Shown one piece after another: positions 1-64,000 of a DNA stretch of 64,000 nucleotides. Source of the DNA: Rhodococcus phenolicus (GTDB lineage: Bacteria > Actinomycetota > Actinomycetes > Mycobacteriales > Mycobacteriaceae); NCBI RefSeq assembly GCF_001646785.1, contig NZ_LRRH01000022.1, forward strand, positions 1 through 64,000, written 5' to 3'. The position numbers and the translations under genes are program-made. The notes below the pieces were generated by a model, which saw only the letters and a list, made by a program, of their open reading frames with translations, was not told the DNA's origin and ran no database searches. How positions within the stretch are numbered: position 1 is the stretch's first letter; each line of letters starts with the position of its first letter.

Positions 1-517
1 CGCTGGCCCGCCAGATGCTCTCCGACGAGCACACGAGGATGAGTGCCAGGAAGATCACGCCGGCGCCCGCGCCGAAGTAGCCGCCGTACACGGCGACGAC
101 GAACACGGCCGCCGAGAAGGTCCGGGGCAGGTCACGGTTCCCGGCGAGAGCGCGGATCCGGGGCTGGAACAGCAACGCGAGCGCCGCCAGTGCCACCAGA
201 TACGGGACGATCGCCTCGAACGATCCCTCGGGCGCGGCCAGCAGCACGACCGCCCCGGCCACGCCGCCGAGCGCCGCGTAGGCGGTCCACCGCCACACCC
301 GCGGTCCGGTGTCGACGACCTCGCGCGCCGAGTTGGACAGCGCGCCGACGCCGACGCCCACCATCGCGACCGTGTTGGTGACGTTCGCGGCCACGGGTGA
401 CAGACCGACCGCGAGCAGGGCGGGGTACGAGACGATCGAGGCGAGTCCGGTGACGAACCCGATGAGTCCGGCGAAGAATCCCGCGACGACGAGCAGCAGC
501 AGGTCGAAGACGGTCAC
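1..517 (-). CDS. TauE/SafE (TSUP) family membrane permease, 3' part cut by window edge
   Basis: About 172 residues are visible and the C-terminus lies outside the window. The N-terminus is strongly hydrophobic, with several predicted membrane helices and the repeated small-residue pattern FFAGLIGFVTGLAS and GGYFGAGAGV, which is typical of the TauE/SafE sulfite/organic-anion exporter family. I chose the GTG at 517 because translation upstream of it leaves the hydrophobic pattern, although no strong Shine-Dalgarno sequence precedes it. The substrate cannot be told from sequence. The next gene on the same strand ends 58 bases upstream, so the two may be separate units. Confidence 0.8.
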   Translation of the reverse strand, partial: MTVFDLLLLVVAGFFAGLIGFVTGLASIVSYPALLAVGLSPVAANVTNTVAMVGVGVGALSNSAREVVDTGPRVWRWTAYAALGGVAGAVVLLAAPEGSFEAIVPYLVALAALALLFQPRIRALAGNRDLPRTFSAAVFVVAVYGGYFGAGAGVIFLALILVCSSESIWRAS

Positions 518-575
518 GAGCGGTAAACGTACCGTGGTCCGCTTCTGCTCGCGAACGCGGGCGGGCGGTGCCCGC

Positions 576-2252
576 TCAGAACGCGTCGGCCGGCTTCGCG
601 AGTTCGCGCAGGAACATGTCGGCCATCTTGACGGCGCGGTCGCCTCCGTCGGCGTTGGCGACGAAGACCGCGAACGCCATGTCGCCGCTGACACCGTAGA
701 ACCAGCGGTCGTTGCTGTTCTCCGCCGCGATGCCCATCAGGCCGGGGTGCCCCTTCAGGAACGAGGCGGGTCCGTTCTGGACGTTGTCGATCATCCTGCC
801 GCGCATCGCGTCGATCGCCTGGGCCGAGAGGGGTTCGGCCGGGTCCGCGACGCTCGCGGGCTGCCCCTGCACGATCGTCGGCAGGGGCGCCGTCCCACGC
901 GCGACCGACGCAGCCAGCAGCGCGGCCCCGAGCGGGCTCATCAGTGCCTCGCTGTCGGACGAGGAACTCGTGAACTGCACGACCCCGCCCCGGCTCTGCC
1001 CGAACTGCGCGGTCTCGAAGTCGAAACCGGGGACGGCGTAATCGAGACCGAGACCGAGGCTGCGCGCGGTGTCGCCGAGCTCGGCGGTGCTGACCTGCGA
1101 CGGATCCTTCCCCAGGGCGATGCCCGCGGCGACGCGGACGGGGTCCGCGGCAGTGCCCGCGGGGTACAGGCCGCGGGTGGCGACCGCTCCGAGTTCCATC
1201 GCCTGGTTGTTCACGTCGACTGCGAGGATGCCGCCGGTCGAGGGCTGGATCGCGACGATCGCGGCGGGTGTGCCGACGCTGACGACGGCCTCCTTCGCGG
1301 CGAGCTGGACGCGCGAGTCCAGGGTGGAGACGAGATCCGGTGGCGGCGGCCCCTGAAATCCGGCGACCTGGATGGGACCGGCCTGCGGGTCCTCGAGGGT
1401 CACCGCCCAGCCGGCGGTCCGGTCGCGTTCGAGCTGCCACGCGCCGCGCAGCGAGTCGAGCAGCGGGCTCGAGATCCGGCGGTCGGAGCTGATGAGCGTC
1501 GGCGTCTTGATCACCTCGACGCCGGGGATGGGGACGATGGCGTCCTCGAGGAACTGGTAGTCCTGGTCGCGCAGCTTGACGGCGGCGATCCGCTCACCGG
1601 GCTGCTCTGCCAGGCGCTGCTGCAGCGACTGGGCGTTGATGACGGGCGCGACGGGGGCGAGTACGTCGCCGAGCAGTGTGGTCGTGAGCACAGGATCGGG
1701 CATCTTCGCGGGATCGAGCACGACCGTGTTGATCGTCTGCTCGTCCATCAGCAACTGCCCGTTGCGATCGAAGATCCGCGGGGGCGCGGCGTCCGTGCGC
1801 ACGTGATGCACCGTGCGTCCGCCGCCGAGATCGGGCACGACCACGTCGGGGTTCCACGACACCCGCCAGCCGACGGCGAGTTTCTTCACGGAACCGTCGA
1901 CCTGATAGGACCAGTTCTTGTCCGGGCCGAAGTTCCAGTTGCCCGCGAGGGTGAAGTAGCCGGACTCGCCGGAGAGCTCGACCAATTGGGTGATGTCGTA
2001 CTCGACGGTGCCGTCGGAGAGTCCGTCGAACAGCTGGGTCAGGGTCGCGGATGCCGCGTTCGGGTAGGACGTGAGGGCAGCGGCGCCCTCGGCGTCACGA
2101 TCGTTGAGCTCGGCGACGAATTCGTCGACCAGACGTTCCGCATCGGTGCGGGAATCGGCAAGCTTGAACACCGCGATCCCTGCTGCCACGCAGATCACGA
2201 TCGCGGAGATGAGGGCGACCACTCGCGCTCGTCGCCGTTCCCGAGAACCCAT
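576..2252 (-). CDS. Penicillin-binding-protein paralogue lacking all active-site motifs (pseudoenzyme)
   Basis: The 558-aa protein has an N-terminal membrane anchor (about residues 10-30), an NTF2-like/MecA_N domain and a transpeptidase-like domain. It aligns along its length with the PBP encoded just upstream (2336-4165). At the SxxK position it reads GLYPAGTAAD (361-370), where the paralogue has YPPGSTFK. The segment carrying SxN is deleted, and the KTG region reads LMGIAAENSND (about 505-515). No acyl-enzyme chemistry is therefore expected. A structural or regulatory role in cell-wall synthesis is an inference. ATG 2252 is preferred over TTG 2261 because GAAGG lies 9 bases upstream of it. 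Confidence 0.85.
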   Translation of the reverse strand: MGSRERRRARVVALISAIVICVAAGIAVFKLADSRTDAERLVDEFVAELNDRDAEGAAALTSYPNAASATLTQLFDGLSDGTVEYDITQLVELSGESGYFTLAGNWNFGPDKNWSYQVDGSVKKLAVGWRVSWNPDVVVPDLGGGRTVHHVRTDAAPPRIFDRNGQLLMDEQTINTVVLDPAKMPDPVLTTTLLGDVLAPVAPVINAQSLQQRLAEQPGERIAAVKLRDQDYQFLEDAIVPIPGVEVIKTPTLISSDRRISSPLLDSLRGAWQLERDRTAGWAVTLEDPQAGPIQVAGFQGPPPPDLVSTLDSRVQLAAKEAVVSVGTPAAIVAIQPSTGGILAVDVNNQAMELGAVATRGLYPAGTAADPVRVAAGIALGKDPSQVSTAELGDTARSLGLGLDYAVPGFDFETAQFGQSRGGVVQFTSSSSDSEALMSPLGAALLAASVARGTAPLPTIVQGQPASVADPAEPLSAQAIDAMRGRMIDNVQNGPASFLKGHPGLMGIAAENSNDRWFYGVSGDMAFAVFVANADGGDRAVKMADMFLRELAKPADAF

Positions 2253-2335
2253 AGAGATCAACCTTCACTTCAGTCACGTGAGCCTCAAGCACAGCTTGCC
2301 TACGATGCTGTCACAGTTGGACTACGAGCTTCGAA

Positions 2336-4165
2336 TCACCCCCTGAGCATTCGCCCGGCCACTTCGACCGCGGGCGCCGAACTACCCGCCCCCGCAACGA
2401 AAACCGCGAACGCAAGATCGTTCTGCGCTGCAATGAACCATCCGTGCGCCTCGCTGTTGTCACCGTACTCCGCAGTCCCCGTCTTACCGATCAGTTCCGG
2501 AATGTCCCGCAGAGCGGTTGCAGTCCCGTCGGTCACGGTCTCGCGCATCATGGTTCGCAACGCAGTGGTCGCCGCGACAGGCGCGGCGTCCACGGTCCGG
2601 TCGGCGGTCGCGGGCTCACCCTGCACGATCATCGGAGCGGGTGTGGAGCCGCGGACGATCGACGCCGCGACCATCGCCATGCCGAACGGCGACGCGGTCA
2701 CCGTCCCCTGACCGATCGCCGACTCCACCCGCTGCGCCGGCGACTCCGCGACCGGGACACTTCCGGTCACGGTGACCAACCCCGGTGTCACGTAATCGAT
2801 ACCGAGACCGAACTGTGCCGCGGCGTCGGACAGGGCATCGGCCGGGAGGTTCACCGCCAGCTGCGCCATCGTCGTGTTGCACGAGTGCGCGAACGCCGTG
2901 TGCAACGGCACCGGCCCGAGATCGAAGCTGTCGTCGTTCGGAATCGTGCGGTCCTCGATCGTCGCGACCCCGGGACACGGCAGCACCGTGTCCGGATCCG
3001 CCGCGCCCGCCTGCAACGCCGCCGACGTCGTCACGGTCTTGAACGTCGACCCCGGCGGATACAGACCGGTCAGCGCCACCGCACCCTCCGCGTCCGCCGC
3101 GGCGTTCTGCGCGACGGCGCGCACCGCACCCGTCGACGGTTCCACCGCCACCACGACCGCGGGTTGCGATACCGGTGCGACCGCGGCCTCCGCCCGCGCC
3201 TGCAGCCCCAGGTCCACGGTCGTGCGCACATCCGGCGGGTCCGTCCCGTCGACCCCGGTCACCCGCTTCGCCGAACCGTCGGCGTTCACCGACTGCACGG
3301 CCCAGCCCGCCGACGCGTCCTGCCCGTCCTGCCACAGTTCCGCCAGACCGGACCACACCGGCGACGCCAACTCCCGGTCCACGGTCAGCAGCCGGGTCTG
3401 TGCGACCAGTGACACGCCCGGCAACGCCGTCAGCTGCGCTTCGACGGACGCGAGGTCCTCGTCGCGCAGGGTCACCGCCGTCACCGGAGCGGTTCCGGCC
3501 TTCGCGAGATCGGCGGCCAGCGATTCCGTGGTGATCGACGGCACGACGGTCGCGAGCACCGGCGCCACCGCCGCCGGGTCCGCGGTCGCGTCGAGATTCA
3601 CCAACGTCACGACCTGCTGCTCCATCAGCGGCAGGCCGTTGCGGTCCAGCACCGACGCCGGCTCACCCTCGGTCCGGAGATACCTCAACGACGTGTCCGC
3701 GGTCAGCCCGGGCGCGAGCACCGCGGGATCCCAGCGGATGAGCCAGCCCGCCTCGCCCTCGACCGCGGACCCGGACGTGCGATAGGACCACTCGCCCGCG
3801 CTTCCCTCGGGGGCCTCGGATGTCTCCGGCGGCGTCGCGCCGTCGGGCTCTGCCGTCGGCTCGGGTCCCAGCCTCCACACCACGTCGAGGTCGAACGTGT
3901 TCCCGTCCCCCGTGCCGCCGAGCGTCACCTCCGGCGAGGCCGAACCCAGTCCCTCGAACAAATCCCCGATCGCCGCGGCCGCACCGGCGGGGTCGGTGGT
4001 CAGCTCCGCCGCCGCCTGCGCGTCGCCCTGCTCGAGCGCCTCCGCGAACTGCTCTGCAACGGTCTCCGGCTGATCGGGTCCGGAGGAACATCCGGTCACC
4101 ACGAGCGCAGCCACGGTCACCACCGGCAGAACCATCCGTCGAAGAGTGCGCACACGATCGATCAT
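2336..4165 (-). CDS. Penicillin-binding transpeptidase lipoprotein (MecA_N/NTF2 type)
   Basis: The 609-aa protein begins with a lipoprotein signal ending VVTGC (Cys26), so it should be anchored outside the cytoplasmic membrane. An NTF2-like domain (about 30-155) and a dimerisation region precede the transpeptidase domain. The three catalytic motifs are present: S373-T-F-K376 in YPPGSTFK, S428-C-N430 and K561-T-G563 in IGKTGTAEY. It should cross-link peptidoglycan through an acyl-serine intermediate and be a beta-lactam target. The ATG at 4165 places the signal peptide correctly. The inactive paralogue follows 83 bases downstream on the same strand, suggesting a local duplication. Confidence 0.92.
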   Translation of the reverse strand: MIDRVRTLRRMVLPVVTVAALVVTGCSSGPDQPETVAEQFAEALEQGDAQAAAELTTDPAGAAAAIGDLFEGLGSASPEVTLGGTGDGNTFDLDVVWRLGPEPTAEPDGATPPETSEAPEGSAGEWSYRTSGSAVEGEAGWLIRWDPAVLAPGLTADTSLRYLRTEGEPASVLDRNGLPLMEQQVVTLVNLDATADPAAVAPVLATVVPSITTESLAADLAKAGTAPVTAVTLRDEDLASVEAQLTALPGVSLVAQTRLLTVDRELASPVWSGLAELWQDGQDASAGWAVQSVNADGSAKRVTGVDGTDPPDVRTTVDLGLQARAEAAVAPVSQPAVVVAVEPSTGAVRAVAQNAAADAEGAVALTGLYPPGSTFKTVTTSAALQAGAADPDTVLPCPGVATIEDRTIPNDDSFDLGPVPLHTAFAHSCNTTMAQLAVNLPADALSDAAAQFGLGIDYVTPGLVTVTGSVPVAESPAQRVESAIGQGTVTASPFGMAMVAASIVRGSTPAPMIVQGEPATADRTVDAAPVAATTALRTMMRETVTDGTATALRDIPELIGKTGTAEYGDNSEAHGWFIAAQNDLAFAVFVAGAGSSAPAVEVAGRMLRG

Positions 4166-4250
4166 GCCGGAATTCCACGACCGATGCCCGTCACCGACAC
4201 CACGTCCCGATCCGTATCGCGCACCGGCCGTGAGCGTGGTGACAAATCGG

Positions 4251-4279
4251 TTGCACGGCCCGACGCCGATCCCTATCGT
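4251..4279 (+). promoter_or_regulatory. Candidate sigma70-type promoter of the ABC-F gene
   Basis: TTGCAC (4251-4256) and TATCGT (4274-4279) are separated by exactly 17 bases. A start near 4286 would give a leader of about 100 bases before the ATG at 4384. The leader holds a small hairpin at 4340-4357. Confidence 0.5.
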
Positions 4280-4339
4280 GGAGAAGTCACATCGTCGTCG
4301 ATCGGAGAAGGCCCTTGCTCCTGTAGAGGTTTCGCATCC

Positions 4340-4357
4340 CACACGTCCCCTCGTGTG
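4340..4357 (+). promoter_or_regulatory. Hairpin in the leader of the ABC-F gene
   Basis: CACACG (4340-4345) pairs with CGTGTG (4352-4357) across a 6-base loop, 26 bases before the start codon and just ahead of the ribosome-binding site CCAGGAG. Antibiotic-induced attenuation is known for some ABC-F genes. Here that role is only a guess. Confidence 0.3.
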
Positions 4358-4383
4358 CCACGTCGCTACCTCCAGGAGTTCCC

Positions 4384-5922
4384 ATGACCTCTCCCCACGG
4401 CATTTCTCTGTCCGATCTGCACTACGAGCACCCCGACGGCGACCCCGTGTTCGACGGGCTCGACGCGACGTTCCCGCTCGGGCGCACCGGTCTCGTCGGA
4501 CGCAACGGGTCCGGCAAAACGACTCTGTTGCACATTCTTTCGGGGTCACTGAAGCCGACCCGCGGGTCCGCCACGGCACGCGGTCGCGTCGGCCACCTGC
4601 CGCAGGACATCACGCTCGACCCGGATCTGCGGGTCGAGACCGTCCTCGGCATCGCAGACGTCCGGGCTGCGCTGCGGAACATCGAATCCGGCGACGGGAC
4701 CGCGGCGGACTTCGACACCGTCGGAGATCGCTGGGACGTCGAGGAACACGCGATCGCGACCGTGCACCGGCTCGGTCTCGATCGGATCCTGCAGGACCGG
4801 AACGACTTCGACCGCACGGTCGGAACCCTGTCCGGTGGCGAGACGGTCCTGCTCGCACTCACGGCGCGTCTGCTCGACGATCCGCAGGTGCTGTTGCTCG
4901 ACGAACCGACCAACAACCTCGACGCGGCCGCACGCGGCCGGCTGTACGAGGCGTTGCAGCAGTTCGCCGGCACACTCGTCGTGGTCTCCCACGACCGCGA
5001 CCTGCTCGAACGGATGGATGCGATCGCCGAGTTGCGCGACGGTGCTCTGCGTCTGTTCGGTGGTCCCTACAGCCGGTACGAGCAGACCGTCGCGGCGGAA
5101 CAGGAGGCAGCACAGGCAGTGGTCCGGGACGCTCGCAACGACGTGCGCCGGCAGGCGCGCGAACTGTCGGCGGCGCACATCATCCTGGATCGACGGGAAC
5201 GCTACGGGCGCAAGATGTTCGAGAACAAGCGGGAACCCAAGATCGTCATGGGTGCCCGCAAGCGCGCCGCGCAGGTGTCCGCGGGCCGCTTGCGCCGGGA
5301 GCACGAGGGCAACCTCGAGCAGGCCCGGGAGCATCTCACGCGTGCCCAGGAGGCGGTCCGCGACGATCGCGAGATCCGGGTGGACCTTCCGGCCACCGCC
5401 GTACATCCGGGTCAACGGGTGCTCGACGAGCCGCTCGAGATCGTCGGACCCGAACGGATCGCACTGCGCGGTCCGAACGGTTCCGGGAAGACGACACTGC
5501 TGCATCGCATCGCGGACGCGCCACCGCGGGTGCCGTTCGCGTTGCTCCCGCAGCGGCTCGACGTGTTCGACGATGCGCTGTCCGTCGCGGGGAACGCGGC
5601 CGTGCGGGCACCGCATCGCACGCCGCAGGACATCCGGGCCCGGCTGGCGCGTTTCCTGTTCCGCGGCGCCGATGCCGACCGCCCGGTCGGTGCGTTGTCC
5701 GGCGGCGAGCGTCTGCGCGCAGCGCTGGCCATCCTGCTCGCGGCCGATCCGGCACCGCAACTGCTGATGCTCGACGAGCCGACGAACAATCTCGATCTGC
5801 CGAGCCTCGAGCATCTCGCGCAGGCACTGCTGGCCTTCGAGGGCGCTCTCGTGGTGGTGTCGCACGACGAGCGGTTCCTCGCGGACATCGGCGTCACCCG
5901 ATCGGTCACACTCGGAGGATGA
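4384..5922 (+). CDS. ABC-F family ATPase (ribosome-associated, possible antibiotic resistance)
   Basis: This 512-aa protein has two nucleotide-binding domains and no membrane segment. The first has Walker A GRNGSGKTT (39-47), a signature LSGGE and Walker B LLLDEPTNNLD. The second has GPNGSGKTT, LSGGERLRAAL and LMLDEPTNNLD. The charged, Arg-rich linker between them is the usual place of the P-site-reaching arm in ABC-F proteins. It should act on ribosomes in the cytosol, either in translation quality control or in protection from macrolide- or lincosamide-type drugs. The sequence does not decide between these. AGGAG sits 6 bases before the ATG. The stop overlaps the next gene (ATGA). Confidence 0.9.
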   Translation: MTSPHGISLSDLHYEHPDGDPVFDGLDATFPLGRTGLVGRNGSGKTTLLHILSGSLKPTRGSATARGRVGHLPQDITLDPDLRVETVLGIADVRAALRNIESGDGTAADFDTVGDRWDVEEHAIATVHRLGLDRILQDRNDFDRTVGTLSGGETVLLALTARLLDDPQVLLLDEPTNNLDAAARGRLYEALQQFAGTLVVVSHDRDLLERMDAIAELRDGALRLFGGPYSRYEQTVAAEQEAAQAVVRDARNDVRRQARELSAAHIILDRRERYGRKMFENKREPKIVMGARKRAAQVSAGRLRREHEGNLEQAREHLTRAQEAVRDDREIRVDLPATAVHPGQRVLDEPLEIVGPERIALRGPNGSGKTTLLHRIADAPPRVPFALLPQRLDVFDDALSVAGNAAVRAPHRTPQDIRARLARFLFRGADADRPVGALSGGERLRAALAILLAADPAPQLLMLDEPTNNLDLPSLEHLAQALLAFEGALVVVSHDERFLADIGVTRSVTLGG

Positions 5923-6731
5923 GTCGAGCTGTCAATCCTGTCGACGGCACCGCCGTCGCCTATGCGGCGGTGGGCCCCGCGGACGCCCCGCCGTTGCTGC
6001 TCGCGCACGGGAGCGCCCTGTCGTCGGCGATCTGGCGGGGCTTCGGGTATCTCGCGGCGCTGCGGCCACGCCACCGGCTGCTCCTGCCGGATCTGCGAGG
6101 ACACGGCCGGAGCGACAAACCCACCGATCCGGATTGCTACGCAATGGATCTCGTCGTCGAGGATCTGCTCGCCGTCCTGGACGACGCCGGCGTCGATCGC
6201 GCTCACGTCCTGGGTTATTCGTTCGGGGCACGCGCCGTGCTGTCGCTCGCCGTGGCCGCCGAGGACCGGGTGCGCTCGCTGATCGTCGGTGGCGGGAGTG
6301 CCCGCCCGCAGGCCGGCGCGTTCGACCGGTTGTTCTTCCCCGGGTGTGTCGACGTGCTCGAACGCGACGGCATGGAGGCGTTCCTCGACGGATGGTCCGC
6401 ACACCGGCAGTGGCCGGTCGATCCCGCGACCCGAGCGGCGTTCCGCGCCAACGACGACCGCGCGCTGGCCGCCTGTTTCCGCAGGGCCGAACTGGAACCG
6501 GGGGTCGCCGACGAGGCACTCGCGGCGCTGCGGGTTCCGACCCTGGCGTTCGTCGGGTCGGAGGATCTCGTCCGGGTACCGGACACGCGGTCGCTGGCCC
6601 GGACGATTCCGGGCGCGCGGCTCGCGATTCTCCGCGGATTCGACCACGCCACCACGATCGCCGCGAGCCGTGAGGTGCTGTCGGTGGTCGAGCCGTTCCT
6701 CGCCGCCCGTTCCGCTGCCGGTCGTGCGTGA
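5919..6731 (+). CDS. Alpha/beta hydrolase
   Basis: The 270-aa protein has the oxyanion motif HGSAL near residue 30, the nucleophile elbow GYSFG with Ser101, a late acidic residue in FVGSEDLV and a C-terminal His in GFDHATT, completing a plausible Ser-Asp-His triad. It carries no signal peptide, so it is cytosolic. Its ATG overlaps the stop of the ABC-F gene by four bases, so the two are translationally coupled. A detoxifying esterase acting with the ABC-F protein is possible, but the substrate is unknown. Confidence 0.85.
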   Translation: MSRAVNPVDGTAVAYAAVGPADAPPLLLAHGSALSSAIWRGFGYLAALRPRHRLLLPDLRGHGRSDKPTDPDCYAMDLVVEDLLAVLDDAGVDRAHVLGYSFGARAVLSLAVAAEDRVRSLIVGGGSARPQAGAFDRLFFPGCVDVLERDGMEAFLDGWSAHRQWPVDPATRAAFRANDDRALAACFRRAELEPGVADEALAALRVPTLAFVGSEDLVRVPDTRSLARTIPGARLAILRGFDHATTIAASREVLSVVEPFLAARSAAGRA

Positions 6732-6763
6732 TTCCGGTAGTAGCAGCTACCGGAATCACGCAC
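6724..6763. repeat. Perfect palindrome, copy A of a three-copy family; probable bidirectional terminator
   Basis: Arms GTGCGTGATTCCGGTAG (6724-6740) and its exact complement (6747-6763) flank the 6-base loop TAGCAG. The element overlaps the end of the hydrolase gene and lies between two convergent genes, so it probably ends transcription both ways. Two relatives with the same 17-6-17 geometry occur at 34810-34849 and 48626-48665. Confidence 0.85.
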
Positions 6764-6772
6764 CAGCCGGAA

Positions 6773-7165
6773 TCACCCGTCCGCGCCGTCGACCCACTGC
6801 ACGAGCTGGAACACGACGCCGTTGGGATCGAGCATCTGGAAGTAGCGTTCCCCCCACGGCTCGGTTTCGATGGGGGTGACGATCCGGACGCCTTCGCCCC
6901 GGAGCCGGTCGTATTCGGCGTCGATGTCGTCGACGACGAACGCCACGAGGGTCCCCTGCCCGGCGTCACCGGCGTGGCTGGCGGGCTTGAAGGTGCCGAG
7001 GCCGGTCTGCAGGAAGATCAGGTTGAATCCGGCGTCCTCGCGGGCGAGGGATACGAATCCGTCGGCCGCCATCGCCTGGGTGAACCCCAGGTGCCGGATC
7101 GCGAAGTCCGCCGATGCGGCGACGTCCGCAACATTGAGGGACAGGGCACTGCCGGTGATCTGCAC
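6773..7165 (-). CDS. VOC (glyoxalase/bleomycin-resistance) family protein
   Basis: The 130-aa protein has the paired beta-alpha-beta-beta-beta pattern of the vicinal-oxygen-chelate fold. The N-terminal half includes LNVADVAASADFAIRHLGF and the C-terminal half ends with PWGERYFQMLDPNGVVFQL, where Glu and Gln may act as metal ligands. The size is normal for a single-subunit VOC protein. I chose GTG 7165 because AAGGAG lies 7 bases upstream. It is transcribed away from the methyltransferase at 7307 across a 141-base spacer. The substrate is unknown. Confidence 0.85.
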   Translation of the reverse strand: MQITGSALSLNVADVAASADFAIRHLGFTQAMAADGFVSLAREDAGFNLIFLQTGLGTFKPASHAGDAGQGTLVAFVVDDIDAEYDRLRGEGVRIVTPIETEPWGERYFQMLDPNGVVFQLVQWVDGADG

Positions 7166-7200
7166 GAGAACTCTCCTTCTGTCGGAATACGCCCCATTAA

Positions 7201-7213
7201 CGTACACCGTACG
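7201..7213. promoter_or_regulatory. Short inverted repeat between divergent genes
   Basis: CGTAC-ACC-GTACG is a perfect 5-3-5 inverted repeat in the 141-base spacer between the VOC gene and the methyltransferase gene. It could be a repressor site serving both. No regulator can be assigned. Confidence 0.3.
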
Positions 7214-7306
7214 GCAAATGTTCCCGGTCTCATTCGGCTTGTTCTGCACGCACCCCGGCGCGCACGATGAGAAGGCCCCGACCACCCCCGGCCCTCGGAG
7301 GCACCC

Positions 7307-8377
7307 ATGACCGACACCCTCACCACGGTCGATTCCCTCGTGCACCGTGTCGTCGACGCGTCGCTCGGAACGATCGACCTGATCGCGATGTATCTCGGCG
7401 ACCGTCTCGGCTGGTACCGCAGTCTCGCCGCGGACGGACCCGCCACCCCGGACGAACTCGCCGCCCGCACCGGCACCGATCCCCGTTACGCCCGCGAATG
7501 GCTCGAGCAGCAGGCAGTGACCGGACTTCTGGTCGCGAGCGACGGAGAGCCGCGGCGATTCACCCTCCCGGAGGCGGCAGCCGAGGTACTCACCGACGAA
7601 CACAGCCTCAACTATCTCGGCCCGCTCGCGCGGATGCTGTGCGGCTTCGCGGCCCACCTGCCCGAACTGGTCACCGCCTACCGCACCGGCAGCGGCGTGA
7701 GCTGGGCCGAACTCGGAGCGGACGCGCGCGAATCCCAGGCGGCGATGAACCGCCCGTGGTTCGAGGAAGCGCTTCCCGCCGCGCTCGCTTCGGTGCCCGA
7801 ACTCGACGACCTGCTGCGGGCACCGGGAATCGAGATCGCCGACATCGGTTGCGGCGGAGCGTGGTCGACGATCGCGCTGGCGCGGGCGTATCCCCGGGCT
7901 CGGTTGAGCGGCTACGACGTCGACCCGGCGACGGTCTCCCTCGCGCTCGCCGACGTCGCCGGATCACCGGACGTGGCCGACCGCATCACGATCGTCGCAT
8001 CCGACGCCAGTGCCCTACCACAGCAACGGTTCTCGGCTGTGTTCGCGTTCGAGTGCATCCACGACATGCCGCGACCCGTCGAGGTGCTCGGCGCGGTGCG
8101 GCGGTCGCTCACCGAGGGCGGGGTCGTGGTGGTGATGGACGAGGCGGTCGCGGACGAGTTCACCGCCCCGGGCGACGACGTCGAGCGGCTCATGTACGGG
8201 TTCAGCCTGACGTGCTGCCTCCCCGACGGCATGAGCCATCCCGAGTCCGTCGGGACGGGAACGGTGATGCGTCCGTCCACACTTCGCCGCTACGCGCTCG
8301 AGGCCGGCTTCACGGAGGTCTCGGTTCTGCCGATCGACGAGTTCGGATTCTGGCGGTTCTATCTGCTCGGCACGTGA
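7307..8377 (+). CDS. SAM-dependent class I methyltransferase with winged-helix N-terminus
   Basis: The first 100 residues of this 356-aa protein look like the winged-helix dimerisation domain of O-methyltransferases (LAARTGTDPRYAREWLEQQ, near 52-70). They are followed by motif I IADIGCGGA (178-186) and an acidic motif II in GYDVDPA. Together these predict S-adenosylmethionine-dependent methyl transfer to a small molecule. GGAGG lies 5 bases before the ATG. The gene diverges from the VOC gene and converges on a TetR gene at 8422. The substrate is not evident. Confidence 0.85.
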   Translation: MTDTLTTVDSLVHRVVDASLGTIDLIAMYLGDRLGWYRSLAADGPATPDELAARTGTDPRYAREWLEQQAVTGLLVASDGEPRRFTLPEAAAEVLTDEHSLNYLGPLARMLCGFAAHLPELVTAYRTGSGVSWAELGADARESQAAMNRPWFEEALPAALASVPELDDLLRAPGIEIADIGCGGAWSTIALARAYPRARLSGYDVDPATVSLALADVAGSPDVADRITIVASDASALPQQRFSAVFAFECIHDMPRPVEVLGAVRRSLTEGGVVVVMDEAVADEFTAPGDDVERLMYGFSLTCCLPDGMSHPESVGTGTVMRPSTLRRYALEAGFTEVSVLPIDEFGFWRFYLLGT

Positions 8378-8421
8378 CACCGCTCGGTACGAGCGGGCGA
8401 ACGGAGCCGTACGCGGAGCGC

Positions 8422-9105
8422 TCAGGCGGAGGTCAGCAGCGCACCCACCATCCGGCTCATCACCGACGTTGCGTCGGGAATCGACAGTCTCATCACGTCC
8501 CGCAGAGAGACCCATGTCGGCCACGTGAGGGTGATCCCCAGCGCCTGCACCACCTCGCGACGGCGGACGTCGTCGAGCCCGGCGAGCTCGCGGGCGAACA
8601 ACTTCTCGGCCTCCGACCTCACGCCGTGCAGGTACCACACTCGATTGCGCTGCAGTTGACGGGAGAACGGTGCCCGGATCTCCGACGACCGCGCGAACGG
8701 CGCGATGAATTCGAGGACCTCGGCACGCTGCCGGCAGTACGCCCCGAGCCGTTCGGTCAGCGGCAGGTCCGCGTCGATCGGTGCGATCATCGCATCCTGG
8801 CGGCGCATCACTTCCGCGCCCGTGACCGCGAACAGGGTCTCGAGGTCGTTGAAATTCCCCCACAACGACCGCAGCGACACCCCGGCCCGGTCCGCGATCT
8901 GCGCGCCCGTCGGTTTGAGTTCGCCCGCCCGGATCAGCGCGATGTGCGCCTCGACGACCACGCGGCGGGTCCGCTCGGCCCGTGCCATGCGACCGTCCGC
9001 GACTTGTTGCGAGTCTTCCTGTCCCCCGGCAGCATCGACCGATACCACGTCCTCGCGAGACGGAATCACCCGCACCGCAGGTGTGCTTCCACTGACAGCC
9101 CCCAC
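8422..9105 (-). CDS. TetR family transcriptional regulator
   Basis: The protein has a TetR-type DNA-binding region, including the recognition helix stretch GAQIADRAGVSLRSLWGNF, followed by a divergent ligand-binding domain rich in Arg and Leu. The start is uncertain. GTG 9105 has GGGGGA 5 bases upstream and gives 227 aa with an unusually long, poorly structured N-terminus. ATG 8988 would give a more typical length with a weaker ribosome site. It lies just downstream of the esterase gene (stop at 9125), so it may regulate that enzyme. Confidence 0.8.
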   Translation of the reverse strand: MGAVSGSTPAVRVIPSREDVVSVDAAGGQEDSQQVADGRMARAERTRRVVVEAHIALIRAGELKPTGAQIADRAGVSLRSLWGNFNDLETLFAVTGAEVMRRQDAMIAPIDADLPLTERLGAYCRQRAEVLEFIAPFARSSEIRAPFSRQLQRNRVWYLHGVRSEAEKLFARELAGLDDVRRREVVQALGITLTWPTWVSLRDVMRLSIPDATSVMSRMVGALLTSA

Positions 9106-9124
9106 CGAATCCCCCAGTTTCGTT

Positions 9125-10102
9125 CTAGTCGTTCTCCAGCACCGCTGTTCTCGCGGTGGCGCGAATGATCGAATCACACAGGGAGGCGGTTGCGCGACGG
9201 GTCAGGGCCGCGCCCCGAACCAGCGAAAAGCCGTGGAATGCGCCGGGCCAGAGGTGCAGCTCGACCCGGACGCCGGCGTGAAGGAGGCGCTGGGCGTATT
9301 CCAGCCCTTCGTCACGCAGCGGATCGAGTTCGTTGACGGTGATGTAGGTGGCCGGCAGCCCGGAGAGGTCCGGTTGCCGGGCCGGAACCGCGTCGGCGGT
9401 CGGAGGCCGCTCACCGAGGTAGTGCCGCCAGCTCAGCGCCGCCTTGGTGTTGTCCCACACCGGGGTATCCGTTCCGTTGCGCATCGAGGCGGTTTCGAGC
9501 CGGTCGTCGAGTTCCGGTTCGAGCAGTACCTGCAGCGCGATCGGCGGGCCGCCGTGGTCCCGGGCGCGCACGGCGACACTGGCGGCCAGGCCACCGCCCG
9601 CGGAGTCGCCGACGAGGACGATCCGGTCCGGGTCGATGTCGAGATGTGCCGCGCTCGAGGCGATCCAGCTCAGTGCGGCATAGCAGTCGTCGACCGCGGC
9701 GGGGTAGGGATGCTCCGGAGCGAGCCGGTAGTCGACGGAGACCACGACCGCTCCGGTGCGCCGGGCGATCACCGCGTTCAGGCCGTCGCTCTGGGCGGCC
9801 GACCCCAGCACGAACCCGCCACCGTGGATCTCGACGACGACCGCGCGCGACCCGAAGTTGCCGTCCGGGCAGGCGTCGGGCACGAACAACCGGACCGGAA
9901 TCTCCGGACCGTCGTGGGCGCCGGGGACCAGCCACTCCTCGACGGTGACACCGGACGTGTCGGCGGGACCGAGCGTCGCCATCAACGCGTCGAACGTGCG
10001 GCGGGCCTCGTCCAGGTCGTCGAGGCGCAGGTCGGGGAGCTGCGCGACGGCAGCGGCGAGATCGGGATCGACCGTCGCCGAGAACGGCATAATCTCACTC
10101 AT
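9125..10102 (-). CDS. Alpha/beta hydrolase fold-3 (HSL family) esterase
   Basis: The 325-aa protein carries the hormone-sensitive-lipase oxyanion motif HGGG (93-96) and the nucleophile motif GDSAGG with Ser167. Asp in NELDPL and His in PGAFHGF complete the catalytic triad. It has no signal peptide, so it should be a cytosolic carboxylesterase for short-chain or aromatic esters. ATG 10102 is used; an in-frame GTG at 10114 is possible. It is followed 19 bases downstream by a TetR gene that may control it. Confidence 0.9.
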   Translation of the reverse strand: MSEIMPFSATVDPDLAAAVAQLPDLRLDDLDEARRTFDALMATLGPADTSGVTVEEWLVPGAHDGPEIPVRLFVPDACPDGNFGSRAVVVEIHGGGFVLGSAAQSDGLNAVIARRTGAVVVSVDYRLAPEHPYPAAVDDCYAALSWIASSAAHLDIDPDRIVLVGDSAGGGLAASVAVRARDHGGPPIALQVLLEPELDDRLETASMRNGTDTPVWDNTKAALSWRHYLGERPPTADAVPARQPDLSGLPATYITVNELDPLRDEGLEYAQRLLHAGVRVELHLWPGAFHGFSLVRGAALTRRATASLCDSIIRATARTAVLEND

Positions 10103-10156
10103 GCCGGATGACACTAATTGATTCGGCAGTCCCGGTGCAGATTTTCCGTCCCACCG

Positions 10157-10184
10157 GTCCCGGGGCGGGAATCCGCCCCGGGAC
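10157..10184 (-). terminator. Strong hairpin between the acyl-CoA dehydrogenase and esterase genes
   Basis: GTCCCGGGGCGG (10157-10168) pairs perfectly with CCGCCCCGGGAC (10173-10184) around the loop GAAT. It lies just past the dehydrogenase stop codon on the minus strand and should end that transcript. No U-tract is present, as is usual in actinobacteria. Confidence 0.7.
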
Positions 10185-10195
10185 CCGCCACGGTT

Positions 10196-11422
10196 CTACT
10201 CGGCGAGCAGGCCCTTCGCGATGTGCGTCACCTGGATCTCGTTGCTTCCCGCGTAGATCATCAACGACTTCGCGTCGCGCGCGAGCTGCTCGACGCGGTA
10301 CTCGGCCATGTAGCCGTTGCCGCCGAACAACTGCACCGCCTCCATCGCCACCTCGGTCGCCGCGCGCGAGGAGTACAGCTTCATCGCCGACGCCTCGGAC
10401 AGACTCACCGGCTTGCCGGACCCGGCACGCTCGATCGCGCTGAACACCATGTTCTGGACATTGATCCGCGCGACCTCCATCTCGGCGAGCTTGAGCTGGA
10501 TGAGCTGGAACTGCGCGATCTCCTGCCCCCACAGCTTGCGGGACTTGGCGTACGCGGTGCACAGCTTCAGGCACTGTTCGATGATGCCGAGGGACAGGTA
10601 GGCGATGCCGATCCGTTCGGCGGCGAAGGATTCCTTCGCGCTGTCCTTGCCGTCGCTCTTGCCACCGTCCTCGGTTTCGCCGAGGAGACGGTCGCGGGTG
10701 ATCCGGACGTTGTCGAAGAACAGCTCGCCGGTGGGCGAGGAGTTCATGCCCATCTTCTTGAACGGCGCACTCTGCGTCAGACCCTCCATGCCCTTGTCGA
10801 GCACGAACGCGAGCACCTTGCGGTCGCGGCGATCGACACTCGCGTCGCCCTCGTCGAGCTTCGCGTAGACGATGATGACGTCGGCGTACGGGCCGTTGGT
10901 GATGAACGTCTTCTGTCCGTTGAGGATGTAGTCCTCACCGTCGCGGCGCACGGTGGACTTCATGCCGCCGAACGCGTCGGAACCGGAGTCCGGTTCGGTG
11001 ATCGCCCAGGCGCCGACCTTCTCCATCGTCACCAGCTCCGGCAGCCAGCGCTTCTTCTGGGCAAGGGTGCCGCGGCTGCGGATCGTGCCGGCGGTCAGGC
11101 CGAGACTCACCCCCATCGACGCGACGAGGCCCAGACTGACGCCTGCGATCTCGATGTTGAGCAGCGCCGCCATCCCGGGGGAACCGCCCATGCCGCCGGA
11201 CTTGGCGGGCGCGCTCTCCCCCGCCTCCTCGCGGGCGAGTGCCTTCGCCAGCGATTCCCTGGCCATCTCGTCGATGCCGAACGCCGCGAACATCTTGCGG
11301 ATGATGTCGTACGGCGGCAGCTCACCGCTCTCGAGCTCGTCGACGTGGGGGCGGATTTCCTTCTCGATGAATCCGCGGAGAACGTCGCGGAACATGAGGT
11401 CGGTGTCTGACCACTCGTACAT
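10196..11422 (-). CDS. Acyl-CoA dehydrogenase
   Basis: The 408-aa flavoprotein has the FAD-binding signature WAITEPDSGSDA, the substrate loop NGQKTFITNG and the helical C-terminal domain ending MIYAGSNEIQ. In that last motif Ala stands where many family members have the catalytic Glu (YEGT). This is common among mycobacterial-type FadE proteins, whose base lies elsewhere. It should oxidise an acyl-CoA at the alpha-beta bond in the cytosol. There is no Shine-Dalgarno sequence: the ATG follows a TATATT element by six bases, suggesting a leaderless message (see 11429-11450). Confidence 0.88.
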   Translation of the reverse strand: MYEWSDTDLMFRDVLRGFIEKEIRPHVDELESGELPPYDIIRKMFAAFGIDEMARESLAKALAREEAGESAPAKSGGMGGSPGMAALLNIEIAGVSLGLVASMGVSLGLTAGTIRSRGTLAQKKRWLPELVTMEKVGAWAITEPDSGSDAFGGMKSTVRRDGEDYILNGQKTFITNGPYADVIIVYAKLDEGDASVDRRDRKVLAFVLDKGMEGLTQSAPFKKMGMNSSPTGELFFDNVRITRDRLLGETEDGGKSDGKDSAKESFAAERIGIAYLSLGIIEQCLKLCTAYAKSRKLWGQEIAQFQLIQLKLAEMEVARINVQNMVFSAIERAGSGKPVSLSEASAMKLYSSRAATEVAMEAVQLFGGNGYMAEYRVEQLARDAKSLMIYAGSNEIQVTHIAKGLLAE

Positions 11423-11428
11423 GATCGC

Positions 11429-11450
11429 AATATAGAACAGGTTCCTGTTC
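11429..11450 (-). promoter_or_regulatory. Leaderless promoter overlapped by a perfect palindromic operator
   Basis: Read on the minus strand, the perfect 16-base palindrome GAACAGGAACCTGTTC (11450-11435) is followed directly by TATATT (11434-11429), six bases, then the ATG at 11422. Transcription would start at or next to the A of ATG. A repressor on the palindrome would block the -35/-10 region. The regulator is not identified. Confidence 0.55.
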
Positions 11451-11610
11451 GTCGTACAGCAGTCGCCCCGTTCTCGTCCCCGATGGCGATGTCGCCGGGC
11501 CGACCACCCCACCCCGGACGAGAGCCGGGTCTCGCTATTAGTTCGTGCGCTACTTATATGTGTACGATCTATATCGACGATCGTGACGACACGAGGAAGC
11601 GAGACGGCAC

Positions 11611-11994
11611 ATGCACACTCGACCCGGCCCCGTCCGGTGGACCGCCTACGCATTCGGGCGCCCCTTGCCCGCTTCGATGCGCGAATGGGTCCGCAACGAC
11701 CTGGTCGGCGATCACGCCGTCCTCCGGCACATGATCCGGAGCCAGATCCCGTTCCTCCCCGTCTACGCAGCGTTCATGCTGCTGCCCGGCCCGATCTGGC
11801 TCCGGGTGAGCACGGTCGGACTCGGCGTGATGCTGTCACTGTTCTTCTCCGTGGCGTACATGGCCCACAACCGCATGCGCCGCCTGGAGAAGAACGGACT
11901 GCCGGGCAACCTCGAGAACGAGCGGGTCCTGCAGCGCCGCGCAGCCGAGCAGGCCGCCTACGAACGGTGGCGCAGCACCCTGAGCTCGCGCTGA
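11611..11994 (+). CDS. DUF5313 family small membrane protein
   Basis: The 127-aa protein has an N-terminal YAFGRPLPASMREWV motif, then two hydrophobic segments (about residues 46-62 and 66-84) and a charged, Arg/Glu-rich tail, the layout of the DUF5313 family found in mycobacteria and relatives. The function is unknown and the inner membrane is the likely location. The ribosome site is weak and the upstream region is locally AT-rich. It is divergent from the acyl-CoA dehydrogenase and convergent with a TetR gene only five bases away. Confidence 0.75.
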   Translation: MHTRPGPVRWTAYAFGRPLPASMREWVRNDLVGDHAVLRHMIRSQIPFLPVYAAFMLLPGPIWLRVSTVGLGVMLSLFFSVAYMAHNRMRRLEKNGLPGNLENERVLQRRAAEQAAYERWRSTLSSR

Positions 11995-11999
11995 CGGAG

Positions 12000-12593
12000 T
12001 CAGCCGCCGATGAGCTCCGCGACCATCTCGCGCCCCCGCCGCAACGGCGAATCGGTCCGCTCGAGCTTCGACCCGGCGAACGCGCCGTCGTAGATCAGCC
12101 GGATCCGCAGCGCGACGGCATCCGGTTCGGCAACGCCGGCCGCCGTGAGCAACTCGACGAGTGTGCCACGCAGCCACTCCCGGTGGGCGACCACCGGCGC
12201 GAACGACTCGTCCGGGAATTCCGTTGCCGCATTGGAGTATTGGCACCCGCGATATCCCTTCGACGGCGCCGACGCGAGCGCCAGGTCGAAGAACGCGAGA
12301 ATCTTCGCCGCCGGGTCCTGCATTCCGGCGACCGCGTCCACCCACCGGGCGCGGTCGCGGCGGTCCAGCCGATCCAGGTAGGCGACCACCAGTGCATCCT
12401 TGGAGCCGTAGGCCGAGTACAGACTCGCGCGCGCGACTCCGGATTCGGCGAGGATGCGGTCGATGCCGACCGCCCGGATGCCGTGTTCCGAGAACAGCGC
12501 CGACGCGGTCTCCAGGAGTCTCTCGGCCGGACCGGGCTTGCCGACGCGAGGATTCCGGCCGATGTTCGACTCACCGCGGGTGGAGACTGTCAC
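12000..12593 (-). CDS. TetR family transcriptional regulator
   Basis: This 197-aa protein has a clear TetR N-terminus: LLETASALFSEHGIRAVGID, then ILAESGVARASLYSAYGSKD as the helix-turn-helix. The start is GTG 12593. A palindrome at 12622-12637 lies 28 bases upstream, between this gene and the divergent sulfur-type operon, so it probably represses itself and perhaps that operon. The Cys in YRGCQYSN could serve in thiol sensing; this is speculation. Confidence 0.85.
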   Translation of the reverse strand: MTVSTRGESNIGRNPRVGKPGPAERLLETASALFSEHGIRAVGIDRILAESGVARASLYSAYGSKDALVVAYLDRLDRRDRARWVDAVAGMQDPAAKILAFFDLALASAPSKGYRGCQYSNAATEFPDESFAPVVAHREWLRGTLVELLTAAGVAEPDAVALRIRLIYDGAFAGSKLERTDSPLRRGREMVAELIGG

Positions 12594-12621
12594 ACCTCGA
12601 GACTAACGGACCGTCGCAATA

Positions 12622-12637
12622 GACAGATCGGTCTGTC
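12622..12637. promoter_or_regulatory. TetR-type palindromic operator
   Basis: GACAGATCGGTCTGTC is a perfect 6-4-6 inverted repeat of the ACAG-N6-CTGT type bound by many TetR proteins. It lies between the TetR gene (start 12593) and the candidate -10 TACTGT (12644-12649) of the leader peptide gene, so it overlaps where the -35 should be. Confidence 0.65.
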
Positions 12638-12656
12638 CGCCTGTACTGTCACGTTC

Positions 12657-12740
12657 GTGACCCGCCGCCAGCTGACCCGCCGCCTGCACGTGGACCTCGT
12701 GCGCGTGGCCGGCGCCGCGTGTTGTCACATTCCCCGCTGA
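12657..12740 (+). CDS. 27-aa leader peptide with a Cys-Cys pair (probable cysteine-responsive attenuator uORF)
   Basis: GTG 12657 to TGA 12740 encodes a 27-residue peptide that is Arg-rich at the start and contains HVDLVRVAGAACC near its end. Short actinobacterial leader peptides with HVDL and terminal cysteines are known upstream of sulfate, sulfonate and cysteine genes. Poly-cysteine uORFs have been described as cysteine-responsive attenuators in mycobacteria. The Cys codons are TGT TGT (12720-12725). TACTGT seven bases before the GTG suggests leaderless translation. An uptake-type operon begins 102 bases after the stop. The function as an attenuator is inferred. Confidence 0.7.
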   Translation: MTRRQLTRRLHVDLVRVAGAACCHIPR

Positions 12741-12799
12741 CCGGCGACACCCACGTCTTTCCCGGGCATTCACGCCCGTTCACCGTGCCCGGGCGCCGG
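12741..12799 (+). promoter_or_regulatory. Competing hairpins after the Cys-Cys leader peptide
   Basis: CCCGGGCA (12761-12768) pairs with TGCCCGGG (12786-12793), and CCGGCG (12741-12746) pairs with CGCCGG (12794-12799). GCCGGCGCC inside the uORF (12708-12716), immediately before the Cys codons, is the exact complement of GGCGCCGGC (12792-12800). Ribosome position on the uORF could therefore choose between structures. Confidence 0.55.
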
Positions 12800-12842
12800 C
12801 GCAGCGACACACCCCAAACCCGTTCCATCGGAAGGTGCCCTC

Positions 12843-13358
12843 ATGTCCCTGTACCTGTACGAACTCGTGCCCACCGACGGCCAGGTCGACGCCGCGATCA
12901 AGGCATTCGACGCCGAGGTCACCTCGGCCGGTGGCGAACTCATCGAATCGCAGGTCACGACCGGCGGCGCCCGCGTCTTCGCGATCGCCGAGTTCAGCGC
13001 GTGCCGCGCCGCCCAGCTCGAGGCCGCCCAGCTCGACGTCGCGGAGATCCTGGGACCCGACGAGGTTCGCCTCGTGGGAGCCGACCTGGAACAGATCAAG
13101 GCGGCCCGCCCCGAGGCCGGCTACCTCGTCGAGTGGGACATCCCCGACACCATCGACATGGACACCTACCTGGCACGCAAGAAGGCCAACTCGCCGAAGT
13201 ACGCGAACGTCCCCGAAGTGAGCTTCCTGCGCACCTACGTCCGCGAGGACATGGACAAGTGCCTGTGCTTCTACAACGCCCCCGACGAGGCCGCGGTCGT
13301 CCGCGCCCGCGAGGCCGTCAGCACTCCGATCGACCGCATCCACTCCCTCGAAGGATGA
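12843..13358 (+). CDS. DUF4242-type (nickel-binding-protein-like) small protein
   Basis: The 171-aa protein looks like two ferredoxin-like halves. The C-terminal half (about 92-171), with YLVEWDIPDTIDMDTYLARK, CLCFYNAPDE and a final DRIHSLE, resembles DUF4242, a family that includes the Streptomyces Ni-binding protein SCO4226. The N-terminal half is more divergent. GGAAGG lies 7 bases before the ATG. It is the first gene of a five-gene operon with a flavin enzyme and ABC transporter, four bases from the next gene. Its role there is unknown. Confidence 0.7.
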   Translation: MSLYLYELVPTDGQVDAAIKAFDAEVTSAGGELIESQVTTGGARVFAIAEFSACRAAQLEAAQLDVAEILGPDEVRLVGADLEQIKAARPEAGYLVEWDIPDTIDMDTYLARKKANSPKYANVPEVSFLRTYVREDMDKCLCFYNAPDEAAVVRAREAVSTPIDRIHSLEG

Positions 13359-13362
13359 CCAG

Positions 13363-14412
13363 ATGACCGCGGCCATGGAACGAACCGACGAGCACCAGCG
13401 CCGGACGATCGCCGAATTCGTGCGTGATCGCGCAGCCGCGCTGGACCGTGGAGAAACCGACACCCGAACCGATCTCGCCCGCGTCGGCGAACTCGGGCTC
13501 ATCGCGTCCGGACTCGACGGCGGCGAACTCCGGGAGATGGTCGCGGTCATCGAGGACATCGCCGCCGAATCACTCGCGGTCGGGTTCTCACTGTGGGCTC
13601 AGCGCATGGCGCTCGAGTACATCGACCGGGCGCCGGCGTCGCTGCGCGCGAAGTTCCGCGACGACCTGTGCGCGGGGCGCCGGGTGGGTGTCACCGCGAT
13701 GGCAGCCGCGATGAAACACCTTGCGGGACTGGGTGATCTGTCACTCGTGGCCGAGCGTACCGCGGACGGGCTCGAGGTGTCCGGGCCGATCCACTGGGCG
13801 TCCAACGTGTTCGACGATGCACTCATCGTCTTCCCGGCGCGCACCGCGAGCGGCGACGGCATCGTCGCAGCGGTCCGAGCCGACACCCCCGGGGTCCGCA
13901 TCGATCCCCGGCCCGACCTGCTCGCCCTCGGTGCGACCGCGTCCACGTCGCTGACCTTCGACCGGGTGCACGTCCCTGCGGGCCAGGTCGTCTCCGAAGA
14001 CCTGCGGTCGTTCTGCGGCACCATCCGCCCCACCTTCCTGCTGCTGCAGACCTCCTTCTGCGTCGGGATCTCCCGCACCGCGCTCGACGAATCCGGCACC
14101 CGCACCACCGGTCTCGGCGCACAGTTCGCCGGCGAGTACGACGCGCTGCGGAATCGCTTCGACGGCCTGCGCGACCGCCTCCACGAATACGCCGCGGCTC
14201 CGGCATCGGTGGACCCGGCCGATCTGTTGCGGCTGCGCCTCGACGGATCGCTGGTCGCTGTCGAGGCGACCCGGCTCGAATCGACTCTGCGCGGTGGTGC
14301 CGGCTACGCGTCGGCGAGCGCAACCAACCGCCGCTTCCGCGAAGCAGCGTTCCTGCCCATTCAATCGCCGTCGGAAGGACAGCTTCGGTGGGAACTGTCG
14401 CAGTACGAGTAG
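13363..14412 (+). CDS. Acyl-CoA-dehydrogenase-like flavin enzyme (possible DszC/SfnB-type monooxygenase)
   Basis: The 349-aa protein has the helical N-terminal domain, a middle beta domain (LSLVAERTADGLEVSGPIHWASN, split here over residues near 126-148) and the shortened C-terminal helices of the acyl-CoA dehydrogenase fold. It lacks the usual PGSGSD and YEGT signatures. FMN-dependent relatives such as DszC and SfnB act on organosulfur compounds, which fits the Cys leader peptide and the sulfonate-type transporter in the same operon. The assignment to sulfur oxidation is inferred. The ABC gene starts inside its last 25 bases. Confidence 0.6.
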   Translation: MTAAMERTDEHQRRTIAEFVRDRAAALDRGETDTRTDLARVGELGLIASGLDGGELREMVAVIEDIAAESLAVGFSLWAQRMALEYIDRAPASLRAKFRDDLCAGRRVGVTAMAAAMKHLAGLGDLSLVAERTADGLEVSGPIHWASNVFDDALIVFPARTASGDGIVAAVRADTPGVRIDPRPDLLALGATASTSLTFDRVHVPAGQVVSEDLRSFCGTIRPTFLLLQTSFCVGISRTALDESGTRTTGLGAQFAGEYDALRNRFDGLRDRLHEYAAAPASVDPADLLRLRLDGSLVAVEATRLESTLRGGAGYASASATNRRFREAAFLPIQSPSEGQLRWELSQYE

Positions 14413-15134
14413 CTCAGGGATACAAGAGTTTTCCGGGTCTCACCGAACCCGTTCTCGGTGGCCTCGACCTGGACATCGACACCGGTGAATTCCTCGTGGT
14501 GCTCGGCAGCAGCGGCAGCGGGAAGTCCACGTTGCTGCGCATCGTCGCCGGCCTCGATCAACTCGACCGGGGCACGATCACCTGGCCCGAGACGGACGAC
14601 GCGGCCCGCCCGCACACGGGTGTGGTGTTCCAGCAACCGCTCCTGATGCCGTGGCTCACCGTTCGCGAGAACATCGGGTTCGGTGGACGTTTCGCGGCGC
14701 ACCGCGACCGTTTCGACGCCGTGTACGCAGACGAACTGCTCGACGCGTTCGGTCTCGCCGGTCTCGCCGACCGCTATCCGGAACAGCTCTCCGGCGGTCA
14801 GGCCCAACGGGTCGCGGTGATCCGGGCCGTCGCCGTGCGGCCGCGACTGCTGCTGCTCGACGAACCGTTCAGCGCGCTCGATCCGGCGATTCGCGCGGAC
14901 CTGCAGGACTGGCTGGGCGACCTGGCCCGCGAACTCGGCTTCACCACGGTGCTCGTCACCCACGACATCGACGAGGCACTGCGGCTCGCCGGACGCATCG
15001 CCCTGCTCGGGACCGGCGGCCGGGTCCAGCAACAGTGGCATCTCGATCGGGCCGGGTTCACCGATTCCGAGCGGCAGCGGCTGCGCACCGAGATCTTCGC
15101 CCGCTACCGCGACTCCACGCTCGAAACAGCATGA
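14388..15134 (+). CDS. ABC transporter ATP-binding protein (SsuB/TauB/NrtD-like)
   Basis: The 248-aa ATPase has Walker A LGSSGSGKST, a Q-loop in VVFQQPLLMPWL, the signature LSGGQAQR and Walker B LLLLDEPFSALDP, followed by VTHDIDEAL. The FQQ...LMPW Q-loop is typical of nitrate/sulfonate/taurine importers. The start is GTG 14388, with GGAAGGA 8 bases upstream, overlapping the preceding gene by 25 bases. It energises uptake with the binding protein and permease that follow by ATGA overlaps. Confidence 0.88.
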   Translation: MGTVAVRVAQGYKSFPGLTEPVLGGLDLDIDTGEFLVVLGSSGSGKSTLLRIVAGLDQLDRGTITWPETDDAARPHTGVVFQQPLLMPWLTVRENIGFGGRFAAHRDRFDAVYADELLDAFGLAGLADRYPEQLSGGQAQRVAVIRAVAVRPRLLLLDEPFSALDPAIRADLQDWLGDLARELGFTTVLVTHDIDEALRLAGRIALLGTGGRVQQQWHLDRAGFTDSERQRLRTEIFARYRDSTLETA

Positions 15135-16297
15135 GCGCGAGTATCGGCCGCCGGACTCTGCTGCGCGGTGCCGTAGGTCTCGCTGCGGCCGGTGGTGTCG
15201 CCGGCGTCCTCGACCTGGGCCGCGCCGCGAGCACGGACCGCACGAACACCACCGGCCGGCTGCGCATCGGTTATCTGCCGATCACCGACGCGGCGCCGCT
15301 GCTCGTGGCGCACCACGCCGGACTGTTCGCACCCGGTGTCGTGGACGACGCCCGGCCGGTCCTGTTCCGCAGCTGGGCCTCGCTGGCGGAGGCGTTCGTC
15401 ACCCGGCAGGTCGACGTGGTGCACCTGCTGATGCCGATGGCACTGCAGCTGCGGTATTCGCTGGGCAGCGCGGTGCGGGTGCTGGGCTGGAACCACACGA
15501 ACGGGTCCGCGCTCACCGTCGCCCCGGACGTCACCGAACTCGGGCAGCTGGCCGGTCGCCAGGTGGCGATCCCGTTCTGGTGGTCGATCCACAACATCAC
15601 CGTCCAGCAGATGCTGCGCGCCCACGGTCTGCGACCGGTGATCCGGCAGTCCGCGTCGCGATCGGCGGGCACCGTGGAACTGGTGGTGATGAGTCCGTCC
15701 GACATGATCCCGGCGCTCGCGAACGGCTCGATCGCCGCGTTCACCGTCGCCGACCCGTTCAACGCGGCGGCCGACCTGCGCGGCATCGGCCGCATCCACC
15801 GGTTCCTCGGTGACGTGTGGCGCGAGCACGCGTGCTGCGCCCTCCTCGTCCACGAGGACCTCATCGACCGCAATCCCGCTGTGGTGCAGCAGGTCTCGGA
15901 CTCCCTCGTGGCCGCACAGCTGCGGATCGCAGCAGACCGCGCCGCTGCCGCGAAGGCCCTCACCGACGGATATCTGCCGCAGCCGCTGCCCGCGGTGACC
16001 CGCGCTCTCACCTATCCCGAGCCACCGGGAACGATCCGGCACCCGCAGTGGCAACCGCAGCAGATCGGTTATCAGCCGTTCCCGTTCCCGAGTTTCACCG
16101 AGGCGCTGGCGCTGGCCATGCACGACACCGTCGTCGACGGCGACACCCGTTTCCTGTCGCGTCTCGATCCTGCGACCGTGCACACCGACCTGGTCGACGA
16201 CCGTTTCGTGCGCACGTCCCTGAGCCGGGTCGACGGCACCGCCGCGTTCGGTCTGCCCGCAGATCTCACCCGTATCGAGGAGGTCGATCCTTCATGA
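15131..16297 (+). CDS. ABC transporter substrate-binding protein, Tat-exported (SsuA/NrtA-like)
   Basis: The 388-aa protein begins with a twin-arginine signal (GRRTLLRG, Arg7-Arg8) and a hydrophobic alanine-rich segment. The mature part starts RLRIGYLPITDAAPLLVAHHAGLF, the hallmark of the nitrate/sulfonate/taurine/thiamine-precursor binding family; further matches are the WASLAEAF and PFWWSIHN stretches. No lipobox Cys is seen, so it is either soluble outside the membrane or held by its signal. The ligand is unknown; an organosulfur compound is inferred from the operon. Confidence 0.85.
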   Translation: MSASIGRRTLLRGAVGLAAAGGVAGVLDLGRAASTDRTNTTGRLRIGYLPITDAAPLLVAHHAGLFAPGVVDDARPVLFRSWASLAEAFVTRQVDVVHLLMPMALQLRYSLGSAVRVLGWNHTNGSALTVAPDVTELGQLAGRQVAIPFWWSIHNITVQQMLRAHGLRPVIRQSASRSAGTVELVVMSPSDMIPALANGSIAAFTVADPFNAAADLRGIGRIHRFLGDVWREHACCALLVHEDLIDRNPAVVQQVSDSLVAAQLRIAADRAAAAKALTDGYLPQPLPAVTRALTYPEPPGTIRHPQWQPQQIGYQPFPFPSFTEALALAMHDTVVDGDTRFLSRLDPATVHTDLVDDRFVRTSLSRVDGTAAFGLPADLTRIEEVDPS

Positions 16298-17142
16298 GCA
16301 CCACCGCGCTCGCCCCCAGCGCCACCGCTCGTCCGCGCCGGGATGCGTGGTGGCCCCCGTTCGCCGCGATCGCCGTCGCCGTGTTCGTCTGGTGGCTGCT
16401 CACCACCGTCGTCGCCGGATCCGATTCGCTGGTGCGCGAATTCGCACCACAGCATGTCCTCCCCGCCCTCGGCGACCTGATCTCCCGCGGCGTCCTGCTG
16501 CCGGACATCGCAGCGAGCATGTGGCGTCTGCTCGTCGGCCTGTCGATCGCGGCCGTGGTCGGAATTCCGCTCGGTCTGCTCATCGGCCTGAACCCGGTCG
16601 TCGAGCGCGCGTCGATGCCGGTGGTGCAGTTCCTGCGGATGATCTCCCCACTGTCGTGGGCGCCGATCGCGGTGGCACTGTTCGGGATCGGTCACCAGCC
16701 GGTGTTCTTTCTCATCGCCGCGGCGGCGGTGTGGCCGATCGTCATCAACACCGCGGCCGGTGTGCACGGCATCGATCCCGGGCATCTGCTCGTCGCACGG
16801 TCGTTCGGCGCGACCCGCCTCGAACAGTTGACGTCCGTGGTGCTCCCCGCGATCCGCGGTCAGGTGCAGACCGGCCTGCGGGTCGGTCTGGGCATCGCGT
16901 GGGTGGTTCTCGTTCCGGCCGAGATGCTCGGTGTCCGGTCCGGTCTGGGCTACCAGATCCTCAACGCCCGGGATCAGCTCGCCTACGACCAGGTGATGGC
17001 CGTGATCGTCGTGATCGGTGCCCTGGGCTTCTGCCTGGACTGGGCCGCCCGCCACCTGCTGCGGGAGCGCCGGCGGCCCGTGCCCGTCGAGGACGCCGAC
17101 GATCCCCGGTCTCCCGCTCCCCCGGCCACCGGGAGCCGATAG
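16294..17142 (+). CDS. ABC transporter permease (SsuC/TauC-like)
   Basis: The 282-aa protein has about six membrane helices and the EAA-type loop GHLLVARSFGATRLEQLTSVVLP before the last helices, with the SxxxGLxxGxxxAWxxxVxAExL pattern (LRVGLGIAWVVLVPAEML) typical of sulfonate/nitrate importer permeases. Its ATG overlaps the stop of the binding-protein gene (ATGA). It closes the operon. A convergent hydrolase gene ends 50 bases away and no clear terminator lies between them. Confidence 0.88.
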   Translation: MSTTALAPSATARPRRDAWWPPFAAIAVAVFVWWLLTTVVAGSDSLVREFAPQHVLPALGDLISRGVLLPDIAASMWRLLVGLSIAAVVGIPLGLLIGLNPVVERASMPVVQFLRMISPLSWAPIAVALFGIGHQPVFFLIAAAAVWPIVINTAAGVHGIDPGHLLVARSFGATRLEQLTSVVLPAIRGQVQTGLRVGLGIAWVVLVPAEMLGVRSGLGYQILNARDQLAYDQVMAVIVVIGALGFCLDWAARHLLRERRRPVPVEDADDPRSPAPPATGSR

Positions 17143-17191
17143 CCGGTCCGACCGGGTGAAGGATCCCGTCACCCCGTCGGCGCGGCGGGTA

Positions 17192-18067
17192 CTAGCGGCG
17201 CCAGGCTGCGAGCACGGTGCGGACTGCGGCGACCACGGACAACGGCTGGTCGATCATCGGGTGGTGACCGGCGGCAGGCAGCACGGTCATCAACGCGTCG
17301 GGGCCGAACTGCTCGCGCAACTGCCCGTAGAGACGGTCGTCGACGATGCCGTGCTCGCTGCGGAAGTACGCGACCGGGCAGCGGGGGCTCATCTCCTCGA
17401 GGCTGCTGCGCGTCTCGCGGCCCATCCGCAGGGCGTCGAACTTCCAGGAGTACCCGCCGTCGACCGATTTGAGGGAACCGCGGGCGATGTGGTCGAACAC
17501 GTACGGTTCGGCGTCGTCCTGCGGCGGCACGAGCCGGAAGCGTGCGACCGCGGCCTCGACGGTCGGATACACCTTCGGCGGGCCCGACGAGGCCGTCGCC
17601 TTGATTCGCATCTCGAGCTCCTCGGGGGTGAGGTCGCGGATCGGCGAGTCCAGGATGACCACGCCGGCGAGGCGCTCCCCCATCCGGTGGGACGCCGCGA
17701 ACGACACGATGCCGCCCATGCTGTGCCCGACCAGGACGGGCGGCCCGGCGATCCCGCCGGCTTCCGCGGCGGCGAGCAGCTCGTCCGTCCACGCCTCGAG
17801 TGCATAGCGCTCGCGGTGGTCGCTGTCGCCGTGGCCGCTCAGGTCCGGTGCGACGACGCGACGGCCTTCGGCGAGCTGCGGTCCGATGTGGTCCCACCAG
17901 CCCGAATGGGCCATTCCGCCATGCACGAGGACGATGCCGGGCTGCCCCGGATCACCCCACGCGCGGTAGGAGATCGTCGCGCCCGACGCTGTGCATTTCC
18001 CCGTCTCGACGGGTGCGGCAAGCGCATCGACGAACCACTGCGGAGCAGAACCGTTCTCATTGCTCAT
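17192..18067 (-). CDS. Alpha/beta hydrolase
   Basis: The 291-aa protein has the oxyanion segment VLVHGGMAHSGWWD, the nucleophile elbow GHSMGG with Ser116 and a C-terminal PAAGHHPMIDQP with the catalytic His. It resembles the haloperoxidase/meta-cleavage hydrolase-like group. No signal peptide is present, so it acts in the cytosol. It lies 54 bases downstream of a TetR gene on the same strand, so the pair may form one unit. The substrate is unknown. Confidence 0.85.
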   Translation of the reverse strand: MSNENGSAPQWFVDALAAPVETGKCTASGATISYRAWGDPGQPGIVLVHGGMAHSGWWDHIGPQLAEGRRVVAPDLSGHGDSDHRERYALEAWTDELLAAAEAGGIAGPPVLVGHSMGGIVSFAASHRMGERLAGVVILDSPIRDLTPEELEMRIKATASSGPPKVYPTVEAAVARFRLVPPQDDAEPYVFDHIARGSLKSVDGGYSWKFDALRMGRETRSSLEEMSPRCPVAYFRSEHGIVDDRLYGQLREQFGPDALMTVLPAAGHHPMIDQPLSVVAAVRTVLAAWRR

Positions 18068-18121
18068 TACTCGAACTTAAGCGAGGTGTGGCGCCCGCCG
18101 ACAGCCGGGCGGCATTTCGGT

Positions 18122-18700
18122 TCAGGCGTGGCCGGGGATTGCGCGCTCGACGGCGATCCGCACCAGATCGGCGGCGCGCTTCTCGTCGAAGATTCCCGGC
18201 AGGGTGAGACGGTCGAGGATCAGCCAGTTCAGCGCGAGGTACAGCAGCACGACGGCATCCTCGCCGCCGGGCAGGCCGGATTCACGATAGTTGGCGATGT
18301 TGAAATCGAGATCGGCTCGCACCCGCTCGGTGAGCAGGTCCTGCAGTTCGGGTCGCCGGGTCGCCTCGAGCCGCAGCTCGAGGATCGCGAGGTAACCCGT
18401 GCGGAAGTCGGTGACCCGTTCGACCACTTCGGTCATCAGCCCGGTCATGGACTCGCGAGTCTGCCGCTGACGCGACTGTGCGATGACCTCGTCACCGGGA
18501 ATCAGCCTCTCGTAGTAGCGGTGCCCCACCTGGACGAGCAGGTCGTCGCGATTGGCGAAGTAGTTCGAGGCGGTCCCCGCCGGCACCCCCGCCTCCTTGT
18601 CCACCGCGCGGAACGTCAGCCCGCGGGCTCCGTCCCTGGCGAGCACCTCGATCGATGCGTCCAGCAGGGCCTGCCGGCGCTCGGGATTCGTGCGAACCAC
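18122..18700 (-). CDS. TetR family transcriptional regulator
   Basis: The protein has an N-terminal helix-turn-helix (LTFRAVDKEAGVPAGTASNYFANRDDLL) and a TetR C-terminal domain. I chose GTG 18700 (192 aa) because GGAG lies 9 bases upstream. ATG 18715 is also open but would place the start on the adjacent operator. Two copies of GTAGTACTAC-like sequence just upstream, shared with the divergent reductase gene, are its probable binding sites. The hydrolase gene downstream may be a target. Confidence 0.85.
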   Translation of the reverse strand: MVRTNPERRQALLDASIEVLARDGARGLTFRAVDKEAGVPAGTASNYFANRDDLLVQVGHRYYERLIPGDEVIAQSRQRQTRESMTGLMTEVVERVTDFRTGYLAILELRLEATRRPELQDLLTERVRADLDFNIANYRESGLPGGEDAVVLLYLALNWLILDRLTLPGIFDEKRAADLVRIAVERAIPGHA

Positions 18701-18716
18701 TTGACACCACTCCATT

Positions 18717-18757
18717 CGTAGTACTACGTTCAAACCACTTCATGCATAGTACTACGG
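18717..18757. promoter_or_regulatory. Two operator-like repeats between divergent TetR and reductase genes
   Basis: CGTAGTACTACG (18717-18728) is a perfect 12-base palindrome. ATAGTACTACGG (18746-18757) is a second copy with a weaker left side, 29 bases away (under three helical turns). The second copy ends directly at the reductase ribosome site. They probably bind the TetR protein encoded next to them. Confidence 0.6.
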
Positions 18758-18770
18758 AAGGGTGGTTCTT

Positions 18771-19346
18771 GTGCGAAACCTCGTCTACTACGTGGCGGTC
18801 TCCCTCGACGGCTTCATCGCCGGCCCCCACGGGGAATTCGACTTCTATCCGATGTGCGACGACATGTCGTCGTGGATCGACGAGCGGTATCCGGAAACCG
18901 TCCCGACCCACCTGCGCGAGAACGCCGGCGTTCCGATCGACACCCCGAATCGGACCTGGGACACCGTACTGATGGGCCGCGGCGCCTACGAGCCGGGGCT
19001 CGCGGCGGGTGCGGCCAGTCCTTACCACCACCTGAAGCAGTACGTCTTCTCACGCACGCTCGCACCGGTCGACGAGCCGCAGCTCGAGATCGTCGACACC
19101 GACCCGGTCGAGCTGGTCCGGAAGCTGAAAGCGCAGGAGGGCCTCGACATCTGGCTCTGCGGCGGTGGCAATCTCGCCGGTCAGCTCGTCGGCGAGATCG
19201 ATCGGCTGATCTTCAAGAGCTACCCGGTGCTCGCCGGCGACGGCATCCCGGCGCTGTCCGGGAACTTCGCGCCCACACAGTTCACCGTCACCCGGCGCCG
19301 GGAGTTCAGCAACGGCGCGCAGGTGACGTGGTTCGACCGCGCCTGA
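18771..19346 (+). CDS. Dihydrofolate reductase/RibD C-terminal family protein
   Basis: The 191-aa protein starts RNLVYYVAVSLDGFIAG and contains DTVLMGRGAYEP, YVFSRTL and the dinucleotide loop WLCGGGNLAGQL, the pattern of the YwjB/RibD-C reductase family. It probably reduces a pteridine-like or other small substrate with NAD(P)H in the cytosol; folate metabolism is not implied. GTG 18771 has GGAAGG 9 bases upstream and is preferred over GTG 18762. It diverges from a TetR gene with two shared operator repeats, so it is probably derepressed by that regulator's ligand. Confidence 0.85.
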   Translation: MRNLVYYVAVSLDGFIAGPHGEFDFYPMCDDMSSWIDERYPETVPTHLRENAGVPIDTPNRTWDTVLMGRGAYEPGLAAGAASPYHHLKQYVFSRTLAPVDEPQLEIVDTDPVELVRKLKAQEGLDIWLCGGGNLAGQLVGEIDRLIFKSYPVLAGDGIPALSGNFAPTQFTVTRRREFSNGAQVTWFDRA

Positions 19347-19383
19347 CTCCGGCGCACCCCTCCGCACCCCGAAAGGAAACCCC

Positions 19384-19512
19384 ATGCGAAAGCAGCACAG
19401 CACCTACCCGACCCGGATCGACCGGCAGCGCCCGGCCGTTCGTACCGTCCCTCCCCGCACGATCACACCCGCAGTCGGGTGGCAACGACACGGCCGGCGG
19501 GGCGGCCGGTAA
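19384..19512 (+). CDS. Hypothetical 42-aa Arg/Pro-rich peptide
   Basis: ATG 19384 follows GAAAGGA by about 7 bases and opens 42 codons ending TAA at 19512. The peptide is very basic (Arg-rich, with a GRRGGR end) and has no membrane segment or Cys. It sits 37 bases after the reductase gene on the same strand and converges with a TetR gene. The good ribosome site argues for translation, while the composition would also fit a chance frame in GC-rich DNA. I do not recognise it. Confidence 0.35.
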   Translation: MRKQHSTYPTRIDRQRPAVRTVPPRTITPAVGWQRHGRRGGR

Positions 19513-19532
19513 CCCACGTCCGTTCTCCCGGT

Positions 19533-20165
19533 TCAGGATTCGTCGGCGCGACGCCCGGTGTCCCCGGTCAGCGCACGGGCTATCCGACCGAGCCGGAGAT
19601 CCTCCTGTTCGGGTTGTGGATGCACGACCGCGGACAGCGCCTCACCGTCGAGCATATGCACGATCGAGAACAGGATCGTGGTGAACACCTCCGGATCGAA
19701 GCGCGACGCGATCGGAAGCGCCGCACCGAATTCCGCGATCTCGTCGTGGTAGCGCGCCGCGAGGGGTTCGAGCCGCTCGCGCAACAGTGCATCGGTACGG
19801 GCCGCGCCGAGCAGTTCGTACCAGGCCGCGTTGATCGGAGCCCGGCACGCGGCACGCAGCAACCGCAGGCACGCGAGGACCGACTCGTAACCACGGTCGA
19901 TCACGCCGAGTTGCTCGAGGCCCGCGCGGTAGTTGTCGAACTGACGCTTGCGCACTTCGTCGGCGGCCGCGGCCATCAGGTCCAACCGGGTCGGAAAATG
20001 CCGGAACACCCCGCCGGAGGACACACCGGATCTGGTGCACACCTCGGCGATGGTGGTCGCGGTGTAGCCGACCTCGCCCAGCGCGGTCACCGTCGCGTCG
20101 ACGATCCGCCGGATCGTCGCCTCCCGGCGCTCCTGCTGGGTACGAGGCCCGACGGTGCGCGTCAC
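19533..20165 (-). CDS. TetR family transcriptional regulator
   Basis: The 210-aa protein has an N-terminal TetR domain (IVDATVTALGEVGYTATTIAEV, then TRSGVSSGGVFRHFPTRLDL). The start GTG 20165 overlaps the stop of the amidohydrolase gene (GTGA), so it is co-transcribed with it and probably regulates it. No operator is obvious upstream of the amidohydrolase gene. Confidence 0.85.
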   Translation of the reverse strand: MTRTVGPRTQQERREATIRRIVDATVTALGEVGYTATTIAEVCTRSGVSSGGVFRHFPTRLDLMAAAADEVRKRQFDNYRAGLEQLGVIDRGYESVLACLRLLRAACRAPINAAWYELLGAARTDALLRERLEPLAARYHDEIAEFGAALPIASRFDPEVFTTILFSIVHMLDGEALSAVVHPQPEQEDLRLGRIARALTGDTGRRADES

Positions 20166-21952
20166 CCGGCCGGAGCGGGCTCGGGGACCGGTCCGCGTTC
20201 GGTGACACCGGCACGCAGGAACCGCCCCGATCCGACGGTGATGCCGTAGCCGGGCACGAACTCGCCGTCACGGAAGACGACCCGGCCGGCGACGAGGGTC
20301 GCGGTGACCGCGGCGTCGTTGCGGTTCACCATCCGGCGCAGCCCGCCGAATTCGGGCATGGGCTCCTCGTGGTAGCGCTCGGTCTCGTCGTCGAGACCGG
20401 CGGGATCGACGACGACGAGGTCGGCGCGGTCGCCGAGACGCAGGCGCCCGGCGTCGATCCCGTAGAATTCGCCGAGTTCACCGGTGAGCTTGTGAACGGC
20501 GGTCTCGAGCGGCATGACCGGCCTGCCGCGTTCGGCGAAGTCGTGGATGCGGCGCAACATGCGGATCCCGAAGTTGTAGAACGCCATGTTGCGCAGGTGC
20601 GCGCCGGCGTCGGAGAATCCGACCGTCACGCCGGGAGTGCGGATCAGACGGTTCAGCACCTCGGGCCGGTCGTTGGCGATGACGGTGTGCCAACGGAAAT
20701 CCCGGCCGTGTTCGACGACGAGATCGAGGAACACGTCGACAGGATGCACTCCGCGTTCACGCGCGACGTCACCGATCGAGCGGCCCACCATCGTGCCGTC
20801 CGGACAGGCGACGATCGTGGTGTCGTCGAAATCGCGGTGCCACACCCGCGGGGAGAACCGCTTCTCGAAGTCCTGCCGGAACCACCGGCGATAGGACTCG
20901 TCGCGCAGCAGGTCGTTGCGGCCCATCTCCTCCTTCAGATGCAGGGCGGCGCGGCCCGATCCGAATTCCTCGAAGACGACGAGGTCGATACCGTCCGAGT
21001 GCACCTCGAAGGTCGTGGGCAGGTGCTGCCACCGGAACACTCCGCGCCCGAATTTGTTGGCCGCCTTCGCGATCGGACCGAAGATGCGGTGCACCCACCG
21101 TTCGGCCTTGGTGTCCGCGGCGGCGAGGACCGAGGCCTTCATGGGGCGGCGGCCGAGTCCGGTGCTCGCGAGCGCGAAGAACGCCACGTCGTACTTGGTG
21201 TTGAGATTCGGCACGGCCTGCAGCACGCGACCGCGACGACGCAGGATCCGGTGCAGCCGACGAAATTCCGACCACGATGCGTGAGTGGACGGCAGGGTGC
21301 GGGACCGGTAGCGATCCCCGTCGATCTTGTCCCACGGGTTCGTCATGGTGGAGACACCGAGGAACCCCGCGTCGAGCGCCTTGCCGACGGCGGTGTCGAT
21401 GGCGACGAGTTCCTCACGGGTCGGCTTGTTCGCCGGGTCGGTGGAGCGGCCGAGTCCCATCACGGCGGCGCGCACGTCCGAATGACCGATGAACGCGGCG
21501 ACGTTCGGCCCGAGAGGCAGCGCATCGATTGCCGCGACGTACTCCTTGGGCGAGGACCAGCATTTCGCGGTCTCGAGCGCGGTGAGCACGTGGTCGCGGG
21601 GCAGCGCCTCGACACGGCTGAACAGGTCGGCGGCGTCGAGCGGCGGCACGAACACCGTCGACAGCGAACAGTTGCCCATGAGGACGGTCGTCACGCCGTG
21701 CCGCACCGATTCGGTCAGCCCCGGCGCCACGAGTACTTCCGCGTCGTAATGGGTGTGCGCGTCGATGAAGCCGGGCATCACCCACCGGCCGCGCGCGTCG
21801 ACGATCTCGGTGCCGGGGCCTGCGGGCAGCGGCTCGGCACTCTCGGCCACCACGACTCCGTCGCGGATGCCGAGGTCGCGGACGACGCCGGGGGCACCGG
21901 TGCCGTCGAACCACAGGCCCTCACGCACGATGACATCGAATTCTTCACTCAT
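20162..21952 (-). CDS. Amidohydrolase of the N-acyl-D-amino-acid deacylase group
   Basis: The 596-aa protein has the amidohydrolase metal motif PGFIDAHTHYD near residue 60, GNCSLS, later His and Asp ligands in GHSD and GFSDAGAHLRNM, and the usual C-terminal beta domain ending with a GRVVFRDGEFVPGYG-type return strand. The N-terminal IVREGLWFDGTG strand is also typical. It should hydrolyse an amide or cyclic amide using bound metal in the cytosol. N-acyl-D-Asp/Glu deacylases are the nearest named relatives, but the substrate is unknown. A TetR gene is coupled downstream. Confidence 0.85.
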   Translation of the reverse strand: MSEEFDVIVREGLWFDGTGAPGVVRDLGIRDGVVVAESAEPLPAGPGTEIVDARGRWVMPGFIDAHTHYDAEVLVAPGLTESVRHGVTTVLMGNCSLSTVFVPPLDAADLFSRVEALPRDHVLTALETAKCWSSPKEYVAAIDALPLGPNVAAFIGHSDVRAAVMGLGRSTDPANKPTREELVAIDTAVGKALDAGFLGVSTMTNPWDKIDGDRYRSRTLPSTHASWSEFRRLHRILRRRGRVLQAVPNLNTKYDVAFFALASTGLGRRPMKASVLAAADTKAERWVHRIFGPIAKAANKFGRGVFRWQHLPTTFEVHSDGIDLVVFEEFGSGRAALHLKEEMGRNDLLRDESYRRWFRQDFEKRFSPRVWHRDFDDTTIVACPDGTMVGRSIGDVARERGVHPVDVFLDLVVEHGRDFRWHTVIANDRPEVLNRLIRTPGVTVGFSDAGAHLRNMAFYNFGIRMLRRIHDFAERGRPVMPLETAVHKLTGELGEFYGIDAGRLRLGDRADLVVVDPAGLDDETERYHEEPMPEFGGLRRMVNRNDAAVTATLVAGRVVFRDGEFVPGYGITVGSGRFLRAGVTERGPVPEPAPAG

Positions 21953-22030
21953 GAGTCCCCTCCTGCCCGAGTTCGCTCACGATAGCCAGAAAAGAGGTCG
22001 TTCACTCTCTAAATCTCGAATTCCAACAGG

Positions 22031-22049
22031 TTAGGGTCAACTAACTCCA
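22031..22049 (+). promoter_or_regulatory. IdeR/DtxR-like iron box
   Basis: TTAGGGTCAACTAACTCCA shows 12 of 19 matches to the IdeR consensus (TTAGGTTAGGCTAACCTAA), with both outer cores TTAGG and CTAAC intact. It lies 32 bases before the start of a siderophore-type binding-protein gene, as expected for repression under iron sufficiency. Confidence 0.6.
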
Positions 22050-22080
22050 ATGAAGGGCACACCACAGAAGGGCACAACAC

Positions 22081-23076
22081 ATGGGAACGTTCCGTCCACG
22101 CTCGGTATTCGTCGCGGCTCTCACCCTTGCGACCGCATCCACCCTCGTCGCCTGCGGTTCCGGTGACGACAGCACTCCGTCCGGCTCCGAGACCGCCGGC
22201 GCGTTCCCGGTCACCGTCGATCACGCCTACGGATCGACGACGATCGGCGACGCGCCCGAACGGGTGGTGACCATCGGCTTCAACGACCTGGACTTCGTGC
22301 TCGCCCTCGGCGACACCCCGGTCGCCACCCGCGAGTTCACCGGCTACGACTACCGGCAACGGCCGTGGGCCGACCGGTACCCGGAGGCGGCGCAGCTCCC
22401 CGAGGTCGGCGGCATGGAACTCGACTTCGAGAAGCTCGCCGAGACCGGCCCGGACCTGCTCCTCGGGACGTACGCGCTGCTCAAGCCCGACGACTACGAG
22501 ACGGTGTCGGCCATCGCTCCGACCGTCGGGGACCTGCGCGGCCCGGGCGGCGGACCCGCGTCCTGGGAGGACCAGCTCACGACGATCGGCCGATCCCTCG
22601 GCAAGAGCGACGAAGCACAGCGGCTCCTGGAGTCGGTGCGCGGCGAGTTCACCGACGCAACCACCTCGAACCCGCAGTTCGCTGGACGGACCGCGGCGGT
22701 GGCGATGGTCCTCGACGACGGCTTCTACATCCTCGAAGCAGACGATCCGCGCAACCGATTCTTCACCGACCTGGGGTTCGTCACCCCGGCGGAGGTCGGC
22801 GAGGTGAGCCCCGAGCGGCTCGACATGCTCGACCAGCAGAACCTGATCGTCCTCGGCGGGACGAAGGAACAACTCACCGCCGATCCCTTGTTCGCGGCGC
22901 TCGACGTCGTGGAGAACGACCGGACGGTCTATCTCGGCGAGTTCGGAACCGATGCGCCCGCCGCGCTGGGCTTCGCGAGCCCGTTGAGCCTGCCGTATCT
23001 GCTCGACGTCACCGTCCCGGCGCTCGCTGCGGCAACCGACGACGATCCCGCCACCGTGGTTCCGGCGATCGGCTGA
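22081..23076 (+). CDS. Iron-siderophore ABC transporter substrate-binding lipoprotein
   Basis: The 331-aa protein has a lipoprotein signal ending STLVAC and a periplasmic-binding fold of the FepB/FhuD class: TVDHAYGSTTIGDAPERVV at the start of the mature domain, then PDLLLG and AIAPTV. It should capture a ferric siderophore at the outer face of the membrane. AAGG lies 9 bases before the ATG and an IdeR-like box lies upstream, indicating iron control. No permease or ATPase for siderophores is adjacent; the next genes are an ECF-type Ni/Co system. It probably works with a transporter encoded elsewhere. Confidence 0.88.
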   Translation: MGTFRPRSVFVAALTLATASTLVACGSGDDSTPSGSETAGAFPVTVDHAYGSTTIGDAPERVVTIGFNDLDFVLALGDTPVATREFTGYDYRQRPWADRYPEAAQLPEVGGMELDFEKLAETGPDLLLGTYALLKPDDYETVSAIAPTVGDLRGPGGGPASWEDQLTTIGRSLGKSDEAQRLLESVRGEFTDATTSNPQFAGRTAAVAMVLDDGFYILEADDPRNRFFTDLGFVTPAEVGEVSPERLDMLDQQNLIVLGGTKEQLTADPLFAALDVVENDRTVYLGEFGTDAPAALGFASPLSLPYLLDVTVPALAAATDDDPATVVPAIG

Positions 23077-23133
23077 CACAGCGGGGCTTGCGGCACCGTG
23101 CGGCGGCTTCCGCCGTGCGAGCCGGACACATAC

Positions 23134-23149
23134 CTGAGCAACTGTTCAG
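23134..23149 (+). promoter_or_regulatory. ArsR/SmtB-type operator in front of the Ni/Co uptake operon
   Basis: CTGAGCA-AC-TGTTCAG has arms matching at 6 of 7 positions and follows the TGA(A/G)CA-N2-TGTTCA pattern bound by ArsR/SmtB metal sensors. It lies 37 bases before the CbiM-like start codon. An ArsR-type gene with a His-rich tail is present in the hydrogenase cluster (41705-42052). Confidence 0.5.
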
Positions 23150-23185
23150 ATGAGAAGGTACGATGCACGGGTGGATGTCGTAGCT

Positions 23186-23881
23186 ATGCACATGAGCGAC
23201 GGCCTCATCGACGCCCCGACCTCACTCCTGTTCGGAGCCGTGGCGATCGGCGGGATCGGGATCGCGTTGTGGCGGGCCCGGAGTGAACTCGACGAACGCA
23301 CCGCCCCCATGGCGGGACTCGTCGCCGCGTTCGTGTTCGCATTGCAGATGGTGAACTTCCCGATCCTCCCCGGTGTCAGCGGACACGTCCTGGGCGGCGC
23401 GCTCGCGGCAATCCTCGTCGGCCCGTACACCGGTGCACTGTGCATCTCCATCGTGCTGATCGTCCAGGCGCTCCTCTTCGCGGACGGCGGCCTCAGCGCC
23501 CTCGGCGCGAACATCACCAACATGGCCCTGATCGGTGTCGCGACCGGCTACGGCGTCGCGCTCGCGATGCGTCCCCTGATTCGGGGCCGTGGCCGCGTCC
23601 CGGTCCTGACGGTCGTGTCGTTCACCGCGGCGCTGGCCGCCGTGGTCGCCGCATCGGCCGGCTTCCTGCTCGAGTACGCCATCGGCGGCGCCTCGACCAC
23701 GTCGCTCGGGACGGTGGCCACCTACCTGCTCGGCACCCACGTCCTCATCGGCATCGGAGAGGGAATCGTCACGGCCGCGACCGTGGCCGCGGTCGCGCGC
23801 GCCCGGCCCGACCTGGTGTACCTCCTGCGTACCGCACCACGGCGCGCCGCTGCCGCGACGGCATCGGACGTGACGGCATGA
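23186..23881 (+). CDS. cbiM: ECF transporter substrate-specific subunit CbiM/NikM
   Basis: The 231-aa membrane protein begins MHMSDGLID. In this family the N-terminal Met-His form the metal-binding amino terminus, which fixes ATG 23186 as the start. Further family marks are GVSGHVLGGALAAILVGPYTG, GLSALGANITNMALIG and THVLIGIGEGIVTA, across about six helices. It selects Ni2+ or Co2+ for import. With a [NiFe] hydrogenase cluster next door and no cobalamin gene in the window, nickel is the likely ion. The next gene overlaps by ATGA. Confidence 0.92.
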   Translation: MHMSDGLIDAPTSLLFGAVAIGGIGIALWRARSELDERTAPMAGLVAAFVFALQMVNFPILPGVSGHVLGGALAAILVGPYTGALCISIVLIVQALLFADGGLSALGANITNMALIGVATGYGVALAMRPLIRGRGRVPVLTVVSFTAALAAVVAASAGFLLEYAIGGASTTSLGTVATYLLGTHVLIGIGEGIVTAATVAAVARARPDLVYLLRTAPRRAAAATASDVTA

Positions 23882-24228
23882 GCCGCCGCCGGGTACTGCT
23901 CGCACTCGCCGTGGTCACCCTGCTGATCGCCGGAGTCCTCTCCTACCTGGCCAGCTCCAGCCCCGACGGCCTCGATTCGACGACTCTGCGCGGGTGCGAG
24001 GTCGTCGAGATCGACGGGACCGAACATCTGACCGGTGAGTGCATCGCGACCGACGCCACCGACCACACCCTGACCGGCAGCCCTCTGGCCGACTACGCGG
24101 TCGGCGGTCGCGAGTTCTCGACCGGGCTCGCCGGCATTGCCGGCGTCGTGGTGGTCGCGATCGCCGCCGGTGGCCTGTTCCGCCTCCTCGGCCGTCGGCG
24201 CTCACCCGAGGAAGCCGCGGGTCGGTGA
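23878..24228 (+). CDS. cbiN: CbiN/NikN-like small auxiliary membrane subunit
   Basis: The 116-aa protein has two membrane helices (about residues 6-24 and 80-104) and an extracytoplasmic loop beginning SSSPDGLDS; the PDGL motif is the recognised mark of NikN/CbiN/PDGLE proteins. It helps load metal onto the CbiM-type subunit. A Cys pair in the loop (GCEVVE... GECIAT) could form a disulfide or contact metal. It overlaps both neighbouring genes by four bases, so the operon is tightly coupled. Confidence 0.85.
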   Translation: MSRRRVLLALAVVTLLIAGVLSYLASSSPDGLDSTTLRGCEVVEIDGTEHLTGECIATDATDHTLTGSPLADYAVGGREFSTGLAGIAGVVVVAIAAGGLFRLLGRRRSPEEAAGR

Positions 24229-24989
24229 CCGGCGCGAGCGCGGCGACGCGGCTCCACCTGCCGGGCAGTTCACCGGTGCACCGCCTTCCGGCGGAGGTGA
24301 AGATCGTCGCGGCGGTCACGTTCGTGTTCGTCGTCGTCGCCACGCCCCGGGAGGCGATGTGGGCGTTCGGCGCGTACCTGGCGCTGCTCGCCGCGGTGTG
24401 GACGGTCGCGGGGATCAGGCTTTCGTGGCTGGCTCCGCGGATGCTCATCGAACTTCCGTTCGTCGTGCTCGCGGTTCTGCTGCCGTTCGCCGAAGGCGGT
24501 GAACGCGTCGTCGTGGCCGGCATTTCCCTGTCGGTGCCCGGCCTGTATGCGGCGTGGGGAATTCTCGCCAAGGGCACCCTCGGCGTGCTCGTCTCCCTGA
24601 CCCTCGCCGCGACCACGGCGGTGCGGGAACTACCGGAAGCGCTTGCACGACTCCACGTGCCCGGGTCGATCACCACCATCGTCGTGCTGATGATCCGGTA
24701 CGCGGACCTGCTCGCCGCCGAAGCCCACCGGATGCGCATCGCACGGCTGTCCCGCGGCGACGACCCCCGAACGCTGCGGCAGGTCGGCGCGACCGCGCGC
24801 GGAATCGGCGGTCTGTTCCTGCGCGCCTACGAGCGCGGCGAACGGGTGCACCTGGCCATGCTCTCGCGCGGATTCTCCGGCACCGTGCCGGCCTTCGGGC
24901 CCCCCGCCCGCTCCACGGACTGGATCTCGGCGCTCGCCCCGAGTGCGTGCGCCGTGCTGGTGTGCACGACGGCGTGGGTGACAGCGTGA
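24225..24989 (+). CDS. cbiQ: ECF transporter transmembrane subunit CbiQ/NikQ
   Basis: The 254-aa protein has about five hydrophobic segments and the coupling helices of ECF T-components, including the motif ERGERVHLAMLSRGFSG near residue 203, which contacts the ATPase. It begins with HRLPAEVKIVAAVTF. GTG 24225 overlaps the preceding stop (GTGA). It joins the substrate subunit to the CbiO ATPase. Confidence 0.9.
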   Translation: MTGASAATRLHLPGSSPVHRLPAEVKIVAAVTFVFVVVATPREAMWAFGAYLALLAAVWTVAGIRLSWLAPRMLIELPFVVLAVLLPFAEGGERVVVAGISLSVPGLYAAWGILAKGTLGVLVSLTLAATTAVRELPEALARLHVPGSITTIVVLMIRYADLLAAEAHRMRIARLSRGDDPRTLRQVGATARGIGGLFLRAYERGERVHLAMLSRGFSGTVPAFGPPARSTDWISALAPSACAVLVCTTAWVTA

Positions 24990-25735
24990 CCGGCGTCCCC
25001 GCCGTCTGCCTCGCCGGCGTCGGATACTCGTACCCCGACGGCCGTCGCGCCCTGCAGGGCATCGGCCTGACCGTCGCGGCGGGCGAGCGGGTGGCGGTCC
25101 TCGGCCCCAACGGCGCGGGCAAGACGACGCTCATGCTGCACCTCAACGGCGTGCTCACCCCGGACGAGGGAACCGTGACGATCGGCGGACGGCGGGTCGG
25201 CCGCGATACCGTCCGCGAAATCCGGCGCGTCGTGGGACTGGTCTTCCAGGACCCCGACGATCAGCTGTTCATGCCCACCGTCGCCCAGGACGTCGCGTTC
25301 GGTCCGGCCAACTTCGGCATCCGCCCACCGGAACTCGACGAGCGGGTCCGCGAGGCACTCGCCGCGGTCGACATGACCGAGCACGCGGAGCGCGACACCG
25401 CCCATCTGTCGGGCGGGCAGCGCCGCCGCGTCGCCCTGGCGACCGTGTTGTCCTGCAGGCCGGAGGTTCTGGTCCTCGACGAGCCGTCGGCGAATCTCGA
25501 TCCGGTGGCCCGCCGTGAACTCGCCGAGGTCCTCGACCGGCTCGATGCGACCCTGCTCCTGGTCACGCACGATCTCCCGTACGCTGCGCAGTTGTGTACT
25601 CGTGCGGTAATTCTCGATGAGGGCCGGCTCGTCGCGGACGGACCGATCGACGAGATCCTCGGCGACGGTTCACTGCTCGCGGCGCACCGGCTCGAGCTGC
25701 CGTGGGGCTTCTCCGTACCCCAACGACGGCCCTGA
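24986..25735 (+). CDS. cbiO: ECF transporter ATPase CbiO/NikO
   Basis: The 249-aa ATPase has Walker A GPNGAGKTT, the Q-loop VGLVFQDPDDQLF typical of CbiO-type subunits, the signature LSGGQRRR and Walker B VLVLDEPSANLDP, followed by VTHDLPYA. It drives metal import with the three preceding proteins. GTG 24986 overlaps the previous stop. It ends five bases from the convergent end of the hydrogenase cluster, with no visible terminator, so the two long operons may interfere. Confidence 0.92.
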   Translation: MTGVPAVCLAGVGYSYPDGRRALQGIGLTVAAGERVAVLGPNGAGKTTLMLHLNGVLTPDEGTVTIGGRRVGRDTVREIRRVVGLVFQDPDDQLFMPTVAQDVAFGPANFGIRPPELDERVREALAAVDMTEHAERDTAHLSGGQRRRVALATVLSCRPEVLVLDEPSANLDPVARRELAEVLDRLDATLLLVTHDLPYAAQLCTRAVILDEGRLVADGPIDEILGDGSLLAAHRLELPWGFSVPQRRP

Positions 25736-25740
25736 CCATC

Positions 25741-26496
25741 TCAACGGGAGCCGAGCCGCCGGTTGGTGTGCCCGAGCTGCCGAACGGTCCACGACTCGAG
25801 CCTGCCGGCTTCCTCCTCGGTCAGCCTGTCGCACACGAAATCCCAGTGCAGCGCCACCTGTTCGCCCACGCGCAGGCCCGGGACGAACACTCCGGACGCT
25901 GTGCGTCGGCCGACCCGCCGGACTGCTTCCGCACCGAGAGCCAGCCGAGTGCCGTCGTACTCGAGCCGCCGCACACGCACCGCGGCATCGTCGTCGGACA
26001 CCTCGAGCACCTTCCCCCATCCGATCCGGCACGAGTCGAGGACGTGGAGCGGCTGCGGCATCCCGGTTTCCAGCAGTCGCGACCACGGGTACACCCCGAA
26101 CACGTGGAACGCGTGTGTCGCGGTCACCTCGGGAAGCAGGTCCGCGGTCAGATGGGACCAGTAGTGGCCGGCGCGATCTCCGAAGCCGGTCAGCAGTTCA
26201 CTGCCGAAGCGATGGACGTCGATCCGGTCGGTGAGGAGATTTCTGGTCCAGTAGGCGCGCACGACCCGTTCGTCGAGCGGATCGACGATCCCGCATTGTG
26301 CGGCGATCAGCTGCTGATACGGCCACGCCCCGGTGAACTGCCGGGCTGCGGCGGCCACCACCGCAGGATCGCCCCCGCCGCACGCGGCATGTTCGAGGGC
26401 GGCGGCACTCGCGGGGCCGCAATAGCCGAGCTCGTTGGGCGCGTGCGCATAACGAGCGAACAGCCGCGAACCCCGGGCCACCGCGCCGTCCGTCAC
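25741..26496 (-). CDS. DUF6390 family protein of the hydrogenase cluster
   Basis: The 251-aa protein has RYAHAPNELGYCGP near the start and later HVFGVYPWSRLLE and HWDFVCDRL. It has no signal peptide or membrane helix and contains scattered Cys and His residues. I match it to DUF6390, a family seen with actinobacterial [NiFe] hydrogenases and of unknown function. The start GTG 26496 lies two bases after the hypD stop, with GGAAG upstream, so it is the last gene of the cluster. Confidence 0.7.
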   Translation of the reverse strand: MTDGAVARGSRLFARYAHAPNELGYCGPASAAALEHAACGGGDPAVVAAAARQFTGAWPYQQLIAAQCGIVDPLDERVVRAYWTRNLLTDRIDVHRFGSELLTGFGDRAGHYWSHLTADLLPEVTATHAFHVFGVYPWSRLLETGMPQPLHVLDSCRIGWGKVLEVSDDDAAVRVRRLEYDGTRLALGAEAVRRVGRRTASGVFVPGLRVGEQVALHWDFVCDRLTEEEAGRLESWTVRQLGHTNRRLGSR

Positions 26497-26498
26497 GG

Positions 26499-27632
26499 TC
26501 AGCTCTTCCCGCGTTGCCCCACCAATGCCGCCGTCTCCCGATGCAGACGACCGAAGTTGTAGTAGGCGGCACATGCTCCTTCCGGTGAGACCATGCACGT
26601 GCCGATCGGTGTCTCGGGTGTGCACGCGGTACCGAACACCTTGCACTCCCAGGGCTTGATCACGCCCTTGAGCACCTCACCGCACTGACATGCCTTCGGA
26701 TCGGCGACCCGGACACCGGGCATCGAGAAGTGCCGCTCGGCATCGAACTCCGCGTAGTCCGGGTGGATACCCAGTGCACTCTGCGAGATGAATCCGAGTC
26801 CGCGCCATTCGAAGTGGGGCCGGAGAACGAAGGTCTGCGCCAGCAGCGTCAGCGCCTGACGGTTGCCCTCGCTGCGGACCACCCGACTGTACTGGTTCTC
26901 GACCTCGCACCGCCCGTCCCGGAGCTGGCGCAGCAGCATGTGCACCGACGCGAGAATGTCGAGCGGCTCGAAACCCGCTACCACGATCGGTTTTCCGTAC
27001 TGCTCCGGCACGAAACGGTACGGGCGCAGGCCCACCACCGTCGACACGTGACCCGGTCCGAGGAAACCGGACAGGCGGAGGTCCGGGGATTCGAGAATCG
27101 CCTTGATCGGCGGAACGATCGTCACATGGTTGCAGAACACCGAGAAGTTGGTCAGGCCCAGTTCTTTCGCCCGAACCAGGGTCACGGCGGTGGAAGGCGC
27201 GGTGGTCTCGAAACCGACCGCGAAGAAGACCACCTGCTTGTCCGGATGATCGATCGCGATCTTCACCGCATCGAGCGGCGAGTACACGAACCGGACATCG
27301 GCTCCGCGTGCCTTCGCCTCGAGGAGGTTTCCCCGCGACCCTGGCACCCGCATCATGTCCCCGAACGTCGTGAACACGACATCGGGTTGCTCGGCCAGCC
27401 ACATCGCGTCGTCGATGCGACCCATGGGGATGACGCACACGGGGCAGCCCGGCCCGTGCACCAGCTCCACGGACGGTGGCAGCAGGTGTTCGATACCGTG
27501 CCGGTAGATGGTGTGCGTGTGCCCGCCACACACCTCCATGAACTTGAACTCGTCGCCGGCGGCCAGATCGGTGATCGCTGCGACCAGCGCCCTGGCCGCC
27601 GCCGGGTCGCGGAACTCGTCGACGAATTTCAC
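26499..27632 (-). CDS. hypD: Hydrogenase maturation protein HypD
   Basis: The 377-aa protein has all the HypD marks: FMEVCGGHTH (near 32-41), GPGCPVC (near 61-67), GFETTAP, GFLGPGHVS and the C-terminal [4Fe-4S] cysteines in CQCGEVLKG and GTACTPETP. With HypC it is the scaffold on which Fe(CN)2CO is built for the [NiFe] site. The start is GTG 27632, just downstream of hypC. The gene lies in the minus-strand cluster between hypC and DUF6390. Confidence 0.96.
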   Translation of the reverse strand: MKFVDEFRDPAAARALVAAITDLAAGDEFKFMEVCGGHTHTIYRHGIEHLLPPSVELVHGPGCPVCVIPMGRIDDAMWLAEQPDVVFTTFGDMMRVPGSRGNLLEAKARGADVRFVYSPLDAVKIAIDHPDKQVVFFAVGFETTAPSTAVTLVRAKELGLTNFSVFCNHVTIVPPIKAILESPDLRLSGFLGPGHVSTVVGLRPYRFVPEQYGKPIVVAGFEPLDILASVHMLLRQLRDGRCEVENQYSRVVRSEGNRQALTLLAQTFVLRPHFEWRGLGFISQSALGIHPDYAEFDAERHFSMPGVRVADPKACQCGEVLKGVIKPWECKVFGTACTPETPIGTCMVSPEGACAAYYNFGRLHRETAALVGQRGKS

Positions 27633-27662
27633 GATGCCACCCCACTCTCCCTCGCCGCCGCG

Positions 27663-27947
27663 CTATCTCGGCGTCGTGTCGATCTCCGAATTGGTGAACG
27701 CCTCGATTTCGTTGAGGTAGTCGGCACCCATCCGCCGCACCTGATCGAGCGTCGTCTGCGCCTCCGCCTCGTCGATGCGGGACATCGCGAAGCCGACGTG
27801 CACGAGCACCCAGTCGCCGACCTGCAGTCCGGTGCCGGCGAGCAACCGGACACTGATCGCCCGTTGCACCCCGTTGACATCGACCTTGGCGAGGTACTGA
27901 CCGGCGTCGACGATATCGACGATCCGACCCGGAATTCCCAGACACAC
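27663..27947 (-). CDS. hypC: Hydrogenase maturation chaperone HypC
   Basis: The 94-aa protein starts with Cys2 in (M)CLGIPGRIVDI, required for iron binding, and has VGDWVLVHVGFAMSRIDE, the second family motif. GTG 27947 is chosen because it places Cys at position 2 and GAGGAG lies 7 bases upstream. It should carry the Fe(CN)2CO group with HypD. A second hypC gene lies at 32943 and a third HypC-like domain is fused to a SIS domain at 29729. Confidence 0.95.
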   Translation of the reverse strand: MCLGIPGRIVDIVDAGQYLAKVDVNGVQRAISVRLLAGTGLQVGDWVLVHVGFAMSRIDEAEAQTTLDQVRRMGADYLNEIEAFTNSEIDTTPR

Positions 27948-27964
27948 AACACTTCTCCTCACCG

Positions 27965-29050
27965 TCAGCAGATCCGGGGCAGCGGGTCCCCGACGAGCAT
28001 GTCGACGATCCGGCTTCCGCCGAACGCAGTGCGCAACGCGACGATCCCCTCCGGTTCCGGAAGGATCTCGCCGACCACCGCCGCCGCCTCACCGCCGGCC
28101 TGCCCCCGTATCGCGGCGAGCGCCGCGTCCACCTCGCCGGCCGCGACGACCGCCACGAACCTGCCCTCGTTCGCCACATACAGCGGGTCGATCCCGAGCA
28201 GGTCGCACGCACCGAGCACCACCGGCCGGATCGGCAACGCCGCCTCGTCGAGCACCACGGCGAGCCCGGTGGCCTGCGCGAGTTCGTTGCACACGGTGCC
28301 GACGCCGCCGCGGGTCGCGTCACGCATCCACCGGGTCGACGGTGCCGCCGCGAGCAGGGCCTCCACCATCCGGTGCACGGGAGCCGTGTCGGACGCGATG
28401 TCCGCCTCGAGTGCGAGTTCACCGCGCGCGAGGAGCACCGCCATGCCGTGGTCACCGAGCGTGCCCGACACGACGACCCGGTCCCCGGGCCGGACCAGAT
28501 CCGCGCCCAGACGGCGGCCGTCCGGTACCACCCCCACCCCTGCCGTGCTGATGTAGAGCCCGTCGGCGGAGCCCTTACCGACGACCTTGGTGTCCCCCGT
28601 GACGATGTCGACTCCCGCGCCGGACGCCGCGTTCGCCATGTCGGCGACGATCTCCCGCAGCCGGGCGATCTCGAACCCCTCCTCGATCACGAATGCGGCC
28701 GACAACCAGCGCGGCCGGGCCCCGGACACGGCGAGGTCGTTCACGGTGCCGTGCACCGCGAGATGCCCGATCGATCCACCGGGGAACTGCAGCGGCCGGA
28801 CGACGTACGAGTCGGTCGAGAACGCGAGGCGTTCACCCGAACCCACGACACCGACGGCGGCGTCACCGAGCTGTTCGAGTTCGGCGTTGCGGAACGCGTC
28901 CACGAACACCGCATCCACGAGGGCCGCGGACGCCTTGCCGCCCGCCCCGTGAGAGAGGGTGACGACGGTGTCGAGCAGACGTGGCCGTCGGCGCCGGAAC
29001 GCTTCGATCCGTTCCAGTACCCGGTCTTCGCGGCCCGCATCGGTACTCAC
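27965..29050 (-). CDS. hypE: Hydrogenase maturation protein HypE
   Basis: The 361-aa protein belongs to the AIR-synthase/PurM-like ATPases: LSHGAGGKAS near the start, STDSYVVRPL, GDTKVVGKG and TRGGVGTVCNELA. It ends in PRIC; the C-terminal Cys receives the carbamoyl group from HypF and is dehydrated to thiocyanate, the source of the cyanide ligands. GTG 29050 overlaps the stop of the SIS gene (GTGA). Confidence 0.96.
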   Translation of the reverse strand: MSTDAGREDRVLERIEAFRRRRPRLLDTVVTLSHGAGGKASAALVDAVFVDAFRNAELEQLGDAAVGVVGSGERLAFSTDSYVVRPLQFPGGSIGHLAVHGTVNDLAVSGARPRWLSAAFVIEEGFEIARLREIVADMANAASGAGVDIVTGDTKVVGKGSADGLYISTAGVGVVPDGRRLGADLVRPGDRVVVSGTLGDHGMAVLLARGELALEADIASDTAPVHRMVEALLAAAPSTRWMRDATRGGVGTVCNELAQATGLAVVLDEAALPIRPVVLGACDLLGIDPLYVANEGRFVAVVAAGEVDAALAAIRGQAGGEAAAVVGEILPEPEGIVALRTAFGGSRIVDMLVGDPLPRIC

Positions 29051-29724
29051 AGCTGTCCTCCGCTCGTCGAGGTGTCGCGCGCGAGATGTTCCTGCGTGAC
29101 CGCCCAGAGCCGGTATCCGAGCAGTGCGTGGCTCTCCTGGATGCGGTGGATGCTCTGGGAGCGGATCGTGAAGCAGAAGTCGAGGTCGTTTGTGACGGCC
29201 ATCCGCCCACCGTCGTGCCCGGCGAACCCGATCGTGAGCAGATCGCGAACTCTCGCCTCGGCGAGAGCGGTCAGCAGATCATCCGAGTTACCGGATGTGG
29301 ACAACGCGATCGCGACATCGCCCGGTTTCGCGTGAGCGATGATCTGCCGCGAGAAGATCAGGTCGAATCCGACGTCGTTACCCAGTGCCGTGACGACGGC
29401 CTGGTCCGCAGCCAGGGACCAGGCCGGTACCGGCCTGCCGCAGGCGGGCCGGCTGAACAGGGATGCGAGCGTTGCGGCATCGGTCGAACTGCCTCCGTTC
29501 CCGAGCGTGTAGAGCCGGCCGCCGCGCGCGAACGACCGGGCGGCGCGCTCTCCCGCGCGGTCGAGGTCCGGCCCCCATTCCTCGATGGACGCCTGCTGCA
29601 GCCGCGCGCTCTCCGCGGCCTTGCTGCGGGCGGAGGCGGCCAGGTCGCGCAGCAGCGGCGCGGCGTCCCGTTCCTCCGCGTCGATGAACGGGTACAGGAA
29701 GCCGGTTTCCTCGGATTCGCTCAC
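29047..29724 (-). CDS. SIS-domain protein (GmhA/phosphoheptose-isomerase-like) of the hydrogenase cluster
   Basis: The 225-aa protein has the sugar-isomerase pattern: YTLGNGGSSTDAATL (Gly-Asn-Gly-Gly-Ser-Ser at 75-80) and GDVAIALSTSGNSDDLLTAL. In GmhA these bind a phosphosugar. Its place between hypE and the SIS-HypC fusion suggests a part in hydrogenase assembly or in binding a small phosphorylated ligand, not lipopolysaccharide synthesis; this is inferred. GTG 29724 follows GAGGTGA closely. It overlaps hypE by four bases. Confidence 0.85.
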   Translation of the reverse strand: MSESEETGFLYPFIDAEERDAAPLLRDLAASARSKAAESARLQQASIEEWGPDLDRAGERAARSFARGGRLYTLGNGGSSTDAATLASLFSRPACGRPVPAWSLAADQAVVTALGNDVGFDLIFSRQIIAHAKPGDVAIALSTSGNSDDLLTALAEARVRDLLTIGFAGHDGGRMAVTNDLDFCFTIRSQSIHRIQESHALLGYRLWAVTQEHLARDTSTSGGQL

Positions 29725-29728
29725 GATG

Positions 29729-30487
29729 TCACCTCGTCCCCGGGGTTGCGGGAACGTCCAGCCGGGCGAGCGCGACACCGCCGTGCACGACGAGCAGATC
29801 GTGCACGGCGACGGATTCGAGGATCGACACGTCGACGTGTTCCGTGCCGTCGGCCGTTCGCGCGAGTGCGGTCGCCGAGGCGGTGCCGGGTGCAGAGACG
29901 ACCTCCGCGAGCCTGCCCTCGTCGCTGCACGTGACACACACCGCGTCGGCGGGGTCGTCGGCGGTGAGCAGGCCCGGATGTTCGAAGACCACGTGTGTCA
30001 GCTCCCACAACAGGTGATAGAGCAGCACGAACCGACCGGTGGCGGGCACCATCGGATCACTCGAATCGACCCACAGCACATGCGTCGCGGCCCCCGCGGG
30101 CGGGCGGGGCCCGGCACCGATCCAGATGGTGTCCGTGCCCCACGCCGCCGCACGCCGCACGATGTCGAGGACGTCGGGTTCACCCGCCGCAGCGACGGCG
30201 AGGATCACGTCGCCGGGCCGCGACGCGACGCGGCACTGCGACACCGGATCCGGCTCGACCAGCGACACCGCCGGCAGCGCCCGCTTACCCATGATCACCG
30301 GATGCACGAACTCCACGGCCACGTGATGGGCGTGCGGTTCCCACTGGGGCGACACCACCCACAGTGTCGCGCCGGCATGGAACCGTCGCGCCAGACCCAG
30401 GGCCGCGGACGCCAGATCCGCGGCGAGTTCCTCCCCGATCGGATTCTCACCGATCGGCGGATTCGGTTGCTGTATCCCGGGTGTCAT
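29729..30487 (-). CDS. SIS-like domain fused to a HypC-like domain
   Basis: Residues 1-150 resemble a SIS phosphosugar fold (VHPVIMGKRALPAVSLVEPD; GDVILAVAAAGEPDVLDIV). Residues about 182-246 resemble HypC, with CVTC (Cys184, Cys187) followed by DLLVVHGGVALARLD, which parallels the GDWVLVHVGFAMSRID motif of the cluster's HypC. Here the chaperone Cys is internal, not at position 2. The 252-aa fusion may deliver Fe(CN)2CO or a small ligand to the large subunit; this is inferred. ATG 30487 overlaps the hypF stop (ATGA). Confidence 0.75.
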   Translation of the reverse strand: MTPGIQQPNPPIGENPIGEELAADLASAALGLARRFHAGATLWVVSPQWEPHAHHVAVEFVHPVIMGKRALPAVSLVEPDPVSQCRVASRPGDVILAVAAAGEPDVLDIVRRAAAWGTDTIWIGAGPRPPAGAATHVLWVDSSDPMVPATGRFVLLYHLLWELTHVVFEHPGLLTADDPADAVCVTCSDEGRLAEVVSAPGTASATALARTADGTEHVDVSILESVAVHDLLVVHGGVALARLDVPATPGTR

Positions 30488-32946
30488 CTCGCCTGTCCCG
30501 TCGGTGTCCGGTCCGTCACCCACAATTCGGAACCGTCGGCTCGCCGCACTCCGCAATCGGCGGCTCGCCGCACTCCGGAATCGGCGGCTCGCCGCCGTGC
30601 AATCGTCGCGCCGATCGCGGCCTGCCCCAGCGACAGCCCACCGTCGTTCGACGGCACCCGGCAGTGGGTCAGAACCTCGAAACCACTGTCCTGCAGAAGT
30701 GTTCGAACACCCGCGGTGAGAAGACGATTCTGGAACACGCCTCCGGTCAAGCCGATCGTCGTCACACCCGCAGCGCCGGCTGTCCGCGTCGCGAGGCGCG
30801 CGGTGGCGACCGCGAGCGCGCGGTGGAATCCGAGCGCCAGGTCGGCGGCCGGCACCCCCAGCCGCAATCCGCCGACCAGACAACGCAGTGTTCCGGTCCA
30901 GTCCAGCTCGTCGTCGTGCAGAGTCATCCGCACCGGCGCGGCCTCCGACGCCCCCCGCGCGAACGCTTCGAGCTCGACCGCCGCCTGCCCTTCGTACGTG
31001 ACGCGGTGACGCACCCCGAGAAGCGAGGCCACCCCGTCGAACAACCGTCCAGCACTCGTCGTGACCACACAGCCGATGCCCGTTCTCAACTGAGAGGCCA
31101 CCAGCTCCCGTTCCGCTACCGGGAGCGCCTGCGCACAGGGCAGATCCGCCACGTCCCGGGACGTGGGTTCTCCGATACCGGCGCCCCGCAGCAACGCCAC
31201 GGCGATCCGGGCCGGTGTCCGCACCGCGACGTCGCCGCCGGGCAGCAGGAACGATCGGAGGTGCCCCGCCCGGTGCGCGGTGAGCAGGTCCGGTCCGACG
31301 AGCAGCAGTTCGCCACCCCACACGGTCCGGTCGCAGCCGTACCCGGTGCCGTCGAAGGCGATACCGAGCACCGGCTCTCCGATCCTGCCGTGTTCGGTGA
31401 GCAGCGACGCGACGTGCGCGTGATGATGCTGCACGGTGTGCAGGGCGATGCCCTTGTCGCGGGCGTAGCACTCGGCCCACTGCCGCGTCGCGTAGCCGGG
31501 GTGGGCATCGGCGACCACGAGCTCCGGATCCACCCGGTGCACCGCGGTCGCCCGCGCCACTGACGTTTCGAATGCGCGTCGGCCTTCCAGCGTCCCCATG
31601 TCCCCGAGGTGCGCCGAACAGAACGCATATTCGCGGCGCGTCAGGCAGAAGGTGTTCTTCAGTTCCGCGCCGACCGCGAGGACCGGCGGCGACACCCGAT
31701 CGAGCAGCACCGGCATCGGCGCGTAACCTCGGGAGCGCCGGATCGGCGCTTCCCCGTTGCCGCCACCGTCGCGGTTCGTACCGCTCCGCCCGCCGTGCAC
31801 GGCCACGACCACCGAATCCTCGCAGGGCACTGCGATCTCCCGATCGTGGGCGAGGAACAGATCGGCGATGTCACCGAGGCGGGCGCGCGCATCGGCGTCG
31901 TCGGTGCACAGCGGTTCGCCCGAGACGTTCCCGGATGTCATCACCAGCAGACGCGGCACCGGGTTCGAGTGCCCGGGCACCGGCGCGAACAGCAGGTGGT
32001 GCAGGGGCGTGTACGCAAGCATCACGCCGAACTCGCCGAGGCCGGGCGCCACACCGTCGGCCACGGCGCTGCCGGCGCGCTTGCCCAGCAGCACGATCGG
32101 GCGCGCCGGGCGGGTCAGGGCCGCAGCTTCCGGCCGGGAGACGACGCACTGTTCCGTGATCGTCCCGACGTCCGGTGCCATCAGCGCGAACGGTTTGTCC
32201 GGTCGACGCTTCCGTTCACGCAGGCGGCCGACGGCGCGCGGATCGGTTGCGTCACACATCAGGTGGTAGCCGCCGAGACCTTTCACAGCGACGATCCGTC
32301 CGGCTGCGAGTGCATCCTGAATCGCGGCCAGCACCGCATCGTCCCCGTCGATCCGGTCGCCTCCGTGTTCGGCACGGATCCGCGGGCCGCAGTCCGGGCA
32401 GCAGATCGGCTGGGCGTGATAGCGGCGATCTGCCGGATCTGCGTATTCGCGAGCGCAGCGCGGGCACATCGGGAACGTCGCCATCGTCGTGGCCGGGCGG
32501 TCGTACGGCAGATCGGTGATCACCGTGTAACGCGGCCCGCAGTGTGTGCAGTTGACGAACGGATGCCGGTAACGACGGTCGGCGGGGTCGTTCAGTTCCC
32601 GGAGACAGTCCGCGCACGTGGCGACGTCCGGCGGGATCAGAGTCCGGAGCCCCGGGGTACGGCGGCTGTCCACGATGCGGAAGTCCCGTTCGCCCAGAGC
32701 AAGGCACGGGACCGACGACACGTCCAGCACTTCGGCGAGCGGCGGGGCGTCGTCCCGCAACCGTCGCGCGAACTCGTCGAGTGCGCCGGCGGCTCCTTCT
32801 ATCTCGACGAACACTCCGGAGTCGTCGTTTCCGCAGTGCCCGGCGAGGCGCAATTCGCCGGCCAGGGCCGCCGCGAAGGGCCGGAATCCGACGCCCTGCA
32901 CCACCCCCCGGACGGTGAGGTGGCGGCGCTCGACCGCGCCGGTCAC
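30484..32946 (-). CDS. hypF: Carbamoyltransferase HypF
   Basis: This 820-aa protein shows the full HypF order: acylphosphatase domain (1-90, VQGVGFRPFAAALA), two zinc-finger pairs (CADC...CTHC near 115-140; CPRC...CPDC near 160-190), a YrdC-like domain (about 205-385, VKGLGGYHLMCDA) and a Kae1-like domain with HHHAHVASLL and GIAFDGTGYG. It makes the carbamoyl group for HypE. It is longer than usual because the C-terminus carries an Arg-rich tail encoded by a 24-base tandem repeat (30531-30597). GTG 32946 overlaps the hypC stop. Confidence 0.95.
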   Translation of the reverse strand: MTGAVERRHLTVRGVVQGVGFRPFAAALAGELRLAGHCGNDDSGVFVEIEGAAGALDEFARRLRDDAPPLAEVLDVSSVPCLALGERDFRIVDSRRTPGLRTLIPPDVATCADCLRELNDPADRRYRHPFVNCTHCGPRYTVITDLPYDRPATTMATFPMCPRCAREYADPADRRYHAQPICCPDCGPRIRAEHGGDRIDGDDAVLAAIQDALAAGRIVAVKGLGGYHLMCDATDPRAVGRLRERKRRPDKPFALMAPDVGTITEQCVVSRPEAAALTRPARPIVLLGKRAGSAVADGVAPGLGEFGVMLAYTPLHHLLFAPVPGHSNPVPRLLVMTSGNVSGEPLCTDDADARARLGDIADLFLAHDREIAVPCEDSVVVAVHGGRSGTNRDGGGNGEAPIRRSRGYAPMPVLLDRVSPPVLAVGAELKNTFCLTRREYAFCSAHLGDMGTLEGRRAFETSVARATAVHRVDPELVVADAHPGYATRQWAECYARDKGIALHTVQHHHAHVASLLTEHGRIGEPVLGIAFDGTGYGCDRTVWGGELLLVGPDLLTAHRAGHLRSFLLPGGDVAVRTPARIAVALLRGAGIGEPTSRDVADLPCAQALPVAERELVASQLRTGIGCVVTTSAGRLFDGVASLLGVRHRVTYEGQAAVELEAFARGASEAAPVRMTLHDDELDWTGTLRCLVGGLRLGVPAADLALGFHRALAVATARLATRTAGAAGVTTIGLTGGVFQNRLLTAGVRTLLQDSGFEVLTHCRVPSNDGGLSLGQAAIGATIARRRAADSGVRRAADCGVRRADGSELWVTDRTPTGQAR
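30531..30597. repeat. 24-base tandem repeat in the 3' end of hypF
   Basis: Nearly three 24-base units, each with the core CGGCTCGCCGCACTCCG, start at 30531, 30555 and 30579. The unit length is a multiple of three, so copy changes keep frame and lengthen an RRAAD-G-V peptide repeat at the protein's C-terminus. Confidence 0.8.
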
Positions 32947-33197
32947 GGTTCGTCTCCCCGGTCACTGCCGCGGCCCATCAGTTCGAGCCCGGCCAGGGCG
33001 CGGGCGGCGCCGGCCTCGTCGACCCGCTCGACCGCGAAACCCATGTGGATGACGACCCAGTCGCCGGGCGCGAGAGCGGTGTCGTCGAGCAGCCCGATGT
33101 TGATCCGCCGGCTCTCCCCGACGACGTCGACGAGCGCCAGCTGGCCGCCGTAGCCTTCGAGCAGCCGGACCACCCGGCCGGGAATCCCCAGGCACAT
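32943..33197 (-). CDS. hypC: Second hydrogenase maturation chaperone HypC
   Basis: The 84-aa protein starts MCLGIPGRVVRLLEG with Cys2 and has APGDWVVIHMGFAVERVDE. It differs clearly from the HypC at 27663, so it is not a recent duplicate. Large- and small-subunit genes occur only once in the window, so the two HypC proteins may serve different assembly steps or a second hydrogenase elsewhere. It overlaps hypF by four bases and is followed upstream by the protease gene. Confidence 0.94.
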   Translation of the reverse strand: MCLGIPGRVVRLLEGYGGQLALVDVVGESRRINIGLLDDTALAPGDWVVIHMGFAVERVDEAGAARALAGLELMGRGSDRGDEP

Positions 33198-33200
33198 ATC

Positions 33201-33704
33201 TCAACCTCCGGGTCCCGAGGATGCCGCCCGATCGGGCCGCCGGAGCAGCTGCACGACCCGCAGCACGGCCTCCGCAGCCGGCTCGACAGCGGCCGAGACG
33301 GCGGGCGAGAGCCCGATTCCCTCCTCGACGCACTGCGCCTGGCAACCCACCACGACGGTGCGGGGCCGGCTCCCGCCCAATGCCGCAAGGGTGGCGAACA
33401 CCGACGCCGGGTCCATGCCGTGCGCATCCACCCCGGCCGCGGCCGGAGCGGCGTCCTCCACTTCGAAGACCCGCACCGCGCCGGGTTCCCCGGCCTCGGG
33501 TACGGCGTCGACCAGGACCAGGCCGTCCCAGTGATCGAGCAGGTCGTACGCCAGGTGCATCCCGCGAATACCGTAGTCCACCAGTCGAACTCCTTCCGGA
33601 GGCCGGGTTCCGGCGAGGATGCGCACGACCTCGGGGCCGAAACCGTCGTCCCCGAGGAAGATGTTGCCGATACCCGCCACCAGAATCCGCACGCCGCTCC
33701 TCAC
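33201..33704 (-). CDS. Hydrogenase maturation endopeptidase (HyaD/HycI type)
   Basis: The 167-aa protein has RILVAGIGNIFLGDDGFGPEV at its start (GxGN with the Asp/Glu metal ligands), VDYGIRGMHL, LVLVDAVP and GMDPASV with a His just before, matching the [NiFe]-hydrogenase C-terminal processing proteases. It should remove the tail after DPCLPCGVH of the large subunit once nickel is inserted. GTG 33704 overlaps the stop of the small membrane peptide gene (GTGA); an internal GTG at 33692 is less likely. Confidence 0.92.
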   Translation of the reverse strand: MRSGVRILVAGIGNIFLGDDGFGPEVVRILAGTRPPEGVRLVDYGIRGMHLAYDLLDHWDGLVLVDAVPEAGEPGAVRVFEVEDAAPAAAGVDAHGMDPASVFATLAALGGSRPRTVVVGCQAQCVEEGIGLSPAVSAAVEPAAEAVLRVVQLLRRPDRAASSGPGG

Positions 33705-33820
33705 ATGTTCCGTATCCGGAAATAGCGCTTGAGATCCGGCATCGACCTCACTGCCACCAGCACTGCCCCGACCGCGACGGCGACAGCCGCCGCCGTGGTC
33801 AGCATTCCGACGATTCTCAT
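33701..33820 (-). CDS. 39-aa single-helix peptide, DUF6893-like
   Basis: ATG 33820 to TGA 33701 encodes 39 residues: a short N-terminus, a hydrophobic Ala/Val helix (about residues 4-25) and a basic tail with RSMPDLKRYFRIRNM. GAGGAG sits just before the ATG. Both ends overlap neighbouring genes (ATGA and GTGA), which is strong evidence that it is real. I match it to the DUF6893 family of small proteins; the function is unknown. It could anchor or tune the hydrogenase at the membrane; this is inferred. Confidence 0.75.
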   Translation of the reverse strand: MRIVGMLTTAAAVAVAVGAVLVAVRSMPDLKRYFRIRNM

Positions 33821-35220
33821 GGCTCCTCGTTCCTCGACGACTTCACCGGGGCGTCCGGCACCGGCTCGATCTCGTCCGGCGCGAAATACAGATAGCGGCC
33901 GAACCATTCGTGGAGATCGGCCGCGGGGTCGTCGGTGAGAACGACGCCGATGTGCGTCTCGCCGTCCACGTCGCCGTGGACGGTCGCGACGCGCGCGAGC
34001 CGATCGCGGAAGAACAGGTCCTGCGCGTCGGCCCGCCGGGACGGGTGCAACCGGACCAGGCTTCCCCGCGCCACGGGCACCCCCTGCACGAGCACCGTGT
34101 CGGCTTCGGGCCGCACGCTGGTATCCGCCTCCTCGGTCCACCAGTCGACGCCGTCGGGTACCTCCGGTATCGGGCCGGCGGCACGGTCGCCGTCGCGTCG
34201 GACGCCGTGCAGCGCCGAGTGCTGTTCCGGGGTCATCGCCTCGCAACGATCCACGATCTGCGCGGCCCGCGCGTCGGTGGCGCGGGCCTGGGCCTTCTCG
34301 TCGTCGGTCAGGGTCAGCACACGCAGTGTGAGGATCTCGTCGATCTCCGTGGCGTCGAACAGGTCCCCTCCGCTCTGTTCGGCCACGCGCGGGTGGTCGT
34401 AGAGGATGATCGGAGACACCAGCATCGCGGGGGCCTCCCCGGGCGCGGCGGGGTCCGGGTCGCCGGCCAGCACCGGGAAGCAGCGCTCGTGGGTGCAGGT
34501 TCCGGTGAGCGCGGCCGCGTCGGCGGCAGGCTCGAGCAGCGACACGAAACGGGCGTCGCCGGCGGCGAGGATCAGGTGCGCGCCGATCAGCGACCGTCCG
34601 ACGGCGTCGTCCCGGTCGACCGGTGCATCGCCGGTGTTCGCGACGGTCACGGACACGCGGACGAGATCGCCGGCGGCGGCGTCGGCCTCGACGGTGACGG
34701 TCCCGCGCGCGGCGCGGCGGGTGCGCAGCAGGCGTCCGGCCGTCTCGCCGCCGGGTTCGGTGAGCAGTTCGCTGTCCTCACCGGCGGGCGCCACGACGGT
34801 CGCTGCCCCGTGCGTGGTTCCGGTAGCGATGGCCACCGAAACCACGCACGAGTGTTCGACCGCTTCGTCCCACCCGATCCACGAGCGTCCGCCGGCAACG
34901 AGTTCGGAAACGGTCTCGAATCCGTTGCCGGTGCGCCGCTGCACCGTGCGGCGCTGGAGCTGGAGAAATCGCAGGGTGATCTCGACGGCCGGCGCCGGTC
35001 CGAGAGTGCGCACCACGATCTGCGTCCGCAGTGTCGGCGGCTCGCCGAGTCCGGTTTCGGCGCCACCGGGCGGCCCGAGCACCCCGAACTGCCAGCGCGA
35101 GTGATTCTTCCGCGAACTCGCCCGATACGGATACAGGAGGTAGCCCTCGTACAGGATCGCGTCGGCGACCGCACGGACCGGGTCCGCGTCGTCGTGTTGC
35201 TGGTGGCGCGACATCGTCAC
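33817..35220 (-). CDS. Unrecognised 467-aa protein of the hydrogenase cluster
   Basis: I do not recognise this protein by name. It has no signal peptide or membrane helix. Visible features are ILYEGYLLYPYRASSRKN (about 22-39), WQFGVLGPPG, a Cys/His cluster TCTHERC, SPIILYDHPRVAEQSGGDLFDATEIDE and a C-terminal GRYLYFAPDEIEPVPDAP. It overlaps DUF6084 upstream and the 39-aa peptide downstream by four bases each, so it belongs to the core cluster. Start GTG 35220 fits the coupling. Part of its coding sequence (34810-34849) is a copy of a palindromic repeat found elsewhere only between genes. Confidence 0.7.
   Translation of the reverse strand: MTMSRHQQHDDADPVRAVADAILYEGYLLYPYRASSRKNHSRWQFGVLGPPGGAETGLGEPPTLRTQIVVRTLGPAPAVEITLRFLQLQRRTVQRRTGNGFETVSELVAGGRSWIGWDEAVEHSCVVSVAIATGTTHGAATVVAPAGEDSELLTEPGGETAGRLLRTRRAARGTVTVEADAAAGDLVRVSVTVANTGDAPVDRDDAVGRSLIGAHLILAAGDARFVSLLEPAADAAALTGTCTHERCFPVLAGDPDPAAPGEAPAMLVSPIILYDHPRVAEQSGGDLFDATEIDEILTLRVLTLTDDEKAQARATDARAAQIVDRCEAMTPEQHSALHGVRRDGDRAAGPIPEVPDGVDWWTEEADTSVRPEADTVLVQGVPVARGSLVRLHPSRRADAQDLFFRDRLARVATVHGDVDGETHIGVVLTDDPAADLHEWFGRYLYFAPDEIEPVPDAPVKSSRNEEP
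34810..34849. repeat. Palindromic repeat copy B, inside a coding sequence
   Basis: GTGCGTGGTTCCGGTAG (34810-34826), loop CGATGG, then CCACCGAAACCACGCAC (34833-34849). It keeps the 17-6-17 geometry and most bases of copies A and C but has mismatches between the arms, as expected if it is constrained by the overlapping protein. Confidence 0.7.
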
Positions 35221-35870
35221 GATGCTTCCTCTCCCGTCCCGGCACCGGCGGCGGCGAGCAGTGTGGCGATCGCGGCATCGAGGTCGGTGAGTCCCCGCTC
35301 GGCCTTGAACCGGCCCAGCGCCGCCAGCGTTTCGTGGGTGAGCCGCGCATAGCCGGTGTCGGGGAAGTGCGCCCGGATCAGGTCGTGCCATACCCGGACG
35401 GGCAGGTCGTATCGGGCCTCGCGGTCCCACGGCACCTGTTCGACCGCGAATCCTGTGGTGCCACGGGTGAATACCGTTCCGCTGAACAGGGCGAGCAGTG
35501 GAATCGCTCCCTGACCGAGCGCGTTGAGGTACCGCGCCGCCGCCACGTCGAAGTCGTACGTGCAGGGCAACGGGAGCGTCGTCTCGCAGGTACCGACGAA
35601 TCCGGGTATCACCGTCGACGCGTGCAGCCAGGTGAAGGGTGCGAGGGTGGTGCCCCACCTGTCCCGTGTGCCGAACAGGTCGGTCAGTGCGGCCTCCTCG
35701 TCCGGGCCGTAGCTGCGGCGGCGCGGTTCGATCCGGATCTGGCATCGCAGTGCCAGTGCGTGCACCGTCGCGCCCGTGCCCTCCCGGATCCCCAGCTCGG
35801 CCAGTAGGGTCGGCGCTGCCGCGTACGGTTCCGGCACGATGTCGACGACGGTGAACTCGAGCGCGGTCAC
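35217..35870 (-). CDS. DUF6084 family protein of the hydrogenase cluster
   Basis: The 217-aa protein begins TALEFTVVDIVPEPYAAAPTL and has ALRCQIRIEPRRRSYGPDEE, WLHASTVIPGF and CTYDFDVAAARYLNAL, a pattern I recall as DUF6084, a family found beside actinobacterial hydrogenase genes. The predicted fold is mostly beta; the function is unknown. GTG 35870 overlaps the DUF5947 stop and its own stop overlaps the 467-aa gene, both by four bases. Confidence 0.72.
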   Translation of the reverse strand: MTALEFTVVDIVPEPYAAAPTLLAELGIREGTGATVHALALRCQIRIEPRRRSYGPDEEAALTDLFGTRDRWGTTLAPFTWLHASTVIPGFVGTCETTLPLPCTYDFDVAAARYLNALGQGAIPLLALFSGTVFTRGTTGFAVEQVPWDREARYDLPVRVWHDLIRAHFPDTGYARLTHETLAALGRFKAERGLTDLDAAIATLLAAAGAGTGEEAS

Positions 35871-36502
35871 GGCGACGTTCCCGCCTCGACCGGACGGCTC
35901 CGCCGGGCGAGTGTGCCGAAGAATCCGTCGAGTTCGGCGCGGGCGTCGTGTCCGCCGTCGAAACCGCGCCATACCCGCCGCAGCCTGCCCACCAGCTCGT
36001 AGCATGCGTCGATCGGCACGAGGTGGCAGCTGGGGGCACCGCGGTCCGGTATCCGCACGAGCAGCGCCTCCACGTCGGGTATCGGTCTCGTCAGCCCGGG
36101 GTTGTCCGCGAGCACGGTGTCCCACGTGCCCAGTGGCAGCTCCGATTCCGCAGCTCCGGCCGGGCCCGGATAGAACGCGACGGTGCGGTCGAGCGTCGAG
36201 TTGTGGAAGAAGAAGGCCAGCCCCACCGGAATTTCCAGCTCCTCCCAGCGGCCCGGCGCGAGTGTGAAGGCGGGGAACGTCAGGTACCGGTCGGGGACGG
36301 CGCGGAATCGCAGGGCCGCGTCCTGATCGGTGAACAGCAGGTAGCAGGGCCGGCACACGCACATCAGGTGCCGGGAATCGAGGTCGACGACGTGCCGATG
36401 CGTATCGTCGATCTCGATCGCGCACATCTGGCACCGCTCGGCGGGCGCGGGACCCGGTGGCGCCGCGGCGATGCGCCCGAGAACCTCGGGGACGGTGGCC
36501 AT
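35867..36502 (-). CDS. DUF5947 family protein with zinc-ribbon-like cysteines
   Basis: The 211-aa protein has CQMC (Cys24, Cys27) and CVCRPC (Cys48, Cys50, Cys53), a probable metal site, followed by RYLTFPAFTLAPGRWEEL and FFHNSTLDR. It resembles DUF5947, another family found with actinobacterial hydrogenases. Either ATG 36502 or the adjacent GTG 36505 can start it; the GTG would overlap the NifU-like stop as GTGA. The function is unknown; a metal- or cluster-handling partner for the NifU-like protein is a reasonable guess. Confidence 0.72.
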   Translation of the reverse strand: MATVPEVLGRIAAAPPGPAPAERCQMCAIEIDDTHRHVVDLDSRHLMCVCRPCYLLFTDQDAALRFRAVPDRYLTFPAFTLAPGRWEELEIPVGLAFFFHNSTLDRTVAFYPGPAGAAESELPLGTWDTVLADNPGLTRPIPDVEALLVRIPDRGAPSCHLVPIDACYELVGRLRRVWRGFDGGHDARAELDGFFGTLARRSRPVEAGTSP

Positions 36503-37476
36503 CACGTCACCCCCCTGGGGCGAGCGGAGCGACGGGCGTTGTCGGTTCGGCGAGCGGAGCGACGGGGGTTGTCGGCTCGGCGAGCGGAGCGACGGGGGTT
36601 GTCGACTCGGCGAGCGACGGGTACGGCGAGGGACAGTTTTCCGTCCCGGACGAGTACCGGCAGCGGATCGAGGTGTTCGGTTGCATCCTCGTCCAGCCGG
36701 GCGCCGGCGGCACGAACGTCGAAGTGCGCCCTGCACGTGGGACAGCGCAGCACCGCTGCACCGGTGTCACCTCCCGCTCGCCGGTGGAGCACCGCACCGG
36801 CGAAGGATCCCCCGCACGCGGGACAGTGGTCGTGGTAGGCGAGGTAGCGGTCTTCGAGACGGCACGCCAGCACCTGCACCCCGCCGATCGCGAACCCGCC
36901 GATCTCCCGGTCTCCGAGGAGCTCGAATTCCGGCACGGCACACCATTTTCCACCTTCATCGGGGTGGACGCGCGCGAACAGGGTCTCGGGCCGGATGAGA
37001 CCGTGATCGTCCGGTCCCGTCTCCACGTCGAGTTCGGTGATCTCCGGTGCCGCCGCCCGTACCGCGTCGCGCACGGCCAGTTCGAGCGTGACCGCCGACG
37101 ACGGGCATCCCCGGCAGTTGCCGAGCAACCGCAGGCGCACCACCGTTCCGTCCACGGCAAGCAGGTCGACGTCGCCGCCGTGGGATCCGAGGTACGGGCG
37201 CACCGAGTCGAGTGCGGCGCGGACGCGGGTGCTCGCGTCGTGCGGGTGCAGCCCGTGGACGAGCAGCAGGCTCGCCACGAGTTCGTCACCCGCGACCGCG
37301 TCGGCCGCCCCCGGAAACGCGGCGATCGTGTCGAGGATGCGGGACAGGCCCGCCCCGTACAGGTCCAGCACCTCGCGCAGGGCGTCCTCCGCGCGGTCCC
37401 GGGCTGCCGGCCCGGTTACGGAGCAGGCATCGAGCAGCGCCTCGATACGGTCACCGGATTCCCGCCACCGTTCCAT
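36502..37476 (-). CDS. NifU-domain protein with a Rieske-like Cys domain
   Basis: The 324-aa protein has a NifU C-terminal domain (about 85-150) with LLGNCRGCPSSAVTLE, whose CxxC binds a transient Fe-S cluster. A second domain (about 170-270) reads CPACGGSF...LRCPTCRAHFDVR, like a Rieske fold with both CxH pairs replaced by CxxC. It could bind Fe or Zn. The protein may deliver Fe-S clusters to the hydrogenase small subunit; this is inferred from position, three bases after the large-subunit gene. The C-terminus is an Arg-rich tail built from 30-base repeats. Confidence 0.8.
   Translation of the reverse strand: MERWRESGDRIEALLDACSVTGPAARDRAEDALREVLDLYGAGLSRILDTIAAFPGAADAVAGDELVASLLLVHGLHPHDASTRVRAALDSVRPYLGSHGGDVDLLAVDGTVVRLRLLGNCRGCPSSAVTLELAVRDAVRAAAPEITELDVETGPDDHGLIRPETLFARVHPDEGGKWCAVPEFELLGDREIGGFAIGGVQVLACRLEDRYLAYHDHCPACGGSFAGAVLHRRAGGDTGAAVLRCPTCRAHFDVRAAGARLDEDATEHLDPLPVLVRDGKLSLAVPVARRVDNPRRSARRADNPRRSARRTDNARRSARPRGVT
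36521..36610. repeat. 30-base tandem repeat (3 copies) in the 3' end of the NifU-like gene
   Basis: Three 30-base units starting at 36521, 36551 and 36581, each beginning CGAGCGGAGCGACGGG, differ at one to three positions; a partial fourth follows. Each unit adds ten codons, encoding NPRRSARRxD-type repeats. Confidence 0.9.
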
Positions 37477-37479
37477 CCG

Positions 37480-39261
37480 TCACTCCCCGGTGGCCGACTG
37501 TGTCGGTGAATGCACCTTTTCGAGGGTCTTCCCGTCGCCCAGATACATGTGCACACCGCACGGCAGGCAGGGATCGAAACTGCGCACGGTGCGCATGATG
37601 TCGATGCCCTTGAAGTGTTCGCGGTCGTTCTCCTCGAAGATGGGCTGGTCCTGCACCGCGTCCTCGTAGGGTCCTGGCGTCCCGTAGCTGTCGCGGGGGC
37701 TGGCGTTCCACGGCGTCGGCGGATACGGGTGGTAGTTGGCGATCTTGCCGTCCCGGATCACCAGGTGATGCGAGAGCACCCCGCGTACCGCCTCGGTGAA
37801 TCCACAGCCGATGCTCTCGTCCGGCACCTCGAACGTCTCCCAGGTCTGGGTCCGGCCTGCGCGGATCTCCACGAGCGCCTTCTCGGCGAAGTGCAGTGCG
37901 CACGCTGCGGCATACGCCTGGAAGTAGGTGCGGGCACGGTTGCGTTCGAGCGTGTTGCTGCCGTGTTCCGGAATCTTCCATTCGAGCGTCACCGGGGGTT
38001 TCAACGCGGTCTTGGGGAGGTTGATCTTCACGCTCGATCCGGTCGATTCGACGTAGCCGATGTCGACGAGCCCGGCCAGCGCGGTCGACCACAGCCGTGC
38101 CAGCGGTCCTCCGCCCGTGTCCAGGGCGAGGTGGTCGGTGCCGTCGAACCATCGCGGCGACATCACCCAGCTGTATTTGTCCTCGAGGTCGCGTTTCTGC
38201 GGGCGCGGGTTGGTGTGCTGGTTCCACGGGTGCCGACGGTCGACGGGATTGCCGAGCGGATCGGTCCGCACGAACGTCTCCTGATCGGTCCAGTCCTCGT
38301 AGTAGGACGAGCCGAGGAGGATCCGCAGGCCCAGATTGATGTCGACGAGGGAGGTGGTCACCAGGGTGCCGTCGACGACGACACCCGGTGTCACGAACAT
38401 CTTCCGGCCCCAGTCCTCCATGTCGCGGTACGAGAAGTTGCAGACCTCGGGGTCCTGGAACGCGCCCCAGCAACCCAGGGTCCGACGCAGGCCCACCTTC
38501 TCGTAACCCGGCAGGACCTCGTAGAAGAAGTCGAACAGGTCGTCGTGCATCGGAACGACCTTCTTCATGAACTCGACGTACCGCATGAGCCGGCTCAGGT
38601 AGTCGGTCATCAACTGCACCGTGGCCACCGTTCCCACACCGCCGGGGTACAGCGTCGAGGGATGGACGTGGCGACCCTCCATGAGGCAGAACATTTCTCG
38701 TGTCGATCGGCTGACGTGCAGCGCCTCCCGGTAGAACTCCCCGCTGAACGGGTTCAGGGACCGCATGATGTCCGCGATCGTGCGGTAGCCGTGCTGGTCC
38801 TCGTGCGGTGCGCGGGTGTTCTCGGCCCGCGCCAGTACGGCCGGGTTCGTCTCGGAGACCATCTTCTCGCAGTAGTCGACCCCGACGAGGTTCTCCTGGA
38901 AGATGTTGTGGTCGAACATGTATTCGGCCGCTTCACCGAGGTTGACGATCCACTCGCCGAGGTGCGGTGGCTGCACGCCGTAGGCCATGTTCTGCGCATA
39001 GCACGAGCAGGTGGCGTGGTTGTCGCCGCAGATGCCGCAGATGCGGCTCGTGATGAAGTGCGCGTCGCGTGGGTCCTTGCCCTTCATGAACAGCGAGTAC
39101 CCCCGGAAGATCGACGAGGTGCTGTGGCATTCGGCGACGGTGTTGTTCGCGAAGTCGATCTTGGTGTAGATGCCGAGACTGCCGACGATTCGGGTGATGG
39201 GATCCCATGCCATCTCGACGAGCGAGTCGGTGGATCTGGAATCGGGAGCGGTGGCTGTCAT
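37480..39261 (-). CDS. hhyL: [NiFe] hydrogenase large subunit, group 1h (formerly group 5)
   Basis: The 593-aa subunit has both nickel-binding ends: RICGICGDNH (Cys75, Cys78) and DPCLPCGVH (Cys565, Cys568, His571), with a 22-residue tail that the cluster's protease should remove. Flanking sequence such as DPITRIVGSLGIYTKIDF and RAPHEDQHGYRTIADIMRS matches the actinobacterial high-affinity, oxygen-tolerant group. It splits H2, probably at trace atmospheric levels, in the cytosol or at the inner face of the membrane. It is followed by the NifU-like gene and preceded by the small subunit. Confidence 0.95.
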   Translation of the reverse strand: MTATAPDSRSTDSLVEMAWDPITRIVGSLGIYTKIDFANNTVAECHSTSSIFRGYSLFMKGKDPRDAHFITSRICGICGDNHATCSCYAQNMAYGVQPPHLGEWIVNLGEAAEYMFDHNIFQENLVGVDYCEKMVSETNPAVLARAENTRAPHEDQHGYRTIADIMRSLNPFSGEFYREALHVSRSTREMFCLMEGRHVHPSTLYPGGVGTVATVQLMTDYLSRLMRYVEFMKKVVPMHDDLFDFFYEVLPGYEKVGLRRTLGCWGAFQDPEVCNFSYRDMEDWGRKMFVTPGVVVDGTLVTTSLVDINLGLRILLGSSYYEDWTDQETFVRTDPLGNPVDRRHPWNQHTNPRPQKRDLEDKYSWVMSPRWFDGTDHLALDTGGGPLARLWSTALAGLVDIGYVESTGSSVKINLPKTALKPPVTLEWKIPEHGSNTLERNRARTYFQAYAAACALHFAEKALVEIRAGRTQTWETFEVPDESIGCGFTEAVRGVLSHHLVIRDGKIANYHPYPPTPWNASPRDSYGTPGPYEDAVQDQPIFEENDREHFKGIDIMRTVRSFDPCLPCGVHMYLGDGKTLEKVHSPTQSATGE

Positions 39262-39295
39262 CGCGCTGCCTTCTCTCGGAACATCGGCTGCGGGT

Positions 39296-40351
39296 CTACC
39301 AGGTGCGGGTGGCTCCGGTCGTCAGTTTGGTGCCCGGTGCGCGCCACGACGGTTCGTGGTCGAGGGTCCGCCTCGTGATCTTGCGAAGGTTCCGGATGAC
39401 GGTGCCGTACACACCGACGGCGGTGCTCGACACCAGTCCACCCGGGGGTTCGTCCATGAAGGGCATGAACTTGTCGGGGAACCCCGGCATCGTGCATCCG
39501 ATGCAGATTCCGCCGACGTTGGGGCACCCACCGATGCCGTTCATCCAACCACGTTTGGGCACATTGCATCTGACGACCGGCCCCCAGCAGCCCAGCTTGA
39601 CGATGCACTTCGGGGAACCGTATTCGGTCGCGAAATCACCCTGCTCGTAGTAGCCGCCGCGGTCGCAACCCTCGTGGACCGTCAGACCGAACAGCCACTG
39701 CGGACGGAGCGCCTCGTCCAGCGGGATCATCGGCGCCTGGTCGGTGGCCATGTAGAGCAGGTAGGTGATCGTCTCGGAGAGGTTGTCCGGCTGGATCGGG
39801 CACCCGGGCACACGCACGATGGGGATGCCGGCCTTCGATTTCCAATCCCAGCCCAGATAGTCCGGGACGCCCATCGCGCCGGTGGGATTCCCCGCCATCG
39901 CGTGGATGCCACCGTAGGTGGCGCAGGTGCCGGCGGCCACGATCGCAGTGGCCTTCGGCGCCAGCCGGTCCAGCCATTCACTGGTCGTGATCGGTTGTCC
40001 GGTCTCCTCGTTGTTGCCGAAACCGCACCAATAGCCTTCGTCGTGGAGCTTCTCGTTGGGAATGGATCCTTCGACGACCAGCACGAACGGTTCGAGTTCT
40101 CCCCGGTCGGCCTTGCGGAACCACTCGAGGAAGTCGTCGGCACCGCCTTCGGGTCCGCATTCGAAGTCGATCAGCGGCCAGTGCACCGCGACCTTCGGCA
40201 GACCCGGCAGTGCTCCGAGTGCGATCTCCTCGATGGTGGGCTGTGTCGCGGCGGTGAGCGCGACGGAGTCGCCGTCACAACTGAGCCCGGCGTTGATCCA
40301 CAGGACGTGGATCAACGTGTCCTCGGCCGCCTGCGCTTGTGGTGTAGGCAT
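39296..40351 (-). CDS. hhyS: [NiFe] hydrogenase small subunit, group 1h
   Basis: The 351-aa subunit starts directly with LIHVLWINAGLSCDGD and lacks a twin-arginine signal, unlike most uptake hydrogenases, so the enzyme should stay on the cytoplasmic side. Cys25-x2-Asp28 fits the three-Cys-one-Asp ligation of the proximal [4Fe-4S] cluster reported for this group. Further cluster Cys lie in GTCATYGG, VPGCPIQP, LGCWGP and the C-terminal CPNVGGICIGC. ATG 40351 has GGAAGG 9 bases upstream. It hands electrons from the large subunit to an unknown acceptor. Confidence 0.94.
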   Translation of the reverse strand: MPTPQAQAAEDTLIHVLWINAGLSCDGDSVALTAATQPTIEEIALGALPGLPKVAVHWPLIDFECGPEGGADDFLEWFRKADRGELEPFVLVVEGSIPNEKLHDEGYWCGFGNNEETGQPITTSEWLDRLAPKATAIVAAGTCATYGGIHAMAGNPTGAMGVPDYLGWDWKSKAGIPIVRVPGCPIQPDNLSETITYLLYMATDQAPMIPLDEALRPQWLFGLTVHEGCDRGGYYEQGDFATEYGSPKCIVKLGCWGPVVRCNVPKRGWMNGIGGCPNVGGICIGCTMPGFPDKFMPFMDEPPGGLVSSTAVGVYGTVIRNLRKITRRTLDHEPSWRAPGTKLTTGATRTW

Positions 40352-40431
40352 GCGGAGCCACCTTCCGGAGTGCCGGTTCACTCCTGCACTGCCGGAGTCG
40401 ACCATCGGCCCACTTGCACAGCGCTTCTCCT

Positions 40432-40461
40432 ATTAGGGACCCGATCGGAGCGGATTGTCAA
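40432..40461 (-). promoter_or_regulatory. Candidate promoter of the hydrogenase structural genes
   Basis: On the minus strand TTGACA (40461-40456) is followed after 18 bases by CCTAAT (40437-40432). A start near 40425 would give a leader of about 75 bases to the small-subunit ATG. It would allow the structural and later genes to be transcribed apart from hypAB. The 147-base gap shows no other clear signal. Confidence 0.45.
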
Positions 40462-40498
40462 CGAAGGACGGACTTACGCCCGCGAATCATGTTCGGGC

Positions 40499-41299
40499 CT
40501 AACGCCGATCGGCGATCCAAGCGTACCAAGCGTCCAGGTTCTCCCCTGTCGTCGCGGAAACGGCAATGGCCTCGATGCCCGGATTGATCGACTTCGCGTG
40601 GCCCACACACGTTTCGAGGTCGAAGTCGACGTACGGCAGCAGGTCGGTCTTGTTGACCAGCACCAGGTCCGCCACGGCGAAGATGTGCGGATATTTCAGC
40701 GGTTTGTCCGTTCCTTCCGGGGTGGAGATGAGAACGACCCGTCCCCGCTCGCCGAGGTCGAACAGGGCCGGGCACACCAGGTTCCCGACATTCTCGACGA
40801 ACAGCAGGGTGCCGGCGTCCGGATCGAGCACCGTCAGCGCGTCGCGCATCATCTGCGCGTCCAGGTGACATCCCGCCCCGGTATTGATCTGCACGACAGA
40901 ACAACCCGTCGCGCGGATCCGGTCCGCGTCGAGCAGCGTTTCCTGATCCCCTTCGATCACCGCAATCGGACCGGATCCGGAAAGTTCCCGGATCGTGCGT
41001 TCGAGCAACGTGGTCTTTCCGGCGCCCGGCGAACTCATCACGTTGAACGCCGCGACGCCGCGACCGGCCAGCCATCCCCGATTACCCTCCGCCAGAACAT
41101 CGTTCTTGGCCAGCACCCGCTGCTCGAGCGTGACGGTCTCGGTATGTTCGTGCCCTGCCGTGTCCCCACCGTGTCCGTGTCCGTGTCCGTGTCCGTGTCC
41201 GTGCTCATGCTCATGCTCATGCTCATGCTCATGCTCATGCTCATGAGGCACCGTGATGCGCGGGCCGGCGTCGTCACCGCATCCACACGTGGCGCACAT
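40499..41299 (-). CDS. hypB: Nickel-insertion GTPase HypB with His-rich N-terminus
   Basis: The 266-aa protein starts MCATCGCGDD (the CxxCGC nickel site, Cys2, Cys5, Cys7), then a run of seven His-Glu and six His-Gly pairs (about 19-44), then the GTPase domain with P-loop SSPGAGKTT (89-97), IEGDQET, ENVGNLVCP and NKTDLL. It stores nickel and delivers it with HypA in a GTP-dependent step. The His tract is encoded by perfect hexamer repeats (41171-41248). It lies four bases after hypA. Confidence 0.96.
   Translation of the reverse strand: MCATCGCGDDAGPRITVPHEHEHEHEHEHEHEHGHGHGHGHGHGGDTAGHEHTETVTLEQRVLAKNDVLAEGNRGWLAGRGVAAFNVMSSPGAGKTTLLERTIRELSGSGPIAVIEGDQETLLDADRIRATGCSVVQINTGAGCHLDAQMMRDALTVLDPDAGTLLFVENVGNLVCPALFDLGERGRVVLISTPEGTDKPLKYPHIFAVADLVLVNKTDLLPYVDFDLETCVGHAKSINPGIEAIAVSATTGENLDAWYAWIADRR
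41171..41248. repeat. Hexanucleotide repeats encoding the His-rich tract of HypB
   Basis: Five tandem GTGTCC units (41171-41200), a GTGCTC joint, then six ATGCTC units (41207-41242). Read on the minus strand they encode His-Gly and His-Glu dipeptides. Slippage would change the His tract in steps of two residues without frameshift. Confidence 0.9.
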
Positions 41300-41303
41300 G
41301 CGA

Positions 41304-41633
41304 TCAGCTCACTTCCATCGACACAATCGTCAATTCGCGGCCCGAACGGACCTCGACGTCCGAACTTCCGCACGGGCACAACAGGATCGGATCCGTCAGA
41401 GCGATGTCCGCACCGCACTGCCGGCAGTGCCCGGCGCCGGGCGGGATCTCGAGATCCAGCCGCGCGCCCTCGGCAGCGGTACCGGCCGCCGCCAGCTCGA
41501 AACAGAAGTGCATCGAGTCGGGCACCACCGCACACAACGCTCCGACGACCATGCGCACGCTACGAACGCGCCGGCCGTTCGCGTGCTCACACACCGCCTC
41601 GACCAGATTCTGCGCGATCGACAATTCGTGCAT
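41304..41633 (-). CDS. hypA: Nickel metallochaperone HypA
   Basis: The 109-aa protein starts MHELSIAQNLVEAV; His2 is the nickel ligand. The zinc site has CRQC (Cys70, Cys73) and CPC (Cys86, Cys88), where most HypA proteins have CxxC, so one spacer residue is missing here. It passes nickel to the large subunit with HypB, whose gene starts four bases downstream. ATG 41633 puts the essential His at position 2. Confidence 0.94.
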   Translation of the reverse strand: MHELSIAQNLVEAVCEHANGRRVRSVRMVVGALCAVVPDSMHFCFELAAAGTAAEGARLDLEIPPGAGHCRQCGADIALTDPILLCPCGSSDVEVRSGRELTIVSMEVS

Positions 41634-41704
41634 AGGGCCTCGCTCCGCCTGGTTCACAGGCTGGTGTCCACGATAGGCCGCTGTCACCGGCCGGCGCGCA
41701 GGAT

Positions 41705-42052
41705 TCAGTCGTTCTCGTGGGAATGCGCGGCGTGCTGGTGCGTCGCACCGATCGAATGCAGCATCTCGTGCACCGTGTCGTCGACGAGCCGGTACCGCAC
41801 GGTCCGTCCGTCCCGTTCCGCCGCAACCCACCCGCGGTCGCGCAGCAATCGCAGCGCGTGCGACACGGCGGTGCCGGTCATGCCGAGCGCCGTCGCGAGA
41901 TCGGTGACCCGGATGCCCGGTGCGTGATGCAGGCACAGCAACATCCGCAGCCGGTTGACGTCGGAGAGCAGTTCGAAGCGTTGCGCCCACCGCTCGATGT
42001 CCGGGGTCCGAAGCGCCGCCTCGGCGCGTCGCACGTCGTCGGGATCGAACAT
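41705..42052 (-). CDS. ArsR/SmtB-type metal sensor with His-rich C-terminus (possible Ni/Co sensor)
   Basis: The 115-aa protein has the ArsR winged helix (NRLRMLLCLHHAPGIRVTDLA, recognition helix MTGTAVSHALRLLRDRGW). The C-terminal helix and tail have Asp91, Asp92, His95, His99, His105, His107, His110 and His112, resembling the alpha-5 metal site of NmtR-type nickel/cobalt sensors. ATG 42052 (GGAAAG 7 bases upstream) is preferred over GTG 42067. It leads the hydrogenase cluster, so it is probably its nickel-dependent repressor. A matching operator lies before the Ni/Co uptake operon (23134-23149). Confidence 0.8.
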   Translation of the reverse strand: MFDPDDVRRAEAALRTPDIERWAQRFELLSDVNRLRMLLCLHHAPGIRVTDLATALGMTGTAVSHALRLLRDRGWVAAERDGRTVRYRLVDDTVHEMLHSIGATHQHAAHSHEND

Positions 42053-42090
42053 CGGCCGGCTTTCCACGGGCCGAGTGTACGGTGCGCGTC

Positions 42091-43185
42091 ATGCCCCTGT
42101 TCGACACCGTCGCCGCCACGCCTGCACTGCTGATCGACCACGACGTCCTGGACCGCAACATCGAACGGATGGCGATGTCCGCCCGGACGCGGGGCGTCAC
42201 GCTGCGGCCGCATGCCAAGACCCACAAGTGCCCGGATATCGCCCGGCTCCAGATCGCGGCCGGTGCGGCCGGGCTGACGGTGGCGACGGTGTCCGAGGCC
42301 GAGGTGTTCGCCGATGCCGGGTTCGGCGACCTGTTCGTCGCGTACCCGTTGTGGGTCGACGCCGCGCGCGGCGCACGGCTCGCTGCGCTCGCGGAGCGTG
42401 CGCGTGTGACGGCCGGCATCGATTCGGCCGAGGGGGCGCGGGCGCTCGCGGCGCACGCGGGCACCGGGATCGACGTTCTGGTGGAGGTCGACAGCGGTCA
42501 CCATCGCACCGGTGTGGCACCCGGGCACGCCGGTGCGGTGGCGGCCGCGGCCGCCGAGGCGGGGCTGACGGTCGCGGGGGTCTTCACGTTCCCCGGCCAC
42601 TCGTACGGACCGGGGCGACCCGGGGATGCCGCGACCGACGAGTCCGCGGCGCTGCGGACCGCTGCGGACTCACTGCTCGCCGCCGGGATCGCACCGGGGA
42701 TCCTCAGCGGCGGGTCCACCCCCACCGCGCATCTGGACACCTCCGCTACCGAACTGCGGCCGGGCGTGTACGTATTCGGTGACGCCCAGCAACTCGAGCT
42801 CGGCACCATCACCGAGGCGGAGGTCGCGCTCACCGTCCTCGCGACCGTCGTCTCCGTCCGGGACGGTGTCGTGGTGCTCGACGCGGGCAGCAAGTCGCTC
42901 GGTGCCGATCGGGCGCCGTGGGCCACCGGGTACGGCCGGATCCTCGGCGTCCCGGACGCACGCATCACTGCGCTGTCGGAACATCACGCGACGGTCGCGT
43001 GGCCCTCCGCACGCGGAACGCGCACAGGCGGTCCCGACGTGGCACCTCCCGGTCTCGGCTCGCGACTGCGAGTGGTCCCGAATCACGTGTGCACTGCGGT
43101 GAACCTGGCCGACGAACTGGTCGTCGTCCGTGGCTGCGCCGTCGTCGATCACTGGCCGGTCAGCGCCCGTGGCTGCACCATCTGA
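42091..43185 (+). CDS. PLP-dependent alanine-racemase-fold enzyme (D-threonine aldolase/D-serine dehydratase-like)
   Basis: The 364-aa protein has the PLP-lysine motif RPHAKTHK near residue 40, then ATVSEAEVFADAG, LVEVDSGHHRTG and GGSTPT, with the zinc-site pattern PNHVC near the end. These mark the D-threonine aldolase/D-serine (D-threo-3-hydroxyaspartate) dehydratase group: an N-terminal alanine-racemase barrel and a C-terminal beta domain. It acts on a D-amino acid in the cytosol. The start is 38 bases from the divergent ArsR gene; GTG 42082 is an alternative. Confidence 0.85.
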   Translation: MPLFDTVAATPALLIDHDVLDRNIERMAMSARTRGVTLRPHAKTHKCPDIARLQIAAGAAGLTVATVSEAEVFADAGFGDLFVAYPLWVDAARGARLAALAERARVTAGIDSAEGARALAAHAGTGIDVLVEVDSGHHRTGVAPGHAGAVAAAAAEAGLTVAGVFTFPGHSYGPGRPGDAATDESAALRTAADSLLAAGIAPGILSGGSTPTAHLDTSATELRPGVYVFGDAQQLELGTITEAEVALTVLATVVSVRDGVVVLDAGSKSLGADRAPWATGYGRILGVPDARITALSEHHATVAWPSARGTRTGGPDVAPPGLGSRLRVVPNHVCTAVNLADELVVVRGCAVVDHWPVSARGCTI

Positions 43186-43187
43186 CA

Positions 43188-43260
43188 CCCACCCTCACCG
43201 GGTGATGGAAGCCATCACCCGGGTAGACCGAATACTGGTTCCCATCACCCGGAGGGTGGG
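43188..43260. terminator. Nested hairpins between convergent genes
   Basis: Inner stem CCGGGTGATGG (43198-43208) pairs with CCATCACCCGG (43212-43222) across AAG. A second CCATCACCCGG (43242-43252) plus GAGGGTGGG (43252-43260) pairs with CCCACCCTC (43188-43196) and the same inner arm, so two alternative structures are possible. It lies between convergent stop codons and probably terminates both ways. Confidence 0.7.
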
Positions 43261-43262
43261 GG

Positions 43263-43715
43263 TCACTCGACCAGGACGGTGACCGTCTCGGCGATGAGGG
43301 ACGGCTTCTCGGCGCCCTCGACGCCGATCGTGTAGGACACGACCATGTTGGCGCCCTTGGCGGTCCGTTCGACGGACACGACCGTCGCGCCGGCCCGCAC
43401 CTTGGAGCCGACCGGGACGGGCGCGGGGAAGCGCACCTTGTTGGACCCGTAGTTGACCTTCATCTTCAGGCCCTCGACGGTGAAGATCTGCGAGGCCAGT
43501 ACGGGCAGCAGCGACAGGGTCAGGTAGCCGTGGGCGATCGTCGTGCCGTAGGGGCCCGACGCGGCGCGCTCGGGGTCGACGTGGATCCACTGATGGTCGC
43601 CGGTGGCGTCGGCGAACGTGTTCACGCGCTCCTGCGTGATCTCGAGCCAGTCGCTGTAGCCGAGGTGTTCGCCGACGGCGGCTTCGGCCTCGGCGATGCC
43701 CTGGAAAACGCGCAT
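43263..43715 (-). CDS. MaoC-like hot-dog dehydratase
   Basis: The 150-aa protein has the R-hydratase motif FADATGDHQWIHVDPERA with the catalytic Asp and His, then GPYGTTIAHGYLTLSLLP. This single-domain form resembles (R)-specific enoyl-CoA hydratases and the mycobacterial Rv2499c type. It adds water to an enoyl-CoA. ATG 43715 has AGGAG 8 bases upstream. It lies downstream of a GntR gene and an acyl-CoA dehydrogenase on the same strand, a likely single operon. Confidence 0.85.
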   Translation of the reverse strand: MRVFQGIAEAEAAVGEHLGYSDWLEITQERVNTFADATGDHQWIHVDPERAASGPYGTTIAHGYLTLSLLPVLASQIFTVEGLKMKVNYGSNKVRFPAPVPVGSKVRAGATVVSVERTAKGANMVVSYTIGVEGAEKPSLIAETVTVLVE

Positions 43716-43744
43716 GTTCTGCACTCCTGTGGTCGGGGGCCGGG

Positions 43745-44488
43745 TCAGTGCCCGGCTCGTCTGAGGGTGACGCGATAGGTGTAGTGCTCCGGCAGAAAGT
43801 AGCTCACCGACAGTTCGGTGAGCGCGCCCTCGGCGTCGGAGTAGAGGCGATCCACCCGCAGCATGGGGTGGCCCACCTCGCAGCCCAGTTCGGCCGCGAC
43901 CTCGGCGGTGGCCGGGGCCACGGTGATCGATTGCGCTGCCTGGACGATCGGATGCGGCAGATACGGCTCGAGCAACCCGATGAGCGTGATCTTGCTCGAC
44001 GCGCCCGCCGCCAGCTCCGGCGCGTCCTGCACGTGCGCCGCGATCGGATCCGGCAGCCAGATGGTGGTGTGCACGAACGGCACGCCGTCGTGCAGGCGGC
44101 GCAGCACCACCGAGTGCAACAGGTCGGTGTCGAGCCGCAGCCTGCTGGCGGCCTCGATGTCCACGCCGCGGCGCAGGGAGGACACGATCTCCATCGTGGT
44201 GTCCGCGGACAGCGCGAGCAGATCCTCGATCGATCCGTGTGGCCTGCGGTAGCGGCCCGGTTCGTTCGCGAACGTTCCGCGTCCGGGAACCCGGTACACG
44301 ACACCGTCGGCCACCAGGTCCTGGAAGGCCCGGCGCACCGTCTGCCGGCTCACGCCGTGCTGCTGCGCGAGTTCGGCCTCCGTCGGCAGACGGACCCCGT
44401 CCCGGTATGCACCGGACTCGACGGCCTCGCGCAACTGCCGTGACAACTGCGCGTACGCCGGCTCCGAATCTCGCTCCCTACCGCTCAT
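43745..44488 (-). CDS. GntR/HutC family transcriptional regulator
   Basis: The 247-aa protein has the GntR winged helix (YAQLSRQLREAVESGAY, LPTEAELAQQHGVSRQTVRRAF) and a UTRA effector domain with LLHSVVLRRLHDGVPF and the closing ELSVSYFLPEHYTYRVTL. It probably controls the acyl-CoA dehydrogenase operon in which it lies and the divergent citE-like operon through the paired sites at 45721 and 45844. The effector is unknown; an acid or CoA thioester of the pathway is likely. Confidence 0.88.
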   Translation of the reverse strand: MSGRERDSEPAYAQLSRQLREAVESGAYRDGVRLPTEAELAQQHGVSRQTVRRAFQDLVADGVVYRVPGRGTFANEPGRYRRPHGSIEDLLALSADTTMEIVSSLRRGVDIEAASRLRLDTDLLHSVVLRRLHDGVPFVHTTIWLPDPIAAHVQDAPELAAGASSKITLIGLLEPYLPHPIVQAAQSITVAPATAEVAAELGCEVGHPMLRVDRLYSDAEGALTELSVSYFLPEHYTYRVTLRRAGH

Positions 44489-44517
44489 GACGCGGAGATC
44501 CTACTGGTCCCGGTCGG

Positions 44518-45672
44518 TCACAACCCGCCGCGGGCCACGAGCTGGCTCGCGATGACGTTGCGCTGGATCTCGTTGGTGCCCTCGCCGACGATCATCAGCG
44601 GCGCGTCCCGGAAGTAACGTTCGACGTCGTACTCGGTGGAGTACCCGTAGCCGCCGTGGATGCGCACCGCGTTCAGCGCGATCTCCATCGCGACCTCCGA
44701 GCAGTACAGCTTCGCCATGCCCGCTTCCATGTCGCAGCGTTCGCCGCTGTCGTACTTCTCCGCTGCGTAGCGGGCCAGCTGCCGCGCCGCGGTCAGCTTG
44801 GTGGCCATCTCCGCCAGGTAGTTGCCGATCGACTGGTGCTTCCAGATGGGCTGGCCGAAGCTCTCGCGCTGCTGCGCGTACGCCAGCGAGTCCTCGAGCG
44901 CCGCCGTGGCGACGCCGAGGGCACGCGACGCGACCTGCAGGCGACCGGTCTCGAGACCCTTCATCATGTGCCCGAAGCCCTTGCCCGGTTCGCCGCCGAG
45001 GATCGCATCGGCGGCGATGCGGTAGTTGTCGAAGCTCAGCTCGCAGCTCTCGACGCCCTTGTAGCCGAGCTTCGGCAGGTCGCGCGACACGGTCAGGCCC
45101 GGGCCGTGCTCGACGAGCACCACGGAGATGCCCTTGTGCCGCGGCGTCGCCGACGGGTCGGTCTTGCACAGCAACGCGATCAGACCGGAACGGCGGGCGT
45201 TGGTGATCCACGTCTTCGCGCCGTTGATGACCAGGTCGTCGCCGTCACGCTTGGCGGTGGTGGTCATCGCCTGCAGATCGGAACCGCCGCCGGGTTCGGT
45301 CAGGGCCATCGTCGCGCGGATCTCACCGGTCGCGAGCTTCGGCAGGTACTTGCGCTTCTGATCCTCGGTGCCGAAGAGGGTCAGCAGCTTCGCGACGACG
45401 GTGTGCCCGCCCATCGCGCCGGACAGCGACATCCAGCCACGCGCGAGTTCCTCGGTGACCTGCACGTAGCACGGCATCGACACCGGCGAGCCGCCGTACT
45501 CTTCCGGGACCGCCAGACCGTAGATCCCGATCTGCTTCATCTGCTCGATCCACTTCTCGGGGTACTCGCCTGCGTGCTCGACCTCCTGCACGGACGGCTT
45601 GACCTCGCGGTCGATGAAGTCGCGGACGGTCTTGACCAGGAAGGCTTCTTCGTCGTTCAGGTTGTAACTCAC
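44518..45672 (-). CDS. Acyl-CoA dehydrogenase
   Basis: The 384-aa protein has MALTEPGGGSDLQAM, INGAKTWITNA and the C-terminal IVGEGTNEIQ with the canonical catalytic Glu. It resembles FadE19-type short or branched-chain dehydrogenases. GTG 45672 has AAGGA about 8 bases upstream. It leads a minus-strand operon with the GntR and MaoC genes. Together with the divergent CitE-like, MaoC and SDR genes it suggests breakdown of a branched or dicarboxylic acyl-CoA; the pathway is inferred. Confidence 0.9.
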   Translation of the reverse strand: MSYNLNDEEAFLVKTVRDFIDREVKPSVQEVEHAGEYPEKWIEQMKQIGIYGLAVPEEYGGSPVSMPCYVQVTEELARGWMSLSGAMGGHTVVAKLLTLFGTEDQKRKYLPKLATGEIRATMALTEPGGGSDLQAMTTTAKRDGDDLVINGAKTWITNARRSGLIALLCKTDPSATPRHKGISVVLVEHGPGLTVSRDLPKLGYKGVESCELSFDNYRIAADAILGGEPGKGFGHMMKGLETGRLQVASRALGVATAALEDSLAYAQQRESFGQPIWKHQSIGNYLAEMATKLTAARQLARYAAEKYDSGERCDMEAGMAKLYCSEVAMEIALNAVRIHGGYGYSTEYDVERYFRDAPLMIVGEGTNEIQRNVIASQLVARGGL

Positions 45673-45720
45673 GCAAGTGATCCTTCAGCTCGGAACGGGC
45701 CGCGCAGACCCGAGAAAGTT

Positions 45721-45738
45721 TGTACGGCCATTTTGTGG
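45721..45738. promoter_or_regulatory. GntR-type operator half of a divergent pair (left)
   Basis: TGTACGGCCATTTTGTGG lies 49-66 bases before the acyl-CoA dehydrogenase start. It is a near mirror copy of the site at 45844-45859, with two extra T residues. Confidence 0.5.
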
Positions 45739-45843
45739 AGACGTACGGGTATTGTCAATGCGTTGCGTGAGGCGTACCACTGCCTTCTGCACAGTTTTCA
45801 GCGATAGGACCGGCTATGACTTCCTATGGAGTGGCGGAACCGA

Positions 45844-45859
45844 CCACAATGGCCGTACA
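45844..45859. promoter_or_regulatory. GntR-type operator half of a divergent pair (right)
   Basis: CCACAATGGCCGTACA is the reverse complement of the left site apart from a two-base gap, and lies 43-58 bases before the CitE-like start. The symmetric placement suggests that one regulator, probably the GntR protein at 43745, controls both arms. Confidence 0.5.
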
Positions 45860-45901
45860 TTTAGCGCCGTACTGCCGACCCGACACTTCACGAGGTTCTC
45901 C

Positions 45902-46753
45902 GTGACTTTCGAGCAACACGTCCGCCGGCGAGCCGCGCTCGTCGCCCCCGGCTCGGACGAACGCAAAGCGTCCAAAGCCCTCGCCTCCGCCGCCGACGAA
46001 GTCGTCCTCGATCTCGAGGATGCCGTCACCCCCGCACAGAAGGATGCGGCACGCGACCTCGTCGCTCCCCTGGTGCGTGAGCACGGCCGCCGGCGCACGG
46101 TGTCGGTACGCATCAACGGGCGCGGCACTCCCTGGTTCGAGGACGACCTGCGGGCGTGCGCCGGACTCGGTGACGCCCTCGCCTCGATCGTGATCCCGAA
46201 GGTGGAGAGCGCCGCCGACCTCGCCGAAGCCGACCGCATCCTGGGCGCTTCCTCGTCCGCGGTCGTGCAGGCCCTCATCGAAACCCCGGCGGGCGTCCAG
46301 CGCATCGACGAGATCGTCACCGGTCCCCGCGTGGCGGGCGTCATCATCGGCTACGCCGATCTCGGCGCCGCCCTGGGCCGTTCCCGTGCCGCCGCGCCCG
46401 AACACTGGATCCACGTCCAGGACCGGGTGCTCCACGCCGCGCGCGCCGCCGGGGTCCAGGCGATCGACGGGCCGTTCCTCGGCATCGCCGACGACGAGGC
46501 GTTCCGCCACAGCGCCCGGTGGATCTCCGACCTCGGCTTCGACGGCAAGTGGGTCATCCACCCCGCCCAGATCGACTCCGCTGCCGCAGCATTCACCCCC
46601 ACGGATGAACAGGCCGAGGCCGCGCGACAGGTCCTGGCCGCGCTCGAGGAGGCCGAGGCTCGCGGCGCCGGGGCCGCCCAGCTCGACGGACAGATGCTCG
46701 ACGAAGCCGTCGCCGTCGCCGCCCGCCGCACCCTGTCGAAGATCGGATCCTGA
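45902..46753 (+). CDS. HpcH/HpaI-CitE family lyase (beta-hydroxyacyl-CoA lyase-like)
   Basis: The 283-aa protein starts RRAALVAPGSDERKASKAL and has DEVVLDLEDAVTP (metal-binding Glu/Asp), SVRINGRGTPWFEDDL, IPKVESAADL and ALIETPAGV, the CitE/malyl-CoA-lyase pattern. Without other citrate-lyase subunits it is likely a free beta-hydroxyacyl-CoA or citramalyl-CoA lyase giving acetyl-CoA and a 2-oxo acid. GTG 45902 has GAGG 6 bases upstream. A MaoC gene follows after one base, supporting a hydratase-lyase pair. Confidence 0.85.
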   Translation: MTFEQHVRRRAALVAPGSDERKASKALASAADEVVLDLEDAVTPAQKDAARDLVAPLVREHGRRRTVSVRINGRGTPWFEDDLRACAGLGDALASIVIPKVESAADLAEADRILGASSSAVVQALIETPAGVQRIDEIVTGPRVAGVIIGYADLGAALGRSRAAAPEHWIHVQDRVLHAARAAGVQAIDGPFLGIADDEAFRHSARWISDLGFDGKWVIHPAQIDSAAAAFTPTDEQAEAARQVLAALEEAEARGAGAAQLDGQMLDEAVAVAARRTLSKIGS

Positions 46754-46754
46754 G

Positions 46755-47765
46755 ATGACCACTCCCGCAACCGAAGCCATCGCCGTCGGCGGACCCTACC
46801 TCGACGACCTGACAGTCGGCCAGGTCTTCGACACGGCACCCGCCGTCACGCTCACCGACGGTCTCGCCGCGGCCCACCAGGCGATCCTCGGTGATCGCTT
46901 GCGCCTGGCGCTCGACACGCACCTGTCCACCGCGGTCGCGGCCGGGCCGATCGCGCACGCCGGCCTGGTCACCGATCTCGCGATCGGCCAGTCCACGCTC
47001 GCGACCCACCATGTCAAGGCCAACCTGTTCTACCGGGGCCTGCGCTTCCACCGGTTCCCGCGCATCGGCGACACCCTCTACACCACGACCGAGGTCGTCG
47101 GGCTCAAGAGCAACTCCGTCAAACCCGGCCGCGCCGCGACCGGCCTGGCCGCGCTGCGGATGAACACGGTCGACCAGCAGGGCCGCACCGTGCTCGACTT
47201 CTACCGCTGTGCGATGCTCCCGCTGAACCCGGCGACCGACCCCGCGACCGTGATCCGCACCGACGACCTGTCGTCCATCGGCCCTCAGGACGAACCGGAC
47301 TGGGCGGCTCCCGTGGACTGGAATCTCGCCGAGTACCGCGACCGTGTTCCCGGCACACATTTCGACCCGTCCCTCGCGGGTGCGGTGTTGCGATCGAGCG
47401 GCGACGTCGTCTCCAGCGCACCGGAACTCGCACGACTGACGCTCAACATCGCCGCGACCCACCACGACGAGCGGGTGGGCGCCGCGGGCCGCCTCGTCTA
47501 CGGCGGCCACACGATCGGTCTCGCACTGTCGCAGGCGACGCGCGCGCTGCCCAACCTCGTGACCGTGCTCGGCTGGCAGTCCTGCGACCACACCGGTCCG
47601 GTGCACGAGGGCGACACGCTCACCAGCGACCTGCACATCGAGTCCGCAACCGCGCTCCCCGGCGGTGGCGGCGTCCTGAAGCTGCGTTCGCTCGTCTTCG
47701 CGCACCGCGCGGGTGCCGAGCCGGCACCGGTGCTGGACTGGAAGTTCACCGCACTCATGGCGTGA
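46755..47765 (+). CDS. Double hot-dog MaoC-like hydratase (mesaconyl/itaconyl-CoA hydratase-like)
   Basis: The 336-aa protein has two hot-dog halves. The first starts GGPYLDDLTVGQVFDTAPAV, the usual opening of mesaconyl-C4/itaconyl-CoA hydratase relatives, followed by LALDTHLSTAVAAGPIAHAG. The second carries LARLTLNIAATHHDERVG and LVYGGHTIGLALSQATRAL. The ATG lies one base past the CitE-like stop. Hydration of an unsaturated dicarboxylyl-CoA followed by lyase cleavage fits the gene pair; the exact substrate is inferred. Confidence 0.8.
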   Translation: MTTPATEAIAVGGPYLDDLTVGQVFDTAPAVTLTDGLAAAHQAILGDRLRLALDTHLSTAVAAGPIAHAGLVTDLAIGQSTLATHHVKANLFYRGLRFHRFPRIGDTLYTTTEVVGLKSNSVKPGRAATGLAALRMNTVDQQGRTVLDFYRCAMLPLNPATDPATVIRTDDLSSIGPQDEPDWAAPVDWNLAEYRDRVPGTHFDPSLAGAVLRSSGDVVSSAPELARLTLNIAATHHDERVGAAGRLVYGGHTIGLALSQATRALPNLVTVLGWQSCDHTGPVHEGDTLTSDLHIESATALPGGGGVLKLRSLVFAHRAGAEPAPVLDWKFTALMA

Positions 47766-47820
47766 ACGCCTCACCTCTCGAATCCTGTTCGGCGGCAACG
47801 CCGGAAAGAAAGGAACACTC

Positions 47821-48612
47821 TTGTCCTCGAATGGACGCCTTGCGGGGAAGACCGCACTCGTCACCGGCTCCGGCTCCGGCCTCGGCCGCGCATCCGCCCT
47901 GCGTTTCGCGGAGGAAGGCGCCGCGGTCGCGGTCGTCGACCTCGATCTCGCCGCGGCCACCGCGGTGTGCGACGAGATCGCGGCGGCGGGTGGCCGGGCG
48001 CTGCCCGTCACAGCGAACGTCACCTCCGATGCCGATTCCCGGCGCATGATCGACGAGACGCTCGCCGAATTCGGGCAGCTCGACGTCGTGTTCGCCAACG
48101 CCGGCGTGAACGGCGCCGGGGACGCGGCGGACACGACGGAAGCCGAATGGGACAAGGTGGTCGGCGTCAACCTCAAGGGTGTGTGGCTGACGTCGAAGTA
48201 CGCGCTGCCGCACATGATCGAGCGGCGGACCGGATCGATCATCAATCAGGCCAGCATGGGTGGCCTGATCGGCCTGCCGGGTATCTTCCCGTATACGGCG
48301 GCCAAGGGCGGCGTCATCGCGATGACCAAGCAGATGGCGGTCACGTACGGCCCGGACAACATCCGCGTGAACGCGATCTGTCCCGGGACCATCCCCACGC
48401 CGCTGGTGTACCGCTCACGCGTGGACCGCGGTGCGGCCACCGACGACGCCGATCAGGTGGCCATCGACGCGGAGGTCGCGAACCGCTTCCCGTTGCGGCG
48501 GCTGGGTACGCCGAACGATGTCGCGTCGCTGGCGTTGTTCCTGGCGAGCGACGAGGCGGACTGGGTGACCGGCGGCATCTACACGGTCGACGGCGGGCGC
48601 AGCGCGTTCTGA
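47821..48612 (+). CDS. Short-chain dehydrogenase/reductase
   Basis: The 263-aa protein has the classical Rossmann motif TGSGSGLG, NAG, Ser in NQASMGG, YTAAK catalytic Tyr/Lys and PGTIPTPL. It probably oxidises or reduces a hydroxyacyl-CoA or alcohol with NAD(P). I chose the rare start TTG 47821 because AAAGGA lies 6 bases upstream and the Rossmann strand then begins at the usual distance. It closes the plus-strand operon and is followed by a perfect palindromic terminator. Confidence 0.87.
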   Translation: MSSNGRLAGKTALVTGSGSGLGRASALRFAEEGAAVAVVDLDLAAATAVCDEIAAAGGRALPVTANVTSDADSRRMIDETLAEFGQLDVVFANAGVNGAGDAADTTEAEWDKVVGVNLKGVWLTSKYALPHMIERRTGSIINQASMGGLIGLPGIFPYTAAKGGVIAMTKQMAVTYGPDNIRVNAICPGTIPTPLVYRSRVDRGAATDDADQVAIDAEVANRFPLRRLGTPNDVASLALFLASDEADWVTGGIYTVDGGRSAF

Positions 48613-48623
48613 CGCCCTTCCTG

Positions 48624-48667
48624 CCGTGCGCGTTTTCGGTAGCGGCCGCTACCGAAAACGCGCACGG
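48624..48667. repeat. Perfect 44-base palindrome, copy C of the three-copy family; bidirectional terminator
   Basis: The two 22-base arms match perfectly with no loop. The inner part GTGCGCGTTTTCGGTAG (48626-48642), 6-base centre, and its complement (48649-48665) has the same layout as the copies at 6724 and 34810. It lies between convergent SDR genes. Confidence 0.85.
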
Positions 48668-48674
48668 GGGGCGA

Positions 48675-49436
48675 CTACTGGGCGGTGAGCCCACCGTCCG
48701 CCGTGACGGTCGATCCGGTCATGTACGACGACTCGTCCGAGATCAGGAAGGCGATGACCGCGGCCATCTCGTCGACCTCCGCGCGGCGCTGCAGCGGAGT
48801 CTGCGCGAGCGCCGAACTCGTGACACCGCCGGACTCGCGGGCCTTGCGCGCGAGCGGCGTGTCGACGACGCCGGGGCACAGTGTGTTGGCTCGGACTCCC
48901 CGGTCCGCGTAGCCGACGGCGATGGACCTCGTCAATCCGAGTACACCGGATTTCGAGGCGTCGTAGCCGCACGTGTTGGTGTTCGCGGAGATCAGCGACG
49001 CGACCGACCCGATCGTCACGACCGACGACCGCTGCGCCTCGAGCATGTGCGGTAGCGCGGCGCGGACCGAGAGGAACGATCCGGTCAGGTTGATGCCGAC
49101 GACGGCATTCCAGTCCTCCACCGACATTTCGTGCACGAGAGCCGATTTCGCGATCCCGGCGCAGGTGACGATGCCGTCCAGTCCCCCCAGGGCGGCGGCG
49201 GCCTCGTCGACCGCGGGACCGATCGAGTCCGGATCGGACACGTCCGCCGCGACGGCGACCGCCGTCGCGCCCGCCGCGGTGATGTCGTCGGCGAGGGTCT
49301 TCGCCGCGGCCTCGTCGAGGTCGAGGACCGCGACCGCGGCGCCCTCGTTCGCCAGACGACGGACGGCGGCCGCACCGATTCCTCCGGCGCCGCCGGTGAC
49401 GAGAACCCTGCGCCCCTGATTGCGTGCGTTGCTCAT
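48675..49436 (-). CDS. Short-chain dehydrogenase/reductase
   Basis: The 253-aa protein has TGGAGGIG, LDLDEAAAK (Asp suggesting NAD preference), CAGIAKS, TIGSVAS with the catalytic Ser, YDASK and PGVVDTPLA. It probably acts on an alcohol or 3-hydroxyacyl substrate. It follows the mycofactocin-type SDR gene by 11 bases on the same strand and ends next to palindrome copy C. Confidence 0.88.
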   Translation of the reverse strand: MSNARNQGRRVLVTGGAGGIGAAAVRRLANEGAAVAVLDLDEAAAKTLADDITAAGATAVAVAADVSDPDSIGPAVDEAAAALGGLDGIVTCAGIAKSALVHEMSVEDWNAVVGINLTGSFLSVRAALPHMLEAQRSSVVTIGSVASLISANTNTCGYDASKSGVLGLTRSIAVGYADRGVRANTLCPGVVDTPLARKARESGGVTSSALAQTPLQRRAEVDEMAAVIAFLISDESSYMTGSTVTADGGLTAQ

Positions 49437-49447
49437 GGCGTTTCCTC

Positions 49448-50284
49448 TCAGCTGATGCGGAGTCCGCAGTCGACGGGAATCGAGACACCGGTGACGTACC
49501 GCGCCTCGTCCGAGGCCAGCCACAGCACCGCGTTCGTGATGTCCTCGGGTTCGACCCAGGCCAGGTCCATGATGTTGCGGTGCCGGGCCCGCTCGCGCAG
49601 GTCCTCGATCGTGGGGTTCTCCAGGTCCGGGCAGAACACGCGCAGGGTGGACTCGCTGAAGAGCATGTCGGTGCCGACATTGCCCGGATGCACTGCATTG
49701 ACGCGGATACCCTGCCCACCGTATTCGGCCGCGAGCGTCTGCATCAGGCCGACGACGCCGTGCTTGGACGCGTTGTAGTGCGCGACGTTGCGCGAACCGT
49801 TGTAGGTGACGACCGAACTGGTCAGGACGATCGAGCCGCCGCCGGTCTCGAGCATGCGGGGGATGACGGCCTTGGTCGTCTTCCACACGCCGGTGAGGTT
49901 GACGTCGATCATGTCCTGCCACTCGTCCTCGGTCAGCTCGACGGTGGGACGGCAACCGCAGATGCCGGCGTTCGCGCTGACGATGTCGATGCGGCCGAGC
50001 TTCTCGACGGCATCGGCGGCCGCGGCGTCGAGGCCGGCCTGGTCGCGCACGTCGACCTTGCGGGTGATGATGCGGCGCCCGGTGGCCTCGACGAGGCGGA
50101 CGGTCTCGGCGAGGTCCTCCTCGCTCGCCATGCCGTAGGTGAGCGAGGCGATGTCCTCGCACGCATCGGTGGCGTAGATGTCGGCGCCTTCCCGGGCGAG
50201 CCGCAGGGCGTGGGATCTGCCCTGTCCGCGCGCGGCACCGGTGATGAAGGCGACCTTTCCGGCCACTCGTCCCTGTGTGTGCAT
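49448..50284 (-). CDS. Mycofactocin-coupled SDR family oxidoreductase
   Basis: The 278-aa protein has GKVAFITGAARGQGRSHAL followed by a long insertion between the second strand and helix (ATDACEDIASLTYGMASEED), which is the hallmark of SDRs that hold NAD tightly and pass electrons to mycofactocin. YNASK and NAG motifs are intact. It probably oxidises an alcohol in the same pathway as the neighbours. ATG 50284 is preferred over GTG 50290; GGAGG lies 10 bases upstream of it. Confidence 0.88.
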   Translation of the reverse strand: MHTQGRVAGKVAFITGAARGQGRSHALRLAREGADIYATDACEDIASLTYGMASEEDLAETVRLVEATGRRIITRKVDVRDQAGLDAAAADAVEKLGRIDIVSANAGICGCRPTVELTEDEWQDMIDVNLTGVWKTTKAVIPRMLETGGGSIVLTSSVVTYNGSRNVAHYNASKHGVVGLMQTLAAEYGGQGIRVNAVHPGNVGTDMLFSESTLRVFCPDLENPTIEDLRERARHRNIMDLAWVEPEDITNAVLWLASDEARYVTGVSIPVDCGLRIS

Positions 50285-50315
50285 GATCACTGTTCCTCCG
50301 GTGGTTCGGTGTCTG

Positions 50316-51200
50316 TCAGTTCATTCCCAGTAGCCGCGCCGGCGTGTCACACGTCATGACGCGCAGGTCGTCCTCGTCGACGCCTTCGTCCCACAGGGCG
50401 TTGACGTAGGAGTGCAGGCCTGCGGCCGGATGCGGGACCTTCGTGGTCCATCCGTAGTCTGTTGCGAGCACGACCTTTTCGGCGTCGAGACGACGCAGTG
50501 CCGCGACGACGTCCGCGAACACCGACGGCTCGCCCATGCATGTGTGCGCGGCGAACTCGATGTGCGCGCCGAGGCCGGCGAGCTCGGTGACCTCCTGGAT
50601 GGTCAGGCGGGGACCGGTGGTCGCGTGCATGGCGTGCGTGACGAGGACGCGGCCGCGTGTGCCGTATTCGCGCGCGACCGCGAAGTGTTCGGCGGTGGAG
50701 ACGTGGCCGGTGGCGAGCACCGCGTCGTACTGCGTGATCAGATCCAGGATCGTCCGGACCTCCGGCAGCAGTTCGCCGTCGGCATCGATCACCCGGATGC
50801 CCTCCTGCACACCGAAGAACGCGTTCACCTTGGCCGGTGCGTCCTGCTGTGAGGAGATCGTGGGCAGCCACACCACTTTCGCGCCCGCGCGCAGCGCACA
50901 TTCGACTGCGTGCGGGTTGAGTCCGCCCACCGGGTGATCGAGGCAGATCCCGGAGATCGACTGCACTTCCGGCACTGCCTTGTTCGCCAGATGCGCGGCG
51001 ACGGTGGAGGGGAACTCGTGAGCCTTGAGGACGATCGCTTTCATCCCGTGATCGGCCGCTTCGCGCGCGGCCTCGACCGGGTCGACGGAGTGCGGCGTCT
51101 TGGCAGCCATTTCCACGAGCGGTTCGGGCCCGAAGTGGCAGTGCATGTCGATCGCGCCGTCCAGTGCGATGGCGGCTGTCCCCGAGCGGCGTTCGGTCAT
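50316..51200 (-). CDS. DUF6282/amidohydrolase-like metal-dependent hydrolase
   Basis: The 294-aa protein has the metal motif AIDMHCHFGPEP near residue 17 (HxH), then KAHEFPS, SGICLDHPVGGLNP, TGHVST, VTHAMHATTG and ATDYGW, giving the set of His and Asp ligands of the PHP/amidohydrolase barrels. It matches DUF6282. It probably hydrolyses an ester, lactone or amide in the catabolic island. It sits between the TRAP binding-protein gene and the SDR genes. Confidence 0.78.
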   Translation of the reverse strand: MTERRSGTAAIALDGAIDMHCHFGPEPLVEMAAKTPHSVDPVEAAREAADHGMKAIVLKAHEFPSTVAAHLANKAVPEVQSISGICLDHPVGGLNPHAVECALRAGAKVVWLPTISSQQDAPAKVNAFFGVQEGIRVIDADGELLPEVRTILDLITQYDAVLATGHVSTAEHFAVAREYGTRGRVLVTHAMHATTGPRLTIQEVTELAGLGAHIEFAAHTCMGEPSVFADVVAALRRLDAEKVVLATDYGWTTKVPHPAAGLHSYVNALWDEGVDEDDLRVMTCDTPARLLGMN

Positions 51201-51253
51201 CGTGTACCTCTCCTGCTGTCGAAGCCCACCGGATTCGGCCGATGGAAACGGAA

Positions 51254-51289
51254 CGCCCCGGAGCGGGAGTCGATCCCGGCTCCGGGGCG
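51254..51289 (-). terminator. Hairpin after the TRAP binding-protein gene
   Basis: CGCCCCGGAGCGGGA (51254-51268) pairs with TCCCGGCTCCGGGGCG (51274-51289) with one bulged base and the loop GTCGA. It lies 17 bases past the dctP stop and should stop or attenuate read-through into the hydrolase gene. Confidence 0.7.
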
Positions 51290-51305
51290 GTCGGTGTTCG
51301 TCCGA

Positions 51306-52592
51306 TCAGGACGGGCGGTGCGGGAGGAGAATCTCCTCGTAGAACCGCTCGACGTACGGCTGGATGTCGATCTTGTCCGGGCTGTACCAGGTCGCGAAGC
51401 CGTTGTAGTCCGTCTCGTTGGTGTATCCGAGTTCGGTGACGATGCCGCTCCACTTGTCGGCGGTGTCACGGACGGTGCCGACGAACGCCTGCCCGTCACC
51501 GACCGCGGGGTTCTCCGCGATCGCGTCGACGATCTTGTCGTTGGCCGCCTGCAGCGCCGTGCGGGCGTCGTCGGCGAACGGCACGATCTTGCCGCCGTAC
51601 TGCTGGATGCTCGCGACGGATTCGACTGTGACCGGCCAGATCTTGCCCTGAATACTGCCGGTGACGAAGGCGTCGAGGCGATCCCACAGCAGCTGCTGCG
51701 CGACGAGCGGAAGCGATTCCCACACATCGAGGTTCATCGCCATGTTGCCGCTCGGCACGGCCAGACCGGCCTCCGGGTCGATCACCGTCTGGGGCGCGAC
51801 CTCGACGATGCCGCCGATCTGCGCGGCGGCGGGGCTGAGCATCGAGCAGTCGATGACGCCGCGCTGCAACGCCTCGTACGCCTCGGTGTAGGCGACGGAG
51901 GTGGGGGTGGCACCGAGGGCGGCGACCTCCTGGTTGCCGGCGGTGCTGCCGACGGAGACGCTGCGGCCGGCGAAGTCGGGCAGGGCGGTGCGAGGCTGCG
52001 CGCAGAACAGCGCGTTCATGCCGGCGTTGTAGGCCGGCATCATCAGCTTGAGTCCCTTGTCCTCGAACTCCTCGACGATCTCGGGTGTCGACAGGGCGAC
52101 GTCGGCCGGCCACGCGTTGGACTGCAGGACGCCGGTGACGACGCTCTGGTCCGACAGCACGCTTGCGTCGAGCAGCGCCGAGGTCGCCGGGAACTCCTTC
52201 GGCTCGTACACGGCGAGGACCTGGCCGATGTCGAGACGGCCGTCGACGATGGCGTTGTCGATCTCGGTCGACTTCGCGATCGCGTCCGAGTAGGCGATGT
52301 CGAAGGTGATCTTGCCGTCGGACCACTCCTCCACCGCGGAGGTGTACGCGTCGATGAACGCACCGCCGGTCGAGCCCTTGGTGCTCGGCGACTGTGTGTG
52401 CAGCACGATCGGGTCGACGTCCGCGAACGCGGCCTTGTATTCCTCCATGGTGGCACCGAAGGCGACGCCTTCACCGCCGCCCGAGCTACCGCCCGAGCCG
52501 GATTCGGCACATCCCGCAACCGCGAGTGCGCCGGCCACGGCGAGGGCCCCGGCCCGTACGAATGTCCCTGCCCGCCTGGCGAACTTGGTCAC
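51306..52592 (-). CDS. dctP: TRAP transporter substrate-binding lipoprotein DctP
   Basis: The 428-aa protein has a lipoprotein signal ending LAVAGCAES, so it is tethered outside the membrane. The mature domain has the DctP pattern: VEEWSDGKITFDIAY, DGRLDIGQVLAVYEPKEFP, FAGRSVSVG and EALQRGVIDCSML. It should capture a carboxylate substrate for the DctQM membrane complex, encoded 8 kb away at 60819-62926. GTG 52592 is the start. The promoter and a Crp-like site lie upstream (52660-52713). Confidence 0.9.
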   Translation of the reverse strand: MTKFARRAGTFVRAGALAVAGALAVAGCAESGSGGSSGGGEGVAFGATMEEYKAAFADVDPIVLHTQSPSTKGSTGGAFIDAYTSAVEEWSDGKITFDIAYSDAIAKSTEIDNAIVDGRLDIGQVLAVYEPKEFPATSALLDASVLSDQSVVTGVLQSNAWPADVALSTPEIVEEFEDKGLKLMMPAYNAGMNALFCAQPRTALPDFAGRSVSVGSTAGNQEVAALGATPTSVAYTEAYEALQRGVIDCSMLSPAAAQIGGIVEVAPQTVIDPEAGLAVPSGNMAMNLDVWESLPLVAQQLLWDRLDAFVTGSIQGKIWPVTVESVASIQQYGGKIVPFADDARTALQAANDKIVDAIAENPAVGDGQAFVGTVRDTADKWSGIVTELGYTNETDYNGFATWYSPDKIDIQPYVERFYEEILLPHRPS

Positions 52593-52659
52593 TGGAACTC
52601 CCTTGTCGAGAACTGACGCGGACCGGCGGCGGTGCCGTCGTCCACACTGCGTGAGTCAC

Positions 52660-52673
52660 GTGATCCCGCTCAC
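52660..52673. promoter_or_regulatory. Crp/GlxR-like site in front of dctP
   Basis: GTGATCCCGCTCAC fits GTGA-N6-TCAC, the core of Crp/GlxR sites. It lies just downstream of the predicted start of transcription, where binding would repress. A second such site occupies the same place in front of dctQ (63131-63144). Confidence 0.5.
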
Positions 52674-52683
52674 AACAGTGCTA

Positions 52684-52713
52684 ATCATGCGTCTCAATTG
52701 GCCTGTCTGTCAA
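52684..52713 (-). promoter_or_regulatory. Candidate promoter of dctP
   Basis: On the minus strand TTGACA (52713-52708) and CATGAT (52689-52684) are 18 bases apart, giving a start near 52677 and a leader of about 85 bases. Confidence 0.5.
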
Positions 52714-52750
52714 GATCTATGCGCCTGAATTCGCCCGGCCTGGCCGCGGG

Positions 52751-53537
52751 CTACTCGGCGGTGACGCCGCCGTCCACGAGAATCGCCTGACCCGTCACGT
52801 ACGACGCATCGGGTGACGCCAGGAACGCGACCACCGAAGCGATCTCCTCCGGCTCGCCGTAGCGGCCCAGGGGTACCGACAGCGGCTTCGACGGATTCCG
52901 CACCGTACCCTCGGTCGGGACGATCGCGGCGGTGTTGGCGCTCAGATTGGTGCGCACGGCGCCCGGGCACACGCTGTTCACCCGGATGCCCTGCGGCGCA
53001 TACTCGACCGCCAGCGTCTGCGTGAGCATCTTCACCCCGCCCTTCGAGGCACGGTAGGGCGCGAGCCCGCCCTGGGTCGCGACGAACGACGACGTCGAAC
53101 CACACGTGACGATCGAGCCTCCGCCGCGGCGCAGCAGCGACGGCAGCGCGGCCCGGATCGTGAAGAACGTGCCGGACAGGTTGATGTCGAGGACGCCGTA
53201 CCAGTCGTCGCGGCTGATCTCGTGGCTGTCGACCCGGGCACCACTGACCCCCCGCGGCGGTGAAGACCACGCTGATCTCACCGAGCTCCGCGACCACCGA
53301 CTCCACGATCGACGCGAGCGCGCCGTCGTCACGGACGTCCGCCGCAAAGGACAGCGCGGTGCCACCGGCAGCGCGGATCTTCTCGGCGGTCGCCTCGGCA
53401 GCGTCCCGGTGGACGTCGACGATCGCGACCGCGGCACCTTCGGCCGCGAGACGGATGGCGGAGGCGGCCCCGATCCCCGAGCCCCCGCCGGTCACCAGTG
53501 CGATGTCGCCGTCGAGTCGCCGCGGCGTGATCGTCAT
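52751..53537 (-). pseudogene. SDR gene interrupted by a one-base frameshift
   Basis: From ATG 53537 the frame encodes a normal SDR start ([23 protein letters not shown]). It then shifts at a run of six G on the minus strand (53253-53248). The rest ([14 protein letters not shown], catalytic [22 protein letters not shown]) continues in another frame to the stop at 52751. Removing one G gives an intact 261-aa protein reading [10 protein letters not shown] across the joint. The lesion is either a real mutation or a homopolymer sequencing error. All catalytic residues are otherwise intact, which favours a recent or artefactual change. Confidence 0.88.
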
Positions 53538-53567
53538 GTGTTTCTCCGTTCGTGGTGAGGTACAGCG

Positions 53568-54668
53568 TCAGATACCGACGAGGTCGGCGAGCCTGGCGGT
53601 GTGCGCGGCGATGCTCCCGAAGAGCGGCTCGATCGCCTTGGCCCGGCGGAAGTACAGGTGCGGGTCCGCTTCCCACGTGAACCCGATGCCGCCGTGCACC
53701 TGAATGTTGTGACCGGCGCACAGGGTCAGGCACTCCGACGCCTGCGACTTGGCCATCACGGCCGCAACGGGCAGGTCCTCGGAATCGGTGTCCACGCACA
53801 TCGACGCGTACATCACCGCGGCCTGCGTCGACTCGATCGCGATCGCCATGTCCGCGCACTTGTGCTTGATCGCCTGGAACGATCCGATCACGCGGTTGAA
53901 CTGCACCCGTTGCTTGGCGTAGGCGACGGCCATGTCGAGCGCTGCCTGCGATGCACCGATCGCCTCGTTCGCGAGCAGGATCCGAACGAAATCGACGACA
54001 CGGTCGATCGCGGCACGATCCGATCCGAGCAGCCGCGCCGGAGCACCGGCGAACTCGACGGTCGCGAGGGGTCGGGTCGGATCCAGCGAATCACGTACGG
54101 TGGCAGTGACTCCCGAAGCGGACGCCTCGACGACGTACAGCGCCACCGCGTCACCACCCGGCGTGACGGCCGGAACGACGAGAAGGTCGGCGATGTGCCC
54201 GAATGCGACGTGGTCGAGCCTGCCGTCGAGTGTCACCGGCCCGGTGCCCGTCGCCCGCACCGTGGCCGCGGCGACCTCGAGGTCGCGCTCGACCGACACG
54301 GCGAGCGTGCCCACCGCCTGCCCCGAGGCGAGGACCGGAACCAGTTCCGTCCGCAACTCGGGGGAACCGAGACGGAACACGGCTTCGAGGGCGCCGGTCG
54401 TCGCGATCATCGGAACGGGAGTCAGTGCGCGACCGAGCTCCTGTGCCACGATGGCGGTTTCGAGGAAACTGAAGCCACTCCCGCCGAGTTCCTCGGCGAT
54501 GTGGAGACCGGGCACACCCATGTCGCCGGTGAGGGTCCGCCATATCGTCGAGTCGAATCCGCGGGTGGCCGCGATCTCGCGCACGGCGGTCATGGGGGCT
54601 CGTTCGGCCAGGAGCCGGCGCAGCGACGCCCGGAACTCCTCCTGGTCCTCGTCGAATGCGAAATACAC
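53568..54668 (-). CDS. Acyl-CoA dehydrogenase, probable partner subunit
   Basis: The 366-aa protein starts FAFDEDQEEFRASLRRLLAER and has a divergent middle domain without the usual TEP.GSD motif. The C-terminal part reads QAIKHKCADMAIAIE and HGGIGFTWEADPHLYFRRA, the form seen in one subunit of mycobacterial heterotetrameric FadE enzymes. With the next dehydrogenase (54711-55970) it probably forms an alpha2-beta2 complex. The start GTG 54668 has GGAAGA upstream. The substrate is inferred to be a bulky or branched acyl-CoA. Confidence 0.85.
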   Translation of the reverse strand: MYFAFDEDQEEFRASLRRLLAERAPMTAVREIAATRGFDSTIWRTLTGDMGVPGLHIAEELGGSGFSFLETAIVAQELGRALTPVPMIATTGALEAVFRLGSPELRTELVPVLASGQAVGTLAVSVERDLEVAAATVRATGTGPVTLDGRLDHVAFGHIADLLVVPAVTPGGDAVALYVVEASASGVTATVRDSLDPTRPLATVEFAGAPARLLGSDRAAIDRVVDFVRILLANEAIGASQAALDMAVAYAKQRVQFNRVIGSFQAIKHKCADMAIAIESTQAAVMYASMCVDTDSEDLPVAAVMAKSQASECLTLCAGHNIQVHGGIGFTWEADPHLYFRRAKAIEPLFGSIAAHTARLADLVGI

Positions 54669-54710
54669 GTTGATCTTCCATTCTGCCGACGACGCGGCGA
54701 CGAGCGGATC

Positions 54711-55970
54711 TCAGGCGCTCTTGCGGCGACCGATCTCCTGGAACGGACCACCGTCGAGGCGGGGTTCCTTGGGAAGTCCGAGCAACTGCTCTCCGATGAT
54801 GTTGCGCTGGATCTGGGAGCTGCCGCCGTAGATGGTCGCGGCCCGCGCGTACAGCGCGATATCGTCCCAGCAGCGGGTCGAGTTCTCGGTTCCGGGTTGC
54901 GGTGTCACGAGAATCCCGTTGTTGCCCTGACCTTCCGGTGTCAGCGCCTCGACGCCGAGGATCTCGAGGCCGATCTCGGTGTAGCGCTGGAAGAACTCGG
55001 CCCAGTAGATCTTCGAGAACGAACCGTCCACTCCCGGCCGGCCACCTTCGAGAAGGGTGGTCAGAGCCCGGTACCCGCGGAAGCGCATCGTCTGGACCCG
55101 CTGCCAGCACCATGCGAGTTCGCTACGGATGTGCGGATCTTCGGCGAGACCGCGTTCACGGGCGAGCTCGATCAGGCGGTCGATCTCACGTCCGAACCTG
55201 ATCGCGTCGGTCGTCGCACGCACCCCGCGCTCGAATCCGAGCAGCGTGTTGGCCGTGTGCCAGCCTCCGTCGACCCCACCGAGGACATTGGCCTTCGCGG
55301 TCCGGGCATCGGTGAAGAAGACCTCGTTGAACGCGGTGTATCCCGCGGCGTTGAGAATCGGGCGAACCTCGATACCGGGCTGATCCATCGGAATCAGCAG
55401 GAACGACAAGCCCTTGTGCTTGACCGCGGCCGGATCGGTGCGGCAGATCGCGAAGATCCAGTTGGCGTTGCTTCCGGCCGACGTCCACGTCTTCTGCCCG
55501 TTGACGACCCACTCGTCGCCGTCGAGGACCGCGCGGGTCCGCATCCCGGCGAGATCGGACCCGGCTTCGGGCTCCGAATAGCCCTGGCACCAGACGATCT
55601 CACCGGACAACGTCTTCGGGATGAAGTACGCCTTCTGCTCCTCGGTTCCGAGCACGGTGAGCGTGTTGCACAGCAGCTTGATACCGAGCGTGTCGTTCTC
55701 GGTTCCCTCGGGCACGCCGAGCCGCATCAGTTCCTCGTTCAGGACGACCTGCTCGATGTCCGACAGGCCTCCCCCGCCGTACTCCTTCGGCAGCGAAACC
55801 GCGAGCAACCCGTTGTCGGAGAGCACCTTACGCCAGGACTGCAGGAATGTGTCCTGTTCGGCGTCGGGCAGTGCCCCGATGCCTCGCCATCCCGCGGGCA
55901 GATTGGATTCGAGAAGCTCGCGCAGCGACGCGCGGTATGCGTCCGCCTCCGGCGGGTAGGTGATGTCCAT
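54711..55970 (-). CDS. Acyl-CoA dehydrogenase, probable partner subunit
   Basis: The 419-aa protein has [28 protein letters not shown] and a C-terminal [14 protein letters not shown], where Gly replaces the usual catalytic Glu. This fits a heteromeric FadE pair with the gene at 53568. ATG 55970 directly follows the CaiB stop (two-base gap) and has no strong ribosome site, so translation may depend on coupling. Confidence 0.87.
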
Positions 55971-55972
55971 GG

Positions 55973-58339
55973 TCAGGATTCCTTCGTTGCGAGATCCGGC
56001 CGCGAGCACACGGACGCCATCAGCGCGTCGACCTCGTCGGCGGTGTAACCGAGTTCGGCGAGAATCTGCGCCGAGTGCTCGCCGAGGAGCGGGCTGCCGC
56101 CCTTGAACCGGCCGGGGGTGTCGGACAGGTGCATGACCATGCCGACCTCGCGGCACCAGCCGTACTCGGCGTGGTGATGCTCGACGACACGGCCGGAGTC
56201 GAGGGCCCATTCCTCCCAGAGCAGTTCCGGCATGATCGGGCTGTCGAGGGGGATCTCGGCGGGAACGCGATTGCCGTCGAGCCGTGCGAACGCATCGGCG
56301 CTGCTCGATGCCGCGAACGTCCGGGAGAGCGCCTCCGTGAGAGCCTCGGCGTTGTCCTCGCGGTCCGCGGCGGTCGCGAAACGCGTGTCCGCGGCGAGCT
56401 CCGGGGTTCCGAGTGCCTCGGCCAACCGCCCGAACGCGGCGTCACCGATCGCGGCGATGGCGATCCAGCCGTCGGCGGTGCGGTAGAGCCGGTACAGCGG
56501 CGACCATCCGGTCTGATCCGCGTCCAGTTCGTGCGCGGGCACCGCCGCACCGTCGAGTGTCGCCGAGTGCTCACTGACGACGAACAGGCTCGAGTGCAGC
56601 TGCGGACTCTCCACGTACTGCGGCTCACCGGTGTTGTGCCGGTGGTGCAGAGCGAGGAGAACCGTGACGGCACCGAGGAATCCGTTGTAGAGGTCCTCGT
56701 TCCCCATCACGCGCCGGATCGGGCCGTTGCCCTTGCCTGCGCCCTCGAAGTTGAGGCCGACCATTCCGGACACGAGGGGCGCGAAGGACTTGAGCCCCGA
56801 TTTCGGTCCGTCCGAGCCGAAGCCGGGCAGGTAGGCATAGACGAGATCCGGGTTGAGCGCGCGCAGCTGCTCGTATCCGAGACCGATCTTCTCGGCCTTG
56901 CCGGGACGGAAGTTGTGCATCACGACGTCGGCTTCGGCGACGAGACGATGCGCGATCTCCTGACCCTCCGCGGTGCGCATGTCGACAGCGAGGCCGCGCT
57001 TGCCGCGGTTGGCACCTTCGAACAGGTCGCCGAGCGGCCGCATCTGGTCACCGACGAGCGGCTCGATCTTGACGACCTCGGCGCCGAGATCGGACAGCAG
57101 TCGAGCACCGAAGCCCGTCGCGAAGTACGAGCTGAAGTCGAGGATCTTCACACCCTGCAGCGGGGCCTCGACGCGACCGTCGCGGGCCGGCGCGGGCGCC
57201 CACTGCGCGGACCGGCTGATCTCGCCGATGCGATCGGTGTGCTCACCGACCTTCGGTGCGGGGAGCGGCGTTGCGGGCGTGGACTTCTCGAAGCGGATCA
57301 CCGGGCCGACCTGGCGGATGGTGCCGTGCTCGTCGTCGGGAAGTTCGATCGGGACCCGCGCGAAGTTGACCTGGTCGTCCTCGAAGATGTCCTCGGGACG
57401 GTTCAGCGGCAGGACCGCGATGTCGGCGGCGTGCAGCAGCTCGAGCCACTCGTCGCGCGGACGCGCCTTGAACGCCTCGGGCACCTTGTTGCGGGCGATG
57501 TCGAGTTCGACGTCGTCCAGCGGAACGGCCATCTCGGGGCCGTCGACGGTGCGGGTCTGCTCCCCGAATCCGAGCAGGTCCATGAGCTTCTTGTAGGAGC
57601 CCGGTCCGCCGGTGTGCGGTATGAGCCACTTGCCGTCGGCGCAGACGAACGGGTCGGTGATGAGACGCTTGTTGCCGAAGCCCTTCTGGTTTCCGCTGCG
57701 CGCCAGGTACGAGATGTCCTTCTCGTTCCACCACCAGTTCATCGAGGAGATCGCGAGCATGCCGTCGAGCAGCGAGGTGTCGAGCTTCTGGCCGGTGCCG
57801 TTGAGCTTGCGGGCACGCAGTGCCGACAGGATGCCGATCGTGGTGATGAACGCGGTGCCGTAGGAGACCGTGGGGTGCCCCAGGAAGATGGGTCCTTCGC
57901 GGTGTCCGGTCTGCTCGGCCATCTGTCCGAGCCGGGCGTTGAGCAGCGCCTCGTATCCGGGCCGGGCGGCGAGCGGACCGGAGGTGCCGTAGCCGGTGAC
58001 CGACGCGTAGACGAGTTCGGGGAACTGCTCGTGCAGCGCGTCGTAGCCGAGCCCGAGCTCGTCGGCCCTGCCTGCGCCGAAGGACTCGACGAACACGTCG
58101 GCGACGGCGAGCAGCTGCCGCAGCGTGTCACGGCCTTCGTCCGTCCGCAGGTCCGCCTCGACGCTCCACTTGCCGCGGTCGGTCGACTTGCGCACGTTCG
58201 CGTTCGCGTCGGGCCCGCCGCCGGGTCGTTCGATCTTGATGACCCGGGCGCCGTAGTCGGCGAGCATCATGGTCGAGATGGCGGCGGGCATACCCCAGCT
58301 CGCGTCGACCACTACGAGTCCGTCGAGTGGACCAGCCAT
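55973..58339 (-). CDS. Double-length CaiB/BaiF (type III) CoA-transferase with one altered active site
   Basis: The 788-aa protein is two CaiB/BaiF domains in tandem (about 1-380 and 390-785), each starting with the GLVVVDAS / GVKILDFSS strand. The first half keeps the catalytic Asp in [10 protein letters not shown] (Asp192). The second reads [10 protein letters not shown], with His582 at that place. A single protein with one working and one altered site could act as an internal heterodimer. It should move CoA between acyl groups to activate the pathway's acid. It leads the operon with the two dehydrogenases and frameshifted SDR. Confidence 0.88.
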
Positions 58340-58408
58340 TGCGCACTCCTTGAAGTCTCATGATCGCTGCGCCCGGGCACAGCATCGATCGGGTGTCGGT
58401 TCGGGCCG

Positions 58409-58549
58409 CTAGTCGGAGGACGGCAGCGGCTTGGCGGTGAGAAGCTCCATCGGCGCACCGTGGCAGGTGAACCCGCCGTCGCCCTTCTTCACGCACATGA
58501 TCTGGGTGTCGCAGGTGGCGCACGTGTAGCGCTTACCGACCTCGTTCAT
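58409..58549 (-). CDS. 46-aa Cys-rich desulforedoxin-like peptide, copy 1
   Basis: ATG 58549 (AGGAG 5-6 bases upstream) encodes 46 residues starting MNEVGKRYTCATCDTQIMC and containing GGFTCHGAPMEL. It resembles the N-terminal FeS4 domain of desulfoferrodoxin (desulforedoxin fold), but the final Cys-Cys is Cys-His. It could bind Fe or Zn. It lies between the CaiB fusion and a second Cys-rich gene. The encoded protein is identical in copy 2 (58993-59133). The function is unknown. Confidence 0.75.
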   Translation of the reverse strand: MNEVGKRYTCATCDTQIMCVKKGDGGFTCHGAPMELLTAKPLPSSD

Positions 58550-58591
58550 GAAAGCTCCTGGGAGTCCTGGAAGTGGTGGAACCTGTTGCCG

Positions 58592-58741
58592 CTATGCGGC
58601 GAAGATGACCTCGAGCGGCGTACCGCAGCAGGCCAGCGACGACCCGTTCGCCCGGGTCGCGATCGCCTCGGAACCGCACTCGGTGCACCGCAGCCGGCTT
58701 CCGTTCGTGGCCTCGGTGCCGGGAGTCGTGTCCGTACTCAT
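58592..58741 (-). CDS. 49-aa Cys-rich zinc/iron-ribbon peptide, copy 1
   Basis: ATG 58741 encodes 49 residues with a polar N-terminus, then RLRCTECGSEA (Cys19, Cys22) and LACCGTPLEV (Cys38, Cys39), the CxxC...CC layout of desulforedoxin. AAGGAG lies 6 bases upstream. It is first in the transcript that continues into the 46-aa peptide and the CaiB fusion. Copy 2 (59179-59328) is close but not identical. A small electron carrier or metal-binding partner of the dehydrogenases is possible; this is inferred. Confidence 0.75.
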   Translation of the reverse strand: MSTDTTPGTEATNGSRLRCTECGSEAIATRANGSSLACCGTPLEVIFAA

Positions 58742-58792
58742 GTCCGCTCCTTCGCGATGTCTGGTTTCGGGGACGCCTGCACCCCGCCGAAC

Positions 58793-58834
58793 GTTACCCA
58801 GTTCACTATAATCATATTCATGGATTAATCACAA
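58793..58834 (-). promoter_or_regulatory. Promoter and conserved block, copy 1 of the Cys-rich cassette
   Basis: On the minus strand TTGTGA (58834-58829) and TATAGT (58810-58805) are 18 bases apart, followed by GTGAACTGGGTAAC (58806-58793). The same 14-base block follows the -10 of copy 2, so it is probably a shared operator or start-site element. Confidence 0.55.
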
Positions 58835-58907
58835 GGGTCCGGCAGAACCCACGGCAGATCGATCTGCGCGGCGGAAATGGTTCGATCGCAGTGGATTTCG
58901 GGACAAG

Positions 58908-58951
58908 ACACCGGTGGCCCCGACCCTGGTCAGGGTCCGGGCCACCGGTGT
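58908..58951 (-). terminator. Long hairpin between the two Cys-rich cassettes
   Basis: Arms of 21 bases (58908-58928 and 58931-58951, starting ACACCGGTGGCCC) match at 20 of 21 positions with a 2-base loop. It ends the transcript of copy 2 and separates it from the promoter of copy 1. The rest of 58835-58992 holds only a GCAGATCGATCTGC palindrome. Confidence 0.75.
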
Positions 58952-58992
58952 TGTCATCGGACATCGCAGGCGATCCCGCGATCGAGCCCGGG

Positions 58993-59133
58993 CTAGTCCG
59001 AGGACGGAAGAGGCTTGGCGGTGAGAAGCTCCATCGGCGCACCGTGGCAGGTGAACCCGCCGTCGCCCTTCTTCACGCACATGATCTGGGTGTCGCAGGT
59101 GGCGCACGTGTAGCGCTTACCGACCTCGTTCAT
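58993..59133 (-). CDS. 46-aa Cys-rich desulforedoxin-like peptide, copy 2
   Basis: ATG 59133 encodes the same 46 residues as copy 1, with CATC, a single Cys19 and FTCHGAPM. The DNA of the two copies is nearly identical through the gene and diverges outside it, while the partner 49-aa genes differ more, so gene conversion or strong selection is keeping this peptide constant. AGGAG lies 5-6 bases before the ATG. It is followed by the terminator at 58908. The function is unknown. Confidence 0.75.
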   Translation of the reverse strand: MNEVGKRYTCATCDTQIMCVKKGDGGFTCHGAPMELLTAKPLPSSD

Positions 59134-59178
59134 GAAAACTCCTGCCGATCGGGGAATGTCGCGGAACGGAGCCGCCGG

Positions 59179-59328
59179 TCACCCGGCGAAGATGATCTCG
59201 AGCGGCGCACCGCAGCACGCCAGCGAGGAACCACCCGCCCGCGTGACGATCGCCTCCGACCCGCATTCGTTGCACCGCAGCCGGCTACCGTTCGTCGCCT
59301 CGGTCCCCGGTGTCGCATCCGCACCCAT
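59179..59328 (-). CDS. 49-aa Cys-rich zinc/iron-ribbon peptide, copy 2
   Basis: ATG 59328 encodes 49 residues with RLRCNECGSEA (Cys19, Cys22) and LACCGAPLEI (Cys38, Cys39). It differs from copy 1 at several positions, mostly in the N-terminus and near the end, but keeps all four Cys. GAGGAG lies upstream. It is first in a two-gene transcript with the 46-aa peptide. The spacing between the two genes is like that of copy 1, so the pair was duplicated as a unit. Confidence 0.75.
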   Translation of the reverse strand: MGADATPGTEATNGSRLRCNECGSEAIVTRAGGSSLACCGAPLEIIFAG

Positions 59329-59377
59329 GTCCGCTCCTCACCACATTCGACGCACCGCGTCTCGTTGCCGTCCCGAT

Positions 59378-59418
59378 GTTACCCAGTTCACCATAATGAT
59401 GTACATAGATGTGTCGAA
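59378..59418 (-). promoter_or_regulatory. Promoter and conserved block, copy 2 of the Cys-rich cassette
   Basis: On the minus strand TTCGAC (59418-59413) and TATGGT (59395-59390) are 17 bases apart, followed by the same GTGAACTGGGTAAC block (59391-59378) as copy 1. About 20 of 22 bases around it are conserved between the copies. Confidence 0.5.
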
Positions 59419-59436
59419 ACTGGTGCGACCGCGTCG

Positions 59437-60660
59437 CTATTGGACGATGCCCGCGGCCCGCAGGCCCGCGACCTGAGCTTCCGTGAGACCGAGTTCGCCG
59501 AGAATGCGGTCGGTCTGCTCACCCAGGGCGGGGACCGGGCCCATGCGCATCTCCACGTCGCGGAACGTCATCGGCGGAAGAACCGCGCGGATCGGCCCGG
59601 CCTCGGTACCGACCTCCCGCCAACGGTCACGAGCCTCGAGCTGGGGGTGCGCGATCAGCCCCTTCATGTCGTTGAGCTGCGCGGCCGGGACGCCGGCCTT
59701 GGCGAGCAGCGCATCGAGATCGGCGGTGAAGAACCGCCGGGTCTCCTCCGCCACCAGCGCATCGACCTCGGCCCTGTGCTGCACGCGCAGCACGTTGGTC
59801 GCATAGCGCGGATTCGCGGCCAGGTCGTCCCGCGCGAACACCTCCGACATCAAGGTGCGCCAGCCGCGATCGTTCTGGACCCCGATCAGGATCTTGCCGT
59901 CCTGCGTCGGGTACGCGTCGTACGGCGCGATCGACGCGTGCGAGAGTCCCATCCGCTTGATCTGGACGTCCTGGTACATCTGCATGTACATCGAATGGCC
60001 GAGCCACTCGACCGTCGCGTCGAACATCGACAGGTCGATGGTCGCGCCGACGCCGGTCCGCTCGCGCCGGAACAGTGCGGCCTGGATCGCGGTGAGCGCG
60101 TACAGGCCGGCCGCGATGTCGGACGCCGGAACACCGGTCTTCGTCGCGGTGTCCGGGGTTCCGGTGATCGAGCACAATCCGGTCTCGGCCTGGACGAGCA
60201 TGTCGTAGGCCTTGCGGTCCTTGAACGGCCCCGACGTGCCGTAACCGGTCATGTTGACCACGACGAGTCCGGGATGATCGGCGCGCAGTTCGTCCGCACC
60301 GAGACCGAGGCGCTCGGCGGCCCCGGGCGCGAAGTTCTGGATGAACACGTCGGCACCTGCCACGAGCGACCGGATCGCCTCGAGCCCCTCGGACGCCTTG
60401 AGGTCGACGCAGATCGACTCCTTGCCGCGGTTGAGCCACACGAAGTGCGAGGCGAGGCCGTGCACCGCGGTGTCGTAGTTGCGCGCGAAATCGCCTTCGC
60501 CGATGCGCTCCACCTTGATCACACGGGCGCCGAGGTCCGCGAGATGCCGACTCGCGATGGGCGCCGCGACGGCCTGTTCGAGACTGACGACGGTCACGCC
60601 GTCCAGCGGGAGTCCGGTGGGTTCGGTTGCCTCCGAATGGAATTCCGTGAACGTTGCCAT
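59437..60660 (-). CDS. CaiB/BaiF (type III) CoA-transferase
   Basis: This 407-aa single-domain protein has [56 protein letters not shown] and TIDLSMFDATVEW, where the Asp in MFDA is the catalytic residue. It should activate a carboxylic acid by CoA exchange. The message appears leaderless: the ATG follows GATACT by six bases with no ribosome site. It lies between dctM and the second Cys-rich cassette on the same strand. Confidence 0.9.
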   Translation of the reverse strand: MATFTEFHSEATEPTGLPLDGVTVVSLEQAVAAPIASRHLADLGARVIKVERIGEGDFARNYDTAVHGLASHFVWLNRGKESICVDLKASEGLEAIRSLVAGADVFIQNFAPGAAERLGLGADELRADHPGLVVVNMTGYGTSGPFKDRKAYDMLVQAETGLCSITGTPDTATKTGVPASDIAAGLYALTAIQAALFRRERTGVGATIDLSMFDATVEWLGHSMYMQMYQDVQIKRMGLSHASIAPYDAYPTQDGKILIGVQNDRGWRTLMSEVFARDDLAANPRYATNVLRVQHRAEVDALVAEETRRFFTADLDALLAKAGVPAAQLNDMKGLIAHPQLEARDRWREVGTEAGPIRAVLPPMTFRDVEMRMGPVPALGEQTDRILGELGLTEAQVAGLRAAGIVQ

Positions 60661-60666
60661 AGTGGA

Positions 60667-60695
60667 AGTATCTGCGCGGCACAGGCAGGTGTCAA
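60667..60695 (-). promoter_or_regulatory. Leaderless promoter of the CaiB gene
   Basis: On the minus strand TTGACA (60695-60690), 17 bases, GATACT (60672-60667), six bases, then ATG at 60660. The start of transcription should coincide with the start codon. Confidence 0.65.
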
Positions 60696-60750
60696 TACTA
60701 TGTTGAGATTTATTATCAGGAATATCCCCGCGGACGCCGGTGCGACGCAG

Positions 60751-60784
60751 ACGCGGCCCCACCCCCCTCGGGGTGGAGCCGCGT
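60751..60784 (-). terminator. Hairpin after dctM
   Basis: ACGCGGC (60751-60757) and CCACCCC (60759-60765) pair with GGGGTGG (60770-60776) and GCCGCGT (60778-60784), with one bulge on each side. It lies 34 bases past the dctM stop. Confidence 0.7.
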
Positions 60785-60818
60785 GCACGCTGTCCTCTCC
60801 GCTGCGCCGCCGGCGCTC

Positions 60819-62324
60819 CTATCCGCTCGCGCGGTCCGGCAGGAACGTGGAGATCTCCGGGAAGAAGATCAGGATCAGCACGACCACGATGGCCATCGGC
60901 AGGAACCAGAGGGACGCGACGAACACGTCCTTGAGCGGAATGTTCTTACCGAGATTGACCTCGGGATCCTTCGTGATCGAATGGATCACCATGGCGAGAA
61001 TGCCGACGGGCGGCGACAGGATGGCGAGCTCGCCCATGAACACGGTGAAGGCACCGAACCACAGCAGCGAGATGTCGAGCGCCTCGAGCGTCGGGATCAG
61101 AATCGGGATGGTGAGCACCATCATCGGCAGCGGTTCCATGAACGCACCGAGAATCAGGTAGACCACGAGCATCAGCAGCAGGAACTCGACCCGGCTCAGG
61201 TCCATGCTCGCGATCAGGTCGGCGAACCCGTTGCTGATGCCCGTCAGCGTCATCATCCGGGAAAGCGCCTCGACACCGATGAGCAGCAGGAACACGGCGC
61301 CGACCGTCGAGACCGTGCCGACAGACCCGTCGACGAGTGCGCGCCACGCCCCGCCGTCCTTGCGCTTCCACAGGAAGACGATGCCGACCGAGCACAGCGC
61401 GGCGACGGCGCCGGCCTCGGTGGCGGTGAAGACACCGGAGAACATTCCGCCGATGATGACGACGATCAGAACCGGCACCGGCCAGGCGGCGGCGAGGCTC
61501 TTGAACCGCACACTCCAGCTCACGTGCGCGGCCTCGACGCGGCTCTCCTTGGTTCCGGCGAGATCCTTGCCGAAGACCGCGAACAGGATGATCGCGATCG
61601 TGAACATGACCGAGACGAGGATGCCCGGGCCGATGCCCGCGAGCAGTGCCTTGCCGACCGGCACCTCCGCGATACCCGCGTAGAGGACCAGCAGGATGCT
61701 CGGCGGAATCAACTGACCGGGCAGACCTGCGACGATGACCGCGCCGACGGCGAGGCGGCGATCGTATCCGGCCTTGAGCATCTCGGGAATACCGATGCGG
61801 CCCAGGGCGTATGCGGTTCCGGTGGTCGAACCGCTCACCGCGGCCAGGCCCGACCCCGCAATGTTGGTGCCGACGGCGAGACCACCCGGCATCCAGCCCA
61901 GCCAGTGGCGGGCGGCGGTGTAGAGCGTGTCGGTCAGACCCGAACGCCACAGCAGCAGGCCCATGAGCACGAACATCGGGACGACGCTGAGCGTCCAGCT
62001 CGCGACCTGGTCGTACGGCAACGCGGTCAGGGCACTGGTGACGGTCTTCTCACCGCGGATCGCGTACAGACCTGCGAACGACGGGATGATCATCGTCAGT
62101 GCGACGGGTACGCGCAGGCACAGCAGCGCCATCATCATGACGAGCGCGGCGCAACCGATCGCGATCGGTGTGAGCGGCAGGAAGATCGCGACGACGGAGC
62201 CCACGAGCGCCACCATGAGGATCGCGAACACGGTCCACGATCGGACCGTCGTCTTCCTGCTGGGACCGACCTCGGGTGGCGCCATGCCGGGATTCGGCGT
62301 CTCGGCAGCGGTGGTGGTGGTCAT
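60819..62324 (-). CDS. dctM: TRAP transporter large membrane subunit DctM
   Basis: The 501-aa protein has many membrane helices and the DctM marks PMFVLMGLLLWRSGL, AGSGLAAVSGSTTGTAYALG, PPSILLVLYAGIAEVPVGK and ILSPPVGILAMVIHS. The N-terminus is longer than usual and hydrophilic for about 27 residues before the first helix. It forms the ion-coupled translocation channel with DctQ. ATG 62324 overlaps the dctQ stop (ATGA). Confidence 0.93.
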   Translation of the reverse strand: MTTTTAAETPNPGMAPPEVGPSRKTTVRSWTVFAILMVALVGSVVAIFLPLTPIAIGCAALVMMMALLCLRVPVALTMIIPSFAGLYAIRGEKTVTSALTALPYDQVASWTLSVVPMFVLMGLLLWRSGLTDTLYTAARHWLGWMPGGLAVGTNIAGSGLAAVSGSTTGTAYALGRIGIPEMLKAGYDRRLAVGAVIVAGLPGQLIPPSILLVLYAGIAEVPVGKALLAGIGPGILVSVMFTIAIILFAVFGKDLAGTKESRVEAAHVSWSVRFKSLAAAWPVPVLIVVIIGGMFSGVFTATEAGAVAALCSVGIVFLWKRKDGGAWRALVDGSVGTVSTVGAVFLLLIGVEALSRMMTLTGISNGFADLIASMDLSRVEFLLLMLVVYLILGAFMEPLPMMVLTIPILIPTLEALDISLLWFGAFTVFMGELAILSPPVGILAMVIHSITKDPEVNLGKNIPLKDVFVASLWFLPMAIVVVLILIFFPEISTFLPDRASG

Positions 62325-62926
62325 TTCGCCTCCGAATCGGGCGTGGTGGACATCGTTGCGGGCACGGCGTGCTCGGCGTCGAGTTCCTCGTTGATGCGTG
62401 CGACCTCGGCGTCGATCGGGTCGGTGTCGTCCTCGGCTCCGCGCAGTGCCCGCACGGTCGCGAAGCACAGCTGGATTCCGAAGACTCCGAAGGAGATCGG
62501 GATCAGGAAGAACACGGGCCACGACACGACGGTGGACACACCGGCGGTCTTGCCGATCTCACGGGCGTGCAGCGCTTCCTCGAGGCCGTACCAGGCGAAG
62601 CCGAACATCACGAGCGCGGCGAGAGCGTATCCGCCGGCCAGAACCGCGCGGCGGACCGATGTCGGGAAGTAGTGGGTCACCAGGTCGGCGACGATGTGCT
62701 CGCCCCGGGCCTGGGCCGCCATGAATCCGAGGAGCGCGATGATCGGCAGGTAGATGTACTGCGTGATCTCGAGCGTGTTCGGGATCGGATGCGAGGCGAA
62801 CGCGCGCAGCAGCGCGTTGGCGGTCACGTGGATCATCATGACGAAAAGAACGATGACTGCCGGTACTTCGATGAGCATCAACAGCGGTGGGGTCCGCTTG
62901 CTCGAAGCGCTCGGGGATGCGCTCAT
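62321..62926 (-). CDS. dctQ: TRAP transporter small membrane subunit DctQ
   Basis: The 201-aa protein has four hydrophobic segments (about 15-35, 55-73, 95-115, 133-155) and the DctQ-type stretch NTLEITQYIYLPIIALLGFMAAQARGEHI. It ends in a long acidic tail. It pairs with DctM. The binding protein is not next to it but at 51306-52592; the shared promoter design suggests they act together. Confidence 0.9.
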   Translation of the reverse strand: MSASPSASSKRTPPLLMLIEVPAVIVLFVMMIHVTANALLRAFASHPIPNTLEITQYIYLPIIALLGFMAAQARGEHIVADLVTHYFPTSVRRAVLAGGYALAALVMFGFAWYGLEEALHAREIGKTAGVSTVVSWPVFFLIPISFGVFGIQLCFATVRALRGAEDDTDPIDAEVARINEELDAEHAVPATMSTTPDSEAK

Positions 62927-62976
62927 GTCAACTCCGCATTGTGAGGGGATGGTGTGCGGTCTCGATGCGTCCGGTC

Positions 62977-63075
62977 TCAGGTCGCAATGAGCTGACCGGC
63001 CGCCGTGAGTGCCGGATACAGCCGGCCGAATCCGTTACGGCCGAGCCTGTTCCAGATCTTCGTGGTCCAGCGCAT
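62977..63075 (-). CDS. Small 32-aa peptide upstream of dctQ
   Basis: ATG 63075, with GGAG five bases upstream, encodes 32 residues: MRWTTKIWNRLG, then a hydrophobic/basic part ending QLIAT. It is the first reading frame after the predicted dctQ promoter and ends 50 bases before the dctQ start. It could be a real small protein or a leader peptide affecting dctQM translation. I do not recognise it. The ribosome site is the main support. Confidence 0.4.
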   Translation of the reverse strand: MRWTTKIWNRLGRNGFGRLYPALTAAGQLIAT

Positions 63076-63130
63076 GTTCTCTCCGCCCGCCGCTCTGCCC
63101 GGACGAACCGGGCATGTGGGTGATTCCGTC

Positions 63131-63144
63131 GTGATCCACATCAC
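63131..63144. promoter_or_regulatory. Crp/GlxR-like site in front of dctQ
   Basis: GTGATCCACATCAC fits GTGA-N6-TCAC with ATCAC/GTGAT arms. It lies 13 bases downstream of the predicted -10, as at dctP. The rest of the 431-base gap 62927-63357 holds the 32-aa frame, the two promoters listed here and a 9-base inverted repeat (ATCATTCGC at 63158, GCGAATGAT at 63196). Confidence 0.55.
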
Positions 63145-63157
63145 TCACGATGTGCAT

Positions 63158-63187
63158 ATCATTCGCTTGAATAGGCCGTGAAGTCAA
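63158..63187 (-). promoter_or_regulatory. Candidate promoter of dctQM
   Basis: On the minus strand TTGACT (63187-63182) and AATGAT (63163-63158) are 18 bases apart, the same spacing as the dctP promoter. The -10 region is inside one arm of the ATCATTCGC inverted repeat. Confidence 0.5.
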
Positions 63188-63267
63188 GATTTCATGCGAA
63201 TGATTTGGCTGAACTCGGATCGATGCTTCGGGTCGCCGTTCCGCAGTGCAACCCTGCGGGTGGCAAC

Positions 63268-63296
63268 TTGACGGAGGGAGACCGTCGTCACAGAAT
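63268..63296 (+). promoter_or_regulatory. Candidate promoter of the OB-fold/thiolase operon
   Basis: TTGACG (63268-63273) and CAGAAT (63291-63296) are 17 bases apart, giving a start near 63303 and a leader of about 55 bases to the ATG at 63358. Confidence 0.5.
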
Positions 63297-63357
63297 AGCA
63301 ATAGATGATTACCATTATCTACATTGCCGACAACGGGACACCGATCGAGGAGCCCAC

Positions 63358-63780
63358 ATGAGCCAGACTCCGCTCAAACCACTCCCCCTCCCGGACGACA
63401 TCACATCCGGGTACTGGGAGGCGGCGCGCGCAGGGCAGCTGGCAGTGCAGTACTGCCCCGGTTGCGCACGCCACGTGCACCTGCCGGTGGACACCTGCCC
63501 CTGCTGCGACACCACCGACCTGCAATGGCGCACGGTCTCCGGCCGCGGCACGCTGTACTCGTACACGGTGGTCCACGACGCTCCGGCACCGGGCTTCGCC
63601 GACTCCCTGCCGTACATCGTCGGCGTCGTCGAACTCGCGGAACAGGCCGGACTGCTCGTCACCACGAACGTGGTGGACGCCGACCCCGGCGACCTCCGCA
63701 TCGGCCTCGATCTGGAAGTGACGTTCGACGAACTCGCCCCCGGCACCGTCGTGCCGCAGTTCCGCCCGAGGAAGGCCTGA
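63358..63780 (+). CDS. Zn-ribbon/OB-fold (DUF35) acyl-CoA-associated protein
   Basis: The 140-aa protein has a rubredoxin-like zinc ribbon (QYCPGCARHVHLPVDTCPCC, near 31-50) and an OB-fold (LYSYTVVHDAP, LPYIVGVVELAEQ). Such proteins bind acyl-CoA and work with thiolase-like enzymes, as ChsH2 does with Ltp2 in steroid side-chain breakdown. GAGGAG lies 5 bases before the ATG. The thiolase-like gene follows after two bases, so the pair forms a complex. Confidence 0.9.
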   Translation: MSQTPLKPLPLPDDITSGYWEAARAGQLAVQYCPGCARHVHLPVDTCPCCDTTDLQWRTVSGRGTLYSYTVVHDAPAPGFADSLPYIVGVVELAEQAGLLVTTNVVDADPGDLRIGLDLEVTFDELAPGTVVPQFRPRKA

Positions 63781-63782
63781 CC

Positions 63783-64000
63783 ATGTGGGACTACCGTGAC
63801 AAGGTCGCGATCGCCGGAATCGGCTACACCGAACTGATCCGCCGGAATCCGCGCACACTCGCCTCGCTCACCGTCGAAGCGACCGACGCCGCACTGGCGG
63901 ACGCCGGACTGTCGCGCGCGGACGTCGACGGTCTCGCGACGACCCCGACGATGCCGGTCTACGGTGGCGCCAAAGGTAACCAGGACGGCATCGACGTCGT
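63783..64000 (+). CDS. Thiolase/lipid-transfer-protein-like enzyme, 5' part only
   Basis: About 72 residues are visible before the window ends. They start DYRDKVAIAGIGYTELIRR and include LTVEATDAALADAGLSRADVDGL, the first strand-helix of the thiolase fold as found in SCP2/Ltp-type thiolases and aldolases. The active-site Cys lies beyond the edge. Position directly after the DUF35 gene supports an Ltp-type partner. Confidence 0.85.
   Translation, partial: MWDYRDKVAIAGIGYTELIRRNPRTLASLTVEATDAALADAGLSRADVDGLATTPTMPVYGGAKGNQDGIDV

Follow-up and report, generated by a model that had tools for sequence, protein, structure and literature searches.

A putative leaderless cysteine leader peptide and a candidate TetR operator precede a sulfur-scavenging-like operon in Rhodococcus phenolicus

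The window analysed here is a stretch of 64,000 nucleotides from R. phenolicus (contig NZ_LRRH01000022.1, positions 1 to 64,000 of the forward strand), to which all positions refer. Within it, an intergenic region of 249 nt separates a minus-strand gene for a TetR-family regulator from a divergent plus-strand operon starting at 12843. The regulator and the operon comprise the following features.

12000..12593, minus strand: divergent TetR-family regulator gene (Pfam TetR_N, E 3e-12)
12830..12835, plus strand: Shine-Dalgarno GGAAGG of the first operon gene (from sequence)
12843..13358, plus strand: DUF4242 / SCO4226-like protein, first operon gene (Pfam PF14026, E 3e-22)
13363..14412, plus strand: acyl-CoA-dehydrogenase-like flavin enzyme (nearest curated family SfnB, TIGR04022, 33.8 bits against a cut-off of 431, E 1.7e-8)
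14388..15134, plus strand: ABC transporter ATPase of the sulfate/sulfonate/taurine/nitrate type (profile matches)
15131..16297, plus strand: SsuA-like substrate-binding protein (TIGR01728 SsuA_fam, E 5e-20, below cut-off; NMT1_2, E 4e-39)
16294..17142, plus strand: ABC permease (BPD_transp_1, E 5e-25)

The DUF4242 protein has its nearest named relatives in Rhodococcus sp. HM1 (95% identity) and R. zopfii (93%), and the order of the operon genes is kept in Rhodococcus, Nocardia and mycobacterial loci. The best curated match of the flavin enzyme, below the cut-off, is SfnB, a sulfur acquisition oxidoreductase, and by its gene content the operon looks like one for sulfur scavenging. Because an SfnB-like enzyme is joined here to an SsuA/SsuB-like ABC transporter, control by sulfur is expected and not odd. 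An earlier note on this DNA had held that such an operon is not usually named as sulfur-regulated, a view that the SfnB-like enzyme, the SsuA-like protein and the sulfonate-type ABC transporter do not support; the same three place the upstream open reading frame (uORF) described below ahead of cysteine/sulfur genes.

The intergenic region reads, on the plus strand, TAGACAGATCGGTCTGTCC from 12620, a -10 hexamer, a GTG, a short frame, an 89-nt spacer, GGAAGG and the ATG at 12843, and contains the following features.

12620..12625, plus strand: -35-like hexamer TAGACA with an 18-nt spacer to the -10 (inferred from sequence; a consensus scan did not pick it)
12622..12637, no strand assigned: candidate TetR-type operator GACAGA-tcgg-TCTGTC over the -35 region (from sequence; conserved; single genomic site)
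12644..12649, plus strand: -10 hexamer TACTGT (NANNNT, mostly TANNNT, lies 6-8 nt before the GTG in 27/27 loci)
12657..12740, plus strand: probably leaderless uORF for a putative cysteine leader peptide, VTRRQLTRRLHVDLVRVAGAACCHIPR (NF042934, 36.6 bits against a cut-off of 27; conserved in 27 loci)
12677..12711, plus strand: predicted RNA hairpin with arms 12677-12690 and 12698-12711 (covariation and folding; 14 pairs, of which the window forms 12)
12708..12716, plus strand: pre-Cys segment GCCGGCGCC (present; pairs with 12792-12800 no better than expected by chance and without conservation)
12720..12725, plus strand: putative sensor codons TGT TGT, Cys22 and Cys23 (Cys22 invariant, Cys23 in 14/27 loci)
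12741..12829, plus strand: untranslated spacer, C-rich and G-poor, of rut-like composition (no intrinsic terminator)
12792..12800, plus strand: GGCGCCGGC, partner of 12708-12716 or, alternatively, of 12741-12746 (ensemble folding with ribosome-blocked segments)

The uORF runs for 27 codons from the GTG at 12657 to the stop codon TGA at 12738-12740, and is present as the earlier note had read it, with HVDLVRV and Cys-Cys. The same uORF stands upstream of DUF4242 orthologues in 27 distinct loci of Rhodococcus, Prescottella, Nocardia and related genera, where the aligned upstream sequences have GTG as the start codon throughout and the peptides score 32.0-37.5 bits against NF042934. The mRNA probably begins at 12657, since the -10 hexamer TACTGT ends 7 nt ahead of the GTG. 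There are two Cys codons in the window uORF, one of them invariant; the earlier note had named a lack of Cys codon conservation in relatives as one outcome that would refute the leader, and Cys22 is kept in 27/27 loci, while most of the loci that do not have Cys23 carry Arg at that place. Because it matches NF042934 above the cut-off and is conserved in 27 loci, we take the uORF to be real. Its frame is also open back to 11583, giving a spurious 385-aa frame (11583-12740, plus strand) opposite tetR, within which an automatic gene caller could hide the leader.

By profile score the window leader joins an already known family of actinobacterial leader peptides as a new member. It scores 36.6 bits (cut-off 27, E 2e-9) against NCBIfam NF042934, a family of the class cis_reg_atten, with which it shares the motif RRxHVDLxRV...C and the form of a small leaderless-type uORF before sulfur genes; it differs in carrying Val instead of the commoner Cys or Gln in DLxR, and in its operon. 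A six-frame profile search of the whole genome returned the uORF as the best match (E 1e-7), with three more matches above the cut-off and three plausible ones below it. This Rhodococcus genome holds about seven family leaders, four above the curated cut-off and most before sulfur genes: the others precede DUF4395 plus a rhodanese sulfurtransferase in the arrangement of the Ms5788/cysA2 type, sulfite reductase, a flavin reductase-like protein, an FprA-like reductase and an oligopeptide-type binding protein. Two of them merit separate description. First, at G000:C7:50004-50060 (L003, L170) lies an apparent orthologue of the Ms5788A polycysteine leader, LTRRRAVDLCRLGGCCCSC, which precedes DUF4395 plus the sulfurtransferase and, at 43.7 bits, falls just below the equivalog cut-off of 45. 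Second, a leader with seven Cys at G000:C161:59095-59151 (L008, L173), of the Ms4527A type (39.1 bits, cut-off 45), precedes sulfite reductase, whose frame is open back past the leader, so that an automatic start call could absorb it.

At E <= 0.001, family members turned up in 110 of the 148 genomes searched at class level and in 135 of the 150 searched at order level, while 14 control genomes gave no match at this threshold. Leaders in other Actinomycetes stand before sulfite reductase, DUF4395 plus sulfurtransferase, sulfatase, sulfonate/sulfate-type binding proteins, APS kinase and LLM-type monooxygenases, assignments made by eye from the sequences of the first downstream proteins without a profile search. 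Six genomes of the class-level search (G239, G240, G257, G298, G299 and G319) carry 9-11 NF042934-type leaders each, numbers that suggest a large ribosome-read cysteine regulon. Many members (L136, L137, L140, L142, L145, L148, L158-L160 and L162) have a single Cys or few Cys after RxHVDL[QVL]R[VT]. A plasmid search for more copies of the leader gave only two weak Streptomyces matches.

The palindrome that the earlier note had placed over the -35 region as a TetR site is present, as GACAGA-tcgg-TCTGTC at 12622-12637. In the form TAGACAGa-n-TCTGTC(TA) it is kept over the -35 in 27/27 uORF loci, and 18 loci that have no uORF carry it ahead of the operon as well; a degenerate pattern built on the conserved sites, searched with at most one mismatch, finds the operator nowhere else in the 6.28-Mb genome. 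In nearly all of these loci tetR is divergent from the operon. Its orthologue is so placed in the Rhodococcus, Nocardia and mycobacterial loci; none was detected in those of Kocuria, Dietzia and Actinomadura. Since the palindrome sits at the promoter of the operon divergent from tetR and is conserved together with it, we infer that the dedicated TetR binds 12622-12637. The combination that had been suggested, a leaderless cysteine-leader uORF with a TetR operator on its promoter, is supported at the level of sequence.

In Mycolicibacterium, Mycobacteroides and Mycolicibacter the tetR gene, the operator and the operon are kept and the leader is absent, with the start codon about 40-60 nt after the operator. 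In the 130 nt upstream of the start, the mycobacterial DUF4242 operons L049-L075 and L087 have the same TetR operator and no cysteine leader, and in some of them the operator is a perfect palindrome of 22 bp, ATAGACAGACCTGTCTGTCTAT. The leader is likewise missing from the Kocuria, Dietzia and Actinomadura homologues. Read most simply, this distribution would mean that the leader came in as a module, inserted between a promoter and an operon that were both already there; the alternative is a loss in mycobacteria. The mycobacterial and Rhodococcus loci offer a clean comparison, provided by nature, of how the operon is controlled when the leader is present and when it is absent. Four Kocuria loci (L076, L077, L078 and L085) share a conserved stretch, AATGTTGCGCAGTGTG, about 70-110 nt upstream of DUF4242, in L085 as the variant CTATGTTGC, and L081 and L093 have a similar stretch, CGATGTTGCGAA. 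The Kocuria stretch can encode a very short Cys-Cys frame (VSAQCCAV) and may represent either an unrelated operator or a Cys leader of independent origin.

Just before the Cys codons, a predicted RNA hairpin is conserved with repeated compensatory, partly synonymous changes. It occupies codons 7-19 (TRRLHVDLVRVAG) and folds in most orthologues. Over 20 distinct sequences 85% of the cells pair, against 26-53% with the arms slid, 5 of the 14 pairs are changed on both sides, and the covariation score was attained by none of 500 shuffles, figures in which independence is overstated since the sequences are related; these sequences had also served to derive the structure. Several of the changes fall at synonymous sites. 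Arg8 is encoded by CGC, CGT or CGA in step with a G, A or T at the first position of codon 18, and Leu14 by a codon with a final C or G in step with an initial G or C in codon 12. The C-T mismatches in L017, L018 and L020 look like the step before the CGA of L021, and on the DUF4242 protein tree the compensatory changes are repeated events. The native codons also give a more stable fold than synonymous replacements do (mean z -1.85, negative in 18 of 20 orthologues), although the window uORF itself reaches a z of only -0.82. This selection at synonymous sites sets the window orthologues apart from the wider NF042934 family, where the mean z of -0.46 leaves a coding hairpin unsupported as a feature of the whole family. 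No description of a coding hairpin in these leaders was found in the accessible literature. Because it ends 8 nt before the Cys codon, the hairpin would be suitably placed for a pause in transcription during which the ribosome could draw level.

A further, antiterminator-like pairing had been put forward in the earlier note, in which the segment exactly before the Cys codons complements 12792-12800, the latter otherwise closing the next hairpin. The complementarity exists and folding finds a competing partner, at 12741-12746, whereas the placement is not exact, an Ala codon (12717-12719) intervening between 12708-12716 and the Cys codons, and the switch itself is not supported: its pairing is at chance level and not conserved. 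Compared with 200 dinucleotide shuffles of the spacer, the pre-Cys segment pairs with the actual spacer at p = 0.12 in the window and at a mean z of -0.24 over the 27 loci, and such a 9-nt pairing is expected because the sequence is GC-rich. Three other pairings were equally unremarkable against shuffles over the 27 loci (mean z -0.33 for the stop region with the spacer, -0.40 for the ribosome-binding site (RBS) with the Cys region and +0.12 for the RBS with the spacer). Covariation between the stop-codon region and the pre-Shine-Dalgarno region, seen by eye in some Rhodococcus clades, is not significant overall. Taken as a whole, the leader has no more stable a fold than its shuffles (z -0.56), a scan for intrinsic terminators over 12560-12900 found no terminator-like site, and an Rfam search gave a single chance-level match, on the opposite strand and far below the gathering score.

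We postulate that the operon is under two-input control, by a TetR promoter and a cysteine-sensing leaderless uORF, and consider this highly probable. The divergent TetR would repress the promoter through 12622-12637 and be released by a ligand, perhaps a transported organosulfur compound. The transcript would begin at the GTG of the leaderless uORF, and ribosomes would translate the uORF. With Cys-tRNA scarce, the ribosome would slow at Cys22 (and Cys23) and so alter events in the C-rich spacer of about 100 nt. By this presumed direction of control the operon would be expressed when cysteine is scarce, provided that TetR is off the promoter, and damped when it is plentiful; most likely, then, low cysteine would raise operon expression through the leader. 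That 13 of the 27 orthologues keep one Cys codon at the site is weak for a polycysteine stall, and NF042934 is named just 'putative leader peptide'. How the stall might be read out is a choice, about equally balanced, between unmasking of the RBS and Rho-dependent termination in the spacer.

The first of these is a read-out by translation, in which a ribosome at the Cys codons prevents folding over the Shine-Dalgarno sequence and start of DUF4242, and we hold it tentatively, as a serious candidate short of a probable one. It has a precedent in what is proposed for M. smegmatis Ms5788A, and in the window the DUF4242 start codon is unpaired at 97% with the ribosome at Cys22 against 52% with the ribosome at the stop codon. 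Opening the RBS also costs slightly more at the uORF loci than at the mycobacterial homologues without the leader (8.8 versus 7.0 kcal/mol over -45..+45, p 0.013), a comparison that is confounded with GC and whose difference is not significant in two larger windows. However, between a stalled and a terminating ribosome this cost changes by only +0.5 kcal/mol in the window and by a mean of -0.3 kcal/mol, with both signs, over the 27 loci, and no anti-Shine-Dalgarno pairing is conserved. Folding with the ribosome at the Cys codons versus the stop codon, a comparison that the earlier note had called for, thus gives a weak effect in the window that is not consistent among relatives; as a switch, RBS occlusion was likewise inconsistent among relatives in ensemble folding with several ribosome states.

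On the second reading, to which we give a similarly tentative place, Rho would load onto the C-rich spacer and stop transcription once the uORF is terminated normally, and a held ribosome would alter access or timing such that RNA polymerase passes. This mode was proposed by Seliverstov 2005 for mycobacterial cys leaders (PMC1262725). In composition the spacer is suggestive: C minus G amounts to 0.24 per nt, the 99.8th percentile of 90-mers in the window, is positive in 27/27 loci, and exceeds that of the same stretch in homologues without the leader (0.21 versus 0.06). The lack of an intrinsic terminator also fits. C-richness is nevertheless weak evidence, and the footprint of a ribosome at the Cys codons would reach no further than about 12732-12735, short of the spacer.

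A different matter is what holds the ribosome. Nascent-peptide sensing, with R-x-x-V-D-L-x-R-V in the exit tunnel and not only Cys-tRNA shortage holding it at the invariant Cys codon, seems to us rather unlikely, although the peptide motif is kept better than the Cys run, which hints at a role of the nascent chain. R, D, L and R are invariant in 41/41 distinct family segments, third codon positions vary at 0.54 per site against 0.26 at second positions, and many family members have one Cys; an attenuator that counted codons would need no other conserved residues. The sequence set was, however, collected with a profile that demands the motif, and in the DUF4242 orthologues conservation of the motif may partly serve the RNA hairpin. 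We also think it improbable that the locus represents a distinct form of attenuation, in which the invariant Cys codon, the nascent peptide and the selected hairpin (12677-12711), possibly pausing RNA polymerase until the ribosome arrives, act together as a module gained between the TetR promoter and the sulfur operon and form, with the paralogues, the missing global cysteine response of Rhodococcus. Least of all do we credit the idea that the frame next to tetR and its promoter is open by chance and has no regulatory role: GC-rich DNA yields long chance frames and this one is open from 11583, but the peptide, start, Cys codon and -10 spacing conserved in 27 loci, the family match above the curated cut-off and the association with sulfur genes refute it in practice.

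Returning to two-input control through a cysteine-sensing leader, the kind of leader is already known and has a curated family; to judge from the sequence comparisons, the newly seen parts are the coding hairpin, the placement at a TetR promoter and the operon. Cys leaders without terminators were predicted before actinobacterial cys operons (Seliverstov 2005; PMC1262725), ribosomes were observed on such mycobacterial uORFs (Shell 2015; PMC4633059), and the cysteine response of such leaders was shown in M. smegmatis (Canestrari 2020, as related in PMC9031893 and PMC13236596). With the mycobacterial polycysteine leaderless ORFs (Ms5788A and others), as far as these are described in the accounts of Canestrari 2020 and Shell 2015, the window leader shares a probably leaderless start, the Cys codons near the 3' end and the place as first gene of a sulfur operon. 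It differs from them in having 1-2 Cys codons and no run, a spacer of about 100 nt and a dedicated TetR operator, and its peptide scores 20.1 bits against the Ms5788A equivalog NF042933, below the cut-off of 45. Like the leaders of Seliverstov 2005 it has Cys codons near the stop, no terminator hairpin and a pyrimidine-rich spacer, but it belongs to a different operon and different genera, and has the covarying hairpin within the leader. Compared with classical trp/his attenuators, the window leader has no intrinsic terminator, and no conserved terminator/antiterminator pair was found. In those classical systems the ribosome stands at codons of the regulating amino acid, and a hairpin lies in the leader coding region before the sensor codons, as here.

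Rhodococcus attracts study for its ability to remove sulfur from fuels, and in its model desulfurization strain, IGTS8, homologues of the known global regulators of sulfur metabolism are lacking (PMC8557817). The locus is of moderate interest for this regulator gap, for the clean comparison with and without the leader and for the covarying coding hairpin. With about seven leaders of the cysteine-sensing family in the genome, a ribosome-read cysteine response would be a directly testable answer to the absence of global regulators.
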